Position numbers and translations under genes: made by a program. A stretch of DNA of 58,749 nucleotides from Paracoccaceae bacterium (GTDB taxonomy: Bacteria; Pseudomonadota; Alphaproteobacteria; Rhodobacterales; Rhodobacteraceae), in contig JAIOYF010000019.1 in the NCBI GenBank assembly GCA_021741245.1, forward strand, positions 1 through 58,749, read 5' to 3'. Shown here one piece after another: positions 1-58,749 of the stretch. Position 1 is the first letter of the stretch; every line of letters begins with the position of its first letter. Under the pieces are notes generated by a model. That model was not told the DNA's origin, ran no database searches, and saw only the letters and a program-made list of their open reading frames with translations.

Positions 1-139
1 ATAGGAGCCTTGATGCTCCAGCACCATCCGAACGGCGCGTGCCCGCATCTCAGGTGAATAACGGTTTGATGTCTTACTCTTTTCCATAGCCCTCATCCTT
101 AGTCAGGTTGAAGGTCTCCGGCAAACCCGGGGCGGTTCA
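1..139 (-). mobile_element. IS3-family insertion sequence, left copy (5' end only)
   Basis: This is the outer end of an IS3-family element, cut by the start of the window. The IS terminus is at base 139; read on the minus strand it begins TGAACCGCCCCGGGTTTGCC. The minus-strand ATG at 87-85 opens OrfA, of which 29 codons are present, reading MEKSKTSNRYSPEMRARAVR and on. The helix-turn-helix start with the SPEMRARAVRMVLEH pattern is characteristic of IS3-group OrfA proteins. The same sequence, inverted, forms bases 58611-58749. The two copies differ at three positions (28, 37 and 40 of this end), so they are separate genomic copies. The IS has inserted at the start of a tniQ gene. No target duplication can be checked because the other IS end lies outside the window. 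Confidence 0.85.
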
Positions 140-1969
140 CCCCACCCCTAAACCGCGGGAAACACTCTATTCCTACCTGTCGCGCCTCGCGGCTGTCTGG
201 CGCACGGATGCCCCTGAGCTCACCTATGACATGGGCGCACCGTTCAGGCGGCTATTGGAACAGGATATGGGGGCCCTCGAAACCGTTGCCGATTGGGCGA
301 AACTGTCCCCCGATGTTATGACTGAGCTGCTGTCCTGGACCGGGATCCGGGCAGGGAACGTCCGGATGGAATTCCGAGGCGAGCTCTATGTTTCTAGGGC
401 GATTCGCAACCCGATCATGCGCGGATGCCCCGTCTGCCTGCGCGAGGACGCCGCCGGTGCGACGGAGCCGGCCTATGCGGCGATGAGCATGCGGGGGGAC
501 TGGCAATTGCGCGAGGCGACGCTGTGCGTAGGCCACCGCCACCCTCTAGTTCCCCTTTGGCATGCTGCCGCGCCCCGGGACCGTTTCGATATCGGGGCTC
601 GGCTGCGCGAGGTTGAGGCGGATATTCTGTCCGGGGCGTTTGACCGGCCGCTGCGGGAGCCGTCGGGCTACGACCTATGGCTCGATCGGCGGCTTGACGA
701 TGGCACGGACGCCACATGGTTCTCGGATCACACCGTTTATGTGGTGACCACTCTGTGCCGCCTGCTTGGGCAGGCCCTGCTGAAAGAGGATACCCACAAG
801 GATGATCAGTTGTCCGACCGGGCGCATGCGGCCGGGTTCGATGTGGCGGTTGCCGGAGAGGCGGCGATCAGGGCCGCTCTCGAACATGTGGCGGCGCGGG
901 CAACCGGCGCTTTGGATGAAGCCGGTAAGGCCTTCGGGCCGCTCTATTCACGGCTCAACCGAGACTACCTGCATGATTCCGGGTTTGACCCGTTCCGGGA
1001 CATTTTGCGCGACTGCATCCTCGAGAACTGGCCCATAGGGTCCGGGGAAACGGTTCTGGGTCGGGTGGTTCCCGAGAGGCGCCTCCATTCCGTCACGACG
1101 GCGGCGACGGAGACCGGGATCGGCACGAAGGTTCTGGAGCATTTCCTTGTGGAGGCTGGGGCCATCGCGGCGGATGATCCGCGACCCCAGAGCCGGAGGT
1201 TGTTCGATGCTAAGGTCTATGCCGGGCTTATGGCGGAAATCCCCACCCTTGTCGGGCCGATCGCTATGCGGACAGCGATGGGGGCCACCCGAATGGAGCT
1301 TGCTGCCCTGGCCGAGGAGGGGCTGCTGATCCCCCGGACCCGGTTTGAGAAGGTGAAGAACCCGTGGCGGATCTCGGACGGGGTCGCCTTTGTGGCGGGG
1401 CTATCCGCCGGGGCCCGCTATGTCGCCGAGGACGACACGGAATGGCAGACCCTGCTTCTGGCCTGTCGGCGCAGCGGGGTCCCCTTGTCGGAGCTGATAC
1501 GGGCCATTGGCGACCAGCGCCTGACCGTCGGACAGCGCGCAGGTGTGACCGGCTTCCATGGGATCGTCGTACCGAAATCCGACGTGGACGTGCTGGCCGC
1601 TCCGGCCCGGGCTGTCCGGGATGAGTTTCTGGAGGAGGTTCCGGCAGCGTCACCGCGGCAGAATTCGGACGATCCGTCGGGCTACGCGATGGCGGGGTGT
1701 TTCAGGCCATGATCGAGGCCGGTCATGTGAGCGCCTATCGGATCATCAACCCCCGGACGGGTCGCCCGCAACACCGGATGACGCCGCAGGATATGGCGGC
1801 GTTTCACCTCCGCTTCATGACCCTGACGACCCTGTCCGCCGAGACGGGTCAGCATCGCAATACCCTGAAAGGCCTTCTCGCCGCCCGCAGGATTTCCCCG
1901 TTCGCGCCCGATGGGCAGGATTTCGGCGCGGTTTATCTGAGGGCGGATGTCGCGGCGATCATGCGATGA
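140..1969 (+). pseudogene. tniQ: TniQ-family transposition protein, 5' end lost to an IS and frameshifted near the 3' end
   Basis: TniQ proteins pick the target site for Tn7- and Tn5053-type transposons. The N-terminus is PTPKPRETLYSYLSRLA, the usual TniQ opening, but the IS ends at base 139 and the native start is gone. A zinc finger follows (CPVC near base 427, then CVGH). The first frame ends at 1712 in unrelated sequence. From about base 1655 the TniQ C-terminus continues in another frame as AAEFGRSVGLRDGGVFQAM, then MTLTTLSAETGQHRNTLKG, PFAPDGQDFGAVYLRADV and a stop at 1969. A small indel near 1645-1660 explains this; restored, the protein would be about 610 residues. The gene runs toward the transposon terminus at 2062 and tRNA-Arg. 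A sequencing error could mimic the frameshift, but the IS truncation is clear. Confidence 0.8.
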
Positions 1970-2020
1970 CCAGTCCTCAAGTCAAAGGTCAGCCTTGGAT
2001 GGCTTACCTCGATCAAATTC

Positions 2021-2062
2021 CCGACTTTTGCCGAAAAGTCGGCGTTTGCGCGCCTGACGACA
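2021..2062 (+). repeat. TniQ-element terminus with perfect hairpin, 14 bp from tRNA-Arg
   Basis: A 9-bp perfect inverted repeat (CCGACTTTT at 2021-2029, AAAAGTCGG at 2034-2042, loop GCCG) is followed by TTTGCG and by CGACA ending at 2062. Read inward from 2062 the terminus starts TGTCGTCAGGCGCGC, and TGTCG-type ends fit Tn5053/Tn7-like transposons. The hairpin begins 51 nt after the tniQ stop codon. The same hairpin at the same distance from a tniQ 3' end recurs at 55873-55902, which supports this being a conserved element end rather than a chance palindrome. The exact last base is inferred, because the far end and target duplication are outside the window. Confidence 0.6.
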
Positions 2063-2076
2063 AAATCAAAGGTGTT

Positions 2077-2153
2077 TGGCGGCCCCGGAAGGACTCGAAC
2101 CCTCGACCCGCTGCTTAGAAGGCAGCTGCTCTATCCAGCTGAGCTACGGAACC
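2077..2153 (-). tRNA. tRNA-Arg, anticodon UCU
   Basis: The minus strand folds as a 77-nt tRNA. The acceptor stem GGTTCCG pairs with CGGGGCC (two G-U pairs), followed by discriminator G and an encoded CCA. The D arm begins TAGCTCAGCTGG. The anticodon arm is GCTGC-CTTCTAA-GCAGC with anticodon TCT. The T arm contains GGTTCGAGTCC. It reads AGA/AGG arginine codons, which are rare in such a GC-rich genome. Its 3' end is 14 bp from the TniQ-element terminus, so it is the likely attachment site. The tRNA itself is complete and looks functional. Confidence 0.95.
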
Positions 2154-2183
2154 GCTTTGCGTGTTTTGCGTCAGTCGCGCGAT

Positions 2184-2648
2184 TTAGGCAAGTTGCTTTG
2201 TCATGAAAACCGAATTGGGGTCGTCCCAATAGCCCTCAAATGGTGTGCATTCCTCGAATCCGGCATTGCCATAGAGCGCACGGGCCGCGACGAAGGTCGG
2301 CTGCACCCCCGTTTCCAGTGACAGGCGCAGGAACCCTTCGGCGCGGGCGGCATCTGTCAGGTGCTCCAGCATGCGGCGTGACAGACCCCTTCCGCGCACT
2401 TCGGCCAGAACATGCATCGATTTGATCTCGGCATGGGTTTCGTCAATCCGCTTGAAGGCCCCCATGGCAATCGGCCTCCCCTCCTCGCGCATCACGAAAA
2501 ACCAGATGCCCGGCATGCAAAGCTGGCCTGCATCCATCATATGGATGCTTTCGGGCGGCGTATCGGCGTGCATGTCTGCGGTGTGGCGCTCCATCAAAAG
2601 CCCGAGGTCCGAGGCAAGGGGGCTTTCCAGCGCGATTGTTGGCGTCAT
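2184..2648 (-). CDS. GNAT-family N-acetyltransferase
   Basis: A 154-residue single-domain acetyltransferase that would move an acetyl group from acetyl-CoA to an amine; the substrate is unknown. The acetyl-CoA loop (motif A) is visible at residues 78-90, MHVLAEVRGRGLS, carrying the RGxG signature, and motif B follows near ALYGNAGFEE at 124-133. The order IAMGAFKRI...HAEIKSMHV resembles the YsnE/YhhY-like branch of small GNATs. It lies between tRNA-Arg and a MYG1-type gene on the same strand, with about 110 bp to the latter, so it may have its own promoter. The family is clear; the acceptor substrate cannot be read from the sequence. Confidence 0.85.
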   Translation of the reverse strand: MTPTIALESPLASDLGLLMERHTADMHADTPPESIHMMDAGQLCMPGIWFFVMREEGRPIAMGAFKRIDETHAEIKSMHVLAEVRGRGLSRRMLEHLTDAARAEGFLRLSLETGVQPTFVAARALYGNAGFEECTPFEGYWDDPNSVFMTKQLA

Positions 2649-2759
2649 TGGCGTTCATCCGGTTTACATCGGCGTCAAGCTGTCGATTTTCCAAATGATA
2701 TTCAATAGCCATTTCCGACCATTTCCGGCCTCTTCCGGATCAAAAGCCGCGCGGATGGA

Positions 2760-3695
2760 TCAGATCGTCCCTGGGCGTTCCGCCTCGGCGATCGCGAGCC
2801 TTGCCAAGGCAAGCACCGCATCACGGCTATCAGCGACGGCAATAAAACGGCCGTTGTGGCAAAAGCGGGCACCGGTCACCCCCGATGCCGCCTCAAAAGC
2901 TGCATCTGTCAGACCGGCCCATGCGGCGGGCAGATCAGCGCGTTGTGCAAAACCTTCTTCGCGAAGCCGGATTCCATTCAGCGCCCAATCCTTTTCACGA
3001 GGATGAATGACAAAAAGCAAATGGTCCGCCCCCGACGCCGTGAGCGCCGCGCGGTAGGGCATGCCCATCGGCAATTCAAGAATGCGGCTTGCGCCAGCGT
3101 TTGTGATCGCCTGATCGACAACCGCCTCGGCCCGACCCTTGGCCGCAGCTTGGGTGATCGCGGCCTCCACAAAGGCGCGGGCGACCGGCAGTGCCTGATC
3201 AAAGGCGCGGTCGTCTGCTGCGGGTGAGCGGTCATCAAACACCGGCTTGAGGGATTCCAGCAGCACGGGCAGCGTCAGTCCAGACAATAGCCCGGCCGAA
3301 CCGGGGTTGATGGCACCATTGTCCATCAGGTCAACCGGCAGGACAAAATGTAGATCAAACGCCAGATGAACCGTTTCAAGCTGCGTCTCCGGCACATCAC
3401 AGGCACGCAGATAGTCGTGCCCAAAGTGTCGCCAGATCAGCCCAAAAGAACTGAAAGGCCGGCCGTCATCACGAAGGGGTGGATCTTTTTGGTGGTGGTC
3501 AAACAGGCCTTCATTGGCATCATAGCCCCGGCCGACGTCATAGATAATCCGATCGGAAGAGGGCGTGATCCAATCCGCGTCACGCGTGCGGAGCAATTTG
3601 GCTTTTGGGAAAAGGCGCGTCAGAATGACCGACGACAAAAGCTCATCAGCATGAAATCCGCCGGAATGCGTGACCAGAAAAGAAGGCGTCGTCAC
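2760..3695 (-). CDS. MYG1-family metal-dependent hydrolase (DHH-type)
   Basis: A 311-residue protein of the MYG1 (UPF0160) family, relatives of DHH phosphoesterases; the eukaryotic member is a 3'-5' RNA exonuclease. The metal-binding motifs are present in the right order: THSGGFHADE at residues 9-18, DVGRGYD at 53-59 and the DHHQ motif at 66-69. Length and motif order match bacterial members. The neighbours, a GNAT and an NDUFS4-like gene, give no functional hint. Family assignment is firm. The bacterial role is not established, so nuclease activity is inferred from homologues. Confidence 0.88.
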   Translation of the reverse strand: MTTPSFLVTHSGGFHADELLSSVILTRLFPKAKLLRTRDADWITPSSDRIIYDVGRGYDANEGLFDHHQKDPPLRDDGRPFSSFGLIWRHFGHDYLRACDVPETQLETVHLAFDLHFVLPVDLMDNGAINPGSAGLLSGLTLPVLLESLKPVFDDRSPAADDRAFDQALPVARAFVEAAITQAAAKGRAEAVVDQAITNAGASRILELPMGMPYRAALTASGADHLLFVIHPREKDWALNGIRLREEGFAQRADLPAAWAGLTDAAFEAASGVTGARFCHNGRFIAVADSRDAVLALARLAIAEAERPGTI

Positions 3696-3807
3696 GTATT
3701 TGACCCTTTCGAAAGGATTTTGCAGGTCTAAACCTCAAGGGTGGGGGCTGCTCAGCACAGCCAAAGATGCCTTGAAACACAAACGCGCCGGTGGCTGGCA
3801 TCAAGCC

Positions 3808-4119
3808 CTAGTGCGTCCAAACGCCCCTGCGGTCAGTGGCGAAGTTTTCGCCATACCCTCGCGGACGAATCACGGCCTTGCGCTCCTTTGGCAATTGCAC
3901 GTCGAAGGCAATTCCCTTGTCTGTGGCATAGGCTTCGGCTGCTTCGCGACTGTCAAAGCGCAGCTTGACCTGTGCTTGGGTGTCGTCAGAAGACGTCCAC
4001 CCCATCAGCGGGTCAACCTCGCGGGCGGAGGCAGGGGCAAATTCAAGAACCCAGCCCTTTGTCTTGGCCGTTCCCGACTGCATCGCTGTTTTGGTGGGCT
4101 GGTAAATGCGGGCGCGCAT
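3808..4119 (-). CDS. NDUFS4-like respiratory complex I accessory subunit
   Basis: A 103-residue soluble protein of the ETC complex I subunit family, the alphaproteobacterial counterpart of mitochondrial NDUFS4 (18 kDa). Hallmarks are the start [19 protein letters not shown], the central WVLEFAP and MGWTSSDDT, and the C-terminal [15 protein letters not shown]. In the family this subunit sits on the matrix or cytoplasmic arm of NADH:quinone oxidoreductase and stabilises the NADH-binding module. As in other alphaproteobacteria it is encoded away from the nuo operon. A GGAGG-type ribosome site (AGGAGGTTTCCC on the minus strand) precedes the ATG at 4119. Confidence 0.9.
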
Positions 4120-4517
4120 GGGAAACCTCCTGAAGTGCAGTTCATATATCGTCTAAAACGGGGGGGGTGTGCAAGCGGCAAGCGATTGCGTTTGTGCCAG
4201 GCAAGTCGCTGTCGATTGGCCACGGGGTGTGGGTGGGGTGTGTGGTGCGGCCAACCGACAGCTTCAGTTGCTGCTTGCCCGTTCAACTTGCCGTATTGCA
4301 TGACTCATTTCAACCAAAAGATGCAATATTTCTGATAGTTTTCGCTAAAATTGCATTTTACATCTTAACCAATAAACAAAAGTCGTTAACGGCAGGTTTC
4401 GCATCGGAAGTCCTGGCTCAAAAATACACTTACCCCAGCAATCCGGGAACACACCCTTCCATGGGAACAAAAACGGAATAGATTGCAGCACAGGCGGGAA
4501 TCGCTTTGGGAAGGACT
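4120..4517. other. Divergent intergenic region upstream of uvrB
   Basis: About 400 bp separate the NDUFS4-like gene (leftward) from uvrB (rightward). The half nearest uvrB, about 4290-4420, is clearly richer in A and T than the neighbouring genes, as expected of promoter DNA. It holds two GAAC words (4447-4450 and 4465-4468), the second in an SOS-box-like arrangement described separately. I see no small gene here; the open frames across it lack plausible ribosome sites. Confidence 0.5.
4465..4479 (+). promoter_or_regulatory. Possible LexA (SOS) box upstream of uvrB
   Basis: The sequence GAAC-N7-GAAT lies about 40 bp before the uvrB start. Alphaproteobacterial LexA binds the direct repeat GTTC-N7-GTTC, whose complement is GAAC-N7-GAAC, so this matches seven of eight defined bases. 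uvrB is an SOS gene in many bacteria, which supports the reading. The match is imperfect and short, so chance is possible. Confidence 0.4.
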
Positions 4518-4520
4518 ATG

Positions 4521-6701
4521 ATGCCGCACAACAACTCCAACGACCTGTCGCCGCGCCCGGATGTTCTGACCAGACCAAAGCTGGAAGGGGGCCGGAAATT
4601 CGCCCTAAGCACCCCGTTTCAACCGGCCGGCGACCAGCCGATGGCCATTGCGGAACTGTCTGCCGGTGTTTTGTCGGGCGAGAGGGATCAGGTTTTGCTG
4701 GGGGCCACGGGTACCGGCAAGACCTTTACGATGGCCAAGATCATTGAACAGACCCAACGCCCCGCCATCATCCTTGCCCCAAACAAGACCTTGGCCGCGC
4801 AACTCTTTGGCGAATTCAAGGGCTTCTTTCCAGATAACGCAGTCGAGTATTTCGTTTCCTATTACGATTACTACCAGCCCGAGGCCTATGTCGCCCGGTC
4901 CGACACCTATATCGAGAAAGAATCCCAGATCAACGAACAGATCGACCGGATGCGCCATTCGGCCACGCGGGCGCTGTTGGAGCGCGACGATGTGATCATC
5001 GTGGCCTCTGTCTCGTGCATTTATGGCATCGGCTCGGTCGAGACCTATTCGGCGATGACCCAAGACCTGATCACGGGCCAGATGTATGACCAGCGCAAGG
5101 TGATTGCGGAACTTGTCTCGCAGCAATACCGCCGGAACGATCAGGGGTTTCAGCGCGGGTCCTTCCGGGTGCGCGGCGATAGTCTTGAGGTCTGGCCTGC
5201 CCACCTTGAGGACCGCGCGTGGCGCTTTTCGTTTTTTGGCGAAGAGCTGGAAACGATTGCGGAATTCGATCCTCTGACCGGAGCCAAGACGGGTACGTTT
5301 CCGCAAATCCGCATCTATGCCAACAGCCACTACGTGACCCCGCGCCCCACGATGCAGCAAGCCGTTCTGGGCATCAAGAAAGAGCTGCGCCAGCGGCTGG
5401 ACCAGTTGGTGAACGAGGGCAAGCTGTTGGAGGCGCAACGGCTGGAACAGCGCACGAATTTTGATCTTGAGATGCTGGAGGCCACGGGCGTCTGCAACGG
5501 GATCGAGAATTACTCGCGCTATCTGACGGGCCGCGCGCCGGGAGAGCCACCGCCGACGCTGTTTGAATTCATCCCCGACAATGCCATTGTTTTTGCGGAC
5601 GAATCCCACGTCTCGGTGCCGCAGATCGGCGGCATGTACAAAGGCGACTTTCGGCGCAAGATGACCTTGGCCGAACATGGCTTTCGCTTGCCCTCTTGCA
5701 TGGACAACCGACCCCTGAAGTTTGAAGAATGGGATGCGATGCGCCCGCAAACGGTCTTCGTCAGCGCCACCCCCGCGTCGTGGGAGTTGGAGCAAGCGGG
5801 GGGCGTTTTCACCGAACAGGTCATCCGCCCCACGGGCCTTGTCGATCCGCAGATCGAGATTCGCCCCGTCGAGATGCAGGTTGATGACCTGCTGGATGAG
5901 ATTCGCCGCGTCGCCGCCCTTGGGTTGCGCATTCTAGTGACCACCTTGACCAAGCGGATGGCCGAGGATTTGACCGAATATTTCCACGAACAAGGCATCC
6001 GAATCCGCTATATGCACTCGGACATTGACACGATTGAGCGCATTGAAATCCTGCGCGATCTGCGGCTTGGTGCGTTTGATGTGCTGGTTGGCATCAACCT
6101 TTTGCGGGAAGGGTTGGATATTCCGGAATGCGGTTTGGTTGCGATTCTGGATGCGGATAAAGAAGGTTTCTTGCGCTCGGAAACCTCGTTGATCCAGACA
6201 ATCGGCCGGGCCGCGCGGAACTCCGATGGTCGGGTGATCATGTATGCAGACCGGATCACTGGCAGCATGGAACGCGCGATTGGGGAAACCAACCGCCGCC
6301 GCGACAAGCAGATCTCCTATAACACCCTGCACGGGATCACCCCCACGACGATCAAGAAAAACGTCGAGGATGTGCTATTGGGCATCTATCAAGGCGACAC
6401 GGATCAGGCGCGCATTACGACCAAGGTCGACAAACCCCTCATTGGCCAAAACCTTTCCGCCCATCTGGACGCGATGCGCACCGCCATGCGCAAAGCCGCC
6501 GAGAACCTTGAGTTCGAAGAGGCCGCCCGCCTGCGAGATGAGGTCAGACGGCTGGAGGCGGTGGAACTGACCATTGCCGACGATCCCTTGGCCCGCCAAT
6601 CCGTGGTCGAAGAGGCGGTGGAAGACGCGGTCAAGATGAGCGGTCGCTCCACCGGCGGTCGGGCCGGGATGCGCGGCGGCAAGGCGCGGCGGGGTCGCTA
6701 G
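4521..6701 (+). CDS. uvrB: Excinuclease ABC subunit B
   Basis: UvrB is the damage-verifying helicase-like subunit of nucleotide excision repair. It loads from UvrA onto the lesion and recruits UvrC. The product is about 726 residues. Visible motifs are the Walker [13 protein letters not shown] near the N-terminus, the beta-hairpin region [13 protein letters not shown], the Walker B region VFADESHV, helicase motif [12 protein letters not shown], motif [11 protein letters not shown] and a C-terminal UVR domain ([18 protein letters not shown]). The start is ambiguous between two adjacent ATGs at 4518 and 4521; AAGGA at 4511-4515 fits the second better. The tail after the UVR domain is basic and glycine-rich. 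Confidence 0.97.
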
Positions 6702-6775
6702 GGTTTGTCTGGGCCTGCAACCCGCAAACGCGACGCCGGATCGGTGTCTGACGGCGTGAGCCAAAAGGGGCTGCG

Positions 6776-7396
6776 CTAGCCAACAGCGGCCAATACTTTG
6801 CCCTGTGCCACAGTGGTCGGTGCAATCCACAGCTTGCCTCCGTGATAGCCACCACGGATCAAGAACCCTTCGTCCCGCACCTCTGGATGGGCATCGGCCC
6901 AATCGCGGTAGCGGTCATTGGTCACGACGCGGGCCCCCAGATCACGCGCTGCCTTCAAGATCACCTCATCGGCCGGCGTGCCCTTGTGCACCACAAGGAC
7001 CTGATCGGCAGGCAATTTTAGCATGCCTGCCAGCACCCGATCATCCAGATAGCGGGTCGAAATCTTGTATCCCACATTGGCGTCAAAGATCACCCCGGCA
7101 CAAAGGCCCCGTGTCGAAAGTTCGGCCAGAACCTCGACCAAGGTGGCCAGTTGCGGTGTGCCGTCCCGCCAGTGCAAAACATTCGATCCATCCACGACAA
7201 CCCACGCCCCACGATCGCGGGCCTTGACCCTTTTGAGGCGCTTGCCCTCTTTCCGCGGCAGGAAAAGGACGAGAATGCTGGCAAAGCCCGAAACCAGTGC
7301 AAGCAGCATAAGATCTGACAGGCCGGGGCCAAACCTAAGCCACGCATAGCCCCCTAACGCACTACAAAGTATCACTAAAAAGATACGATCAACCAT
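6776..7396 (-). CDS. Membrane-anchored NYN/Zc3h12a-like ribonuclease
   Basis: A 206-residue protein with two N-terminal membrane segments (about residues 3-20 and 28-46), a basic linker, and a C-terminal PIN-like NYN domain of the RNase Zc3h12a type. Acidic metal-binding residues are in place: VVVDGSN at 66-72, FDAN at 104-107, PADE at 141-144 and TND at 159-161, with RYRDW following. Such domains cut RNA with Mg2+. Anchoring would place the nuclease on the cytoplasmic side of the membrane. It is convergent with uvrB. Activity is inferred from conserved acidic residues; a non-nuclease role cannot be excluded. Confidence 0.75.
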   Translation of the reverse strand: MVDRIFLVILCSALGGYAWLRFGPGLSDLMLLALVSGFASILVLFLPRKEGKRLKRVKARDRGAWVVVDGSNVLHWRDGTPQLATLVEVLAELSTRGLCAGVIFDANVGYKISTRYLDDRVLAGMLKLPADQVLVVHKGTPADEVILKAARDLGARVVTNDRYRDWADAHPEVRDEGFLIRGGYHGGKLWIAPTTVAQGKVLAAVG

Positions 7397-7554
7397 AAGA
7401 AGTACTCTATGCTTGGGCCGGAATCGACGTCAAGATGCGGGCGATCTTGCGATTGAAACCACCCCATGGTGGCACAAAAGTGGCATAGGGCTTGGAAACG
7501 GTCGGATGTTTCATTAGCTGAACGTGACGGCGCAGTTCAACACAGGCCCATGCC

Positions 7555-7743
7555 ATGACATTCCTTGACCCGAACCATCCCTTTTTTGCCAAGGCCTGGG
7601 TCCGCTGGGCCACGGTTCTGTTCCCGCTGGCTTGGGCCGCGCTGGAGTTCATCTTCAACAGCCCGGGGTGGGGTGTGCTTTTCGCCGGGGCCGGGATCTA
7701 TGCCTTTTACATCTTGATCCTCAAAGGCCCGGATCAGACCTGA
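7555..7743 (+). CDS. Small two-helix membrane protein, unknown function
   Basis: A 62-residue protein that starts [19 protein letters not shown] and has two predicted membrane segments (about 17-34 and 39-57). It is of the kind seen widely in Rhodobacteraceae without known function. The stop codon lies 10 bp inside the 3' end of the opposing parA-like gene, so the two are convergent and overlap. No function can be assigned. Confidence 0.6.
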
Positions 7744-8360
7744 AGCAAGGCCTCGACCTCTTGCATCAGGGCGGCGACCTCGGCACTCGCTGCCGATTTT
7801 CCCGCCTCTTGCGCGGCCAGACCATGCCCCAAGGTTTCGGCAAAGACCACACGCTGACCAAACCGCGCTTGCGCAACCTCGGCCATCGCCCCGGCAGCCA
7901 AGGCCACATCTTCGGCCAAGCGCGTTCCAGCTTTTGTGCGGTTCAACACCACCAAGGCACGGCGACTTTCCCGCGCCACAAGGTCCAGCACCCCGTCGGT
8001 CGCCCAAAGATCGACGTGGCTGCTGGCCACCGGGATCAAAACAAGGTCCGCCTCACGCAGGGCCGGACGCAGATCGGCATCAACCTTTGGCGGGGTGTCA
8101 ATGATGACGATATCGTTGAGTTTCTTTAGCTTTTCACACTCATAACTCACGCCCCAAGCGCTGGCCGTTGACAGATCAAGCCCCGGATCGCCCAGCCTGT
8201 CGCGCCGCGCCATGAACCATCGCCCCAAAGACCCCTGCGGATCCGTATCCAGCAAAGCAACCTTGCGTCCCGCCTTTGCAAAGGCCACGCCCAGATTGAC
8301 CGCCAGCGTGGTCTTGCCCGATCCACCCTTTTGCTGGGCCACCGTTATCACATACCCCAT
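7734..8360 (-). CDS. ParA-family ATPase (orphan)
   Basis: A 208-residue deviant Walker ATPase. The signature Walker A is KGGSGKTT at residues 11-18, Walker A' is DTDPQGS at 38-44 and Walker B is IIDTPP at 86-91. Proteins of this size without an N-terminal HTH position cargo such as plasmids, chemoreceptor clusters or carboxysomes; PpfA of Rhodobacter sphaeroides is one example. There is no parB or parS-like gene nearby, and the flanking genes are a small membrane protein and a lipoprotein, so the cargo is unknown. It is probably chromosomal. Confidence 0.85.
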
Positions 8361-8407
8361 GAGAATCCCCCATTGCTGCAGCGCAGCATAGGCAGATCCG
8401 TAGCAAA

Positions 8408-8704
8408 TTAACAGCGGATGCTGGCACGCATTTCGCCACTATCGCCTTGAACCGAGGCGGGCAGCACTTTGCACCCCGTAACCTCGGGGATCAGGGTGAT
8501 CATTTGGGCGCGGATGTCCTGATGCTCCCCCCGGCGGGCATAGCCAAGGCGGATCACCTCCACCCGGTTGCCCTTTTGCAAAACGGCATAGTTTCGACCG
8601 TTTCGGGTCACGTCACTGCGCGTCGCGCCAAAGAATTCAGGCGCAGGCTGCGCACCACAGCCCGCGAGGATCACGCAAAAGGTTAAAAGCCGAAGGATCT
8701 TCAT
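8408..8704 (-). CDS. Small lipoprotein, unknown function
   Basis: A 98-residue protein with a lipoprotein signal peptide: [16 protein letters not shown], lipobox LAGC with Cys16 as the lipidated residue. The mature part ends in a two-cysteine segment ([10 protein letters not shown]...IRC) that could form a disulfide. It lies upstream of parA on the same strand, 47 bp away, and divergent from the lysR gene. It should be attached to a membrane facing the periplasm. The function is not recognisable. Confidence 0.65.
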
Positions 8705-8786
8705 TCAGACATTAAGGGCAAGATTGGTTAAGGGTCGATTAATGCGGCCACTGGCGCAGTGCATCGCCCTGCCCTAGCGTGTCAGC

Positions 8787-9689
8787 ATGTCCTTTACCCT
8801 GCGCCAGTTGCAATTCTTTGTCGCCGCCGCCGAACAGGGCAGCGTCTCTGGGGCGGCGCGTGTGCTGTCGATCAGCCAGTCCAGCGTGACGGAGGCCATC
8901 CGCGCCCTTGAAGACGACCTTGGGGTGACCCTTTTTGACAGGCAGGCCCGTGGATTGCAGATCACCCATAAGGGCAGCGCCTTTTTGCGCCATGCCCAAA
9001 CCATCTTGGGTGACGTTGCCCGCGCACGCGACGCCTTTCGTACCGAGGCCGAGCAAACCACGGGGCGGCTGTCGTTGGGGGTGACGAGCCTTGTTGCCGG
9101 CTATGTGCTTTCCGACATCCTCGCCCGGTTTCGCCGCGCGTTTCCGCATGTCGAGTTGAACGTGATCGAGGACAATGGCGATTACCTGCAGCATTTGCTG
9201 ATCGGGGGAGAGTTGGACGTGGCGGTCTTGCTGACCAGTTCGGTCAAGGATCGCTTGGCGCTGCATGTCGAAACCCTTCTCGTCTCACCCTTTCGGCTGT
9301 GGTTGCCGCTGGGCCATGCCTTGGCTCAGCAAGAGGCGATCTCACGCGATGAGTTGGCGGGGCACCCGCTGATCCAGTTGATGGTGGATGAGATCGAAGA
9401 GGCGACCCGCACCCTGATGTCGTCGATGTCTGTGCCTCCAAAGGTGACGTTCCGCACCCGATCGGTTGAGGCCGTGCGGTCGCTTGTGGCCACGGGTGCA
9501 GGCCTCGCGCTCTTGCCGGGTTTGGTCTATCGACCATGGTCCCTTGAAGGCGACCGGATCGAGATTAGGGATGTTTCGGGTGATCTTCCCACGGTGCAGG
9601 TGGGTCTTGCCTGGCGCAGGGGCGCGCCGCTTTCAGGCCCGGCTCTGAACTTCGTCCGCTCCGCCCAAGGCGCGGTTTCAGACCGTTAG
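8787..9689 (+). CDS. LysR-family transcriptional regulator
   Basis: A 300-residue LysR regulator. The N-terminal winged helix-turn-helix is clear (FTLRQLQFFVAAAEQGSVSG, then SISQSSVTEAIRALEDDLGV). It is followed by a linker helix and an effector-binding domain with two periplasmic-binding-like lobes. It is transcribed in the same direction as the polyamine transporter genes 180 bp downstream. A perfect T-N11-A palindrome in that gap (9752-9766) is a natural operator. Activation of the transporter and dehydrogenase genes by a polyamine-related ligand is an inference from context. Confidence 0.9.
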   Translation: MSFTLRQLQFFVAAAEQGSVSGAARVLSISQSSVTEAIRALEDDLGVTLFDRQARGLQITHKGSAFLRHAQTILGDVARARDAFRTEAEQTTGRLSLGVTSLVAGYVLSDILARFRRAFPHVELNVIEDNGDYLQHLLIGGELDVAVLLTSSVKDRLALHVETLLVSPFRLWLPLGHALAQQEAISRDELAGHPLIQLMVDEIEEATRTLMSSMSVPPKVTFRTRSVEAVRSLVATGAGLALLPGLVYRPWSLEGDRIEIRDVSGDLPTVQVGLAWRRGAPLSGPALNFVRSAQGAVSDR

Positions 9690-9751
9690 GGGCCAGATGA
9701 TGCAGGCCTATGGCCGCTTGAGACATCAGGAACACGAAACACCCAAGACCC

Positions 9752-9766
9752 ATCGGTTTTACCGAT
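9752..9766 (+). promoter_or_regulatory. Candidate LysR operator (T-N11-A palindrome)
   Basis: The sequence ATCGGT-TTT-ACCGAT is a perfect inverted repeat that contains the LysR consensus T-N11-A with dyad symmetry. It lies 104 bp before the substrate-binding protein start and 63 bp after the lysR stop codon. Position and form both suit a LysR recognition site for the downstream transport operon. Confidence 0.5.
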
Positions 9767-9869
9767 AGGTCCTTTCTGTGTTTTGAATTTGCGAATTGTC
9801 TTGCTGGGCCTAGAGTTTCAGCCAACGGCACTTGGCATAAAGCCGGGGCATTCCAACGGGAGCATTGCA

Positions 9870-11027
9870 ATGAAGACCATAAAACTGATGGGATCGACCG
9901 CATTGTCGGTTTTGTTGGCCCTAGGGCCGGTGGCGGCGCAGGTGACAAGCCTTGGCGCGCCGGAAGGGCAGGTCAATATCGTGGCTTGGCCGGGCTATAT
10001 CGAACGCGGTGAAACCGATGCGACCTTTGACTGGGTAACCAAGTTCGAGGCGGCATCGGGCTGCAAGGTGAATGTCAAAACCGCGAATACATCCGATGAA
10101 ATGGTCGCGCTGATGAATGAGGGCGGCTTTGATCTGGTGACCGCCAGCGGGGATGCCTCTTTGCGATTGGTGGCGGGCAAGCGCGTCCAGCCCATCAACA
10201 TTGACCTGATCCCGTCATGGTCCACGGTGGATGAGCGTTTGAAAACAGCCTCATGGCATACCGTGGGGGGCGTGCATTACGGGGTGCCCTATATGTGGGG
10301 GCCGAATGTGCTGATGTATAACACCGAAGTTTTCAAAGAGGCGCCAACAAGCTGGAACGTGGTGTTCGAGGAAATGACACTGCCAGACGGGCAATCGAAC
10401 AAGGGGCGCGTGCAGGCCTATGATGGGCCAATCCATGTGGCCGATGCTGCGCAATACCTGATGTTTCACAAACCTGACCTCGGCATTACCAGCCCTTATG
10501 AGTTGAATGACGCCCAATATGCGGCGGCGCTTGATCTGCTGCGCGTGCAGCGCACCTTGACCAGCCGCTATTGGCACGATGCCTTTATCCAGATGGATGA
10601 TTTCAAGAACGAGGGCGTGGTTGCCAGCGGCTCTTGGCCGTTTCAGGTGAACCTGCTGAAGGCCGAGGGGCAACCCATCGCCTCGACCATCCCGCAAGAG
10701 GGTGCGACGGGCTGGGCCGATACCACCATGATGCATGTGGATGCGGCAAACCCGACCTGTTCTTATCTATGGATGGAACACAGCCTGAGTTCCAATCTGC
10801 AATCCGACCTTGCGGTCTGGTTCGGTGCGAATCCATCGGTGCCAGCCGCCTGCACCGATGGGCGTGGCATGCTGGACGCCGCGGGCTGCACGGCCAACGG
10901 ATTGGATGATTTCGAAAAGATCCGCTTCTGGACCACACCTGTTTCCAATTGCAGCCAAGGCGACGGGGCCTGTGTGCCCTATTACCGCTGGGTCAGCGAT
11001 TATATCGGCGTGATTGGCGGGCGCTAA
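9870..11027 (+). CDS. Polyamine-type ABC transporter, substrate-binding protein
   Basis: A 385-residue periplasmic binding protein of the PotD/PotF type. A signal peptide is present (MKTIKLMGSTALSVLLALGPVAAQ). The mature part holds VNIVAWPGYIERG and later VPYMWGPNVLMYNTE, both typical of spermidine/putrescine binders. I start it at 9870 because the signal peptide begins there; the longer open frame from 9783 has no sensible N-terminus. It heads a run of ATPase, two permeases and an aldehyde dehydrogenase. Late cysteines (CTDGRG, CTANG, CSQGDGAC) could form disulfides in the periplasm. Putrescine as substrate is inferred from the dehydrogenase next door. Confidence 0.88.
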   Translation: MKTIKLMGSTALSVLLALGPVAAQVTSLGAPEGQVNIVAWPGYIERGETDATFDWVTKFEAASGCKVNVKTANTSDEMVALMNEGGFDLVTASGDASLRLVAGKRVQPINIDLIPSWSTVDERLKTASWHTVGGVHYGVPYMWGPNVLMYNTEVFKEAPTSWNVVFEEMTLPDGQSNKGRVQAYDGPIHVADAAQYLMFHKPDLGITSPYELNDAQYAAALDLLRVQRTLTSRYWHDAFIQMDDFKNEGVVASGSWPFQVNLLKAEGQPIASTIPQEGATGWADTTMMHVDAANPTCSYLWMEHSLSSNLQSDLAVWFGANPSVPAACTDGRGMLDAAGCTANGLDDFEKIRFWTTPVSNCSQGDGACVPYYRWVSDYIGVIGGR

Positions 11028-11102
11028 GCCTGTGCCTGCGGGGTTTTGGGGGCGCAAGTGTGACCGGCGCCCCCTGCCCTGCCTTTACCCGGAAAAGACA
11101 AT

Positions 11103-12107
11103 ATGACGGCGGCAGTCGAATTCTCCAACGTGACCCGGCATTTCGGGGCAGTACGCGCAGTTGATGGCGTGGATTTCACCATTGCCGAAGGGTCCTTCTT
11201 TGCGATGCTTGGCCCCTCAGGCTCGGGCAAGACCACCTGCCTGCGGCTGATCTCGGGGTTTGAAAAACCGACGGGCGGACGCATTCGCATCTTTGGCGAG
11301 GATGTCAGCGAGGTGCCGCCGCATCTGCGCAACGTGAACACCGTGTTTCAGGACTACGCCCTGTTTCCACATATGAACGTGGCCGACAATGTGGCCTATG
11401 GCTTGATGGTCAAGGGGATGGCGCGGGCCAAGCGGATGCGCCGCGCCGAAGAGATGTTGGCACTGGTCAAACTGGACGGATATGGCGGGCGCAAACCGGC
11501 GCAACTGTCGGGCGGTCAGCGGCAGCGGGTGGCCCTTGCCCGCGCCTTGGTGAATGAGCCACGGGTTCTTTTGCTTGATGAACCCCTTGGCGCGCTGGAC
11601 TTGAAGTTGCGCGAGGCGATGCAAGATGAATTGAAGGCCCTGCAACAGCGCCTTGGCATCACCTTTGTCTTTGTGACCCATGATCAGCATGAGGCGCTGT
11701 CGATGGCCGATCAGCTGGCCGTGTTCAATGAGGGCCAGATTGCCCAAATCGGCACGCCCGAGGATATTTACGCCCGTCCGGCCACCCGCTTTGTCGCGGA
11801 TTTCGTGGGGTCGTCCAATGTGCTGCCCCCCGAGGTAACCCATGCGCTTGGTGGACCTTTGGCGTGGGCCAGTCTGCGACCCGAGGCGATGCACCTGCAC
11901 ACCTCGGAGGGGGCAAGGCTGATGGGTGAGGTCAACTCACTTCGCTACCTGGGCGGCGCGACCCGGGTGAGTTTACGCTTGATGGCGGCAGAAGGCGGGG
12001 CAGAGGTTTCGGTTCTGGTGCCCGCAGGTCAGACGCTGCCTCTTGTGGGGTCGACTGTAGGTCTTGGGTTCGACCAAACCGCATTGCATGTGATGGAGCG
12101 GGCATGA
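11103..12107 (+). CDS. Polyamine-type ABC transporter, ATP-binding protein
   Basis: A 334-residue ATPase of the PotA class. It has Walker A GPSGSGKTT (37-45), the Q-loop in NTVFQDYALFPHM, the ABC signature LSGGQRQRVALARAL, Walker B VLLLDEPLGALD and the switch His in FVFVTHDQHEA. A C-terminal TOBE-like domain follows. It powers import through the two permeases downstream. Its stop codon overlaps the start of the first permease by 4 bp, so translation is probably coupled. Confidence 0.93.
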   Translation: MTAAVEFSNVTRHFGAVRAVDGVDFTIAEGSFFAMLGPSGSGKTTCLRLISGFEKPTGGRIRIFGEDVSEVPPHLRNVNTVFQDYALFPHMNVADNVAYGLMVKGMARAKRMRRAEEMLALVKLDGYGGRKPAQLSGGQRQRVALARALVNEPRVLLLDEPLGALDLKLREAMQDELKALQQRLGITFVFVTHDQHEALSMADQLAVFNEGQIAQIGTPEDIYARPATRFVADFVGSSNVLPPEVTHALGGPLAWASLRPEAMHLHTSEGARLMGEVNSLRYLGGATRVSLRLMAAEGGAEVSVLVPAGQTLPLVGSTVGLGFDQTALHVMERA

Positions 12108-13036
12108 GCGCTACCCTTGCCACGCGGGGACTGGGCGACAAGCTGACGGGCTTGTTCTGGCGCAAGCCAAACCTTCTTTTAATGTTGTTGCTGATGCCAC
12201 CCTTGATCTGGCTGGGGCTCGTCTATCTGGGGTCACTGGCTGCACTTCTGGTTCAAAGCTTTTATTCTATTGACGAATTTTCCGGGGTCGTCGTGCCTGA
12301 GTTCACCTTGCGCACCTATGGAGAGCTGTTTCGGGCGCAGAATATGGACATTATCTTGCGCACTTTGATGATGTCGGCCTCTGTTACCATCGGCTGTGCC
12401 GTGCTGGCCTTTCCCATCGCCTATTTCGCGGCACGCTATGCCCGAGGGCCGTGGAAGGCTGCGTTTTATCTGGGGGTGATGCTGCCGCTTTGGTCGTCTT
12501 ATCTGGTCAAAATTTACGCTTGGAAGTTGATCCTTGCCAAAGAGGGGATCATAGGCTGGGCCGCAGGGGCCACCGGGACAACGCCGATTTTGGAGGCGGT
12601 TCTGTCGATCCCCGGCATCGGCGGAAATTCACTGTCGACCTCATTTCTGGGCACGTGGATGGTCTTTGTCTATGTCTGGCTGCCTTATATGATCCTGCCG
12701 ATGCAGGCCTCCTTGGAGAGGGTGCCGCAATCGATGCTGGAGGCGAGTGCCGATCTGGGCGCAAGCCGCGCGCAGACCTTTCGCACGGTGGTGCTGCCCC
12801 TTGCTCTGCCGGGGGTAATTGCGGGGTCGATCTTTACCTTTTCGCTGACGATGGGCGATTACATCATCCCGCAGATCGTCGGCACCTCGGCCCGGTTCAT
12901 AGGGCTTGCGGTCTATCAGTTGCAGGGCACGGCGGGAAATATCCCTCTCGCCGCCGCGTTTGCCGTGGTGCCAATCGTGATCATGGTGATTTACCTGATG
13001 CTGGCCAAACGGGCGGGGGCGTTCGATGCACTCTGA
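12104..13036 (+). CDS. Polyamine-type ABC transporter, permease 1 (PotB-like)
   Basis: A 310-residue inner membrane permease with about six membrane segments. The cytoplasmic EAA loop that docks on the ATPase is visible as [20 protein letters not shown]. An N-terminal cytoplasmic stretch precedes the first helix ([19 protein letters not shown]). It overlaps the ATPase gene by 4 bp and the second permease gene by 11 bp, which is typical of a tight operon. Confidence 0.9.
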
Positions 13037-13832
13037 CCGCGCCGGATGGGGGTTGAAGATCGCGGCCTTTGGCGGGCTTTTGTTCCTGCATTTGCCGATT
13101 TTGTTGATTTTTCTCTATGCCTTTACCACAGAGCAACGGACCTATCAGTTCCCACCACCGGGACTGACAACGCAGTGGTTTGGCGTGGCATGGAACCGCG
13201 AAGACATCTGGCCGCCCATGGTGCTGTCATTGCAAGTGGCGGCGATTTCAACCGTTCTTGCGATGATTCTTGGCACGCTCGTGGCAGGCGCAATGGCGCG
13301 CACACGGTTTTTTGGGCGCGAGCAGATCTCGCTTCTGATCATCTTGCCGATTGCCCTGCCGGGTGTGATTACCGGGATGAGCCTGCGATCTGCCTTTGCG
13401 ATCATGGAGATACCGTTCAGCGTCTGGACCATTGTTTTGGGCCATGCGACCTTTTGCATCGTGATCGTATATAACAACGCGGTGGCGCGGATGCGGCGGT
13501 TGTCCGGCGGGATCATGGAGGCCTCGGCCGACCTTGGGGCCAATACCTTTCAGAGCTTTCGCTATGTGCTGCTGCCGAACCTTGGCTCGGCCCTGCTGGC
13601 GGGCGGGATGCTGGCCTTTGCCCTGTCGTTTGATGAGGTGATCGTGACGACCTTTACGGCGGGCCAGCAAAGCACTCTGCCGATCTGGATGCTGAACGAG
13701 CTTGTCCGGCCCCGCCAGCGGCCCGTGACCAATGTGGTGGCGATTGTGGTCTTTGTCGTCACCTTTGTGCCGATCCTTTTGGCCTATTACCTGACGCGCG
13801 GCGGATCAGAGACCGCAGGCGCGGGCAAATGA
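13026..13832 (+). CDS. Polyamine-type ABC transporter, permease 2 (PotC-like)
   Basis: A 268-residue permease that would pair with the preceding one to form the channel. It has an N-terminal helix ([19 protein letters not shown]), about six membrane segments in all, and the EAA loop [21 protein letters not shown]. It overlaps the upstream permease gene and is followed 15 bp later by the aldehyde dehydrogenase, so all five genes from 9870 are probably one transcript. Confidence 0.9.
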
Positions 13833-13847
13833 ACGTGGGAGGAAACG

Positions 13848-15278
13848 ATGACTGCAATTGACGTGAAGCTGTTGATCGGAAACACATTCGAGGGCGGACA
13901 AGAGACCGCTGAACAGGTGCTGAACCCGCGCACGGGGGGATTGATCCTTGAGGTGCCAGAGGCATCCTTGGCGCAGGTCGACCGCGCCGTGGCCGCGGCC
14001 CGGCGGGCCTTTGACGGCTGGTCACGAACCACGCCGGGGGAGCGGTCGGCAGCCCTGTTGCGCATCGCCGACCGGGTGGAGGCCGAGGCGCAGGGCTTTG
14101 CCACGCTGGAGGCGCTGAACTGCGGCAAGCCGATCAATGCCGCGCTGAATGATGAGATTCCGGCAATTGTTGATTGTTTTCGGTTCTTTGCGGGGGCGGT
14201 GCGGACTCAGCAGGGGCAGGTTGCGGGGGAATATCTGGCAGGCCACACCAGCATGATCCGCCGCGATGCGATTGGGGTCGTGGCCAGCATTGCACCTTGG
14301 AATTATCCATTGATGATGATGGCGTGGAAACTGGCGCCTGCCATTGGGGCGGGCAATACGGTGGTGTTCAAACCCAGTGAACAGACCCCCTTTACCGCGC
14401 TGAAACTGGCGCGGATTTTGGCCGAGGAACTGCCAGCCGGCGTGGTCAACGTGATCACCGGGCGCGGGCAAACCGTTGGAAACGCTTTGATAAATCATCC
14501 GGGCGTCGACATGATCTCGCTGACGGGCGATGTGGCGACCGGCAAGAAAATGCTGGATGCGGCGGCCAAAACGGTCAAGCGGACGCATCTCGAATTGGGC
14601 GGCAAGGCGCCGGTGATCGTGTTTGACGATGCCGATGTGGATGCGGTGGTCGAAGGCTTGCGCGCCTTTGGCTATTACAACGCAGGCCAAGATTGCACAG
14701 CCGCTTGTAGAATCTACGCCGGATCAAAGGTTTATGAGCGGTTGGTGGCGGATTTATCCTCGGCGGTTTCTACGATTGCGCTGGGGTTGGAGGATGACAG
14801 CGCCAATGAAATCGGGCCGCTGATCAGCCTGCGTCAGCGCGACCGGGTGGCCAGTTTTGTCAATCGCGCCAGAGAGTTAGCCCATATTGAGGTGACCACG
14901 GGGGGGGAGGTTATGGGTCAGGGGTTCTACTACCGCCCCACCGTGATCGCAGGCGCGCGGCAAGAGGATGAGATTGTGCGGCGTGAGGTGTTCGGCCCGG
15001 TCGTTTCCATCACGCCGTTTTACGATGTGGAGCAAGCCGTGACTTGGGCCAATGACAGCGACTATGGGCTGGCCTCCTCGGTTTGGACACAAAATGTGGG
15101 CCGCGCGATGGAGACATCCGCAAGGCTTAGATATGGCTGCACTTGGGTGAACACGCATTTCATGCTGGTCAACGAGATGCCGCATGGCGGTTTGAAGCAA
15201 TCTGGCTATGGCAAGGACATGTCCGCCTATGCGCTGGAGGACTATTCCGTGGTCCGCCATGTGATGATCAAACACTGA
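13848..15278 (+). CDS. Gamma-aminobutyraldehyde dehydrogenase-type aldehyde dehydrogenase
   Basis: A 476-residue NAD(P)-dependent aldehyde dehydrogenase. The general base Glu249 lies in LELGGK, the catalytic Cys283 in [10 protein letters not shown], and the Rossmann region near [13 protein letters not shown] (150-161). The QDCTA context is shared with PatD/Prr, which oxidise 4-aminobutyraldehyde to GABA after putrescine transamination. A GGAGGA ribosome site precedes the ATG. Its place behind a polyamine importer supports that role, although related enzymes oxidise betaine aldehyde. No putrescine aminotransferase gene is in the window. Confidence 0.85.
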
Positions 15279-15679
15279 CAGCGGCCACGTCACCCCCCGT
15301 ACACCCTGCGTACACCCCCCGTGCAGACCGCCGCCACCCCTTTGGTACAGCATCAAGGGGCGGTGTGTTGCCGTGCCGGAGGGGAGGGTCGGCCGGATGG
15401 TTTTTGATCGCCGTTGAGCAGACGGGAGGGGGGAGAGAGAGTCGGGGTGAACCCCGACCTACGCGCGATTGGGGCAGCGCAAAGCGCCCTGAACTGGCGT
15501 CAGCGTCTTCTTCAGGCTGAACGAAACGAGGCAAAGCGAGGCGCGACCTCGCCCCACCTTGGGTTGCAAAAGCTGAGATTAAGTTCGCCCTATGCTTGCT
15601 GAAAAATTGACAGACTGTACCCACACAGATAGTTCTGTAAGACGATTTCAGTGCAAGAGGCACAAAGGAGCTAAGTTCT
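15279..15679. other. 400-bp intergenic region with tandem words and a hairpin
   Basis: This gap begins with repeated GTACACCC words near 15299-15320. It also contains a perfect hairpin at 15441-15458, listed separately. From about 15590 the base composition turns AT-rich and stays so through the next gene. A possible promoter for that gene is TTGACA at 15607-15612 with TAGTTC 17 bp later. I see no convincing coding sequence. Confidence 0.4.
15441..15458. repeat. Perfect palindromic hairpin, REP-like
   Basis: GTCGGGGT and ACCCCGAC are perfect complements separated by two bases, and CTACG follows. The form resembles short palindromic repeats common between genes in Rhodobacterales genomes. Only one copy occurs in this window. 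No T-run follows, so a terminator is unlikely. Confidence 0.4.
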
Positions 15680-16267
15680 ATGAATTTAAGTTTGTCTAAA
15701 TTGCTGTGCGCATCAATTCTAGTTAACTTTTTCTTCGCAAGTGAAGGGAGTGCTGCTCACTATGTTTACGATTGGGAGACTCGAAGCCTCACTCTTGACG
15801 GCACGCCGTCCGATGCACTTGACCTCTCCAAGAATGGATCGTCTTTGTTTACGATTTCATTTTCTGGTGGATGGCTTTCCAGCGACAATTACTTTGAATT
15901 AAACGCCATCACCAGAGATGACTCAAGAATACGGTTTTCTTATCTACCTAGCCTAAATGTTGGCGAAGGCTTGCCCATCAGCACTAGTTCGTTGGATTTC
16001 ACGAGGCCAATTGTATGTGCAAATGAGTATGTGGTCCGCGAAAATTCGTTCGACGCTTTGATGCCCTACAACAATAGACGCTGCAATGGAGCGGAAAGTT
16101 ACAACAACAGAGGCGGGTACTTTGTAAGAGGGTACGGCTATGACGACGCGGCCTCGACCTATCGCATTGATGTTTCCGCAGTACCCTTGCCCGCCGGATC
16201 AGCTCTGCTTTTGTCTGCCATTTCATTGCTTGGCTTGACCAGACTGCGCAGACGCAAAATAGGATGA
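15680..16267 (+). CDS. VPLPA-CTERM sorting-domain exported protein
   Basis: A 195-residue secreted protein of unknown function. It has an N-terminal signal peptide (about residues 1-25, LCASILVNFFFASEGSAA). At the C-terminus is a sorting tail: VPLPAG at 168-173, a hydrophobic helix (SALLLSAISLLGLT) and a basic end (RLRRRKIG). This is the VPLPA-CTERM form of the PEP-CTERM signal, which an exosortase cleaves during export to the surface or matrix. Codon use is strikingly AT-rich compared with neighbours, and the region to about 16380 shares this, which suggests horizontal acquisition. AGGAG precedes the ATG. The middle of the protein matches nothing I recognise, and no exosortase gene is in the window. 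Confidence 0.8.
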   Translation: MNLSLSKLLCASILVNFFFASEGSAAHYVYDWETRSLTLDGTPSDALDLSKNGSSLFTISFSGGWLSSDNYFELNAITRDDSRIRFSYLPSLNVGEGLPISTSSLDFTRPIVCANEYVVRENSFDALMPYNNRRCNGAESYNNRGGYFVRGYGYDDAASTYRIDVSAVPLPAGSALLLSAISLLGLTRLRRRKIG

Positions 16268-16463
16268 TAAAATAGTTGGAGGGATGAATTTGGGTGGCCA
16301 TTTGTAAGCGACGTCTGAAGCTTAATCGTTCAGCGATTACCTTCGTAAGCGTTGCCCATTCATTTACGCCCACCTATCAATCTTGATCGCCCAACCCCAC
16401 AGCGTGGGCACGCATTTGGCTGCGCCAATCGCTGTCGCCCACCTGCGACTGAAGAGGGATAGC

Positions 16464-18263
16464 TTAGTTATCCATCTTCAGCGCACTGATAAACGCCTCC
16501 TGCGGGATCTCGACCTTGCCGAACTGGCGCATCTTTTTCTTACCGGCTTTTTGCTTGTCCAGCAGCTTGCGCTTGCGGCTCGCGTCGCCGCCGTAGCATT
16601 TGGCGGTCACGTCTTTGCGCATTGCCGAAAGCGTCTCGCGGGCGATGACGCGGGCGCCGATGGCGGCTTGGATCGGGATTTTGAACATGTGGCGGGGGAT
16701 GAGTTCTTTGAGCTTTTCAACCATCGCGCGGCCCCGTGCCTCGGCCCGGTCGCGGTGGACCATCATCGAGAGGGCATCGACGGGCTCTTCGTTCACAAGA
16801 ATCGACATTTTCACGAGGAAATCCTCGCGGTATTCCGAGATCACATAGTCAAAGGAGGCATAGCCCTTGGTCACCGATTTCAGGCGGTCGTAGAAGTCGA
16901 AGACCACCTCGGCCAGCGGCAGGTCATAGACGACCATGGCGCGGGAACCGGCGTAGGAGAGGTCAAGCTGAATGCCGCGACGGTCTTGGCAGAGTTTGAG
17001 GATATCGCCGAGGTAATCATCGGGCACCATGATGGTGGCCTTGATGCGCGGCTCTTCGATATGGTCGACATAGGTGAGGTCGGGCATATCGGCGGGGTTG
17101 TGCAGATCGCGCACCTCGCCGTCCTTCATGTGCAGCTTGAAGACCACGGAAGGCGCGGTGGTGATCAGGTCGAGGTCATATTCCCGCTCCAGACGGTCGC
17201 GGATGACTTCGAGGTGGAGAAGGCCAAGGAAGCCGCAGCGGAAGCCGAAACCGAGGGCGGCGCTGGTTTCCATCTCGGACGAAAAGGAGGCGTCGTTGAG
17301 TTGCAGCTTTTCGATGGCGTCGCGGAGGTCTTCGAAATCGGCGGCATCGACGGGGAAGAGGCCGCAGAAGACCACGGGTTGCGCGGGTTTGAACCCGGGA
17401 AGGGCAACTTCGCAGCCCTTTTTCTCGGACGTGATGGTGTCGCCCACGCGGGTGTCGCGGACCTGTTTGATGGAGCCGGTCCAGATGCCGATCTCGCCCG
17501 GGCCGAGTTCGGCGATGTCGACCATCTGGGGCTTGAGGACGGCGAGTTTGTCGACGCCATAGACGGCATTGGTTTGCATCATCTTGATGCGGTCGCCCTT
17601 GCGTACCACGCCGTCGATCACGCGGATCATGACGACGACGCCGAGGTAGGCGTCATACCATGAGTCGACCAGCATCGCCTTGAGTGGCGCATTGCGGTCG
17701 CCCTTTGGCGCTGGCAGGCGGGTCACGATCGCCTCCAGCACATCGGGGATGCCGAGGCCGGATTTGGCGGAGATGTTGATGGCATTGGAGGCGTCAAGGC
17801 CGATCACATCCTCGATCTGCGCCTTGACCCGTTCGGGTTCGGCGGCGGGAAGGTCGATCTTGTTGAGAACGGGGACGATTTCGTGGCCTGCGTCCAGCGC
17901 CTGATAGACGTTGGCGAGGGTTTGCGCCTCCACCCCTTGGGAGGCATCGACGACCAGCAAAGAGCCTTCGACCGCGCGCATGGAGCGGGAGACCTCATAG
18001 GCGAAGTCGACGTGGCCGGGGGTGTCGATCAGGTTCAGGATGTAGGTTTTGCCATCCTTGGCCGGATATTCGATGCGGACCGTGTTGGCCTTGATCGTGA
18101 TCCCACGCTCGCGCTCGATATCCATCGAGTCGAGCATCTGCGCCTTCATGTCGCGCTCGGCCACCGTGCCGGTCAACTGAATGAGCCGGTCGGCGAGGGT
18201 GGATTTACCGTGGTCGATATGGGCCACGATGGAGAAATTGCGGATGAGATCAAGCTGGGTCAT
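16464..18263 (-). CDS. lepA: Elongation factor 4 (back-translocating GTPase LepA)
   Basis: A 599-residue translational GTPase that acts on stalled or misplaced ribosomes. The G1 motif is [11 protein letters not shown]2 lies around [12 protein letters not shown]3 is DTPGHVDF, and G4 is NKIDLP. The family-specific C-terminus includes [21 protein letters not shown] place the start at 18263 ([20 protein letters not shown]), which matches the usual LepA N-terminus; the open frame extends 26 codons upstream without homology. It is divergent from the Tat-exported protein gene at 18395. Confidence 0.97.
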
Positions 18264-18334
18264 GGGCCGCATATAGCCCGGAAAATAGGGGTCGGGAAGG
18301 GGGATTGCTTGGATCAGCGGCGTGCCGTGGCATG

Positions 18335-18363
18335 TTGACACAAACTAGGGTCGCGTATATCTT
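18335..18363 (+). promoter_or_regulatory. Sigma-70-like promoter for the Tat protein/PiuC pair
   Basis: TTGACA (18335-18340) and TATCTT (18358-18363) are separated by 17 bp, close to the housekeeping consensus. The -10 lies 31 bp before the start codon at 18395. The DNA just downstream is AT-rich (CTAAAATAATCGG), where an operator could lie; no specific repressor site is recognisable. Confidence 0.5.
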
Positions 18364-18394
18364 TACTAAAATAATCGGATAAAGGAAATTTCGG

Positions 18395-19162
18395 ATGCCA
18401 TCAGACCGCAGCCCCCGCCCCGTTGTTGCCCGCAGAACCGTTGTTGCGGGTGCTTTTGCCGGATTTGGCCTTGCCGCCAGCCCGGTCAGACTCTGGGCCG
18501 ATGAGGGCGGCGAGGCGGGCGAAGGGGCGGCGATTGCGGAACTGCCCGAGGCGGTGGGCTTTCTGACCACGCTGGGATTGTTTGAGGCGCAGCACCGCAT
18601 TGTGGCGGCGCTTTACGCCCAAGGGGCGGTCACGGTGGCGCAAGAGCATCTGGCAGGCTCCCACCATGCGTTTTATGAGGATCTGGAGGCTGGCATTGCG
18701 GCCACCGCTGCGCCGGGATTTGAGGGCGAGACGCTGGCCTTTGCCACGGCCGTGACCGCGGGCGCAGATGCGGGGGCTGTGGAGGCTGCGGCGGCACAGG
18801 TTCTGGCCGCCTGTGCCGCAGTGCGCAAGACCACCCATGACAAGGATCAGATGCAGGCGGCCGAAGCCCTGTTGCGGGTTGCGGCGTCGGATCTGGAGGC
18901 CGGGATGGAGGGCGGGCAGGTCAGCCTTGCGCAAGAATACCGCGATGCTTGGGGCTTTGCCACCGTGGCGCAGCTTTGGCTGGAGGATCTGGCGGGCGAT
19001 GCGGATGCAACTGTGGCGGCGGCGGCCACCTCGGCGCTGCGCGGCAAGGCGGAGGTCGAGGCGCAGTTTGCCGGGGTGAATGCCACCACTGCCCCCGGTG
19101 ACGCAGGGGCGCTGTTGGCCGAGGCGGCGCGGGTGGAACTGGCGGCCTTTCGGCTGAAGTGA
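18395..19162 (+). CDS. Tat-exported alpha-helical protein, unknown function
   Basis: A 255-residue protein with a twin-arginine signal (ARRTVVAGAFAGFGLAASP, Arg13-Arg14). The mature part is helical and rich in alanine and glutamate, with histidines near EAQHRIV and GSHHAFYEDLE. The overall look is of a ferritin-like or imelysin-like periplasmic bundle, but I cannot match a family. It is followed after 6 bp by a PiuC-type hydroxylase, so the two are co-transcribed. PiuC genes usually accompany iron uptake, and Tat export often carries folded metalloproteins, which together suggest an iron-related role. That role is an inference. Confidence 0.7.
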   Translation: MPSDRSPRPVVARRTVVAGAFAGFGLAASPVRLWADEGGEAGEGAAIAELPEAVGFLTTLGLFEAQHRIVAALYAQGAVTVAQEHLAGSHHAFYEDLEAGIAATAAPGFEGETLAFATAVTAGADAGAVEAAAAQVLAACAAVRKTTHDKDQMQAAEALLRVAASDLEAGMEGGQVSLAQEYRDAWGFATVAQLWLEDLAGDADATVAAAATSALRGKAEVEAQFAGVNATTAPGDAGALLAEAARVELAAFRLK

Positions 19163-19168
19163 GGCAGG

Positions 19169-19825
19169 ATGTTTCACATCATCGGGGATCTGTTCGACGC
19201 AGCCAGCCTGACCGCGTTGAAAGAGGCGGTGGCGGAGCTTGACTATGAGGATGGGCGGCGCACGGCGGGGGCGCTGGCCGCGCGGGTCAAGCGCAATGCC
19301 CAAGCCGTGCCGGGGCCTGCGCGAGAGGCGGTGATTGCAAAGGTGCAGGCGGGGCTTATGGCCTCATCCGCGTTCAACAGTGCCGCGCGCCCCAAGGGGT
19401 TCGCGCGGATGTTGGTGTCACGCTATGACGGTGGGCAGGCCTATGGCACCCACGTCGATGATGCGATCATGGCAGGGGCGCGCACGGATCTGTCGTTCAC
19501 GCTGTTCCTGTCGGACGCTGACAGCTATGCCGGGGGTGGGCTGGTGGTGCAGGACCGGGCCGAAGATCGGCTGATCCGCCTGAATGCAGGCGAGGTGGTG
19601 CTGTATCCGTCAGACACGCTGCACCGGGTGGAGCCTGTGACGGATGGCACGCGCTTTGCCGTGGTGGGTTGGGTGACAAGCTGGCTGCGCGACCCCCGTC
19701 AGCGCGAGATGCTGTTCGATCTGGATCAGGCGATTGCCTTTGAGCGTGCGGGGCGTGCCGAAGATGGGCAGTTGGACCGACTTGCGCAGCTTCGGTCCAA
19801 CCTGTTGCGTCTTTGGGCCGAGTGA
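19169..19825 (+). CDS. PiuC/YbiX-type Fe(II)/2-oxoglutarate hydroxylase
   Basis: A 218-residue PKHD-type hydroxylase using Fe(II) and 2-oxoglutarate. The metal triad and co-substrate Arg are in place: His95 and Asp97 in GTHVDDA, His152 in LHRVEPV, Arg162 in GTRFAVVGW. The length fits PiuC/YbiX proteins, which are commonly iron-regulated and sit beside TonB-dependent siderophore receptors. Here the partner is a Tat-exported protein and no receptor is present. The hydroxylated substrate is unknown across the family. Confidence 0.9.
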   Translation: MFHIIGDLFDAASLTALKEAVAELDYEDGRRTAGALAARVKRNAQAVPGPAREAVIAKVQAGLMASSAFNSAARPKGFARMLVSRYDGGQAYGTHVDDAIMAGARTDLSFTLFLSDADSYAGGGLVVQDRAEDRLIRLNAGEVVLYPSDTLHRVEPVTDGTRFAVVGWVTSWLRDPRQREMLFDLDQAIAFERAGRAEDGQLDRLAQLRSNLLRLWAE

Positions 19826-19834
19826 CGGGGCCGG

Positions 19835-20671
19835 TCACTTGATCGGGGTGCCCTTGTAGCAGCCAAGGGTATAGGGATATTCGGCTGTCAGGTGATAGTG
19901 ATAGATTTCGGTTGGCTTGCCATCCCACATGACAGTGCCGGTATGGCCGTGACAGCCATCAAGGTCTTGGTTCGTCAGGGTCTTTCCGCCTTCGGTCACG
20001 GAATAGATGCCGAACCCGTCCAAGGCATAGCCCACCAGCCCCTCACTTTGCGTCATGCAGTCGGATGGCGTGTGGTAATGATATTGCCCTGATCGTTCGG
20101 GGTGGCCATTGCAGCTGTCTTGAATCTCATGCGCGCCCGCATCTTCGCCCCGCGCATCCAAGGAATTATAGAAGGCAACCCCCGTCAGGGCGACGCCAAT
20201 CATGCCCATGGGCAGGCAGCTTGGCGCGGCAGCCACCTTCGGGTTGGCAGGCAGCGTCATGCTGACGGTCTGCTGTTTGATCTTGTTGGGGTTACGATCA
20301 TATTGATAGGCATCATCGGTCTTCTGGACCGGATAGATGCCCGTCGTATGCGTGGGCAAGGAATTGGTGCTCAGCTTGCGCTTGCTGCCCGACACCGCCA
20401 CCGTCAGCCCGCCGCCTGACCACGCAACCGCGCCATCGACCGTAGGCTTCAACTCGGGATACCATTTGCCATCCTTGAGCCAATCACCAGAGGCAAAAGC
20501 CCCGCCGGCATTGGGGTTGAACGTCTGCTGGCAGGACATGACCGAGCCTGTGACCGGGCTGGTGGAGATCTGTCCATCCCCGACGGGAAGGCCACCGGAA
20601 TGGGCCAAGAGCGCAGATGGGGAAAAACTGCCAAGGGCGACAAGGGCCAGGGCTGTGACATGGGCTTTCAT
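19835..20671 (-). CDS. YHYH-domain exported protein
   Basis: A 278-residue secreted protein with an N-terminal signal peptide cut near LLAHSGG. It carries two copies of the defining motif, GQYHYH at residues 195-200 and IYHYH at 256-260, plus a cysteine-rich context (SCNGH, CMTQ, GCHGH, LGCYKG). Histidine clusters of this kind often bind metals, but no activity is established for the family. It is convergent with the PiuC-type gene, 9 bp apart. Confidence 0.82.
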   Translation of the reverse strand: MKAHVTALALVALGSFSPSALLAHSGGLPVGDGQISTSPVTGSVMSCQQTFNPNAGGAFASGDWLKDGKWYPELKPTVDGAVAWSGGGLTVAVSGSKRKLSTNSLPTHTTGIYPVQKTDDAYQYDRNPNKIKQQTVSMTLPANPKVAAAPSCLPMGMIGVALTGVAFYNSLDARGEDAGAHEIQDSCNGHPERSGQYHYHTPSDCMTQSEGLVGYALDGFGIYSVTEGGKTLTNQDLDGCHGHTGTVMWDGKPTEIYHYHLTAEYPYTLGCYKGTPIK

Positions 20672-20987
20672 AGCATACTCCTGTTGAAACCGCTTTTTTC
20701 AGGGGAGTCTTGCGCCCCCATGGCGAATCAAACGCGCGCGGTTTGACATTCCGTCGCGAGAAAATGACTGACCGTGAGCGAACGTTGATGTGGCACTTTG
20801 CGCGGGAGGGTAAAATTGTCCTGCATCTGGGGGAAGATCAGGCCCGTGCCACGAGGGGTGGTAGGCTTTGGCAAAACATCGCCCAGCCGCGATGCAGCAT
20901 TGAAAAAACTCTGCACAATCGGCACAGTGGTTGTAGAAAAATGACCTGCGGTGAGGGGGTTTTCCCGGCTTGCAGGCAAAGAGGCAG
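20672..20987. other. Divergent intergenic region, 316 bp
   Basis: It separates the YHYH gene (leftward) from a small secreted protein gene (rightward), so both promoters should lie here. Open frames across it have no ribosome sites and look like chance. I see no hairpin with a T-run and no recognisable operator. Confidence 0.35.
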
Positions 20988-21302
20988 ATGATGAAAAACA
21001 CCCTTTCCATGGCAGCTTGCGCTGCCCTTGTTCTGGCGATTGCGGCACCTGCCTTTGCAGGACCGATTGAAAGCGCCTGCCTGCGGTCAGACCGCAAGGC
21101 CGCCAACCGTTCGCTGTGCGGCTGCATTCAGCAGGTGGCGGATATGACCCTGCGTGGCACGGATCAGCGGCGGGCGGCGGCGTTCTTCAAGGACCCCGAC
21201 AAGGCGCAGCAGGTCAAAATGTCAAAGCGTAACAATGACGATGCGTTTTGGGACCGCTATCAATCGTTCGGCGAACAGGCCGAGGCGTTTTGCGCCAGCT
21301 GA
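20988..21302 (+). CDS. Small secreted Cys-containing protein, unknown function
   Basis: A protein of about 104 residues with a signal peptide (MMKNTLSMAACAALVLAIAAPAFA). The mature part, SACLRSDRKAANRSLCGCIQ followed by QRRAAAFFKDPDKAQ, is a pattern I know only from hypothetical proteins of Rhodobacteraceae. Four cysteines in the mature part may form disulfides in the periplasm. AGGCAG precedes two adjacent ATGs at 20988 and 20991. No function can be assigned. Confidence 0.7.
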   Translation: MMKNTLSMAACAALVLAIAAPAFAGPIESACLRSDRKAANRSLCGCIQQVADMTLRGTDQRRAAAFFKDPDKAQQVKMSKRNNDDAFWDRYQSFGEQAEAFCAS

Positions 21303-21332
21303 CGGACGGTGGGCCTTGGCGGACCGCGGGTC

Positions 21333-21896
21333 TTAGCGGAACGCAGGCCCGTGTGACCAAAGCGTAAGAGACAGGCGTTCCCCTGCGGTCACCGGGGTGA
21401 CGCGGTGCAGCACAAAGCTGGGAAAGACCATCGCCATGCCCTTTTGCCGGGGCGCTGTGGTGATGGAGCTGTCGGGGCGCAGTTCCAGTTGGCCGCCCTC
21501 ATACTCGGCCGGGTCAGACAGTTGCACCACGATGGTCAGCTTGCGTTTGGCGGCCAAGGCCCCTGCCCCGATATCGCTGTGCCAATCGAAATGGCCCTGA
21601 CGCTCGGCCCCATAGCGGGCGATCTGGGCGCTTTCGGCAAAGTCTTGCAGATCAAAGCCAAAGCTTTCGCGGTTGGCCTCGGCCACGATTCGCACCATGC
21701 GGTCCATGACCCAATCGGCGGCGGGGTGATCGGCCAGCCAGACAAGGTCGGCGCGGCGGATGGAATGGGCGGTCTGGCCGCCGACAAGGCCCGCGTCGGC
21801 CTGTGGGGCTGCGCGGGCAAGGGCGCAAAGCTGGTCGCAATCAGGGGCAGAAAAGGCATCCGGCACGAGGTGCAGCGCACGCATGATGATCCACAT
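21333..21896 (-). CDS. 2OG-Fe(II) oxygenase
   Basis: A dioxygenase of about 187 residues. The HxD pair is in FDWHSDIG, and the distal His is in VLHRVTPV, followed by the co-substrate Arg in GERLSLTLW. It resembles prolyl hydroxylase-like and Rps23 hydroxylase-like bacterial enzymes, but the substrate is unknown. It lies only 1.5 kb from the PiuC-type enzyme and shares the LHRV-PV core, though it is too different to be a recent duplicate. The start is uncertain: no good ribosome site precedes the candidate ATGs at 21896 and 21884, and the frame is open to 21932. Confidence 0.82.
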   Translation of the reverse strand: MWIIMRALHLVPDAFSAPDCDQLCALARAAPQADAGLVGGQTAHSIRRADLVWLADHPAADWVMDRMVRIVAEANRESFGFDLQDFAESAQIARYGAERQGHFDWHSDIGAGALAAKRKLTIVVQLSDPAEYEGGQLELRPDSSITTAPRQKGMAMVFPSFVLHRVTPVTAGERLSLTLWSHGPAFR

Positions 21897-22109
21897 GGAT
21901 GGGCGCCGCAGGGCAATCGACCCCGGGCGCAATGGTTGAAGTGCTGTTCGAAGGGTCGTTTTGATCCGGCCACCCAGCCTGCGCCGAATCTCCGGATCGC
22001 GGGTGGTATATCACAAATTTCGGAAGTCATCGCGGATTGTAACAGCGCCTGAAACGCGGCGCGTCACGCGGGGAGAGGCCCCCCCGCGCAAGGTGTTTGG
22101 TCAAAGGTG

Positions 22110-22619
22110 TCAGCCGCCGTGTTTCATGCCGTGGCCCGCATGATCGCCTTGCATCATGCCGCCAGCGTCGGGTTTGCGGTTGTTGTCAACGGTGACGTCG
22201 ATCATGACTTCCCCAGACTTTTCAAACACAAGGGTCAGAGGAAAGCTGTCGCCGTCGGCCAGATCGCGGGTCAATCCCATCAGCATGACGTGATCCCCCC
22301 CACGCTCCAGCGCATGGGCGCTGCCTGCGGGCAGGGCAAAACCTTCTTCGACGTGGATCATCTTCATGACGCCATCGCCCATGTCCTTGTGGGTGTGCAG
22401 TTGCACCAGTTTGGCGACATCGGATTTGGCCGCGATCAGGCGGTCATCCTCATGGCCCGTGTTCTCGATCACCAAGAACACGGCCCCGGATTTACCTACC
22501 CCCCCTGCGGCACGGGCATAGGCATCATGTGCCGAAACTTCGGGACCATGCGCAAACAGCGGCAAGGACAGGGCAAGAGTGGCCGCAGCAGCGGCGCAGA
22601 ATGTGCGAATAACGTTCAT
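22110..22619 (-). CDS. PCuAC-type periplasmic copper chaperone
   Basis: A 169-residue exported protein with a signal peptide (MNVIRTFCAAAAATLALSLPLFA). The copper-binding pattern of PCuAC is present: LHTHKDMGDGVMKMIHVEEG and later ERGGDHVMLMGL. The C-terminus adds a His/Met-rich tail (GGMMQGDHAGHGMKHGG) that may bind extra copper. PCuAC proteins deliver Cu(I) to the CuA or CuB sites of cytochrome oxidase. The start at 22619 follows a good ribosome site (AGAAAGGAAA) and the signal peptide; the open frame runs further upstream without homology. It follows a small Cys-containing protein gene by 35 bp. Confidence 0.9.
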   Translation of the reverse strand: MNVIRTFCAAAAATLALSLPLFAHGPEVSAHDAYARAAGGVGKSGAVFLVIENTGHEDDRLIAAKSDVAKLVQLHTHKDMGDGVMKMIHVEEGFALPAGSAHALERGGDHVMLMGLTRDLADGDSFPLTLVFEKSGEVMIDVTVDNNRKPDAGGMMQGDHAGHGMKHGG

Positions 22620-22654
22620 CGACGTTTCCTTTCTATGTCTGATTTCAGGGTGGA

Positions 22655-23008
22655 TCAGACCAGAAAAGGGGGGCCCCGCGCCTTTGGCACCGCCGTTGTG
22701 GGCAGCGCGGGCCATGCCAGCGTTGGAACTGCAACGCTGTGGCTGCGGGTGGTCGGGCGGAGAACCGAAGGGGCTGTGGGCAAGGTGCCAAGCCCAAGCC
22801 CGGCCAAACACTCGGGGCACAGATGCACCCCGCCTGCGCCCGGCACGGGCGTGCCATCAGGCCCGATATACAGCGTGACCACGCCATAGCCCGAACAGAT
22901 GGTGATGGCCGTAGCCCCCGCCCCCTGCCCGCGCGCAACCGCCATGGTCCCCGAGGAAAGCCCGAGGATCACGCATAGCAAAACGGCAAAGAGGCGACGG
23001 ATAAGCAT
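22655..23008 (-). CDS. DUF2946-like small membrane or secreted protein
   Basis: A 117-residue protein with an N-terminal signal or anchor (LIRRLFAVLLCVILGLSSGTMA). The core ITICSGYGVVTLYIGPDGTP followed by HLCPECLAG resembles the DUF2946 pattern (a CxG stretch, then a CPxC pair). Such proteins often lie beside PCuAC and copper transport genes, as here, where the chaperone gene follows 35 bp downstream on the same strand. A role in copper handling is inferred. The family match is by eye and moderate. Confidence 0.65.
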   Translation of the reverse strand: MLIRRLFAVLLCVILGLSSGTMAVARGQGAGATAITICSGYGVVTLYIGPDGTPVPGAGGVHLCPECLAGLGLGTLPTAPSVLRPTTRSHSVAVPTLAWPALPTTAVPKARGPPFLV

Positions 23009-23097
23009 TCCTATCCGATAGCCAGAATCACACGAAAAGAGAAGAGGACATCAGCGCACAGCGGGAGCGAGGGATGTGGCTCTCTGCCGCATAAATG

Positions 23098-23137
23098 AAA
23101 AAATCCCGCTTGCGCCGGGGCAAGCGGGAGATTTTTT
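23098..23137 (-). terminator. Bidirectional rho-independent terminator after rpmB
   Basis: A perfect 10-bp stem (TCCCGCTTGC at 23104-23113 with GCAAGCGGGA at 23120-23129) is flanked by six A on the left and six T on the right. On the minus strand this gives a strong hairpin with a T-run 25 bp beyond the rpmB stop codon. The other strand has one too. Confidence 0.9.
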
Positions 23138-23153
23138 GCGATCACGCAAGAGA

Positions 23154-23441
23154 TCAGGCGGCGGCCTGAGCCTTGGCAATCTCTTTCTTGATCTTGAGCG
23201 CCGCTGTGGACAGCTCAATATCCTTTGCCTTGGCAAGGAATGCGTCCAGACCGCCACGGTGATCCACCGTGCGCAGTGCTGCTGCGGAAATCCGCAGTTT
23301 GAACGATTGACCCAGCACGTCCGACATCAGCGTTACCTCATTGAGGTTCGGCAAAAAGCGGCGGCGGCTTTTGTTGTTAGCATGGCTGACCGTATTTCCG
23401 GTCATCGGGCCCTTGCCCGACAGTTCGCAGACGCGCGACAT
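23154..23441 (-). CDS. rpmB: 50S ribosomal protein L28
   Basis: A 95-residue L28 with the expected start [20 protein letters not shown] and the core [14 protein letters not shown]. It binds 23S rRNA near the exit region of the large subunit. It is transcribed alone, with a strong terminator 17 bp after the stop codon. Alphaproteobacterial L28 carries a C-terminal extension like the one seen here ([14 protein letters not shown]). Confidence 0.97.
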
Positions 23442-23676
23442 CGTCGTGATCCCTCAAGTCAACGCCAGATTGGCGTTATGTGACAACAACAAGGCCGCGC
23501 CCAAAAGCGGCAAGCCCCGAATTCGATGGCTGCGTTTACGCGTGAAGCCGCCCCGCGTCAAGCGATTCACCCACGCCTTGTCGCGAAAGAATGGTCAGGG
23601 CCCGCGACTTGAGGATACTTCCCGCCTTTTGTGGCCCTGCCCTGCGGCCCAAACGGAACCTTGGCCCGCCTTATCG

Positions 23677-26085
23677 TCAGGTGCCACGCGGCTTGGCGCG
23701 CAATGTGGGGTCGGCGCTGGTCGGATCCTCGGGCCATGGGTGGCGGGGGTATTGGCCGCGCATGTCTTTGCGCACATCGCTATAGCTGTTGGCCCAGAAG
23801 CCCGGCAAATCCAGCGTCACCTGCACCGGGCGCTGGCCGGGGGAGAGAAGCGTGATGCGCAGCGGAAGGCGGTTCTGGCCCACGGTGGGATGCGTGGTGG
23901 TGCCAAACATCTCTTGCAAGCGAATCTCGATTGCCGGGTGATCGCCGTCATAGTCAATTGGCACGCGGCGGCCCAAGGGGGTTTCAAACTGCGCGGGCAC
24001 CAGTCGGTCAAGGGTTTGCGCCTGTTCCCATGACAAAAGGCTGCGCAAAGCCTCGGTCAGGTCAAGCGCGCGCAGATCGCTTTCGCTGCGCGCCCGGCCC
24101 AGATGCGGCAAAAGCCAATCCTCGGCGTTTTCTAGAAGGCTTGCATCCGAGACATCGGGCCAGCCTTCGGCCCCGGCAAGGCGGATGCGGGCGCGCAAAC
24201 GGCGGGCGGCGGGGGCCCATGGCAGGCCAATCTGCCGCAGCCCATCCAATGCAGCGCGGGCCATCGCCTCGGGCGGGGCCTCTGGCCAAGGGCGTTCGGC
24301 CAGAACCAGCGCGCCGAATCGCTCTTGCCGCCGGGCAATCACCTTGCCCTCGCGGCGCGACCAATCGCAGACCTGATGCCAATGGATGCGGTCGGCATAA
24401 AGCGCGCGAAGGTCCGCCTCGGACAGGGTGGCGGCCTGACGGATCTGCGCCTCGCGCAGGTCGCCGTCCAGATCGGTGGCCACGAGCAGCCGCGCGCCAG
24501 ACAGGGGCAGACCTGCGGCCATCGCGGCCCCCTTGCCGCCCGACAGAACCCAGCGCGGGGCATCGCCCTTGCGGCGCAGGCCGATGCGGTCAGGGTAGGC
24601 AAGGGCTGCCATTTGGGCGGGGGAGAGGTCGGTCTGCTGCGGGGCCGGGGTCGCACGGGCCAGACGCCGGGCCTCATCGCGGATCCGCTCAATCGTGGGG
24701 CGATGCGCCTCGGGCCCCGGACGTTCAATCGCCTTGAGCCGGGCCAGAAGGTCGGGCGGGGTGCCGCGCAGGGGATCGCGTTCGGCCAGAAGGGCCGCCA
24801 GAGGGGCAGCTTTCGGCCCCGCAAGGCTGAGCATATGGCCCAGCCTTGGGTGCAGCGGCAAACGGGCGAGGCTGCGGCCATGGGCGGTGATGCGGCCCGC
24901 ATCATCCAGCGCGCCCAGATCGGCCAGCAGGGCCTGCGCCTCGGCCAGAATGCCGGGATGGGGCGGGGTCAGGAACGGCAGGTCCGTGGCCCCCCAAAGC
25001 GCCAGTTCCAGCGCAAGCGGGGTCAGATCGGCCGCCTCGATCTCGGCCGGGGGAAAGGGGGCAAGGCCGCCCTCTTCGCCCTTGGTCCACAGGCGGTAGC
25101 AGAGCCCCGGCGCCACGCGCCCTGCCCGGCCCCGGCGCTGTTCGGCCTCGGCCCTAGTGACCCGTTCTGTCACCAGCCGCGACATGCCGGAGGCGGCATC
25201 AAAGCGCGCGCGGCGGGCGCGGCCGCCATCGACGACCACGCGGATATCTGGAATGGTGAGCGAGGTTTCGGCGATGGAGGTCGCCAGCACGATCTTGCGC
25301 CCCGGCGCGGGGCCAAGGGCGGCGGTTTGTGCGGCAAAATCCATCGCGCCAAACAGTGGGCGCAGGCTGCATCCGGGCAGGCCCTGAAGCTGGGCCTCAA
25401 CCCGCCTGATTTCGCCCTCACCCGGCAGAAAGACCAAGATGCCGCCCTCGGTTTCCTCGACCGCTTGTCGCACGAGGGCGGCCAAGGCCCCCTCATAGCG
25501 CTGCGAGGCATCGGGGGGGCGGGGCAGCCAGCGGGTCTCAACCGGAAAGGCGCGGCCTTCGGACGTCAGCAGGGGCGCGTCGCCCATCAGGGCCGCCACG
25601 GGGGCCGCATCCAGCGTGGCCGACATGACCAGAAGCTGCAGGTCAGGGCGCAAAGCACCACGGATTTCCAAGCAGAGCGCAAGGCCCAGATCGGCATTCA
25701 GGGAGCGTTCATGAAATTCGTCAAAGATCACGAGGCCGATGCCGGGAAGGTCGGCGTCAGACTGGATCATCCGGGTCAGGATGCCTTCGGTCACCACCTC
25801 GATCTTGGTGGCGGCGGAGGTTTTCGCCTCGCCCCGAATGCGGTAGCCGACGGTCTGGCCCACGGGTTCGCCCAAGGTCTGTGCCATGCGTTCGGCGGCG
25901 GCGCGGGCGGCAAGGCGGCGGGGTTCAAGCATGACAATGCGGCCCGTGATCTGGCCCATCAGGGCCAAGGGCACGCGGGTGGTCTTGCCCGCCCCCGGCG
26001 GGGCTTGCAACACAGCCTGCCCGGATGCGCCAAGGGTGGCGCAAAGCGCGGGCAGGATTTCGTCGATGGGCAGGCTTTGCATCAT
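23677..26085 (-). CDS. hrpB: ATP-dependent helicase HrpB (DEAH-box)
   Basis: An 802-residue DEAH/RHA helicase. Motif I is APPGAGKTTRVPL, motif II is the variant DEFH, motif III is MSATLD, and motif VI is QRRGRAGR. A helicase-associated domain and the HrpB-specific C-terminal domain follow. HrpB is widespread in bacteria; its precise RNA or DNA substrate is poorly defined. It seems monocistronic, between rpmB and a DUF3108-like gene on the same strand. Length is normal and all motifs are intact. Confidence 0.95.
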   Translation of the reverse strand: MMQSLPIDEILPALCATLGASGQAVLQAPPGAGKTTRVPLALMGQITGRIVMLEPRRLAARAAAERMAQTLGEPVGQTVGYRIRGEAKTSAATKIEVVTEGILTRMIQSDADLPGIGLVIFDEFHERSLNADLGLALCLEIRGALRPDLQLLVMSATLDAAPVAALMGDAPLLTSEGRAFPVETRWLPRPPDASQRYEGALAALVRQAVEETEGGILVFLPGEGEIRRVEAQLQGLPGCSLRPLFGAMDFAAQTAALGPAPGRKIVLATSIAETSLTIPDIRVVVDGGRARRARFDAASGMSRLVTERVTRAEAEQRRGRAGRVAPGLCYRLWTKGEEGGLAPFPPAEIEAADLTPLALELALWGATDLPFLTPPHPGILAEAQALLADLGALDDAGRITAHGRSLARLPLHPRLGHMLSLAGPKAAPLAALLAERDPLRGTPPDLLARLKAIERPGPEAHRPTIERIRDEARRLARATPAPQQTDLSPAQMAALAYPDRIGLRRKGDAPRWVLSGGKGAAMAAGLPLSGARLLVATDLDGDLREAQIRQAATLSEADLRALYADRIHWHQVCDWSRREGKVIARRQERFGALVLAERPWPEAPPEAMARAALDGLRQIGLPWAPAARRLRARIRLAGAEGWPDVSDASLLENAEDWLLPHLGRARSESDLRALDLTEALRSLLSWEQAQTLDRLVPAQFETPLGRRVPIDYDGDHPAIEIRLQEMFGTTTHPTVGQNRLPLRITLLSPGQRPVQVTLDLPGFWANSYSDVRKDMRGQYPRHPWPEDPTSADPTLRAKPRGT

Positions 26086-26221
26086 GCTGCGGGGTTAGGA
26101 CGGGCGCGCGGGTCTTGCAAGGAAAACTCCCTTTGCGCCTTGGTTTTCAGCGATGGATCTTGCGGTACGGGTGGCGGCGCGCAAGGCCCCCCCTGCCCGT
26201 TGCAAGGCCGTGTATGCGCCA

Positions 26222-27016
26222 CTAATTCCGGCTGAGTTTGGCCGGGCCGTAGCTGGAATCGAGCGACAGTTCAACCGCGCGCAACTGGCCGTTGGCGATT
26301 GGCTGGTAAGTGACCAGAAAGGAGAATGTCGGACGCTCGGCCAGTTCCTTGGCGGGATAGCCATCGATGCGGCGATAAAAGCCCGCGCAGACGATGCCAT
26401 CGCCCGATGCCTTGGGGTTGGAAAGGGTCATGCGGCTGCCGCGATGCCCGTCAAAGAGCCGCAGGTCCAGCTTGCAGGCCGCCTCACGCGGCACATCGCG
26501 CAGCACGGCGTACAGGGCGGTCACCGGGTCAACGGCGCCCTTTTGCGTTGCGGGATCGACGAGGGGCGCGCCGGGCTCTCGTTCTTCATCGGCCCGGATC
26601 ACGATGGGGACGCCATCGTTGAAGGCCAGTTCCCCCCCACGACCGCCCCGCGCGCCATCGCTTTGCGAGACATAGCTTTGCGGGCTGTACCGGCCGTTCT
26701 TTTCGACCCCGCGCGTGGTGCTGACGAGGGTAAAGGGGCGCAAGATGCTCGCAAAACCGCTAGAGGCGGCGCGGGCCTTGACCGCATAGGCAACCCCCTT
26801 GCGATTGGCGGCAAAGGAAAACTCGCCCACCGGGAAGCCGCTGATCGTGACGGAAAAGCTGGCGCTTTCCTGATCGGCATCGGCGGTGGTGGCTTGGGCC
26901 TGTGCTGTCTGGGCCTGTGCTGTCTGGACCTGCGCGGGCAGGCCCGACAGCAGAATCGCGGCCACGGCAAAGACCCGCATCTTGGCATGGCGACGGGCAA
27001 TCATCGGCAAACTCAT
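26222..27016 (-). CDS. DUF3108-type exported protein
   Basis: A protein of about 264 residues. The signal peptide begins near MRVFAVAAILLSGLPAQ, and a low-complexity QTAQAQTAQAQ stretch follows, coded by a 15-bp tandem duplication. The core (VTISGFPVGEFSFAANRKG...YAVKARAASSGFASILRPFT) fits DUF3108, a beta-barrel-like periplasmic domain of unknown role. I place the start at 27016, before the signal peptide; the open frame runs to 27139 without homology. It is divergent from meaB. Confidence 0.75.
   Translation of the reverse strand: MSLPMIARRHAKMRVFAVAAILLSGLPAQVQTAQAQTAQAQATTADADQESASFSVTISGFPVGEFSFAANRKGVAYAVKARAASSGFASILRPFTLVSTTRGVEKNGRYSPQSYVSQSDGARGGRGGELAFNDGVPIVIRADEEREPGAPLVDPATQKGAVDPVTALYAVLRDVPREAACKLDLRLFDGHRGSRMTLSNPKASGDGIVCAGFYRRIDGYPAKELAERPTFSFLVTYQPIANGQLRAVELSLDSSYGPAKLSRN
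26896..26925 (-). repeat. 15-bp tandem duplication inside the DUF3108-type gene
   Basis: Two identical 15-bp units (GGGCCTGTGCTGTCT on the plus strand) lie head to tail. In the protein they code an AQTAQ repeat just after the signal peptide cleavage region. Length is a multiple of three, so the frame is kept. Slippage could vary the copy number. Confidence 0.8.
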
Positions 27017-27209
27017 CTTAAAACGACCTTGTTGAAACGCATGGGCGCGGGCGAAGCCCTTGGTGCGCCAAGGGGTAGCGGTGTCAGATGACAGCAGCAA
27101 GACTGGAATAGAGTGCCGCGTTCGGGCATGAAAGGCCACGGCGATGACAATCGAGTGTCAGCGCGAGGCGAAACGGCGCCCATGGGGGCGGCAAGGGGAT
27201 CAAGGCCGG

Positions 27210-28202
27210 ATGGAAGCACATGCATTGGCAGCGGCCGTGGTGGCGGGGGATCGACGGGCACTGGCACGGGCGATCACACGGGTGGAAAGCGCGCGGGCCG
27301 ATCACCGGGTAGAGGCAGTGGCACTGGTGGCGGCGGCGCGGACGGCGGCCACGGCGCTGGGGCGGCAGGCGCTGCGTATTGGCCTTTCGGGCACGCCGGG
27401 GGTGGGGAAATCCACCTTTATCGAGGCCTTTGGCATGATGCTGGTGGGCCTTGGCCTGCGGGTGGCGGTGCTGGCGGTGGACCCAAGCTCGGCCCGGTCA
27501 GGCGGGTCGATCCTTGGCGACAAGACCCGGATGGACCGTTTGGCGCGCGAACCTGCGGCCTTTATCCGCCCCTCGCCCAGTCAGGCGCAGATGGGCGGCG
27601 TGGCCCGGCGCACGCGGGAGGCGGTGGCGCTGTGCGAGGCGGCGGGTTTTGACGTGGTGCTGATTGAAACCGTGGGCGTGGGCCAGTCGGAAACCGTGGT
27701 GGCCGAGTTGTGCGATGTCTTCGTGCTGTTGTTGGCCCCGGCGGGCGGGGATGAGTTGCAAGGAGTCAAACGCGGCATCATGGAAATGGCCGACATGATC
27801 TTTGTCAACAAGGCGGATGGCGATCTGAAACATGCCGCGATGCGGACCATGGCGGATTATGCGGGGGCGCTGCGCCTGCTGCGCCGTCGTCCGCAAGACC
27901 CTGATGGCTTTCCCAAGGCGATCTGCGTCTCGGCGCTGGAAGAGGCGGGGATTGAGCAGGGCTGGGACGAGATACAGGCGCTGACGGCGTGGCGGCGCGA
28001 GAATGGGCATTTTGAGGCCCGGCGTGCGGCGCAGGCGCGGCATTGGTTTGCCGAAGAGGTGCGCCAAGGACTGCTGGCCGTTCTGGGCCGCGAACCTGCG
28101 CGCGGCAGCATGGCGGCCTTTGGCAAACAGGTGGAGGCGGGGGACCTGTCGCCCGAGCAGGCCGCCGCTGATATGCTGGCGCTGTTGGGGCGCGGGGGCT
28201 GA
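27210..28202 (+). CDS. meaB: MeaB/ArgK-type G-protein chaperone of methylmalonyl-CoA mutase
   Basis: A 330-residue SIMIBI-class GTPase that protects and reloads adenosylcobalamin in methylmalonyl-CoA mutase. The P-loop is GTPGVGKS at residues 61-68, the switch region lies around VDPSSARSGGSILGDKTRM, and the base motif is NKAD. A C-terminal dimerisation arm follows. The start at 27210 is preceded by AAGG and matches the usual N-terminus; the frame is open from 27144. No mutase gene is in the window, although meaB is often next to it. Confidence 0.92.
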   Translation: MEAHALAAAVVAGDRRALARAITRVESARADHRVEAVALVAAARTAATALGRQALRIGLSGTPGVGKSTFIEAFGMMLVGLGLRVAVLAVDPSSARSGGSILGDKTRMDRLAREPAAFIRPSPSQAQMGGVARRTREAVALCEAAGFDVVLIETVGVGQSETVVAELCDVFVLLLAPAGGDELQGVKRGIMEMADMIFVNKADGDLKHAAMRTMADYAGALRLLRRRPQDPDGFPKAICVSALEEAGIEQGWDEIQALTAWRRENGHFEARRAAQARHWFAEEVRQGLLAVLGREPARGSMAAFGKQVEAGDLSPEQAAADMLALLGRGG

Positions 28203-28266
28203 GCCTTTCGCCCTGACGCCGCGCAAGCCATGCACCAAGCGCATAGCGGAAATGGCACGTCTTGGG

Positions 28267-28284
28267 ATTGTGCATCTGCAGCAT
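28267..28284 (+). promoter_or_regulatory. Upstream element shared by the two DUF1127 genes, copy 1
   Basis: ATTGTGCATCTGCAGCAT lies 70 bp before the first DUF1127 start. It matches 28799-28816, upstream of the second DUF1127 gene, in 17 of 18 bases. A further ATGGCA-GTCTT block lies just upstream of both. Equal spacing to the start codon suggests a shared promoter or operator. Confidence 0.5.
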
Positions 28285-28354
28285 GTGCCCCATCTTGGGT
28301 GCATGGAAAGGGCGGATGGGCCGCCTGGACCGATCCGAAGATGAGGGTATGAAA

Positions 28355-28570
28355 ATGGCTTATGTAACGTCCCAGCGCGCGTTTGGCGCAACTGCAATGG
28401 CATGGTTCGGGGATGTCGTAGCCGCTTGGGCAAACGCCCGCGAGCGTCGTTCTGTTTACACGAGAACCTTGCGCGAGCTTTCGTCACTGACGAATCGCGA
28501 ACTGGCTGACATCAACCTGTCACGGTCGCAGATCATCGAAGTGTCGCACGAAGCAGCCTACGGTAAATAA
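28355..28570 (+). CDS. ccaF1: DUF1127 protein, CcaF1-like
   Basis: A small, arginine-rich protein (71 residues from MAYVTSQRAFG). The DUF1127 core is TLRELSSLTNRELADINLSR at the C-terminal half. In Rhodobacter sphaeroides a 71-residue DUF1127 protein, CcaF1, is encoded just upstream of the CcsR sRNAs and acts in RNA maturation and turnover under stress. Here too CUCCUCCC-loop hairpins follow directly, which supports orthology. An alternative ATG is two codons upstream at 28349. Function is inferred from length, family and downstream context. Confidence 0.8.
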   Translation: MAYVTSQRAFGATAMAWFGDVVAAWANARERRSVYTRTLRELSSLTNRELADINLSRSQIIEVSHEAAYGK

Positions 28571-28733
28571 GGAATTCCCGGCACCTTTTCCTCCCGAAGG
28601 GGTCCGGAACCGCGGCGGCTGTCTTTCTCCTCCCTGACGCTGACGCGCACTTGGGTCTGACGCTTTCTCCTCCCTGCGTCAGGCATCTGCAAACGGCGAT
28701 CCCGTCCTCCCCGGGGTCGCCGTTTTCTTTTTT
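28571..28733 (+). ncRNA. Candidate CcsR-type sRNA cluster (CUCCUCCC-loop hairpins)
   Basis: Directly after the DUF1127 stop codon lie three stem-loops that expose anti-Shine-Dalgarno-like loops. The first is at 28575-28609, with loop CCTCCCG on an A/U- and G-rich stem. The second is near 28620-28639, a short stem around TTTCTCCTCCCT. The third is at 28655-28684, a 9-bp stem (CTGACGC with GCGTCAG at its core) with the same TTTCTCCTCCCT loop. A strong terminator ends the unit at 28733. R. sphaeroides CcsR1-4 sRNAs have this arrangement: co-transcribed with a DUF1127 gene and carrying CUYCUCCC loops. Stress induction is expected from that system but is not visible here. Confidence 0.75.
28692..28733 (+). 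terminator. Rho-independent terminator of the DUF1127-sRNA unit
   Basis: A 13-bp stem (AACGGCGATCCCG with CGGGGTCGCCGTT, one G-T pair) and a short loop are followed by TTCTTTTTT. This is one of the strongest terminators in the window and closes the candidate sRNA transcript. Confidence 0.9.
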
Positions 28734-28798
28734 GGTCCGCGCATCGCAAGACCAAGGCACATCTGCGCAAGGCGCATGGCAGGTCTTCGCAACCCGGT

Positions 28799-28816
28799 AT
28801 TGTGCACCTGCAGCAT
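28799..28816 (+). promoter_or_regulatory. Upstream element shared by the two DUF1127 genes, copy 2
   Basis: ATTGTGCACCTGCAGCAT lies 72 bp before the second DUF1127 start. It differs from copy 1 (28267-28284) by one base. Since the terminator at 28733 lies upstream, this gene needs its own promoter, and the shared element is the best candidate for controlling it together with the first gene. Confidence 0.5.
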
Positions 28817-28888
28817 TTCACCAGATACTGTGAGACGGAGAGGAACGCATTCGCCGTCAGACATCGGCAATAGATAAGGATAAAGCGC

Positions 28889-29110
28889 ATGGCTTATTCG
28901 AATTCCACCTCTGCGCGGGGCAATCTGCCAATGGCATGGATCAATGGGATCTTTGCAAATTGGAAACTGGCCGCCCTGCGACGCAACCGCTATCTGACCA
29001 CGCTTCGCCTGCTTGAAGGCATGACGGATCGTGAATTGGCCGATATCAACATCAGCCGCCTGTCGATCCGCGACGTGGCCTATGAGGCCGCGTTCGGCAA
29101 ATCGCGCTGA
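28889..29110 (+). CDS. Second DUF1127 protein
   Basis: A 73-residue paralogue of the protein at 28355. Its C-terminal half, TLRLLEGMTDRELADINISR, matches the DUF1127 core, and VAYEAAFGKSR parallels VSHEAAYGK of the first. It is not followed by CUCCUCCC hairpins. The common upstream element suggests a local duplication of promoter and gene, with the sRNAs kept only behind the first copy. A ribosome site (AAGGATAAAG) precedes the ATG. Confidence 0.8.
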   Translation: MAYSNSTSARGNLPMAWINGIFANWKLAALRRNRYLTTLRLLEGMTDRELADINISRLSIRDVAYEAAFGKSR

Positions 29111-29224
29111 ACTAAGGCGGGTTGGGGGTAAGGCGGGGGCGAACTCTGTCACACTCTGTTACCGTTGCCATCTGTTCGGGCGCGCGTTTCTGGGATAACC
29201 CATCCCAGAGGCAGCGGAGAGCGG

Positions 29225-30427
29225 ATGATGGATACCACACAGGCGCGGCGCGGTCGTTGGGCCGTGGCGATGATGTTCGCCGCAAACGGCTTTGTCATGG
29301 GGGCATGGGCGCCGCAAATTCCGCTGCTGTTGCCCCGGCATAGCATCAGCGAATCGGTGCTTGGCCTGCTGATCCTTGTGCTGGGCCTTGGGGCTGTGGG
29401 GGCGATGCTGTTCACGGGGCGATTGATCGGGACATATGGTTCGGTCAAGGTGCTGCGCGGCTTTGCGCTCTCGGCCTCGGTCGCGCTGCCCTTGGTGGTG
29501 TTTTCCCCCAATCTTTGGGTGCTGGCCCCGGCCATGGCACTGCTTGGCGCGCTGATCGGCTGCATGGATGTGTCGATGAACGCCAATGCGGTCGAGGTGG
29601 AGCGCGGGTTGAAGCGGGCCATCATGTCGTCAAGCCACGGGTTCTGGAGCCTTGGCGGCTTTGTCGGTGGGTCGATGGGCGCGTGGATCGTGGCGGTCTG
29701 GGGCGCGCAGACGCAGGCTGTTGTGGTGGGGATCGCCTCGGCGGCCCTTATCGTGCTGGCGATGCCGTTCTTGCAAGGCGATCCTGCCGCCCCGGCCCCT
29801 GCCGCAGATCACCCTGCCCCAAAATCCGGCCTGTTCCCGCGTGAGGCGGGCCTGTGGCTGTTGGGGGCGATGGCGCTGTTTTCCATGGTGCCCGAAGGGG
29901 CGGTGCTGGATTGGGCGGCGCTCTATCTCAAGCAGGAATTGGGGTCAGACGTGTTTCGCTCGGGCCTTGCCTTTGCGTTTTTCTCGGGCGCGATGGCGGT
30001 GATGCGCTTTGCGGGCGACGGGGTGCGCAATCGCTTCGGCGCGGTGCGCACGCTGCAAGCCTCGGGCCTGTTGGCGGCCTTGGGCCTCTTGCTGGCGGCG
30101 GTGGCCCCCAGTGACAGCCTTGCGATTGTGGCGTTTTTCATCACCGGGCTGGGGGTTGCCAATATGGTGCCCATCATGTTCTCGGCGGCGGGCAATTATC
30201 CCGGATTGCCCTCGGGTGTGGCGATTTCCATTGTGACGATGGTGGGCTATGCGGGCATTCTGGTGGCCCCGGCCAGCATCGGGTTTATCGCCGAACATAT
30301 CGGCTTTCGCTGGACCTATGCCGGGCTGTCGCTATTGCTGGTGCTGGTGGCGTCTTTGGCGGGCAGCACGGCGGGGGCAGATGGGGAGCATGCCCGCCCT
30401 CAGGTCAGCAAGAGGCCTGCCACCTGA
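29225..30427 (+). CDS. MFS transporter
   Basis: A 400-residue major facilitator with about twelve membrane segments. It starts MMDTTQARRGRWAVAMMFAANGF, and GGAGAG precedes the ATG. The loop between helices 2 and 3 (FTGRLIGTYGSVKVLRGF) fits the MFS signature region. It resembles the YbjJ-like branch, whose substrates are unknown. Its 3' end overlaps the opposing isochorismatase-like gene by 28 bp, so the two converge. Confidence 0.85.
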   Translation: MMDTTQARRGRWAVAMMFAANGFVMGAWAPQIPLLLPRHSISESVLGLLILVLGLGAVGAMLFTGRLIGTYGSVKVLRGFALSASVALPLVVFSPNLWVLAPAMALLGALIGCMDVSMNANAVEVERGLKRAIMSSSHGFWSLGGFVGGSMGAWIVAVWGAQTQAVVVGIASAALIVLAMPFLQGDPAAPAPAADHPAPKSGLFPREAGLWLLGAMALFSMVPEGAVLDWAALYLKQELGSDVFRSGLAFAFFSGAMAVMRFAGDGVRNRFGAVRTLQASGLLAALGLLLAAVAPSDSLAIVAFFITGLGVANMVPIMFSAAGNYPGLPSGVAISIVTMVGYAGILVAPASIGFIAEHIGFRWTYAGLSLLLVLVASLAGSTAGADGEHARPQVSKRPAT

Positions 30428-30975
30428 TCTGTTGTGGTCAATTGCGCGAAATCCGCGCCCAGCAAGGACAGGGTGACACGGTGCACGACCGCCGCGTCCA
30501 ACCGCCCGCCATCATGGGCGGGCAAGTCAAATCCCAGGAGCGCATCGCCCGGCAAGATCACCGAAAACCCAAGGTCAGAGGCCGCGCGCGTGGTGGAGGT
30601 GATGCAAAACGCAGCCACCGCGCCCACAAGAACGATGCGGTCAATGCTGTGACGGCGCAAATGTCGGTCCAGCCCCGTGCCCGCAAAGGCAGAGGAGCCG
30701 GATTTCCAGAACACCGCCTCGGTTTCCAGAGGCAGGGCGCAAGGCATCGGCGCGCCGCTGGGGCTGTCCTTGGTAAAGGGTGTGCCGGGTTCATCATGAT
30801 GCACATGGATCACCGGCAGGCCGCGCGCCCGGAACAGAGCCAACACCTTGGCCATATTCTCGGGCGCTTGTGCCACAGCCACCTCACGCCCCGCCGCGAT
30901 GCGTTCGGCCATGCCCATCTGCATGTCGATCATCACCAGCGCGGTGCGCGCGTTGGCTGCGGCAGGCGCGCTCAT
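30400..30975 (-). CDS. Isochorismatase-like cysteine hydrolase
   Basis: A 191-residue hydrolase of the isochorismatase superfamily. The catalytic triad fits: Asp17 in VMIDMQ, Lys91 in VFWKSG and Cys124 in AAFCITSTTRAA, next to the usual cis-peptide region GAVAA. Such enzymes hydrolyse amides (nicotinamidase, ureidoacrylate amidohydrolase) or vinyl ethers; the exact substrate cannot be read. Its start overlaps the stop codon of the DUF1993 gene by 4 bp, so they form an operon. Confidence 0.85.
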   Translation of the reverse strand: MSAPAAANARTALVMIDMQMGMAERIAAGREVAVAQAPENMAKVLALFRARGLPVIHVHHDEPGTPFTKDSPSGAPMPCALPLETEAVFWKSGSSAFAGTGLDRHLRRHSIDRIVLVGAVAAFCITSTTRAASDLGFSVILPGDALLGFDLPAHDGGRLDAAVVHRVTLSLLGADFAQLTTTDQVAGLLLT

Positions 30976-31466
30976 GCAGCGCCCATATAGTCGCCCTTGC
31001 CAACCTCCACGCCGTTGTGGCGCAAGATGTTATAGGCGGTGGTCAGATGAAAGTGGAACTGCGGCATGGAATAGAGGTTGAGGAAATCCTCGCCCGTCAT
31101 CTGCACCTCATTGCCGCGCATCTTGAGCGTGACCGTCCGGGCCCCGGCGCCGTCATAGCGATCGGCGTCAAACCCGGCGATATAGCCGCGCGCGGCCTGA
31201 ATCCGGGCCTGCAGATCGGCAAAGCTGACCTCGGTGTCGGGGAAGCTCTTGGGGTCTTCGCCCGCCAGACGGGCCGCCCCACGGGCTGCAAAATCGCAGG
31301 TCAGCTGCACCTGACGCACAAAGGGGAACATGTCGGGGAACAGCCGAAAGGTCAGCATCGCCTCTGGCTTGATGGACTTGGCCTCGCAATGCGCCTCGGC
31401 CTTGGTCAGGATCTTGGACAATGCGCCAAGAAAACGGTCATAAACGGCGACGGAACGGTGATACAT
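30972..31466 (-). CDS. DUF1993 protein
   Basis: A 164-residue protein of the DUF1993 family, related to DinB-like four-helix bundles. Typical parts are the start MYHRSVAVYDRFLGALSKIL, the core MFPFVRQVQLTCDFA and the end MPQFHFHLTTAYNILRHNGVEVGKGDYMG. The histidines in FHFHLTTAYNILRHNG may bind metal. I start it at 31466, where GGAGG stands 5 bp upstream. It is translationally coupled to the isochorismatase-like gene. No function is known. Confidence 0.87.
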   Translation of the reverse strand: MYHRSVAVYDRFLGALSKILTKAEAHCEAKSIKPEAMLTFRLFPDMFPFVRQVQLTCDFAARGAARLAGEDPKSFPDTEVSFADLQARIQAARGYIAGFDADRYDGAGARTVTLKMRGNEVQMTGEDFLNLYSMPQFHFHLTTAYNILRHNGVEVGKGDYMGAA

Positions 31467-31561
31467 GGGGGCCTCCATTTGCCTGCAGGCGATTGATCTG
31501 CCCTTGGACGCGATTGGTCAAGGGTGGTTGAAGCAGGGGACAGATGTGCTAGGTGGCGGGC

Positions 31562-32113
31562 ATGACATCTCACCTTGATCTTTCCGCCCGCAAGGGCCTG
31601 CCGGACGAGTTGCGCCAGCTGCTTACGCTGTTTCCCCGCGAGGGCTGGCAAAAGGCGCCGGGGTTTCACGGTCTGGCGGCCTTCTGGCTGGACCGCCACC
31701 TTGGCTTTCGCAGCATGCTGGGGATGCTGGCGGAGGAGGCCGAAGCGATGGTGGATGGCAAAATGCCACCCGAGCGCTGGCGGCAGCGCGTTTCGGCGAT
31801 TGGCGGGCATCTGGTGCAAGACCTTTTGGGCCATCACCAGATCGAGGATGACGCCTATTTCCCACAGATGGTGCAGTTGGAAAAGCGCCTGAGCCATGGG
31901 TTCGAGATTCTGGACCGCGATCATCATGCGTTGGACGGGCTGCTGGACGGCTTTGTCAAAGGTGCAAACAAGGCCTTGCAAGCCAAGGATGCGCGCAGCG
32001 CCGCGGGGCGCTTTCGAGAGGGGCTGGTGCCTTTTGAGCGCCAGTTGATCCGGCATCTGGAGGATGAGGAAGACCTGATCATCCCGGTCATCCTGAAGCA
32101 TCGGATGCGATAG
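31562..32113 (+). CDS. Hemerythrin-domain protein
   Basis: A 183-residue helical protein of the hemerythrin HHE family. Iron-binding residues are suggested by GHHQIEDDAYFP, DRDHHALDGLLDGF and LIRHLEDEEDLIIPVIL, giving the His/Glu/Asp set for a di-iron centre. Bacterial HHE proteins sense or store oxygen, NO or iron. It stands alone, divergent from the DUF1993 gene and convergent with argF. The specific role is not evident. Confidence 0.85.
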   Translation: MTSHLDLSARKGLPDELRQLLTLFPREGWQKAPGFHGLAAFWLDRHLGFRSMLGMLAEEAEAMVDGKMPPERWRQRVSAIGGHLVQDLLGHHQIEDDAYFPQMVQLEKRLSHGFEILDRDHHALDGLLDGFVKGANKALQAKDARSAAGRFREGLVPFERQLIRHLEDEEDLIIPVILKHRMR

Positions 32114-32222
32114 CGCGGCGGATCAGGGGCGGCCCGGAATTTGGAAAATTCCGGCAAAATTCTTGCAAGAATTTTGGCCGGCCCATCGGGCCGGCGCGCG
32201 GCGTTGGGATTAGGGCGCGGGA

Positions 32223-33149
32223 TTACTTGCCAAGGCACCAGCGCATGATCGCCTTTTGCGCATGCAGGCGGTTTTCGGCCTCGTCAAAGATCACCGAATG
32301 CGGACCGTCCATCACGGCACTTGTCGCCTCGTCATTGCGATGCGCGGGCAGGCAATGCATGAACAGGCTGTCCGGCTTGGCCCGGGCCATCAGCGCCTCA
32401 TTGACCTGATAGCCGCGCAACTGGTTATGGCGGCGTTCCTTGGCGCTTTCGGGATCATGCATGCTGACCCAAGTATCCGTCACCACAAGATCAGCCCCCA
32501 GAACCGCCTTGTTGGGATCGCGTTCGATGGTGATCGGGTGGCCGGATTTGGCCGCGAACTCCATCCAGACGGGTTCGGGGTCCAGCGTTTCGGGCCCGGT
32601 GAAGGTCAGATCGAAGCCAAAGCGCCCGGCGGCATGGGCAAAGCTGGCAAAGACATTGTTACCATCGCCAGCCCAGACCACCTTTTTGCCCGCGATGGGG
32701 CCACGATGTTCTTCATAGGTCATCACATCGGCCATGATCTGGCACGGATGGGTGCGGTTGGTCAGGCCGTTGATCACGGGCACCGTGGCGTGTTCGGCCA
32801 TTTCCAGAAGCGTCGCCTCTTCAAAGGTGCGGATCATGATCAGATCGACATAGCGCGACAGCACGCGGGCGGTATCGGCAATGGTTTCGCCGTGGCCAAG
32901 CTGCATTTCCTTGCCCGAAAGCACCATGGTTTGCCCGCCCATCTGGCGCACGCCCACGTCGAAGGACACCCGGGTGCGGGTGGAGGGTTTTTCAAAGATC
33001 AGCGCCACCATATGGCCCGCCAAGGGCTGGTCATCGTCGGGCATGCCTTTGGGTCGGCCACCGCGTGCGGTTTTCATGGCATGGGCGCTGTCGATCATGT
33101 GCCGCAGGTTGGTGGCATCGGTTTTGTGGATATCGAGAAAATGTTTCAT
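32223..33149 (-). CDS. argF: Ornithine carbamoyltransferase
   Basis: A 308-residue OTCase that joins carbamoyl phosphate and ornithine to give citrulline in arginine synthesis. Signatures are [12 protein letters not shown] (STRTR at 56-60, binding carbamoyl phosphate), THPCQIMAD and [10 protein letters not shown] start it at 33149 ([18 protein letters not shown]), the usual N-terminus; the open frame extends upstream through a repeat and is not coding. It lies 103 bp downstream of argD on the same strand. Confidence 0.96.
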
Positions 33150-33176
33150 GTCGTTTCTTTTCAGATGGCGAGGGAC

Positions 33177-33240
33177 GGGGGCTCTGCCCCCGAAGCGCGA
33201 TCTGGCCTGCGGCCAGACCGCTGCCCCCGGGATATTTAGG
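33177..33240. repeat. Rhodobacterales-type intergenic palindromic repeat between argD and argF
   Basis: Two adjacent perfect hairpins, GGGGGC-TCT-GCCCCC (33177-33191) and TCTGGCC-TGC-GGCCAGA (33201-33217), are followed by CCCGGGATATTTA. I recognise this composite, ending in GGGATATTTA and a purine-rich tail, as a very common intergenic repeat in Rhodobacteraceae genomes. It could shape mRNA stability between the two arginine genes. It is the only full copy in the window. Confidence 0.7.
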
Positions 33241-33252
33241 AACAGATGAAGA

Positions 33253-34446
33253 TCAAGGCTGTGCCTCGAAACTCGGGGTCTCAAGATCGGTGGCGGCGGC
33301 ATCAAGGCGGCGCAGGGCCTCTGTGATGTCGGCCTCGGGGATGTTGAGTGCGGGCAAAAGGCGCAGCACATTGTCGGCGGCGGCGACGGTCAGCAGGTGC
33401 CGGGCATATCCTGCCTTGACCACATCGGTATTGGGGACCACGCATTTGAGGCCAAGGATCAGGCCTTGGCCGCGCACGGCTTCAAACACCGTTGGGTGAT
33501 TGGCGACGAGGCCTTCGAGGCCTTGCCGGAACTGTGCGGATTTGGCCGAGACGGCGTCGAGAAAGGCAGGGTCGGAGACGATTTCGGTGACGCGGGCGGC
33601 CACTGCGCAGCCAAGGGGGTTGCCGCCATAGGTGGAGCCATGGGTGCCTGCAACCATGCCCGAGGCAGCCTCTTCGGTGGCGAGCACCGCGCCGATGGGA
33701 AAGCCGCCGCCGATGCCTTTGGCGACCATCATGATGTCGGGCGAGATGCCTGCCCATTCATGCGCGAACAGCTTGCCGGTGCGGCCCATGCCACATTGGA
33801 CCTCGTCAAAGATCAACAGGGTGCCGGTGCTGTCGCACAGATCGCGCAGGCCTTTGAGGCATTGGTCGGGCACCGGACGGATGCCGCCTTCGCCCTGAAT
33901 GGGTTCAATCATCACCGCGCAGGTCTGCGAGGTGATGGCCGCGCGGATGGCGTCATGATCGGCCCATTTGAGGTGGCGAAAGCCGGGCAGGAGGGGGCCA
34001 AAGCCCTTTGTCATCTTTTCCGATCCGGCGGCGGCGATGGCCCCGGTGGAGCGGCCATGGAAGGCCCCCTCAAAGGTGATGATCTCGGTCCTGTCGGGCT
34101 GGCCTTTTTCATACCAGTATTTCCGCGCCATCTTGATCGCAAGCTCGGCCGTCTCGGTCCCGGAATTGGTGAAAAACACCGTATCGGCAAAGGTTTTCTC
34201 GACCAGCATCTCGGCCAGCCGTTCTTGTTCGGGAATGCGGTAGACGTTTGAGACATGCCACAGCTTGCCCGCCTGCTGGGTCAGCGTATCCACCAGCGCC
34301 GGATGGGCATGGCCCAAGGCATTGACCGCGATGCCCGAGCCAAGGTCGAGATATCGGCTGCCATCTTCGGCAAAGAGCCAACTGCCCTGACCATGGGTAA
34401 AGGCAAGGGGCGCGCGGTTATAGGTGGGCAATACGGCAGAAATCAT
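33253..34446 (-). CDS. argD: Acetylornithine/succinyldiaminopimelate aminotransferase
   Basis: A 397-residue class III PLP aminotransferase that makes N-acetylornithine for arginine synthesis. The PLP lysine is in [15 protein letters not shown], and other signatures are [26 protein letters not shown] and [12 protein letters not shown]. It precedes argF on the same strand, the common alphaproteobacterial argD-argF order. The start [21 protein letters not shown] is typical. Confidence 0.94.
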
Positions 34447-34833
34447 GGCTGGTGCCCTTTCAAGGCGTCATGGGGCCGGGTCGGGTTGGCTATCCCCCCA
34501 TGGCCGCAAGATGCGGATCATTGGGGAAAGCTAAGCCGTAGCGGCTGGCTGTGGGGGGTGTCAATGCGCCCATGGGGGCGCAAAGGCGGCGGGTTGGGGA
34601 TTTTGTGCCCTATACGCCGGGCATGCGGGACCACACGCCTTAGCGGCGTCGGATACGTCGGAACTGGCGGACGATCATGGTCATTTGGGCTGAGTAGGCC
34701 AAGATCGGCCTTGTGTAAACGAAAAACATGGCCTCCGGGCCCGGTCAGGCCCGTGAACTTGTTGCTGTGCGCTTGTATCCGCCGCGCTGACGGTTAGAAT
34801 GGGGACCAACCAGCCGGAAAAGCGGAGAATGCC
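34447..34833. other. Divergent intergenic region between argD and gcrA
   Basis: This gap of almost 390 bp must hold the argD promoter (leftward) and the gcrA promoter (rightward). A weak sigma-70-like pair, TTGTAT at 34773-34778 and TAGAAT at 34795-34800 (16 bp apart), lies 34 bp before gcrA. GGAG stands just ahead of its start codon. I see no gene and no ARG-box-like palindrome in it. Confidence 0.35.
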
Positions 34834-35433
34834 ATGTCCTGGACGGATGAGCGCGTCGAGACGCTCAAGCGCATGTGGGCCGAAGGTCAATCGGCCAGCC
34901 AGATCGCCAAAGAGCTTGGCGGTGTCACGCGCAATGCGGTCATCGGCAAGGTCCATCGTCTTGGCCTGTCAAACCGCGTGAGCGGTGGCAAGGATGACGT
35001 TGAAGAGGACGTGCCCGCCCCCATGGCGGCCAAGCCCGCACCTGTGGCCGAGGCAAAGCCGGAACCAGAACCCGTGGCGCCGGTTCGGGTGGCCCCGGAA
35101 CGGCCTGCGGTCGCGCCCGCGCCGGTGTCCAATGTAACCCCCCTGCCCCTGCGCAAGTCGATTGTGCCGGCAGGGCAGCCCTTGCCGCCGCAGCCGTCGG
35201 CCAATGAGATCAGCCCCGAGGCGCTTGCCTCGGTGCGTGAGGTGGAAAAGCGTGCCAAGCGTCTGTCGCTGATGGAGTTGACCGAGCGGACCTGCAAATG
35301 GCCGGTGGGCGACCCTGCGACCGAGGACTTCTGGTTTTGCGGATTGCCGAGCGTGGCAGGCAAACCCTATTGCGAGGCCCATGTCGGCGTGGCCTTCCAA
35401 CCGATGAGCGCGCGGCGGGATCGCCGCCGCTGA
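34834..35433 (+). CDS. gcrA: GcrA cell cycle regulator
   Basis: A 199-residue protein. The N-terminal DNA-binding helix-turn-helix is unmistakable (MSWTDERVETLKRMWAEGQS, QIAKELGGVTRNAVIGKVHRLGL). A proline/alanine-rich linker (about 60-115) leads to the C-terminal sigma-70-binding domain, TCKWPVGDPATEDFWFCGLP with AGKPYCEAHVGVAF. In Caulobacter GcrA binds RNA polymerase sigma-70 and activates promoters methylated at GANTC by CcrM. It is monocistronic with its own terminator. The linker is the variable part of the family. Confidence 0.95.
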   Translation: MSWTDERVETLKRMWAEGQSASQIAKELGGVTRNAVIGKVHRLGLSNRVSGGKDDVEEDVPAPMAAKPAPVAEAKPEPEPVAPVRVAPERPAVAPAPVSNVTPLPLRKSIVPAGQPLPPQPSANEISPEALASVREVEKRAKRLSLMELTERTCKWPVGDPATEDFWFCGLPSVAGKPYCEAHVGVAFQPMSARRDRRR

Positions 35434-35453
35434 TCCTCGGGCACGAAACGCAC

Positions 35454-35481
35454 AAAGGGCGGCCAATGGCCGCCCTTTTTT
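35454..35481 (+). terminator. Rho-independent terminator of gcrA
   Basis: A perfect 8-bp stem (GGGCGGCC, loop AAT, GGCCGCCC) is flanked by AAA on the left and six T on the right, 21 bp after the gcrA stop codon. It also serves the convergent chemoreceptor gene only weakly, because the minus strand has just three T. Confidence 0.9.
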
Positions 35482-35503
35482 CATGAGTGACCTTTGGCCC
35501 GGA

Positions 35504-37552
35504 TTACAGATTGCGGATGCGGTCGACAAAGCCGGTCAGGGTGTTGTCCATCTGCTGTGCCGCGCCATCGACCCGTGCCATCTCTTCCAAAACCTCGCCC
35601 GCCGCGGTTGAGGCATGGCCAGAGGCGGTTTCGACCTGTGCGATGTTGCTGTCAACCTCGCCCACGCGGCGGGCGGTGTCGGCCATTTGTCCGGCGATGG
35701 ATTGCGTCACCTCGCCTTGCTGTTCGGCGGTGGTTGACATGGCGCGGGCCTGATCGCTGACCTGCGTGATGGCTTTGGTGATGTCGCGGATGGCCATGAC
35801 ATTGCTGGCGACCGTTTCGCGCACGGTCCGCACCTCGCCCGCGATTTCGCTGGTGGAGGTGGTGGTGCGCAGGGCGAGTTTGCGGATCTCGCCCGCGACA
35901 ACGGCAAAGCCGCGCCCGGCATTGCCGGCATGGGCGGCCTCGACGGCGGCATTCAGGGCCAGAAGGTTGGTGCGGTTGGCGATGTCATTGATCAGCCCCA
36001 CCATGCCGGTGATACGTTCGGCGACGCGCTCCAGCTCGACCAACAAGACCTCAGAGGCCTTTGCGCGGTCGGATGCGGTATCGACCAGATCAGAGGTCTT
36101 GCGAATTCCCGCCACCACCTCGCGCACCGAGGCCGAAAGCTCTTCGGTTGCGCTGGCCACGGTCGCCACATTGCCCGCCGTCGCGCGGGAGTTTCCGGTG
36201 ACGAGCGCCGATTGGCGGCTGGTTTCCTCGGCGGTTTCGGCCATCGTCTCGGCCGCTGATCTGGCGGAGGCGGAGGCCTCTTTCAGTGCCTCGACCACGG
36301 AGGCCGCCTGTCGCTGCACGTCTTGTCCAAGCCGCCGGATGGGGCGCAAAAGCCCCTGCGCTGCCAAAAGGCCCAAGACGAAGATCACCAAGCCCACGCC
36401 AGTTTCCGTCATGATGGCCGCGCGTTGCATGGCATCGGCGCTGATCATCGCCTCATCCAAGGCGATTTCGGACACCAGCACCCAATCCAGCCCGATGATG
36501 GACAAAGGACCAGAGGCGGCGACGACCTGAACCGCGTCATGGTTGGCGCTTTGGGTTACGCCTTCGATACCGCGGCGCACCTGTTCGGCCACGCCACCGG
36601 ACATGAGGGTGCCAATCGACGCCCCTTTGCTGAGCCGTGGAATGGATTTCAGCGCGCCATCCTTGCCAAGCAGATAGGCCTGCGTGCTTTGCCCGCGATG
36701 CTCACCGATGGCGAGGACCTTGCCGACGAAATCCAGCGAGATCTGGAAGGCGAGGATGCCTTGCAGGCCGGACGCGTCGGTCAAGGGCACCAGAAGAAAG
36801 GAGGCTTGATCGTTGTAAGAAGGCTCATAGGCCTCAAAATCGACAAAGCTATAGGGGATTTGCCCGGCATCCTTGACCATTGCCTGCACCGCACGCGCAA
36901 AGGCCGTGTCCCGATAGGGGCCAGAAAACAGCGAGGTCCCGAAATCGGTTTCCTTTTCAACGGTATAGACGATCCTGCCCTGTTGCGGTTCGATCAAGAA
37001 GATATCGTACAGGCCAAAGCGCGTCAGGGTGTCGCGAAAATAGGGATGCACCTGCCGATGGACAGTGTCATAGAGCCCGCCGTTTTCTGCGGACATCAGG
37101 GCATCCTTTTGCCCGATCGGGTTTTCGTTCCCGACGATATAGGCCTGTTGCAAAAGGCGGGCTGTGGCGTCCAGATCAGGGCCGAGCCAGCGGGCCAAGC
37201 TTGCCTCATTCGCCCCTTTGGTCTTTTCCAGCTGCACCTGATAGCGCGCGGTCAGGGCCTGTTCGTCAACGGGTGTGCCGGGCATGAACAGGATCTGATC
37301 AGACGCTGCGGTAAAATTCTTGAGCGCTTGTATCGTGGTGGGTGAGGCGGCGAGGCTTTCCCCTACATCCACCAAACGCTTGAACCCGGCCAAAACGGCC
37401 TCGCGCTTGAGGTTGAGTTCCGTGGTGACCTGAGCCTCTGCTGCCTCCAGCGCGAAATCGCGCAGCCTTTTGACATCCACTGCAGAAATAACGGCAAGTG
37501 GAACAAGACCCGCCACCAACAGCGCGGCGGTCACCTTCACCCTGAAACGCAT
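35504..37552 (-). CDS. Methyl-accepting chemotaxis protein
   Basis: A 682-residue chemoreceptor. It has an N-terminal membrane helix (about 7-26), a large periplasmic sensor region of about 360 residues that looks like a double Cache domain, a second helix (about 394-412), a linker and the cytoplasmic signalling domain. The conserved hairpin tip is [20 protein letters not shown] with [15 protein letters not shown]. It stands alone with no che genes nearby, so it reports to a system encoded elsewhere. The ligand is unknown; Cache sensors often bind amino or organic acids. Confidence 0.93.
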
Positions 37553-37682
37553 AATTGAACCTTACCCACAAACAAGACCACAGTGTGCGGTCAGGACCGT
37601 CCATATGGTTAGGTCAACGACAGGGCGCGCAGGCGCTTTAGCCATGCGCATCAGATTTGCAAAGGAAGGCGGGCAATGTGAC

Positions 37683-39689
37683 TTAATTGCCCCCGCCCAG
37701 AAGGCGGTTCAAGAGTTTGCCCGCCTCGGCATCCAGTGCCTCTTGGGCGCGGCGCTTGGCGGCGTCTTCCAGACTTTCGCCCTCTTGCCGTACGATGCCC
37801 AATTCCTCTTGCGCCTTTTGTTCCAGCTGGGCCCGCGCCCGCGCTTCGGCGGCCTTGGCCTCGGCGCGGGCGCGCTCTTCCAGTTTCTTGGCCTCATCCT
37901 GAAGACGCTCTTTGGCGATGCCTTCCAGATCCAGCCGGAATTTAGGTGCCGCCCACGGGCCCGTGATCAACAAAGGCACCATGACCCCACCCGTGCCATC
38001 CACCGCCGCAAGCGCCGTGGGGCGCAGACGGTAATCCAGAACCCGCGCGCCGATCCCCACGCTGCCTGCCCCGGTTGCCGTGACATAGGGGGCTTTGAAG
38101 ACCAGATCGTCATTGCGCAAGACACCCTTATCCATGGTGAAGCTGGCAGTGATCGCCTCAAAAATCGTCTTTTGCCCCGCGCCGACATAGCTTGCGTCGA
38201 GCGTGCGCAGCATCCCTGCGATATCTAGACCCAAAATCTCGCCCTTGCCAAAGCGCAGATTGCCAGAACCCGAAAGGGAATTCATGATTGCATCCAAGGA
38301 GTTGCCGACCCCGAGAAACTTTATCGACATATCGCCTGTACCGACAAGGCGTTCATAGCCGCCCAGATCCCGCAAGAGCGGCTGCATCGCCAAGCCAGAC
38401 ATATTCAGATCGCCGCCGACCGATAGCCCCCCCCGCCCGTTGACGACGAACTGCCCGGTGACCTTGCCCTGATAGGCCGCGATTTCGCGCAGATCGAACA
38501 CGGCGCGGGCGCGGTCGATGGTCAGCACGGCGCGGGTCGTGCCCAGCTTTGCCAGCCCCAGATCAACGCTTTGCGCGGTCAGGGCCAAGGCCACATCCAT
38601 GATCCCAAGGGCCGAGACGTCAATCGCCTCTTTCGGCCAAGAGGCCGCTTGCGCCCCGCCCGAGGCCCCGCCGCCCTGCCCGCCCGACAGGCCGACAAGC
38701 GACAGCGCCCCGGTGGTGACTTGCGCCGAAAGTTTGGGCCGCGGGCCATCTGTTGTCAGGTCCGCCTCGACCTGAAGCCGATTGCCGTCCAGCCCAAGGC
38801 TGCCGCCCCGCAGATGCAGGCTGGCCTTTTGCGTCACCGTCACTTTGCCCGCCACACTGACCGAACCCGCGCCAAGACCCTGTGGCAAATCTGGCCGGGC
38901 TGCCCCCACAAGCCGGGTGATCGCCGCCAGATCGGCCAGATCGGCGGTCAGGTTGCCCTCCAGCGCCATCGGGTTCCAGCCGCCGCGCCCGTCAAAGCCG
39001 ACCTGCGCCGCCCCCGCCGCCAGTTGCAGATCAAGGCCGACAAGGCGGCCCTCCAGGAAGCTTTTGAAATCCGACAGTTTGGCCACGATCTTGGCCTCTT
39101 GCCCGTTCATCGAGGCGGTGAAGTCAAACGCGGCCGCCCCGGTGAAGGACGGAATTCGCGCTGTGCCAGAGACGGAGGTCAGGGCGATGTCGCTGCCTGC
39201 CCCGTGATCGACAAAGCGGAAACTGCCCCCCGAAATCTCGGCCAGATCGAGGGTAAAGGGCGTGCCCTCCCCCGCCATGCCGGGGCTGGCCGTGCCATTG
39301 CCGGGGCCACCAAAGACCCAGTTTTCGCGGCCATCACGGGCGCGCTCCAGCAAGATGCGCGGATTTTCGGCGCGAATGCCGGTGATGCGCACCTGACCGT
39401 CGATCAGCGCGGACATGTCGATCCCGATATCCAGAGCGGTGGCCTGCACCATGGGCCCCGCATCGGACCAAGCGGCATTTGACACCGTCACAGGCCCGGT
39501 CTTGACCCCGAGTGTTGGCCAGACCGAGGGGCGGATTGACCCCTCGATCGTCAGGGTGCGCCCGGTGATCTGGGTAAACTTGTCGGTCGCCACGCGGGCA
39601 ATGCGTTCTGTGGGCAACAAAAACAGCGCCACACCGGCAAAGACGACCAAAAGCAAAAGTGCAAAAAAAGAACGGATTACCCAACGCAT
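37683..39689 (-). CDS. AsmA-family envelope protein
   Basis: A 668-residue protein anchored by one N-terminal helix (MRWVIRSFFALLLLVVFAGVALFLL), with a long periplasmic beta-rich region. The start of the fold (TGRTLTIEGSIRPSVWPTLGVKTGPVTV) and the C-terminal NSLSGSGNLRFGKGEILGLDIAGMLR are AsmA hallmarks. A charged Glu/Ala-rich coiled coil ends the protein (about 610-668). AsmA-like proteins move phospholipid between inner and outer membranes. I start it at 39689, before the membrane helix. It is monocistronic. Confidence 0.87.
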   Translation of the reverse strand: MRWVIRSFFALLLLVVFAGVALFLLPTERIARVATDKFTQITGRTLTIEGSIRPSVWPTLGVKTGPVTVSNAAWSDAGPMVQATALDIGIDMSALIDGQVRITGIRAENPRILLERARDGRENWVFGGPGNGTASPGMAGEGTPFTLDLAEISGGSFRFVDHGAGSDIALTSVSGTARIPSFTGAAAFDFTASMNGQEAKIVAKLSDFKSFLEGRLVGLDLQLAAGAAQVGFDGRGGWNPMALEGNLTADLADLAAITRLVGAARPDLPQGLGAGSVSVAGKVTVTQKASLHLRGGSLGLDGNRLQVEADLTTDGPRPKLSAQVTTGALSLVGLSGGQGGGASGGAQAASWPKEAIDVSALGIMDVALALTAQSVDLGLAKLGTTRAVLTIDRARAVFDLREIAAYQGKVTGQFVVNGRGGLSVGGDLNMSGLAMQPLLRDLGGYERLVGTGDMSIKFLGVGNSLDAIMNSLSGSGNLRFGKGEILGLDIAGMLRTLDASYVGAGQKTIFEAITASFTMDKGVLRNDDLVFKAPYVTATGAGSVGIGARVLDYRLRPTALAAVDGTGGVMVPLLITGPWAAPKFRLDLEGIAKERLQDEAKKLEERARAEAKAAEARARAQLEQKAQEELGIVRQEGESLEDAAKRRAQEALDAEAGKLLNRLLGGGN

Positions 39690-39803
39690 GTTCTGACTGC
39701 CTGCCGCTGCGAATTTTTCCAAACGGTAAGGCGCGCATGGCCCTCCATGCAACGCTTACGCGTGTTTCAGCAGGCCAAAGCCGACGGATCGGCGGTCTGC
39801 CGC

Positions 39804-41459
39804 CTACCCGTATTGGCTGACCTGATGATTGGGGCCAAGATTGTCGGGGCCGACCAGAATATGGATGACAGCCGCCATCCCTGCGCCCAGCGCCCGTTCC
39901 AAGGCAGGGGCAAAGTCGGCGGTCTGCGAGACCCGCTCGCCATGCGCGCCATAGGACAGGGCAAGGGCGGTGAAATCCGGGTTGGTCAAGGTCGTGGCCG
40001 AGACCCGACCCGGATAGCGGTTTTCCTGATTGCCCCGGATCGTGCCATACATCCCATTGTCAACGATGATGAAAATCGGTGTCAGGCCATATTTGACGGC
40101 GGTTGCCAGTTCCTGCCCGGTCATCAGAAAATCACCGTCCCCGCCGATGGACACCGCCGGGGCCGATGGGCGCACGATGGAGGCGGCGATGGCGGCGGGC
40201 ACGCCCATGCCCATGGCCCCGTTGATCGGGGCGGCGGCCCCCAGAAACTGGCGGTAGCAATAATAGATGTTGGGCCAGTCCGAAGCATTGCCTGCCCCTG
40301 TGGTCACCGTGGCCTCTGGCGGCAGGCGGGCGTTCAGGACGCGCATCACCTCGGCCATATCCACCGGGCCGGGTTGTGGCGGCAGCGCCATGCGCGCGCG
40401 ATACCGCGCCCGCGCCTCGGCCCGAATGGGGCTATGGCGGCGCGTGACCGGCAGCTCCGCCAAGGCAAGGGCCGCAAGGTTCGGGTCGGCAAGGATCGGC
40501 AGTTCGGGTTGGAAAAAGCGCCCCAACTCCTCGGCCCCTGGATGGATATGCACAAGCCGGCAGGCGGGCATGGGCGGGGTGAACAGCGAAAACCGCAGCG
40601 TGGTGCTTTCGTTCAGCCGCGCGCCAAGGGCGATCACCAGATCGGCCTCTTGCGCATAAGCGTTGGGAAAGGGTTGGCCGCCCGAGCCAAGCGTGCCGAT
40701 GAAATTGTCATGGTCATGGGCAAACAGGCCCTGACGGCGAAAGCCGACGGCGACCGGCAGATCATGGCTTTCCGCAAAGCGGCGAGCGGCGGCGGCCCCT
40801 TCGGCAGTCCAGCAGGTGCCGCCCAGCAAGAGCAAGGGGCGTTCAGCGGTGGCCAGCATCGCGCCCACTTGGGCGATGTCGGCAGGCGCTGGGCTGGCGG
40901 GCGTGGCTTTGACGGCAGGAAGATCGGGGGTTTGCGTCAGGCTGAACAGCATGTCTTCGGGCAGGGCCAGCGCCACCGGGCCGGGGCGGCCCGAGGTTGC
41001 CACCTTGAAGGCGCGGTTGATATATTCCGGCAGGCGGGCGGCATCCTCCACCTCGGCCACCCATTTCACGATATGGCCCAGAAAGCGGCGGTAATCGATT
41101 TCCTGAAACACCTCACGGTCGCGGCTGGTGGTTTTGGTCTGGCCAATCAGCAAGATCATCGGGGCCGAGGCCTGATGGGCGGTGTGCACGCCGATGGTGG
41201 CATTGGTCGCCCCCGGCCCCCGCGTGACCATGCAGATACCGGGCTTTCCGGTCAGCATGGCATAGGCGGTGGCGGCAAAGGAGGCCCCGCCTTCATGCCG
41301 CATGGTGAAATAGCGCAGCGCATTGCCCTGATCGCGGATCGCGTCCAGCGCCGCCAGATAGCTTTCGCCCGGCACGCCAAAGATCACCTCGACCCCGTTG
41401 ATCTTCAGCGCCTCAACCAGCACCTGCCCGCCTGTTCGTTCCATTGCCGCCTGCTTCAT
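39804..41459 (-). CDS. ThDP-dependent enzyme (acetolactate synthase-like)
   Basis: A 551-residue three-domain thiamine diphosphate enzyme. The catalytic Glu is in VIFGVPGESYLAALDA. The metal and ThDP motif is SIGGDGDFLMTGQELATA, closing with IIVDNGMYGTIRGNQ. The layout matches large acetolactate synthase subunits and relatives such as glyoxylate carboligase and sulfoacetaldehyde acetyltransferase. There is no ilvH-like small subunit next to it, so it is probably not the biosynthetic enzyme. I start it at 41459; ATG at 41444 is also possible. Its substrate is not determinable. Confidence 0.82.
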   Translation of the reverse strand: MKQAAMERTGGQVLVEALKINGVEVIFGVPGESYLAALDAIRDQGNALRYFTMRHEGGASFAATAYAMLTGKPGICMVTRGPGATNATIGVHTAHQASAPMILLIGQTKTTSRDREVFQEIDYRRFLGHIVKWVAEVEDAARLPEYINRAFKVATSGRPGPVALALPEDMLFSLTQTPDLPAVKATPASPAPADIAQVGAMLATAERPLLLLGGTCWTAEGAAAARRFAESHDLPVAVGFRRQGLFAHDHDNFIGTLGSGGQPFPNAYAQEADLVIALGARLNESTTLRFSLFTPPMPACRLVHIHPGAEELGRFFQPELPILADPNLAALALAELPVTRRHSPIRAEARARYRARMALPPQPGPVDMAEVMRVLNARLPPEATVTTGAGNASDWPNIYYCYRQFLGAAAPINGAMGMGVPAAIAASIVRPSAPAVSIGGDGDFLMTGQELATAVKYGLTPIFIIVDNGMYGTIRGNQENRYPGRVSATTLTNPDFTALALSYGAHGERVSQTADFAPALERALGAGMAAVIHILVGPDNLGPNHQVSQYG

Positions 41460-41547
41460 CGCCCATGATCCCCCTGCGCCCTGACGTAACGGGCGGATCA
41501 CACAGGCATATCGCCCCAAAGCGGGCGCGCCAAGGGAAAGCGCGTCT

Positions 41548-42546
41548 TTAGGCCACGTGCGGCCACATCTGAGCCTGCGCGCGCCCGGCCCGTTTGGCGG
41601 CGTAAAGCGCCGTATCGGCATCTGCGAGCATCTTTTCCGCCTCTGGCACCGGGTATTGGGTGGAAACCGTCATCCCGACGCTGGCGCCGATCTGGCAGGC
41701 TTGCCCCTCAAATGGGATGGGGCGGCGTAGGCCTGCGATGATGCGCTGCGCCACATGGTGCAAGGCGGATCTGTCCACCATGCCGGGCAGCACAATGACA
41801 AACTCATCCCCGCCGACGCGCGCAATGATATCGCTGGTGCGGGTTTCAACGCGCAAGACTTCGGCCACCACGCGCAGCACATGATCACCCGCCGCATGGC
41901 CAAGGGTATCATTCACGGCCTTGAAGTGATCAAGATCCAGATGCATCAGGCCAAAGGGGGTCTTTGCCCGGCAGGCCGCCGCCAATCGCACATCAAGGGC
42001 GCGGCGGTTGCACAGGCCGGTCAGGGGATCGGTCAGGGCCTGTTCCTCGGCCTCGGAGCGCGCCCCTTCCAACCGAAGGTTCAGTTTTTTCAACTCTTCC
42101 AGCACGGCGTGTTTTGCCTCCACCAGATAGAGCAGTTCGACGGTGAGATCGGTGGGGGCGAAATCGGCATCTGTCAGGCCATGGGCGCGCACCGCATCGA
42201 CCACGGCAATGCCGAACGACAGGTTGAGCACCATGCCAGAGCCATCGTCGGGCATGGCCAAGGCGCGAAATTCGGCATCCTCACGCCCGCGAAGGGACAG
42301 GTAGAGGCGCGTGCCTTGGCGCAGCGACAGGTCCGCCATGGTCAGGACACCCGCCGGACGACGGATCAAGAACACCTCAAAAAAGCTTTTCCCGATCAGG
42401 GGTCTGCCTGCCGCCACCTTTTTGAGGGTAGGCCCATAACCGATGATCCGCCCCTGAGCCGACAGGTGCAGATGCATGGGCATCAGCCGATCCAGGCTGT
42501 CCGGTTGCAGCACCAGCCGCCGATGTCGTGCGCCGCCATCAGGCAT
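41548..42546 (-). CDS. Diguanylate cyclase with HNOBA-like sensor domain
   Basis: A 332-residue protein. The N-terminal half (about residues 12-120, LDRLMPMHLHLSAQGRIIGYG and after) resembles the HNOBA domain, the PAS-like partner of H-NOX in guanylate cyclases and bacterial signalling. A short coiled coil (HAVLEELKKLNLRLEGARSE) leads to a GGDEF domain with the intact active site RVGGDEFVIVLPG, so cyclic-di-GMP synthesis is expected. The allosteric RxxD motif is not seen. I start it at 42546, where AGGGGGG stands five bases upstream. It directly follows the H-NOX-like gene, so the two are co-translated partners. Confidence 0.85.
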   Translation of the reverse strand: MPDGGARHRRLVLQPDSLDRLMPMHLHLSAQGRIIGYGPTLKKVAAGRPLIGKSFFEVFLIRRPAGVLTMADLSLRQGTRLYLSLRGREDAEFRALAMPDDGSGMVLNLSFGIAVVDAVRAHGLTDADFAPTDLTVELLYLVEAKHAVLEELKKLNLRLEGARSEAEEQALTDPLTGLCNRRALDVRLAAACRAKTPFGLMHLDLDHFKAVNDTLGHAAGDHVLRVVAEVLRVETRTSDIIARVGGDEFVIVLPGMVDRSALHHVAQRIIAGLRRPIPFEGQACQIGASVGMTVSTQYPVPEAEKMLADADTALYAAKRAGRAQAQMWPHVA

Positions 42547-42591
42547 GCAACCCCCCTGAAAATTGCAGCCCATCGCCCCATAGATGCGCAC

Positions 42592-43188
42592 TCAGCATCG
42601 CGAGAGCGCCCCCACGGCAAGATCAAAGCGCCGACCTGCGGCATAGCCTTCATCAAGCACATGAATCGAAATCACATCCCCATCGCCTGCCTGCGCGCGC
42701 ATTTCCAGCAGGGCCAAGGCCCCATAATCATCCGCCATGGCCCGCAAAAGGCCGATCATCACATAGCCCGCCCCCCCGAACGGTGCGCCCAAGGCAAGCG
42801 TGAACTCTGCCTCGGCCATTTCGGTCAGCACCATGTCGGGCAGATGAAAATCGGGCAGCGCAAGACGGGCGCGGGCGGGCAATTCCTCCAGCGAATGCAG
42901 AAAATCGCGAAAGCCCACCCCGCCAAAGCGCAGCAGGCGACGCAGGCGTTCGCCACTGGCGCTGGAGACGATATAGGTTCCCAGATCCTCCAGTATCGCA
43001 TCGGCGGGGCGATCCAGCAGGGCGCTGGCGGCATCTATCACGGCAACGGTAAGGGCGATGTCATAGATAATGAGCGGCTCAAAACTTTGGAACGGCAAGG
43101 CCGCCTGCCCGGCAATGCGATGCCACATCTGCGCGCCAAAGGTTTCGCGCAGATAGAGTTCCATCGCCAGATTGACCAGACCGTGCAT
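42592..43188 (-). CDS. H-NOX-like protein lacking the haem-ligand histidine
   Basis: A 198-residue protein with the H-NOX fold signature at the start (MHGLVNLAMELYLRETFGAQMWHRIAG) and a helical bundle after it. In true H-NOX proteins the proximal haem ligand lies in an LDxLH motif near residue 102. Here the position reads LEELPARAR, with Pro104 in place of His. The YxSxR motif that holds the haem propionates is also missing: the corresponding region reads TLALGAPFGGAGYVMIGLLR. Binding haem in the usual way is therefore unlikely; His98 six residues earlier is the only nearby alternative. It is encoded immediately upstream of the HNOBA-GGDEF protein and probably controls it by a different ligand or by protein contact. 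Confidence 0.78.
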   Translation of the reverse strand: MHGLVNLAMELYLRETFGAQMWHRIAGQAALPFQSFEPLIIYDIALTVAVIDAASALLDRPADAILEDLGTYIVSSASGERLRRLLRFGGVGFRDFLHSLEELPARARLALPDFHLPDMVLTEMAEAEFTLALGAPFGGAGYVMIGLLRAMADDYGALALLEMRAQAGDGDVISIHVLDEGYAAGRRFDLAVGALSRC

Positions 43189-43272
43189 TGCCCCAACCCC
43201 TTTCGCGGGCCCCTGATTCCGGGCAGATTACGGCCTTTGGGTTAACAAGCTGCTTCGTGCTGCCCGGCAAGA

Positions 43273-44985
43273 TCAGGGCAGCACAAAGATCCCGTTGCCG
43301 CCCGGTGCTGGCAGCATATTGATCGGCGCGGGCACCAGTAGCGGCGCGGCGGTTTGCCATGCGCGGATCAGCGCCAAGGCCGCATCGCCCGAAGGCACGG
43401 CCCCCGATTGCCAGAACGTGCGGACCTGCTGTGGCCCGCCCTCGGCCATCTGGAACGCCAGTTGATCCACGCCAAAGTCGCTGTAGCGATAGATCAGCAC
43501 CGCCTCTTGCCCCGGTTGGGCGGGCAAGAAATCGGTCAAGACCATGACACAGCCCGCCTCACCTCCGGGCAAGCTGCGCTGGCAGCCGGAGAGCACCATC
43601 TCCACCTCATAGCGGGACAGAGCAGCCAGATACGCATCCCGCTGGGGCACGGCATCGGAGGGTTGCAGGGGCAACAGCTCTTGCAGCTGTGCCAAGATAT
43701 CCGTGTCGTCCGCGTGCCCCTCAAGACGGGCGGCAAGCGCCTCTTGGCCCGGTTCCTTGGCACGATCGCGCAGATCCGTAAGCAGTGCCGCACCGGCAAG
43801 GCCCCAGCGTTCCAGCAAAACCGGCTCCAATGCCTGAACCGGCATCCGGCCATCGGCCAGACGCGTCTGAACACTGCCCGCCGAAATGGCCTGCGCGTTC
43901 AAGAGCGGCGTCAGACTGAGGGCGGCCATGACCAAGAGGGCCACGGCCATCACGATATTGGCGTGCCGGATCCGGGCCATCCACCCCGCGCCGCGCAGCA
44001 CGGCGATGATGTAAAGGACGCCATAGCCCAGCGCCAGAACCGCCACTTCGGCGGCAAAGATCCGCTCGGGTGTCCAGCCATATTGGTCCACCCGCAGCCA
44101 GACGGCCCAAGCCCCAAGCCCCGCGATCACGGGCAGCAGCAGGCAAAGGCCGCGTGCGGATTGCGTCAGGATCGCGGTCTGCGTCGCCTCGGCATCCGTT
44201 TGATCGACGGCTGTGGTGACCAAGGTGGCGGTCGCAGCCGCCATGGCAAGCAAGGTTGCCGCCACCGAAAGCCCCTCAAACAACCCCGAGATGCCCCGCA
44301 TCGGCAACAAGACCAGAAACACCGCCGTCACCCCAAGGATCACGGGCAACAACAGCCTGAGCAGGCGCAAGATGAGGAAGGGAGAGATATAGTCCGACAG
44401 ATCCTGAACCACCGCCAGCCCAAGGCCCAAGACGCCCCCGGTCAGGATCCAAGGCACAGCGCCGACGGTCAAAACCTGATCAAGGATCCGCAGGCCGACC
44501 AGTTGCAACAGCCCGTCGGACAAGACGATCACCGCCCAGACCGCCCCCACAAAAAGCCATGCCACCATATAACGCACCACAATGGCCCAGCTTTCGCCAA
44601 AAAGGGTCGGGTAGTGGCGCATCCCCTGCCCATTGCGGGCGATCCAGAAGGGCATGGGCACAAGGGCAAGGATGATGCAGGCAAGGACCACCATAGGCGT
44701 GTCAAACACGCCCTCGGCCGGATCAAAGCGCAGCGAGGCCAGCAGCAAAAGCCCGGCCACCACCATGGCCATCAGGGCGGCCCCAAATGCCGCGCGCAGG
44801 CCTCGCAAGGGCCCCTCCATGCCCATCAGGGCCGTGAAAAAGGTCAGAGCGAAGGCAACCGCCGCCATCAAGGGGCGGCCAGAAAGAAGATCCGCATCCG
44901 CCAAACGGGCCAAGCCATAGCCTGCCACCCCAGCAGCGGCCCCCATGGCAGACATGCCGATCCGGCGTAGGGTCATGGTGTCCAT
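43273..44985 (-). CDS. DUF4153 multi-pass membrane protein
   Basis: A 570-residue inner membrane protein with about ten to eleven hydrophobic segments in the first 370 residues and a soluble C-terminal third. The middle (YPTLFGESWAIVVRYMVAWLFVGAVWAV) fits DUF4153. No enzymatic motif is visible. The C-terminal part has a cysteine pair (SGCQRSLPGGEAGCVMVLTDF) that could form a disulfide if periplasmic. No function is known. It sits between the H-NOX pair and the methyltransferase gene on the same strand, but gaps of about 80 bp suggest separate transcription. Confidence 0.8.
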   Translation of the reverse strand: MDTMTLRRIGMSAMGAAAGVAGYGLARLADADLLSGRPLMAAVAFALTFFTALMGMEGPLRGLRAAFGAALMAMVVAGLLLLASLRFDPAEGVFDTPMVVLACIILALVPMPFWIARNGQGMRHYPTLFGESWAIVVRYMVAWLFVGAVWAVIVLSDGLLQLVGLRILDQVLTVGAVPWILTGGVLGLGLAVVQDLSDYISPFLILRLLRLLLPVILGVTAVFLVLLPMRGISGLFEGLSVAATLLAMAAATATLVTTAVDQTDAEATQTAILTQSARGLCLLLPVIAGLGAWAVWLRVDQYGWTPERIFAAEVAVLALGYGVLYIIAVLRGAGWMARIRHANIVMAVALLVMAALSLTPLLNAQAISAGSVQTRLADGRMPVQALEPVLLERWGLAGAALLTDLRDRAKEPGQEALAARLEGHADDTDILAQLQELLPLQPSDAVPQRDAYLAALSRYEVEMVLSGCQRSLPGGEAGCVMVLTDFLPAQPGQEAVLIYRYSDFGVDQLAFQMAEGGPQQVRTFWQSGAVPSGDAALALIRAWQTAAPLLVPAPINMLPAPGGNGIFVLP

Positions 44986-45067
44986 CGGGTCCTCCGCGTT
45001 TGACTGCGGTCAGACTATGACTGCCGGAGGCAAGACGCCAGTGGCGCAAACCAGACCATCGGCGGCG

Positions 45068-46624
45068 TTAGAAATCGGTCGGCGCGCCGCCCTCTTGCTT
45101 GCGCTTGGCGACAAAACGGGTCAGGTCTTCGAGATGATCGCCGTTGATGGCAGGCGCTTCGAATTCCGCGATGATCTGTTTGTAGATCCGATGCGCGCGT
45201 TCCGGCGTCCAGACCGAGCCATCAATCTGCCATGCCTCAAAATTGCGCCAATCCGAAACGATGGGCGCGTAAAACGCGGTCTGGTAGCGGTCTTGGGTGT
45301 GCTGACAGCCAAAGTAATGGCCCTGCGGCCCGACCTCGCGGATCGCATCAAGGGCGATGTCGTCCTCGGTGGTGGCAAAGGTCGCCTCTTCGAAATAACG
45401 CTGGATCATCTGCAGGACTTCGCAATCCATGATGAACTTTTCGGGGCTGGCGATCAGGCCACCCTCCAGCCAACCCGCCGCATGATAGACCATGTTGGTG
45501 CCCGATTGCACCGCCGCCCACAGGCTGTTGGAGGTTTCCCACATCGCCTGCCCGTCAGGCACATTGGCCGCACAGACGCCCGAGGAGCGGAGGGGCAGTT
45601 TGTAAAACCGCGCCAGTTGCCCGGTCATCTGCGTGGCGCGCATGTATTCTGGCGTGCCAAAGGCGGGCGCGCCGGATTTCATATCGACGTTGGAGGTAAA
45701 TGTACCGATGGCCACCGGGCAACCGGGGTTGATGTATTGCAAAAGGGCAATGGCCGCCAATGCCTCGGCAATCGACAGCGCCACGGCCCCCGCCATGGTC
45801 ACCGGGGCCATGGCACCTGCCAGCGTGAACGGGGTGACGACCACGGGTTGACCGCGCCGCGCCAGACGCATCGCGCCATCCAGCATCGGATAGTCATGCT
45901 TTAGCGGGCTGACCGAGTTGATGTTGGTATACATCCGGGGCTTTGCGTCGAATTCCTCTTGGGTCAGACCACCGGCAAGGCGCGTCATCTCCATCACATC
46001 TTCAACCCGCTCGGCGCCAAGGGAATAGGCGTGAACCACCTTGTCGGTCAGCGTGAGTTTCTCGAACAAGCAGTCAAGGTGACGCACCGAGGGGTGAATA
46101 TCTATCGGCTCTACCGGATAGCCGCCCGCGATGTGAATGCAGTTAAAGTACTGCGTCAGCTTCATGAATTCCTTGAACGTCTCAAAATCGCCAGAGCGTT
46201 TACCGCGTTCCAGATCCCAGGCATTGGGCGGCGAGGAGACGTTGACAAACACCATATGCTTGCCACCGATGATCAACTCCCGGTCCGGGTTGCGGGGGGT
46301 GATTGTAAAGCTTTCAGGCGCATGGGACAGCATTTCCATCACGAAATCCTCGTCCATGCGGACATTGGTTCCGTTGATGATGCAGCCCGCCTTGCGCATG
46401 ATCTCCAGCGCTTCGGGGTTCAGAAACTCGATGCCGATGTCGGACAGGATCTTCATCGCGCCGCGATGGATGCGGGCGACGCCATCGGCATCCAGCGGTT
46501 CTGTCGGGCGGTCCGGGTTGACCGGAATGCGCCATGGCATCTGGTCAATCACCGCCGACCCGGCCCGCGCCTGATTGCCTGCCCGTCCGCCTGCGCGACG
46601 TCTGCGTCCCTGATCATCATTCAT
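45068..46624 (-). CDS. Non-pyrrolysine trimethylamine methyltransferase (MttB) family protein
   Basis: A 518-residue TIM-barrel methyltransferase of the MttB superfamily. Signatures include AGCIINGTNVRMDEDFVMEM, HPSVRHLDCLFEKLTLTDK, VVTPFTLAGAMAPVT and GMVYHAAGWLEGG-like SGTNMVYHAAGWLEGG. The reading frame has no in-frame UAG, so it is a pyrrolysine-free member. Known members of that branch demethylate glycine betaine or other quaternary amines with a corrinoid protein. No corrinoid protein or reductive activase is next to it. The start at 46624 (MNDDQGRRRRAGG) is followed by a basic low-complexity stretch. The substrate remains unassigned. Confidence 0.88.
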   Translation of the reverse strand: MNDDQGRRRRAGGRAGNQARAGSAVIDQMPWRIPVNPDRPTEPLDADGVARIHRGAMKILSDIGIEFLNPEALEIMRKAGCIINGTNVRMDEDFVMEMLSHAPESFTITPRNPDRELIIGGKHMVFVNVSSPPNAWDLERGKRSGDFETFKEFMKLTQYFNCIHIAGGYPVEPIDIHPSVRHLDCLFEKLTLTDKVVHAYSLGAERVEDVMEMTRLAGGLTQEEFDAKPRMYTNINSVSPLKHDYPMLDGAMRLARRGQPVVVTPFTLAGAMAPVTMAGAVALSIAEALAAIALLQYINPGCPVAIGTFTSNVDMKSGAPAFGTPEYMRATQMTGQLARFYKLPLRSSGVCAANVPDGQAMWETSNSLWAAVQSGTNMVYHAAGWLEGGLIASPEKFIMDCEVLQMIQRYFEEATFATTEDDIALDAIREVGPQGHYFGCQHTQDRYQTAFYAPIVSDWRNFEAWQIDGSVWTPERAHRIYKQIIAEFEAPAINGDHLEDLTRFVAKRKQEGGAPTDF

Positions 46625-46730
46625 CGCGCGTGTCTCCTGCACTGGCCCGAAAGCTGCCGATTGGCTGCAAGATGACCGAAAGCCGCGAAATGCGGCACCA
46701 AACCAGCGACGTGTTTGCGTCGTTTTTGGA

Positions 46731-47420
46731 TTAAGGCAGAGAGGAAAGCCACGCAGGCAGCGCGCCAATATCGGCAAGAACCACATCGGCATGCGGGCGC
46801 AGGTCAGCCTCGGTCGCGATGCCGGTCAGAACGCCGATGCAAACCATGCCCGCCGCGCGCCCGGCATGCAGATCATGGGCACTGTCGCCCACCATGGCAA
46901 TTCTTGCCGGTTCAATGCCGGTGTGCCGGGCAAAGGCAAGGCACATCCCCGGCCCCGGCTTTGGCCCATGACCCGAGTCATAGCCCGCGATGAAATCGAA
47001 CAACTCGGTGATGCCATGCGCCGCAAGATGGGCGCGGGCCGGAACCTCGCTGTCATTGGTGGCAAGGCCAATGCGCAGCCCCTTTGCCCGCATCCCCGAC
47101 AAGAGGGGGATCAAAGGCACCGCTTCGGCCATCGGGGCAAGGGCTGCGGCCGCATTGATGCGCTGGGTGATCGCCGCAACGGAGTGTCCGGGCAGATGCG
47201 GGGCAAGGGCCGCCGCAATCCCGGCAGCCGTGTCCGCGATCACCGGGCTTGTGGGCGCAAAATTGCCTGTGGAAAGATCATATCCGATGACATGGCCCAG
47301 ATGCGCCGCCTGCGCCGGATCGGGCGCAAGGCCCCGCAAGAACCCATTGGCCCAAGCCCCCCAACTGCGCCGGAAATCGAACAGCGTTCCGTCTTTGTCA
47401 AAAATAACACCGTCAATCAT
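46731..47420 (-). CDS. HAD-family hydrolase, phosphoglycolate phosphatase-like
   Basis: A 229-residue HAD phosphatase. Motif I is FDKDGTLFDF with nucleophile Asp, motif II lies in LATND, the lysine is in GHGPKPGPGM and motif IV is MVGDSAHDLHAG. An alpha-helical cap sits between motifs I and II. The layout is that of Gph/phosphoglycolate phosphatase-like enzymes. The start at 47420 gives the canonical N-terminus. The exact substrate is unknown. Confidence 0.88.
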   Translation of the reverse strand: MIDGVIFDKDGTLFDFRRSWGAWANGFLRGLAPDPAQAAHLGHVIGYDLSTGNFAPTSPVIADTAAGIAAALAPHLPGHSVAAITQRINAAAALAPMAEAVPLIPLLSGMRAKGLRIGLATNDSEVPARAHLAAHGITELFDFIAGYDSGHGPKPGPGMCLAFARHTGIEPARIAMVGDSAHDLHAGRAAGMVCIGVLTGIATEADLRPHADVVLADIGALPAWLSSLP

Positions 47421-47479
47421 GTCAGCCCTCGGATGCCTCGGTTCGGCGGCACCATCACCTGACAGATCGGCAAGTGCAA

Positions 47480-47761
47480 TCAGGTCCAGTGCAGGCTTTG
47501 TCCGCCGGGCAAAACAGCACGGGCCTGCATCGGCGCGGTATAGGGCAAGGAGACGGAGTCGCAAAAGGCCATCACCCAGGCGTCATCCATCAAGATGAAG
47601 TCCAGAACCGAGCCCAGAAACTCGGGATCTGCGGCCTGCCGGGACAGATCCCCGATCGAGGCGCCGGTGGCCCCAAGGAAAACCGGCAACACCTCTTCAT
47701 TTGCGGCCAGCCACGACAGCGCCTGCAAGGCAATGGTTTCAGCGGAATCTTGCCTAAACAT
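47480..47761 (-). CDS. DUF3572 protein
   Basis: A 93-residue protein matching DUF3572: AETIALQALSWLAANEEVLPVFLGATG, then DPEFLGSVLDFILMDDAWVMAFC. It is small, helical and found almost only in alphaproteobacteria, nearly always beside pleD as here (divergent, 138 bp apart). The function is unknown; the stable neighbourhood suggests a link to c-di-GMP signalling or cell-cycle control. Confidence 0.88.
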   Translation of the reverse strand: MFRQDSAETIALQALSWLAANEEVLPVFLGATGASIGDLSRQAADPEFLGSVLDFILMDDAWVMAFCDSVSLPYTAPMQARAVLPGGQSLHWT

Positions 47762-47899
47762 CAGCTTTTCCCCGGGATTTACGGCCTGTTACACGCAAAT
47801 TAGCGCAAACAGGCAGAAATGCCTTATAGTTTTTGCAACGATTCCTTAACCAGTTGGTAGGAAAACGGGTGTGGTGAGGTTTTATACGGGTTTCGCTTC

Positions 47900-49297
47900 A
47901 TGGCCGGCAAGATACTGATCGTAGATGACGTTGCGACGAACAGGATTGTCTTCAAGGTGAAACTTGGGGCTGCGGCCTATACGCCTGTGCTGGCCGCAAA
48001 CGGCCATGACTGTCTTGTGCTTGCGCGGGAGCATCGGCCCGACCTTATCTTGCTTGACCTCGTCTTGCCCGATCTGCCGGGGGTGGAGGTGCTGCGTCGC
48101 CTGCGGTCTGATCCGGTGACAAAGGACATTCCCGTTATTGTCGTCTCTGCCTCGACCAGTGCCGAGGACCGCATTTCGGCGCTTGAGGCCGGGGCCGACG
48201 ATATCTTTTTCAAACCCTATGATGATCAGCTTTTGATGTCGCGGGTGCGAAATCTGCTGCGCCGGCGTCAGGAAATGCCGGATCTTCCCTTGGCCGCAGA
48301 GACGCGCCTGATGGGGATGGCGGAATCCCAAGGTGAGTTTGCCCAACCCGGTTTGATTGCGCTTGTCACCGACCGGGCGGATGCGGGGATGCGCCTGCGG
48401 CGTGAGTTGTCGCCGGTGATGCGGGACGCCTTTGTCATTCTGGGGATTGTCGATGCGCTGGCCGAGGTGGCGCCGGGCCGTGCGAGTGCGGATGTCTATG
48501 TGATCGACGTCACAAACGGTCAGGAGGATAAGGGGCTTCGCCTGTTGTCCGATTTGCGCAGCCGCAGTTCAACCCATCATGCGGGCATCTGCATGGTGAC
48601 AGCCAGCGGGGCCACGAAAGCGGCCCTGACCGCCTTTGACCTTGGCGCGAACGAGATTGTGGATGAGGCCATGACGGCCGAAGAAATTGCGCTGCGCTTG
48701 CGGATCATCTTGCGGGGAAAGCGCCGGGCGGATCATGCGCGGGAGCGTCTGCAAGATGACCTCAGGCTTGCCATGATTGATCCCCTGACCGGTTTGTTCA
48801 ATCGCCGCTACGCGATGGCCAAACTGACGACGATGGCCCAGCATGCGCAGATCATTGGGAAACCCTTTGCCGTCTTGATCGCCGATCTGGACCGGTTCAA
48901 ATCCGTGAACGACCGCTTTGGCCATGCGGCGGGGGACAGGGTGTTGATCGAGGTCGGTCAAAGGCTTTCTGCGGGTTTGCGCAACAATGACCTTTTGGCC
49001 CGTGTCGGGGGCGAAGAATTTCTGATTGCCTTGCCCGAAACAGAATTGGACGATGCCCTGAGCATCGCCACGCGGCTGTGCGCGCGACTGGATGAAAGCC
49101 CGATCCTTTTGCCGGGCGGTGAACGCCTGCCGGTGACGATGTCGGTCGGCGTGGCGGTCAGCGAACCCTGCTCAACCGACTGGCATGGCACAAACCTTGA
49201 TTATGTGTCGTCGATCATGGAATGCGCCGATCAGGCCCTGCTTGCGTCCAAGACAGCGGGGCGTAACAAGGTTTCTATCGGGCGCAACGCGGCCTGA
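47900..49297 (+). CDS. pleD: PleD-type response regulator diguanylate cyclase
   Basis: A 465-residue REC-REC-GGDEF protein. REC1 carries the phospho-acceptor Asp in DLILLDLVLPDLPG and the switch Lys in FFKPYDD. REC2 (about 150-275) is degenerate at its acidic pocket, as in Caulobacter PleD, and serves as an adaptor for dimerisation. The cyclase active site is RVGGEEFLIALPE. It makes c-di-GMP when phosphorylated and guides polar development. The order next to DUF3572 matches other alphaproteobacteria. The start MAGKILIVDDVATNR is typical. Confidence 0.94.
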   Translation: MAGKILIVDDVATNRIVFKVKLGAAAYTPVLAANGHDCLVLAREHRPDLILLDLVLPDLPGVEVLRRLRSDPVTKDIPVIVVSASTSAEDRISALEAGADDIFFKPYDDQLLMSRVRNLLRRRQEMPDLPLAAETRLMGMAESQGEFAQPGLIALVTDRADAGMRLRRELSPVMRDAFVILGIVDALAEVAPGRASADVYVIDVTNGQEDKGLRLLSDLRSRSSTHHAGICMVTASGATKAALTAFDLGANEIVDEAMTAEEIALRLRIILRGKRRADHARERLQDDLRLAMIDPLTGLFNRRYAMAKLTTMAQHAQIIGKPFAVLIADLDRFKSVNDRFGHAAGDRVLIEVGQRLSAGLRNNDLLARVGGEEFLIALPETELDDALSIATRLCARLDESPILLPGGERLPVTMSVGVAVSEPCSTDWHGTNLDYVSSIMECADQALLASKTAGRNKVSIGRNAA

Positions 49298-49322
49298 GGC
49301 CGCTGGGACCAAAGGCCTTGGG

Positions 49323-49886
49323 TCAGGGCCTGCGCCCGCCATCATCGGGGCGATCGCGGGAATTGGCAGGCTCACGCGCATCGGGGCGGCGGCGCTGCAA
49401 GCCATCCTCCAGCCGGTCCGCATAGGCGGCACGATCCTCTGGCGTCATGGCGATGATCACCCCTTCCAGCGCCTTTCGCCCGGCTTCCAGCCGGGCAATG
49501 GTGCTGCGACTTTGGCCCGCAAGGGCCGCTTGCAGGGCGATGGGATCAAAGGGCTGTGCGCGGACCGCATCCAGAACAAGCTGATATTCCGCGCGGATCA
49601 GGCTCCGCATTTCGCGCAGTGGTGGTTGGACGGCGACAAAGCCCTGCAACAAGGCGCGCCGTTGCGGGCGGCTGAGCGCCCCGGTAAAGGGCCCGAAGTT
49701 CAATTCGCGCACATCTGGCGCCCGCCCGCCATCATCATTGCGGGCCTTCAGCGCTGCCCCCGCCACAACACCGACAACGGCAAGATTCAGCGCAAGAGAG
49801 ACCGCCAACAGGATCTTGACCCAGCGTCCCGCCTTGACTGGCGGTGGCGGGGCATTTGGTCCCGTTTGCGTGTTGGCGTCGGTCAT
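49323..49886 (-). CDS. CpxP-like periplasmic metal sensor/regulator
   Basis: A 187-residue protein with one N-terminal membrane helix (about 25-46, WVKILLAVSLALNLAVVGVVAG) and a helical periplasmic domain of the heavy-metal sensor type (CnrX/CpxP-like). The LSRPQRRALLQGF and MTPEDRAAYADRLEDGL stretches resemble paired LTxxQ-like motifs. It is the last gene of a four-gene unit headed by an EF-hand protein and an ECF sigma factor. CnrX-type proteins control an ECF sigma through a membrane anti-sigma factor, and that role is inferred here. No obvious metal-ligand histidines stand out. Confidence 0.75.
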   Translation of the reverse strand: MTDANTQTGPNAPPPPVKAGRWVKILLAVSLALNLAVVGVVAGAALKARNDDGGRAPDVRELNFGPFTGALSRPQRRALLQGFVAVQPPLREMRSLIRAEYQLVLDAVRAQPFDPIALQAALAGQSRSTIARLEAGRKALEGVIIAMTPEDRAAYADRLEDGLQRRRPDAREPANSRDRPDDGGRRP

Positions 49887-49891
49887 TGCGA

Positions 49892-50269
49892 TTATTCCTC
49901 GGTCAGTAGCGTATCGAAACTAGGAAGCAGATCAAGGCTTTCGCCGGTGCTGATCAGGCCAAACCCATCAGTCAGGGTCACAAGGGAGTCGGGTTGCACA
50001 TAGCCGATCACCAATCCCGCCATGGCAGCGGTGCCAAGGCCGGCCACAGCCGCCGCCCCGCCCAACAGGGCCGCAAACCGGGCGATGAGCCCCGTTTTTT
50101 GTTCGGGTCTTGTGGCAGGGGCATGGGATTTGGGCGCAGGCTGAAGGCGCTCGGCCTCAGCCACCAGACGCGCCATGAAATCGCCGTCAGGCAGCGGTGC
50201 CGCCTCACGCGCCTGAGCAAACAGCGCATCGAGCGGGTCACGATCCTTGTTGTCAGATGACATCGTCAT
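49892..50269 (-). CDS. Putative anti-sigma factor, single-pass membrane protein
   Basis: A 125-residue protein with a cytoplasmic acidic/helical N-terminus (DPLDALFAQAREAAPLPDGDFMARLVAEAERLQP), one membrane helix (about 68-90, LLGGAAAVAGLGTAAMAGLVIGY) and a short periplasmic tail. It overlaps the end of the ECF sigma gene by 17 bp, the typical position and topology of an anti-sigma factor. I see no zinc-binding HxxxCxxC motif. The assignment rests on context. Confidence 0.65.
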   Translation of the reverse strand: MTMSSDNKDRDPLDALFAQAREAAPLPDGDFMARLVAEAERLQPAPKSHAPATRPEQKTGLIARFAALLGGAAAVAGLGTAAMAGLVIGYVQPDSLVTLTDGFGLISTGESLDLLPSFDTLLTEE

Positions 50270-50849
50270 ATCCCAACTCCTCTTTCTTGCCCGACAGCAG
50301 TGCGCTTAGGGCGCGTTTGCCACGGGCGGTCAGGCTTTCCACGGCTTCAACCCCAATTTCCAGTATTTGCGCAATCTCGGGGTTCGTCATCCCCTCGATA
50401 TGACGCAGAACGACCGCTTGTCGCTGCCGGTCGGGCAAAGACGCCAAAGCCGCTTGCAAGGCCGCCATGCGGTCGGCCTCGATCATTCCCGTCACCACGT
50501 CTGGCCGGTCGTCGCCCGGTTCGGGCACATCGTCCAGCGTATCCGCCTGTCGCCGCTTGCGCGCGCGCAACCGATCCGTCGCAAGATTGGTCGCCACACG
50601 GTAAAGCCACGTCGTCACCTGTGCCTCGCCCTGCCGCCAGTCGGGCGCGATGCGCCACAGGCGCAAAAGCCCCTCTTGCGTGATATCTTCGGCCTCGGCC
50701 CGGTCGCCCAGAACCCGCATCGCATAGGCAAAGACACGCGGGGCCAAACGTTGCGTCAAAAGACGTGCCGCAACCGGATCTCCATTGGCATAGAGAACCA
50801 GAAGAGCCTCGTCCGAAAGTATGGCCAGATCGTCGCGGGGCATTGTCAT
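50253..50849 (-). CDS. ECF-type RNA polymerase sigma factor
   Basis: A 198-residue sigma factor with only regions 2 and 4. Region 2 includes YAMRVLGDRAEAEDITQEG and TTWLYRVATNLATDRLRARK; region 4 includes LPDRQRQAVVLRHIEGMTNP and an HTH (EIAQILEIGVEAVESLTARGK). It overlaps the putative anti-sigma gene downstream and follows the EF-hand gene by 86 bp. In similar operons it activates its own promoter. Upstream of the EF-hand gene the minus strand shows GGAAC (51542-51538), an ECF-like -35 word, but the matching -10 is not convincing. Confidence 0.9.
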   Translation of the reverse strand: MTMPRDDLAILSDEALLVLYANGDPVAARLLTQRLAPRVFAYAMRVLGDRAEAEDITQEGLLRLWRIAPDWRQGEAQVTTWLYRVATNLATDRLRARKRRQADTLDDVPEPGDDRPDVVTGMIEADRMAALQAALASLPDRQRQAVVLRHIEGMTNPEIAQILEIGVEAVESLTARGKRALSALLSGKKEELGYDDVI

Positions 50850-50891
50850 CCTGAAACTGAGCTATCGCGATTCCGGCCCATCGGGAAGTCC

Positions 50892-50914
50892 CGGGCCGCA
50901 TTTCGCGCGGCCCG
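50892..50914 (-). terminator. Hairpin between the EF-hand and sigma factor genes
   Basis: CGGGCCGC and GCGGCCCG form a perfect 8-bp stem with a 7-nt loop, 22 bp after the EF-hand stop codon. No T-run follows, so it probably slows or protects rather than ends transcription. It could lower sigma factor expression relative to the EF-hand protein. Confidence 0.4.
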
Positions 50915-50935
50915 AGGGGAAGGGTTTGCTTGGGC

Positions 50936-51463
50936 TTAGTTGTTGCCGTGCCCACGACGCTCGCCCCCGCGGCGGCTATTGCCACCGCGCCTGTCGGCCA
51001 TGCGGTCCTTTGAGGCGGCAATCTCGGCCTCGCTCAGCGCACCGTCATTATCGGTATCGATGCGTTCGAACATGGTTTTCGGGGCTTTGCGGGCCAGCAT
51101 TTCGGCTGTCGACAATTTGCCGTCCTTGTCGCTGTCCATCCGTTCGATCATCTTTTGGGCCATGTCATTGGCGCGACCCTCCAGCCGTTTGAGGTGAGTG
51201 GCCGACAGTTCCGCCGCACTCATCAACCCATCGCCATCGGTATCGGCGGCTGTAATCTCAGCCGCACGAAAGGCGTCGATTTCCTCGGGGGTCACCTTGC
51301 CATCCTTGTTGGCATCGACAGTGGCGAAATCAAAGGCGGCAAAGGGGGCCTGCGCTCGTGCGCCATCGCGGCCCGGTCCGCGCTCGGCCATTGCCGTGTT
51401 TGCCACCAAGGCGGCAGCGAGCGTTACAAGGGTCAGGCCCGCGAGTTTTGAAGTGCGTGTCAT
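50936..51463 (-). CDS. Exported protein with four EF-hands
   Basis: A 175-residue secreted protein with a signal peptide (MTRTSKLAGLTLVTLAAALVANTAMA). Four calcium-binding EF-hand loops are visible: DANKDGKVTPEE, DTDGDGLMSAAE, DSDKDGKLSTAE and DTDNDGALSEAE. A basic glycine-rich tail ends it (RRGGNSRRGGERRGHGNN). It would bind Ca2+ in the periplasm. It heads the sigma factor operon, so calcium or envelope state may feed into the sigma pathway; this link is inferred. The start at 51463 precedes the signal peptide. Confidence 0.88.
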   Translation of the reverse strand: MTRTSKLAGLTLVTLAAALVANTAMAERGPGRDGARAQAPFAAFDFATVDANKDGKVTPEEIDAFRAAEITAADTDGDGLMSAAELSATHLKRLEGRANDMAQKMIERMDSDKDGKLSTAEMLARKAPKTMFERIDTDNDGALSEAEIAASKDRMADRRGGNSRRGGERRGHGNN

Positions 51464-51758
51464 CGTATGATATCCTTCGGCATGGGTGCCCCACAGGATT
51501 TGTCGGGCGTTGTGATGGTGATACGACGCGGGCTGGCGGTTCCGTCGCAGAAATTTCACAGGCCTGCGAAAGCCTGACCAAGACTACCTTGCGACAAAGG
51601 CGCACAAGCGGGCAAAGCACCCTGCATCTTGTCTGCAGACTGCGCTATAGAGGCGATAAGGCGGGAATGTATTTGGTCCTTTCAATGAATTGGTAAATTG
51701 TTGGCCAAGTTGCCCCCAAAGTCTTTGGATAAGCGCAGTGATGACAAAAGGTGACCCG

Positions 51759-52145
51759 ATGTCCGTGTTTGATGAACGCCCCGTGCGGCCTGCGCTTTTG
51801 CGCGGTTGGCGCAAGCGCTGCCCGAATTGCGGGGCGGGTCCGATGCTGCGCGGCTATCTGAAGGTCCGGGAAAGCTGCCCGGTCTGCGGGGAAGAGCTGC
51901 ACCATCAGCGGGCAGATGACGGACCGGCCTATCTGACCATTCTGATCGTCGGGCATTTGATGGCCCCGTTGATCTTGTACTTCTTTACCAAGTATCGCCC
52001 CGATCCCTATGTTTTGGCCTCGGTCTTTTCCGTTGGCACGGTGGCCTTGTCGCTGTTCTTGCTGCCACGGCTAAAGGGGATGCTGGTCGCCCTTCAATGG
52101 GCAAAGCGCATGCATGGGTTTGGCCACGTCGCACCGGGTGAGTGA
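51759..52145 (+). CDS. DUF983 membrane protein
   Basis: A protein of about 128 residues. The N-terminal zinc-ribbon-like motif is RCPNCGAGPMLRGYLKVRESCPVCGEEL, and two membrane helices follow (ILIVGHLMAPLILYF and VLASVFSVGTVALSLFLL). This is the DUF983 pattern common in alphaproteobacteria. AAGGTGA precedes the ATG at 51759; ATG at 51741 is an alternative. Its end overlaps the NUDIX gene by 32 bp. The function is unknown. Confidence 0.85.
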   Translation: MSVFDERPVRPALLRGWRKRCPNCGAGPMLRGYLKVRESCPVCGEELHHQRADDGPAYLTILIVGHLMAPLILYFFTKYRPDPYVLASVFSVGTVALSLFLLPRLKGMLVALQWAKRMHGFGHVAPGE

Positions 52146-52746
52146 GGCAGCCCCGATACGCCCCGCCGCCACGGTGATCTTGTGGCGGCGAATGGGGACC
52201 GAGACCCAAGTCCTGATGGGACAACGCGGGGCTGGTGCTGTTTTCATGCCGTCGAAATATGTGTTTCCGGGTGGCGCTGTGGATGCGGCGGATGGGTTGG
52301 CAGATCTGACCCTGTCGCCGGTTTGCGCCGCGCGCCTGGCCCAGATGTGCCCGACCGATGCACCCAGTGGCATCACGCTTGCGGCAGCGGCGCTGCGCGA
52401 GTTGCAAGAAGAAACCGGTCTGGCCATTCCGTCCACAGCCGCCCCATCCTTGCGGTTTTTCTTTCGGGCGATCACCCCGCCGGGGCGGCCCCGGCGCTTT
52501 GATGCACGGTTCTTTCTGGCAGATGCTGCACATGTTCAGGGCGATCTGGAGGATTTCTCGGCCGCCGAAGATGAGCTAAGCCATTTGCATTGGATCGGTC
52601 TTGCACAGGCGCGCGCACTTGATCTGCCGTTTATCACCGAAGTGGTGCTCGCCGAAGTGACCGCCCATTTGACAGGTGCTGCGGACCAAGGTGTTCCGTT
52701 TTTCGACAATTCCGGCCCAGTGCCGACGTTTCGGCGCATCTTGTAA
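52114..52746 (+). CDS. NUDIX hydrolase
   Basis: A 210-residue NUDIX enzyme. The Nudix helix reads AAAALRELQEETGL, preceded by VFPGGAVDAAD. Such enzymes hydrolyse nucleoside diphosphates linked to another moiety, for example CoA, NADH or ADP-ribose. The spacing between the PGG and the RELQEETG box is long, a feature of the CoA-pyrophosphatase-like and NUDT19-like groups. It overlaps DUF983 at its 5' end, so the pair is co-transcribed. The substrate is not assignable. Confidence 0.87.
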   Translation: MGLATSHRVSEAAPIRPAATVILWRRMGTETQVLMGQRGAGAVFMPSKYVFPGGAVDAADGLADLTLSPVCAARLAQMCPTDAPSGITLAAAALRELQEETGLAIPSTAAPSLRFFFRAITPPGRPRRFDARFFLADAAHVQGDLEDFSAAEDELSHLHWIGLAQARALDLPFITEVVLAEVTAHLTGAADQGVPFFDNSGPVPTFRRIL

Positions 52747-52754
52747 GCGCGCCC

Positions 52755-53639
52755 TCAGGTCGCCCAGACGATCCCGACGATAGACAAGGCCAAAAGCGCC
52801 ATGCCGCCAATGTCGGTCAGCCGGGGCCTTTCCCGGAACCATAGGACCGAGATGAGAAGGGAAAAGATCAGCTCGATCTGGCCTAAACTGCGCACATAGG
52901 CGGCGTTTTGCAGCGCAAAGGCCCAAAACCACCCGGCAGAGCCCAAGACCCCGGTGATCCCGACCGGCAATGTCGCCCGCCATGCCCGCGCCACACGAAC
53001 GACCTCTCCCCTTTCGCGCAGCATCAGCCACAGGCCAAGGACTATGGTCTGGAACAGGGTCACCGCCGCCAAGGCCACCATCGCGCGGGTCAGCGCCTCC
53101 GGGCTTTGGACGGCCAAAGTGGCGCCGCGATAGCCAATGGCCGAAATCCCGAACAATCCCCCCGCCAAAAGGCCCCATCCGGTCGCAGGCGTGATCCAGC
53201 CCGCCCCCGAAATCCGCTGCGGCCGCGACAACACGATCACCCCCGCCACGCCCAGCAAGATCGCGACCAGCCCAGTGCCTGACACGGCCTCGCCCAAGGC
53301 CATGGCGGAAAAGGCGGCGACCTGAATTGTCTCGGTCTTTGTGAACGCGATGCCAACGGCAAAACTGCGCAGCGAAAACAAGGTGATGGTGGCAAAGGTC
53401 GCGACGATCTGCCCAAGCCCCCCCATCATGGCCCATGGCCAAAAGGCGGGTGCAATGGGCGGCACATCGCCTGCCGTCAGCCAAAGGGCAGCGCCCCAAG
53501 CAATTGGAACCGCCCAGACAAAGCGGGCCAGTGTCGCCCCACCGGTCGAAAGCCCCAGTCCTTTGAGCCGCTTTTGCAGCGCAAAACGCACGGTCTGCAC
53601 GGCTGCGGCAAAAAGTGTGGCAAGGATCCAGATTTCCAT
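52755..53639 (-). CDS. EamA/DMT-family transporter
   Basis: A 294-residue protein with about ten membrane helices in two EamA repeats of similar length. The starts of the repeats (ILATLFAAAVQTVRFALQKR and TGWGLLAGGLFGISAIGYRG) and the ends (WFRERPRLTDIGGMALLALS) fit DMT exporters. These carry metabolites such as amino acids; the cargo is unknown. It is convergent with the NUDIX gene, and the desaturase gene lies 39 bp upstream on the same strand. Confidence 0.87.
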   Translation of the reverse strand: MEIWILATLFAAAVQTVRFALQKRLKGLGLSTGGATLARFVWAVPIAWGAALWLTAGDVPPIAPAFWPWAMMGGLGQIVATFATITLFSLRSFAVGIAFTKTETIQVAAFSAMALGEAVSGTGLVAILLGVAGVIVLSRPQRISGAGWITPATGWGLLAGGLFGISAIGYRGATLAVQSPEALTRAMVALAAVTLFQTIVLGLWLMLRERGEVVRVARAWRATLPVGITGVLGSAGWFWAFALQNAAYVRSLGQIELIFSLLISVLWFRERPRLTDIGGMALLALSIVGIVWAT

Positions 53640-53678
53640 CGCTGTGCACTGGCACAGCCGATTACGGTTGTCGAGGGA

Positions 53679-54641
53679 TCAGGCGCCGAGGCGCTCTGTC
53701 TCTTTCACGGCCCGCTGCGATTGGTCTTGGGGGCCATAGGGCATCAGCGGATGCGGAACCGGGTCTTTGACGCGCAAGAAATACAGCCGGAAAATCTGCA
53801 GATAAGAGCGGTAGACATAATCATCGTTCCGCTTTTGAAACTGCGCGCGCTGCTTGGCATAAAGTGAGGGCAAAAGATACCAAGGTGCCTGTGGGTGACA
53901 ATGATGCACGGCGTGGAAATTATTGTTCAAGAACAACAGCGCCAACGGCCCCCGATCCTCGATGATGACCGAACGCGCCCGCGCCAATTCATGGGCGCGA
54001 TGCTCTAGAAATGTGCGGATTTTCAGAAGCGAATGGCCAAAAAAGGCGGCCAATAGATAGGCCCAGATCGGCATCTGCGCGGAGAGGAGCCAGAGGGCCA
54101 GGACGACCAGCCCGCCAAGATGCAAAAGCCAATCCCGACGCGCGGCCCCTGCCCCGTCCAGCACCAAGCGGGCTTCATTCCTTAACCACAGTGCATTGCC
54201 CAAAAGCGGGCCAATCAGCATCCGGCCAAAGAGGCTGTTGTTGGCCACAAACAGCCGCTTGCGCCACTTGGGCAGACGGGCCCAAACCTCGGGGTCCATA
54301 AAATTTGACTCCGGGTCATCATAGGGATCGGTCAGGTTCGGGTCGTAGTGATGCGCCAGATGGGTATCGCGAAAGCGGCCATAGGGGATGGTCAGCGTCA
54401 GCGCCGGAAACACCAAGGCTTCGTTCAGCCATTGCTTGCGAAACGGGTGGCCGTGCAGAACCTCATGCTGGAGCGAGGCATATTGCGCAATCGCGATGGC
54501 GGTCAGGGCAATGGCAAGGGCGGGCGACAGGGCATAGGCATAGGTCGTGCCCAAACCAAACATCGCATAGGTGCCAAGCATGACGGCCAGTGTCGGCCAT
54601 TCAATCTCGGGTTCCGCAGGGGTTGTGATGGTCGAACGCAC
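53679..54641 (-). CDS. Membrane fatty acid desaturase
   Basis: A 320-residue integral membrane di-iron desaturase. The three histidine boxes are HEVLHGH (59-65), HLAHH (94-98) and HAVHHCH (243-249), with a further HxxxH-like stretch at FLEHRAHELA. About four to five membrane segments surround them. The general family covers acyl-lipid desaturases, carotenoid hydroxylases and related alkane-type oxygenases, so the exact substrate is unsure. A divergent XRE regulator 122 bp away is the likely controller. Confidence 0.88.
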   Translation of the reverse strand: MRSTITTPAEPEIEWPTLAVMLGTYAMFGLGTTYAYALSPALAIALTAIAIAQYASLQHEVLHGHPFRKQWLNEALVFPALTLTIPYGRFRDTHLAHHYDPNLTDPYDDPESNFMDPEVWARLPKWRKRLFVANNSLFGRMLIGPLLGNALWLRNEARLVLDGAGAARRDWLLHLGGLVVLALWLLSAQMPIWAYLLAAFFGHSLLKIRTFLEHRAHELARARSVIIEDRGPLALLFLNNNFHAVHHCHPQAPWYLLPSLYAKQRAQFQKRNDDYVYRSYLQIFRLYFLRVKDPVPHPLMPYGPQDQSQRAVKETERLGA

Positions 54642-54727
54642 TGATAAGTCCCAACAGTTTGTGTAACATTCCTGTGACTACCACGGCTCGGACTCGGTGA
54701 GAATTCAGTGGATGCGAAACATTTAGT

Positions 54728-54757
54728 CACCTATGGTTACAAAAATCACCAAAGGTG
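54728..54757 (+). promoter_or_regulatory. Tandem CACC-N3-GGTG operator-like sites
   Basis: CACC-TAT-GGTT (54728-54738) and CACC-AAA-GGTG (54747-54757) lie 19 bp apart centre to centre, close to two helical turns. The second overlaps the ribosome site of the XRE regulator (AAGGTG before ATG at 54764). This layout suits cooperative, autoregulatory binding and could also repress the divergent desaturase gene. Confidence 0.5.
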
Positions 54758-54763
54758 CCATTT

Positions 54764-55612
54764 ATGGACAAACGCGATCGAGCCCTGCTTTTTCGGACTC
54801 GCCTGAACGAAGCGATGACGGATCGAAGCCTGACGCAAAGTGCCCTTGCCCGGCGGGCCGGCGTGGATCGTTCCACCATCAGTCAGCTTTTGGTCAGCGA
54901 CAAACGGATGCCAAATGCCCAACTTGCCGCCGATTGCGCCGAGGCGCTTGGCGTATCCGCCGATTGGTTGCTCGGCCTGTCGGGGCGGCCTGAACCGGTG
55001 GCGGATCTGCTGGCCATGTCCCTGTCAGAAACCGAGGCCCCGCGCGCCCTGATCGACGAGGCAATCTTTGGCTGGCACCAAGAGGCCGCGGGCTACAAAA
55101 TCCGCCACGTGCCTGCGACCCTGCCCGATATGCTCAAGACCCGCGCGATGGTCCAATGGGAATATGAACCGCAGTTGGGCCGCACGGCAGATCAGGCCAT
55201 CGGCGCGTTCGAGGATCGCCTGACATGGATGCGTGGCGCACGGTCAGACTATGAAATCGCCTTGCCCATGCATGAGTTGGAGTCCTTTGCCAAAGGCACC
55301 GGGTATTACAAAGGCGTTCCCGCGGATGTGCGGTTGGGCCAGATGGACAGGATGATCACCCTGACACAAACCCTTTACCCCGCCTTGCGCCTGTATCTGT
55401 TTGATGCGCACCGGGTGTTTTCCTCGCCAATCACCGTCTTTGGCCCGATGTTGGCCGTGCTCTATCTGGGTCGCCACTATCTGGCCTTTCGCGACTCCGC
55501 CCGCGTGGACAGCTTTACCCGTCATTTCGACTGGCTGGTGCGCGAAGCGGCCCTTGGCGCGCGCGAGGTTCCGCAATTCCTGCGGGATCTGCGGGACGCA
55601 ATCAAAGACTAG
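54764..55612 (+). CDS. XRE-family transcriptional regulator
   Basis: A 282-residue regulator. The N-terminal Cro/CI-type HTH is visible at about residues 8-65 (LTQSALARRAGVDRSTISQLL, then LAADCAEALGVSADWLLGL). The remaining 210 residues form a ligand-sensing region with no family I can name. It is divergent from the fatty acid desaturase gene, and paired CACC-N3-GGTG sites overlap its own ribosome site, pointing to autorepression. Lipid sensing is an inference from the neighbour. Confidence 0.85.
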   Translation: MDKRDRALLFRTRLNEAMTDRSLTQSALARRAGVDRSTISQLLVSDKRMPNAQLAADCAEALGVSADWLLGLSGRPEPVADLLAMSLSETEAPRALIDEAIFGWHQEAAGYKIRHVPATLPDMLKTRAMVQWEYEPQLGRTADQAIGAFEDRLTWMRGARSDYEIALPMHELESFAKGTGYYKGVPADVRLGQMDRMITLTQTLYPALRLYLFDAHRVFSSPITVFGPMLAVLYLGRHYLAFRDSARVDSFTRHFDWLVREAALGAREVPQFLRDLRDAIKD

Positions 55613-55652
55613 GATCGCCGCCGATTGTGGAAAGCTTTGTTTTAGCAACGCT

Positions 55653-55821
55653 TTTTACGTGCCATTGGCTGAGGCCGTGTGGAAACTCTCGCGCCGAGAG
55701 CAGCTTGAACCTTCTTGCGGTTCATGCCGCCCCTTTCGTTCCTGACGGGCGCGATCTCGGGGCGATCTACGAATGGTCAGAAATCGAAAACAAGCTCTGG
55801 TGCCGCTGGCCGCGCAACTGA
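55653..55821 (+). pseudogene. tniQ: 3' fragment of a second tniQ gene (relic)
   Basis: Only the last 50 or so codons remain. From FYVPLAEAVWKLSRREQ the sequence shifts frame and continues as LNLLAVHAAPFVPDGRDLGA, then IYEWSEIENKL and a stop at 55819-55821. This matches the end of the left tniQ (LKGLLAARRISPFAPDGQDF, then GAVYLRADV). The stop codon is 51 nt before the hairpin at 55873, the same distance as in the left element. So this is a decayed relic of a related transposon in the same orientation, with nearly everything upstream deleted. Confidence 0.75.
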
Positions 55822-55872
55822 TCCTGCCAGCAAGCACCTGAAAGGCTACCGTTGCAGGGAGCCTTCAAGAAA

Positions 55873-55902
55873 CCGACTTGTGTCGAAAAGTCGGTCTTTG
55901 CG
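55873..55902 (+). repeat. Relic TniQ-element terminus (matches 2021-2050)
   Basis: CCGACTTGT and AAAAGTCGG form the same hairpin as at 2021-2042 with one mismatch, followed by TTTGCG at 55897-55902. Similarity to the left terminus stops there, where the left copy goes on to CGACA. The break coincides with the TGTCG start of a different element at 55903, which suggests that element inserted into this relic end. Confidence 0.65.
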
Positions 55903-56101
55903 TGTCGAACTTCACTCTTCCTGTTCCGCCAGCGAAAATTTTTCCACAAGGATCTCTCAAGTCATTGAAAATGCTTAACCACATTCATGAAAAAAACAGC
56001 ATCTCTGTCCATTCGCAAGGTAAAATACGTCCACTGAATTTTTTCACGCGACCATGAAAAAAGCCGCCCGAAGGCGGCTTTTTTCCATCTTTTTCATGTC
56101 G
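55903..56101. other. Presumed terminus and end region of the right-hand TniB/TniQ element
   Basis: TGTCG at 55903-55907, then AACTTCACTC, is a plausible transposon end reading inward toward tniQ. The 200 bp up to the tniQ stop codon is AT-rich and holds repeated words such as CATGAAAAAA (twice) and AATTTTTYCAC-like stretches (twice), possibly transposase binding sites. I cannot define them firmly. There is no gene here apart from the tniQ terminator. Confidence 0.4.
56059..56086 (-). terminator. Rho-independent terminator of the right tniQ
   Basis: A perfect stem (AAAAGCCGCC with GGCGGCTTTT, loop CGAA) stands 15 bp beyond the tniQ stop codon on the minus strand, followed there by a T-run. 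It is symmetric and would also work on the plus strand, shielding the transposon from outside transcription. Confidence 0.85.
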
Positions 56102-57958
56102 TCAAGGCGAGGGCGAGGCGAGATCGTCGGGAAGGTCAGCCCTTCGGTAGATGCTCACCTTGATCAACTTGGGATCGACGACCGGCTTTACGTTCCGTTT
56201 ACGCAGGATCTGGTTCAGAGTGATGTGGTGGATCCCCGTATCTCGGGAGAGATGGAAGAGGGTCACGTAGGTTTTCCGAAATCGCTCGATCTCCGCCAAA
56301 TCAACCATAGATCTACTATGACGTCCGTCCTTCTTTCCGTTCAGGAGCCGGACGCCTTCCCATTCTTGCAGAAGTCTGGGCGCCACTGCCGGATTGATCC
56401 CGAGCAACTGCGAGGCGTCGAACGCCGTCAGCTTCTTTTCAGGCCTCCGCGGGGCATAGACGACATTCACCTCCTCCGGATCCAAGTGGATCGCACCGTA
56501 CCCCCGCTCCCCCGTTCGCCGGACAATCCGCTTGACCTCATGCGCCCGGATCATCCCGATGATGATGTCGCCTGTGACCCGCGCTTTCTGCGCGGTCGCC
56601 GGAATGTCGAACATGCCGCCAGGGATATCTTCGACATCAACTGCATGGCGGTGGAGGTCGGCGAGGAATGCGTCAACCACATCGGCAGCGACCCCGCGGG
56701 ACATGTTGCCGGTATCGAGGCCGGATGCGTTGATCCTCGGAAGAATCCCCATCTCGATCAGCATGATGACCTGGCCGCGCGTGGTGTTCATGTAAGATGG
56801 CAGAGCCGTCTGGGAGATCACGGTCTTGGCCATATCTGCCACGGATTTCGCCGCCTCGACGTCGAACGAACCCGGGATGATGACGCCCTTCCAATCCTTG
56901 ATGACTCCCTGAGAAGCCATCAGATTCCGAAGCGTCCTGGGGTCCAGGCCACTTTCCTTGGCAATTGCGTTGATCGTATAGTTTTCCGTCTTCGGAGCGG
57001 CATCTCCCATGAACTTCTTGCCGTAATTCGTGCGCATGGATTCGACAATGAAGCGCCGCACGACTTCCTTGATCGGTCCCGCTTCCTTGCTATTCTTCGA
57101 TAATTCCGTCCAACGATATAGACCCCCGAAAGCGCGCTGTGGGCCATAGGGCGTTGTGAGCCCGGTCTGCACGGATTTCTTATCGTGAATTTCCGAAAGC
57201 GCCTGCCGGATGCCCTCCTCTCCCCGCGACACATACGGATAGCCTGCGCGCGCCGCGATCTCCCAGTCCTCCGCCGAGAGTTTCTTCAGGTTCACCTTGA
57301 GAGGAAAAGCCAGGACGAGCCCCAGCATTTCCGTCGCCCTGACCGCTTGGTCGATATCCTGCCCATCGAGCCATGCAGGTCCCGGCTGGCCCTCAAGGCG
57401 CCGCTCCACGTAATCCTGCAATTCAGAAGGCGCACGCGAGACGCTGGCATCCACCAGACGCAGCAGGTCGACGCCGCGCTCCGGAACGATCAGGCTCATC
57501 TGCTTTGCAACGTCGTCCCACCTGATCCTCTTGCGATCCATCAAAGGAATCTGATGGCGTCCACAGGTCCTGACTGCGCGAACCCACCAGTTCAGACGCC
57601 CGAGGCGGAAACGTCTCGGATCTCCAGCCTGATCATCTTCCGCGAGGCACATGGGGCAGAAGCCAATCGAGTTCCCCCGGAAAAGCTCTACGGAGAAGGC
57701 GTTTCCGCGCAGTTCGTACCGGCGCTGGTCCACCTGACGGGGCGTGTTGCGCCGCAGTTCGACGGCATCGACACCGGTCATCTCCGCGAGCCGGTCGACG
57801 GCCGCATCGGCTCCGGTAATCAGGTTGTTCAGCTTGACGCCGATGTCGTTGAGGAACGGGACCAGCGACCCGCCCGTATGCAGGCCGGCGAGGCGCGTCG
57901 CCCAGGACAGGACGCTTTCGTCCGATCGGATCGGAAGGATCGGTTTCAGATGATTCAT
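56102..57958 (-). CDS. tniQ: TniQ-family target-selection protein, intact
   Basis: A 618-residue TniQ. The N-terminus (LPIRSDESVLSWATRLAGLH) is typical, and the zinc finger uses Cys101, Cys104, Cys132 and His135 (CPMC...CGRH). A long C-terminal part contains several helix-turn-helix segments, the last being TLFHLSRDTGIHHITLNQIL. TniQ bridges the target DNA and the AAA+ regulator. The start ATG overlaps the tniB stop codon (ATGA), so they are translated together. It is longer than Tn5053 TniQ (about 400 residues) and closer to TnsD-like targeting proteins in size, which suggests site-specific targeting. It differs clearly from the left tniQ. Confidence 0.88.
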   Translation of the reverse strand: MNHLKPILPIRSDESVLSWATRLAGLHTGGSLVPFLNDIGVKLNNLITGADAAVDRLAEMTGVDAVELRRNTPRQVDQRRYELRGNAFSVELFRGNSIGFCPMCLAEDDQAGDPRRFRLGRLNWWVRAVRTCGRHQIPLMDRKRIRWDDVAKQMSLIVPERGVDLLRLVDASVSRAPSELQDYVERRLEGQPGPAWLDGQDIDQAVRATEMLGLVLAFPLKVNLKKLSAEDWEIAARAGYPYVSRGEEGIRQALSEIHDKKSVQTGLTTPYGPQRAFGGLYRWTELSKNSKEAGPIKEVVRRFIVESMRTNYGKKFMGDAAPKTENYTINAIAKESGLDPRTLRNLMASQGVIKDWKGVIIPGSFDVEAAKSVADMAKTVISQTALPSYMNTTRGQVIMLIEMGILPRINASGLDTGNMSRGVAADVVDAFLADLHRHAVDVEDIPGGMFDIPATAQKARVTGDIIIGMIRAHEVKRIVRRTGERGYGAIHLDPEEVNVVYAPRRPEKKLTAFDASQLLGINPAVAPRLLQEWEGVRLLNGKKDGRHSRSMVDLAEIERFRKTYVTLFHLSRDTGIHHITLNQILRKRNVKPVVDPKLIKVSIYRRADLPDDLASPSP

Positions 57959-58610
57959 TTTGCCTTCCTCCATTTGGCAGCGTGCCCCTCGTCCCAGATG
58001 TCGATTTTCGACCACTCGGTGGCGATGAACGGGTTTTTCGAGCGAGGCTGACGCGATACGGTCGCCCAGGACTCGGCGAAATGCAGGGGCTCCAGCCGGC
58101 TGTCGCCAACCCGCAAAGCCAATTCGATGGCGTTCACGATGTTCTCCACGCAGAGGCCGAACCGCATCCTGCTGGCATGGATCAGCCGCGGAACGATGTC
58201 GCCTGTCGGTGGCTCGAGGTCGGCCCGGGCGCAGTAGTTCTGCAGCACCTTGCGCAGGTTCTGCCCGTCAGCGGCCAGGGTCACAGGCGGCAGATCGAGT
58301 TTCGCATAGCGCCGCTGGGTCTGCCCTTCGATAGCTACCAGTTCCTGAAGGATCGGGATGCCCATCAGGATGACGATCACCGGCTGGTCGGCGGCCAGAA
58401 GCGACTTGAACGCCGAGAAGATGTCCATCACCTCGCGCATGGAGCCCGAAGAGTTCAGGTCATGCGCCTCGTCAATGACGAGGCAGACGTAGCCGATGGC
58501 GCCCAGTCGATGGCGAACGAGGTTCCAGATGCTCCAGCGCTCCCGACGCTCCGAGATCTCGGGATAACCCGTGGCCCGCAGGATCTCGCAGCCGAAGCTC
58601 TTCAGGGTGG
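57955..58610 (-). CDS. tniB: TniB/TnsC-type AAA+ ATPase, N-terminus lost to an IS
   Basis: The C-terminal 218 residues or so of the transposition regulator ATPase. Walker B is visible (VCLVIDEAHDL) and sensor 1 follows (VIVILMGIPILQEL), then an arginine-rich stretch (EGQTQRRYAKLDLP). The Walker A part should lie upstream but the IS at 58611 cuts it off, so the protein is probably dead. In intact elements it couples the transposase to TniQ-marked targets. No transposase gene is in the window. The stop codon overlaps the tniQ start by 4 bp. Confidence 0.85.
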
Positions 58611-58749
58611 TGAACCGCCCCGGGTTTGCCGGAGACCTTCAACCTGACTAAGGATGAGGGCTATGGAAAAGAGTAAGACATCAAACCGTTATTCACCTGA
58701 GATGCGGGCGCGTGCCGTTCGCATGGTGCTGGAGCATCAAGGCTCCTAT
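58611..58749 (+). mobile_element. IS3-family insertion sequence, right copy (5' end only)
   Basis: The IS begins at 58611 with TGAACCGCCCCGGGTTTGCC. OrfA starts with ATG at 58663, and 29 codons are present before the window ends. It is the inverted counterpart of bases 1-139 with three differences, and it interrupts tniB. Two copies of this IS are therefore in or beside TniQ-type transposons, pointing outward at both ends. IS3-type elements fuse OrfA and OrfB by frameshifting; that part is outside the window. Confidence 0.85.

Follow-up and report, generated by a model that had tools for sequence, protein, structure and literature searches.

The stretch of DNA analyzed here (the window) is the entire contig C21 of 58,749 bases, one of 27 contigs in its genome, and both of its ends are formed by the same insertion sequence (IS), which we take to be of the IS3 type. 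Its features are listed in Table 1. Next to the left IS, a tniQ gene reads toward a hairpin and a TGTCG-type terminus that stops 14 bp from the encoded CCA of an intact tRNA-Arg(UCU) gene, as the initial annotation had described; 51 bases separate the tniQ stop from the start of the hairpin. The tRNA was called both by ARAGORN and by Rfam (61.8 bits). The encoded protein carries the TniQ domain PF06527 (61 bits against a cut-off of 27), which places it among the TniQ/TnsD-family selectors of Tn7-like transposons, and its first part is 69% identical to the TniQ of genome G076, its nearest relative. The gene is broken, a correction to the initial annotation: its start was lost to the IS and one frameshift lies between about 1602 and 1655. 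NCBIfam gave no match for this TniQ, a PDB sequence search gave none either, and a structure model (mean pLDDT 50.7) was too poor for use.

Table 1. Positions of the features discussed, in window coordinates
Feature	Position	Strand	Description
IS end	1..139	-	Took away the first ~8 codons of tniQ
tniQ, first part	140..1601	+	Target selector of TnsD size, with the TniQ domain at its N-terminus and the larger part of the C-terminal extension
tniQ, remainder in another frame	1652..1969	+	82% identity to the C-terminus of G076 TniQ
Transposon right end (very probable)	2019..2062	-	Terminus TGTCGTCAGG from 2062, then hairpin CCGACTTTT/AAAAGTCGG at 2021-2042
Spacer	2063..2076	.	14 bp between terminus and CCA
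AAATC within spacer	2063-2067		Would be one copy of a 5-bp duplication; partner copy not found
tRNA-Arg(UCU)	2077..2153	-	Intact, CCA encoded, 3′ end toward the transposon; attachment gene
Possible scrap of another tniQ C-terminus	55732..55770	+	PFVPDGRDLGAIY, 10/13 identical to G231 TniQ, E 0.005, no better than a chance match elsewhere in the window (E 0.004); recorded because it adjoins the second right end
Second right end, same type	55873..55914	-	Scores 44.9 with the 44-base matrix; outermost bases altered; no tRNA adjoining
Same IS at other contig end	58609-58749		

The window copy is a relic and is dead. TnsB and TnsC genes are absent from the window, the left part of the element having been lost, and a search of the genome found neither a left end nor a partner duplication. 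The sole further match, on contig C23, was considered as the left end and rejected, as it has 3 mismatches and reversed-pattern controls gave 5 matches. By eye, no contig was seen to continue across the IS at the left end of the window contig. We note that the window also holds a second tniQ of another family (56102-58640), with a tniB interrupted by the same IS; the end of contig C9 (L020) resembles the rest of that tniB, as judged by eye from its ATPase motif.

The right end was scored with a 44-base weight matrix built from the right ends of four relatives (two of them identical, the window excluded) and scanned over about 3.4 million positions on both strands of overlapping loci. The window end reached 36.6, compared with 13.3 for the best match outside recognised element ends, and is thus no chance match. 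The outer 25 bases alone scored 16.2, which was not outstanding among other matches of 15-17, and it is therefore the hairpin that carries the evidence. A hairpin pattern drawn from the two copies on the contig found no further match in the 4.2-Mb genome; a generic genome repeat, with only these two copies on one contig, was ruled out. A second pattern, modeled on G331, matched 2 of 18 relatives. Besides G331 it picked out G133, an independent case; in each the match adjoins a tniQ homologue and a tRNA-Arg gene. The pattern missed the variant in G231. The window terminus matches right ends in Pseudorhodobacter turbinis, G133, and G231. In the comparison with empty sites called for by the initial annotation, 2021-2062 was absent, by eye, from the 180 bases behind the tRNA in five genomes of the same genus whose tRNA-Arg(UCU) has no recognisable element end (G002, G008, G009, G011, and G014), so this sequence is not ordinary flank.

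Ends of two types occur among the relatives. GCATAAG-like ends, in several cases repeated about 20 bp inward, are found in most members; the second type, TGTCG with a hairpin, is found in the window, P. turbinis, G231, G331 (contig C103), and G133, and the end of G136, which lies at nrdJ, is related to it. Since most relatives are of the GCATAAG type, our first guess was that the TGTCG end is not a transposon end, but this was dropped because P. turbinis, G133, and G231 gave bounded TGTCG-type elements. The P. turbinis element (7795-14442 of L228) has ACAAC on both sides and the 18.6-kb G133 element has CTATT on both sides. In G231 the two ends are on separate contigs, the left one next to tnsC and tnsB, and the GCCAA at the right end predicted the TTGGC that was then found at the left end. 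All three TGTCG-type elements with both ends found therefore carry the perfect 5-bp duplication expected in the initial annotation, and their left ends match their right ends, with the hairpin missing from the left ends of this type. In G006, of the GCATAAG type, both ends are present and inverted, but no duplication is seen in the flanks, nor does the left flank match empty sites. That 2019-2062 is instead the native terminator of the tRNA, with tniQ an unrelated gene nearby by chance, is hardly credible and was rejected as contradicted by the bounded elements: the 72 bases fold as RNA at -21.2 kcal/mol, as do 14 of 200 shuffles equally (z -1.6), but the sequence is missing behind the same tRNA in the five same-genus genomes, has only its two copies on the window contig, is found beside tniQ in relatives, and lies inside duplication-bounded elements in P. 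turbinis, G133, and G231.

We then asked where homologues of this TniQ lie, using 295 genomes of the same family (E <= 1e-40). At least 26 homologue places were found in 21 of these genomes, and among the matches listed ARAGORN called a tRNA within 1.5 kb at 18 of the 26 loci: Arg-UCU at 9 (window included), Arg-CCU at 5, Met at 2, and Gln and Gly at 1 each. The tRNA-Arg(UCU) is also present in G006, which is Pseudotabrizicola algicola ETT8, of the same genus as the window genome. Two of the eight tRNA-less loci are halves of one G133 gene, whose end adjoins the 3′ portion of a tRNA-Arg(CCU) cut by another island. Counted as genes, a tRNA 3′ end lies behind tniQ in 19 of 25 (window and the partial tRNA of G133 included; among the matches listed). 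Three of the remaining six (G078, G136, and G081) are found behind nrdJ, at its 3′ end; this gene encodes a B12-dependent ribonucleotide reductase (76-80% identity to an annotated Cereibacter protein). G106 and G127 have neither tRNA nor nrdJ beside tniQ, and in G076 another gene follows tniQ, then the contig ends. The suggestion that this TniQ recognizes tRNA-Arg thus stands for tRNA genes as the target of the clade, but not for Arg(UCU) alone, given the Arg-CCU, Met, Gln, and Gly cases. A class-wide search with the TniQ of G300 matched 1 of 385 genomes, the window's own, and the clade therefore looks restricted to the family.

Plasmid and chromid records added six homologue places in five records. 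Whole tRNAs were present at two of them, in Tritonibacter mobilis A3R06 (Arg-CCU) and P. turbinis (Arg-UCU); by eye, 3′ parts of tRNAs were seen in T. mobilis F1926 and, tentatively, in Paracoccus alcaliphilus. The two places in Paracoccus ferrooxidans have no tRNA, one being internal and the other abutting guaD. In that species, plasmid pFER4 (L226 20202-22007) carries the second tniQ, whose element end abuts the guaD 3′ end, and guaD is possibly a third kind of homing site. A second homing site is seen at nrdJ, behind which the neighboring TniQ proteins lie in all three genomes concerned (L133, L134, and L135), and Cereibacter sphaeroides (L230) has relic tnsB/tnsC near nrdJ. We also observed tRNA-Arg(CCU) genes split on the 5′ side by another island, in G133 (L129 about 2920-2990) and T. 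mobilis F1926 (L225 8984-9032).

The distance from the CCA to the terminus was 10-19 bp, with a median of 14 in 19 measured cases, and is 14 in the window. This agrees with the fixed distance that the initial annotation had proposed for homologues, and insertion at a fixed distance behind a conserved gene is a mark of Tn7-like transposons. The count is restricted to loci where the CCA is encoded and the terminus is clear, the outermost base of GCATAAG-type ends being set by eye; G331 C82 (no encoded CCA), G089 (end unclear), and G133, T. mobilis F1926, and P. alcaliphilus (cut tRNAs) were left out. The spacer sequence after the CCA is not conserved, and the sequence in common is that of the tRNA T-arm and CCA, a similarity that tRNA genes have anyway. 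First-type ends were seen by eye at the same tRNA site in G001 and G004, and a doubtful end in G005; with ends at the same tRNA in several genomes, the site is therefore a repeated target. Back-to-back ends of two elements were observed in G076 (L220 about 1570) and G133 (L128 3277-3289), a probable sign that elements inserted in tandem at a single attachment site; those in G133 are apparently of two different types, the outer one being a weak match.

In a tree of the TniQ proteins (8 of 30 inner branches open), the 24 tRNA-side proteins fall into one clade of 26 with support 100/99, which also contains G106 and G076, and the three nrdJ-side proteins lie just outside. Attachment genes including nrdJ required 9 changes on this tree, as low as in none of 500 label shuffles; within the tRNA clade there were 8 changes, where shuffles averaged 9.7 and 51 of 500 went as low. 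The choice of gene thus follows TniQ for tRNA versus nrdJ, and weakly between tRNAs. Sister TniQs have different targets in Gln (G145)/Gly (G022) and Met (G221)/Arg-UCU (G064), the G022 and G064 entries being fragments. This weak tracking within the clade would also be expected if tRNA genes were general integration hotspots at which transposons gather without TniQ choosing, and other islands do cut tRNA genes here (G133 and T. mobilis F1926). Such a hotspot is nevertheless very unlikely to account for the data: a tRNA was found at 0 of 17 control loci with more distant TniQ proteins (counting two that overlap; their best E against the window protein is 3.7e-56, and only the second tniQ of the window was placed in the tree), side, orientation, and distance are constant, the neighboring TniQ proteins adjoin nrdJ in all 3 genomes concerned, and attachment genes including nrdJ follow the tree.

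Transposition genes were examined in the relatives. G133 and G231 have tnsC and tnsB inside the left end, and P. turbinis has a 71-residue tnsC scrap there. The TnsB-type transposase and TnsC of G133 (the latter with PF05621, a TniB-like ATPase) lie in one bounded element, and the tnsB/tnsC contig of G231 is tied to its element by the left end and the duplication. G300, of the first type, carries both parts on a single contig: tniQ at 258 kb, next to tRNA-Arg(CCU), and, at 295-299 kb, tnsA-tnsB-tnsC directed away from that tRNA; the left end was not seen because the contig ends. Between its two ends, G006 retains tnsA and a portion of tnsB. Such wide spacing as in G300 is not constant: G221 has a partial tnsA about 0.9 kb from its tniQ, and the tnsABC genes of P. 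ferrooxidans are divergent to the tniQ that does not adjoin guaD. In T. mobilis F1926, tnsABC is close to a different end with the same orientation and may be part of a separate element. The TnsA domain PF08722 was detected weakly in G006 (E 0.011, below the cut-off), the G106 protein gave only an unrelated sub-threshold match, and the G133 protein gave none. By eye, the TnsA-like protein of G106 (L094 14713-15441) seems to be without what we presume to be the usual catalytic lysine; if true, this loss would favor replicative transposition. Phage-defense-like genes were observed inside or upstream of elements, namely a SMODS nucleotidyltransferase, presumably of the CBASS type (L092 8506-9552), and an Mrr plus STAND ATPase protein (L128 15391-18090).

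Based on these data, the feature beside the tRNA is very probably the right end of a Tn7-like transposon, now decayed, whose TniQ homes insertion behind tRNA genes. At the level of sequence, this is indicated by position, orientation, distance, and ends, and in the relatives by duplications and gene order. We propose that TniQ, which is comparable to TnsD in size (most intact relatives have about 600-630 residues), would itself bind the 3′ part of the tRNA gene and bring TnsC and the TnsA/TnsB transposase. Insertion would then occur 10-19 bp beyond the CCA, with the right end facing the tRNA and 5 bp of the target duplicated, leaving tniQ at the tRNA end and reading toward it, and tnsA-tnsB-tnsC opposite, reading toward the left end. 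Because the spacer after the CCA is not conserved, we infer that TniQ perhaps makes its contact at the conserved T-arm and acceptor region.

Tn7 encodes TnsABCDE, homes behind glmS by means of TnsD, and generates a 5-bp target duplication. The elements described here resemble it in having TnsA/B/C with a TnsD/TniQ selector, a 5-bp duplication, and a fixed distance behind a conserved gene, but differ in that the target is the 3′ end of a tRNA and that tniQ occupies the attachment-side end and is directed outward, tnsABC being directed toward the other end. Tn5053/Tn402 (TniABQR) has TGTC-type ends, and such ends, the TniQ domain, and the TniB-like ATPase (PF05621, G133 TnsC) are likenesses to the present elements, which unlike Tn5053 lie at tRNA genes and have a TnsA-like gene in relatives. 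According to the accessible portions of the literature, Tn5053 targets plasmid resolution sites (PMC11406308/PMC10293859). Cyanobacterial type I-B2 and I-D CAST have a tRNA-targeting TnsD, as far as the available text of two reports goes (PMC11406308, PMC10293859), and the likeness to these systems lies in homing by a TnsD/TniQ protein to sites behind tRNA genes. CyCAST is described in the same partial texts as inserting around 30-33 nt behind the tRNA (PMC11406308/PMC10293859), in contrast to 10-19 bp from the CCA here; unlike the cyanobacterial systems, the present elements occur in Rhodobacteraceae and most often at tRNA-Arg.

The two end types go with different transposases. At least 10 genomes had a strong match to the first-type TnsB (E < 1e-60), and 7 of 10 such genomes (G300, G106, G089, G166, G127, G331, and G076) also have a homologous tniQ, compared with 21 of 295 overall (among the matches listed); in G166 the first-type TnsB adjoins a different TniQ. 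The second-type TnsB proteins of G133 and G231 are 48% identical, against 33-35% for the next family matches (among the matches listed), and between the two TnsB lineages identity is about 25% over roughly 270 residues. Yet these two lineages, with different ends, have one TniQ clade in common, and the selector has therefore probably been exchanged between transposons. End types (counted without G089 and G078) changed at least 5 times on the TniQ tree, a value equaled or undercut by 196 of 500 label shuffles, and are therefore spread as if unrelated to that tree. Back-to-back or relic ends at the same sites (G076, G133, G001, and G004) would also fit end exchange or recombination at a common site in place of tniQ transfer between lineages, an explanation that we regard as possible but unlikely, since the left and right ends match and are duplication-bounded in P. 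turbinis, G133, and G231 and each element therefore moved as a unit. We lean, with reservation, toward a portable selector, in which one TniQ clade reads a common feature of the tRNA 3′ half, switches isoacceptors easily, and has been handed on repeatedly among two or more transposase lineages that differ in their ends.

That some Tn7-like elements home to tRNA genes, as stated in the initial annotation, is already in print: in the available text of Benler et al., Tn7-like elements appear to insert downstream of tRNAs (PMC8649781), and together with the CAST TnsD reports (PMC11406308, PMC10293859), equally available in part, this makes tRNA homing of Tn7-like elements known. The supposed novelty for Rhodobacterales fares better, but does not extend to tRNA homing in general: a literature search, with most subscription papers outside its scope, found no paper on a tRNA-homing TniQ in Rhodobacterales, and within the same scope found no description of this Rhodobacteraceae clade, of its tRNA-Arg preference, of an outward-reading tniQ at the tRNA end, or of one selector clade common to two transposase lineages. 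In the accessible part of Faure et al., dual TniQ-TnsD loci are reported to be few and their proteins distantly related, a pattern expected from exchange (PMC10293859). The present findings bear on whether tniQ genes move between transposons, and the closely related selectors at different tRNAs are natural pairs for finding the TniQ residues that read DNA.
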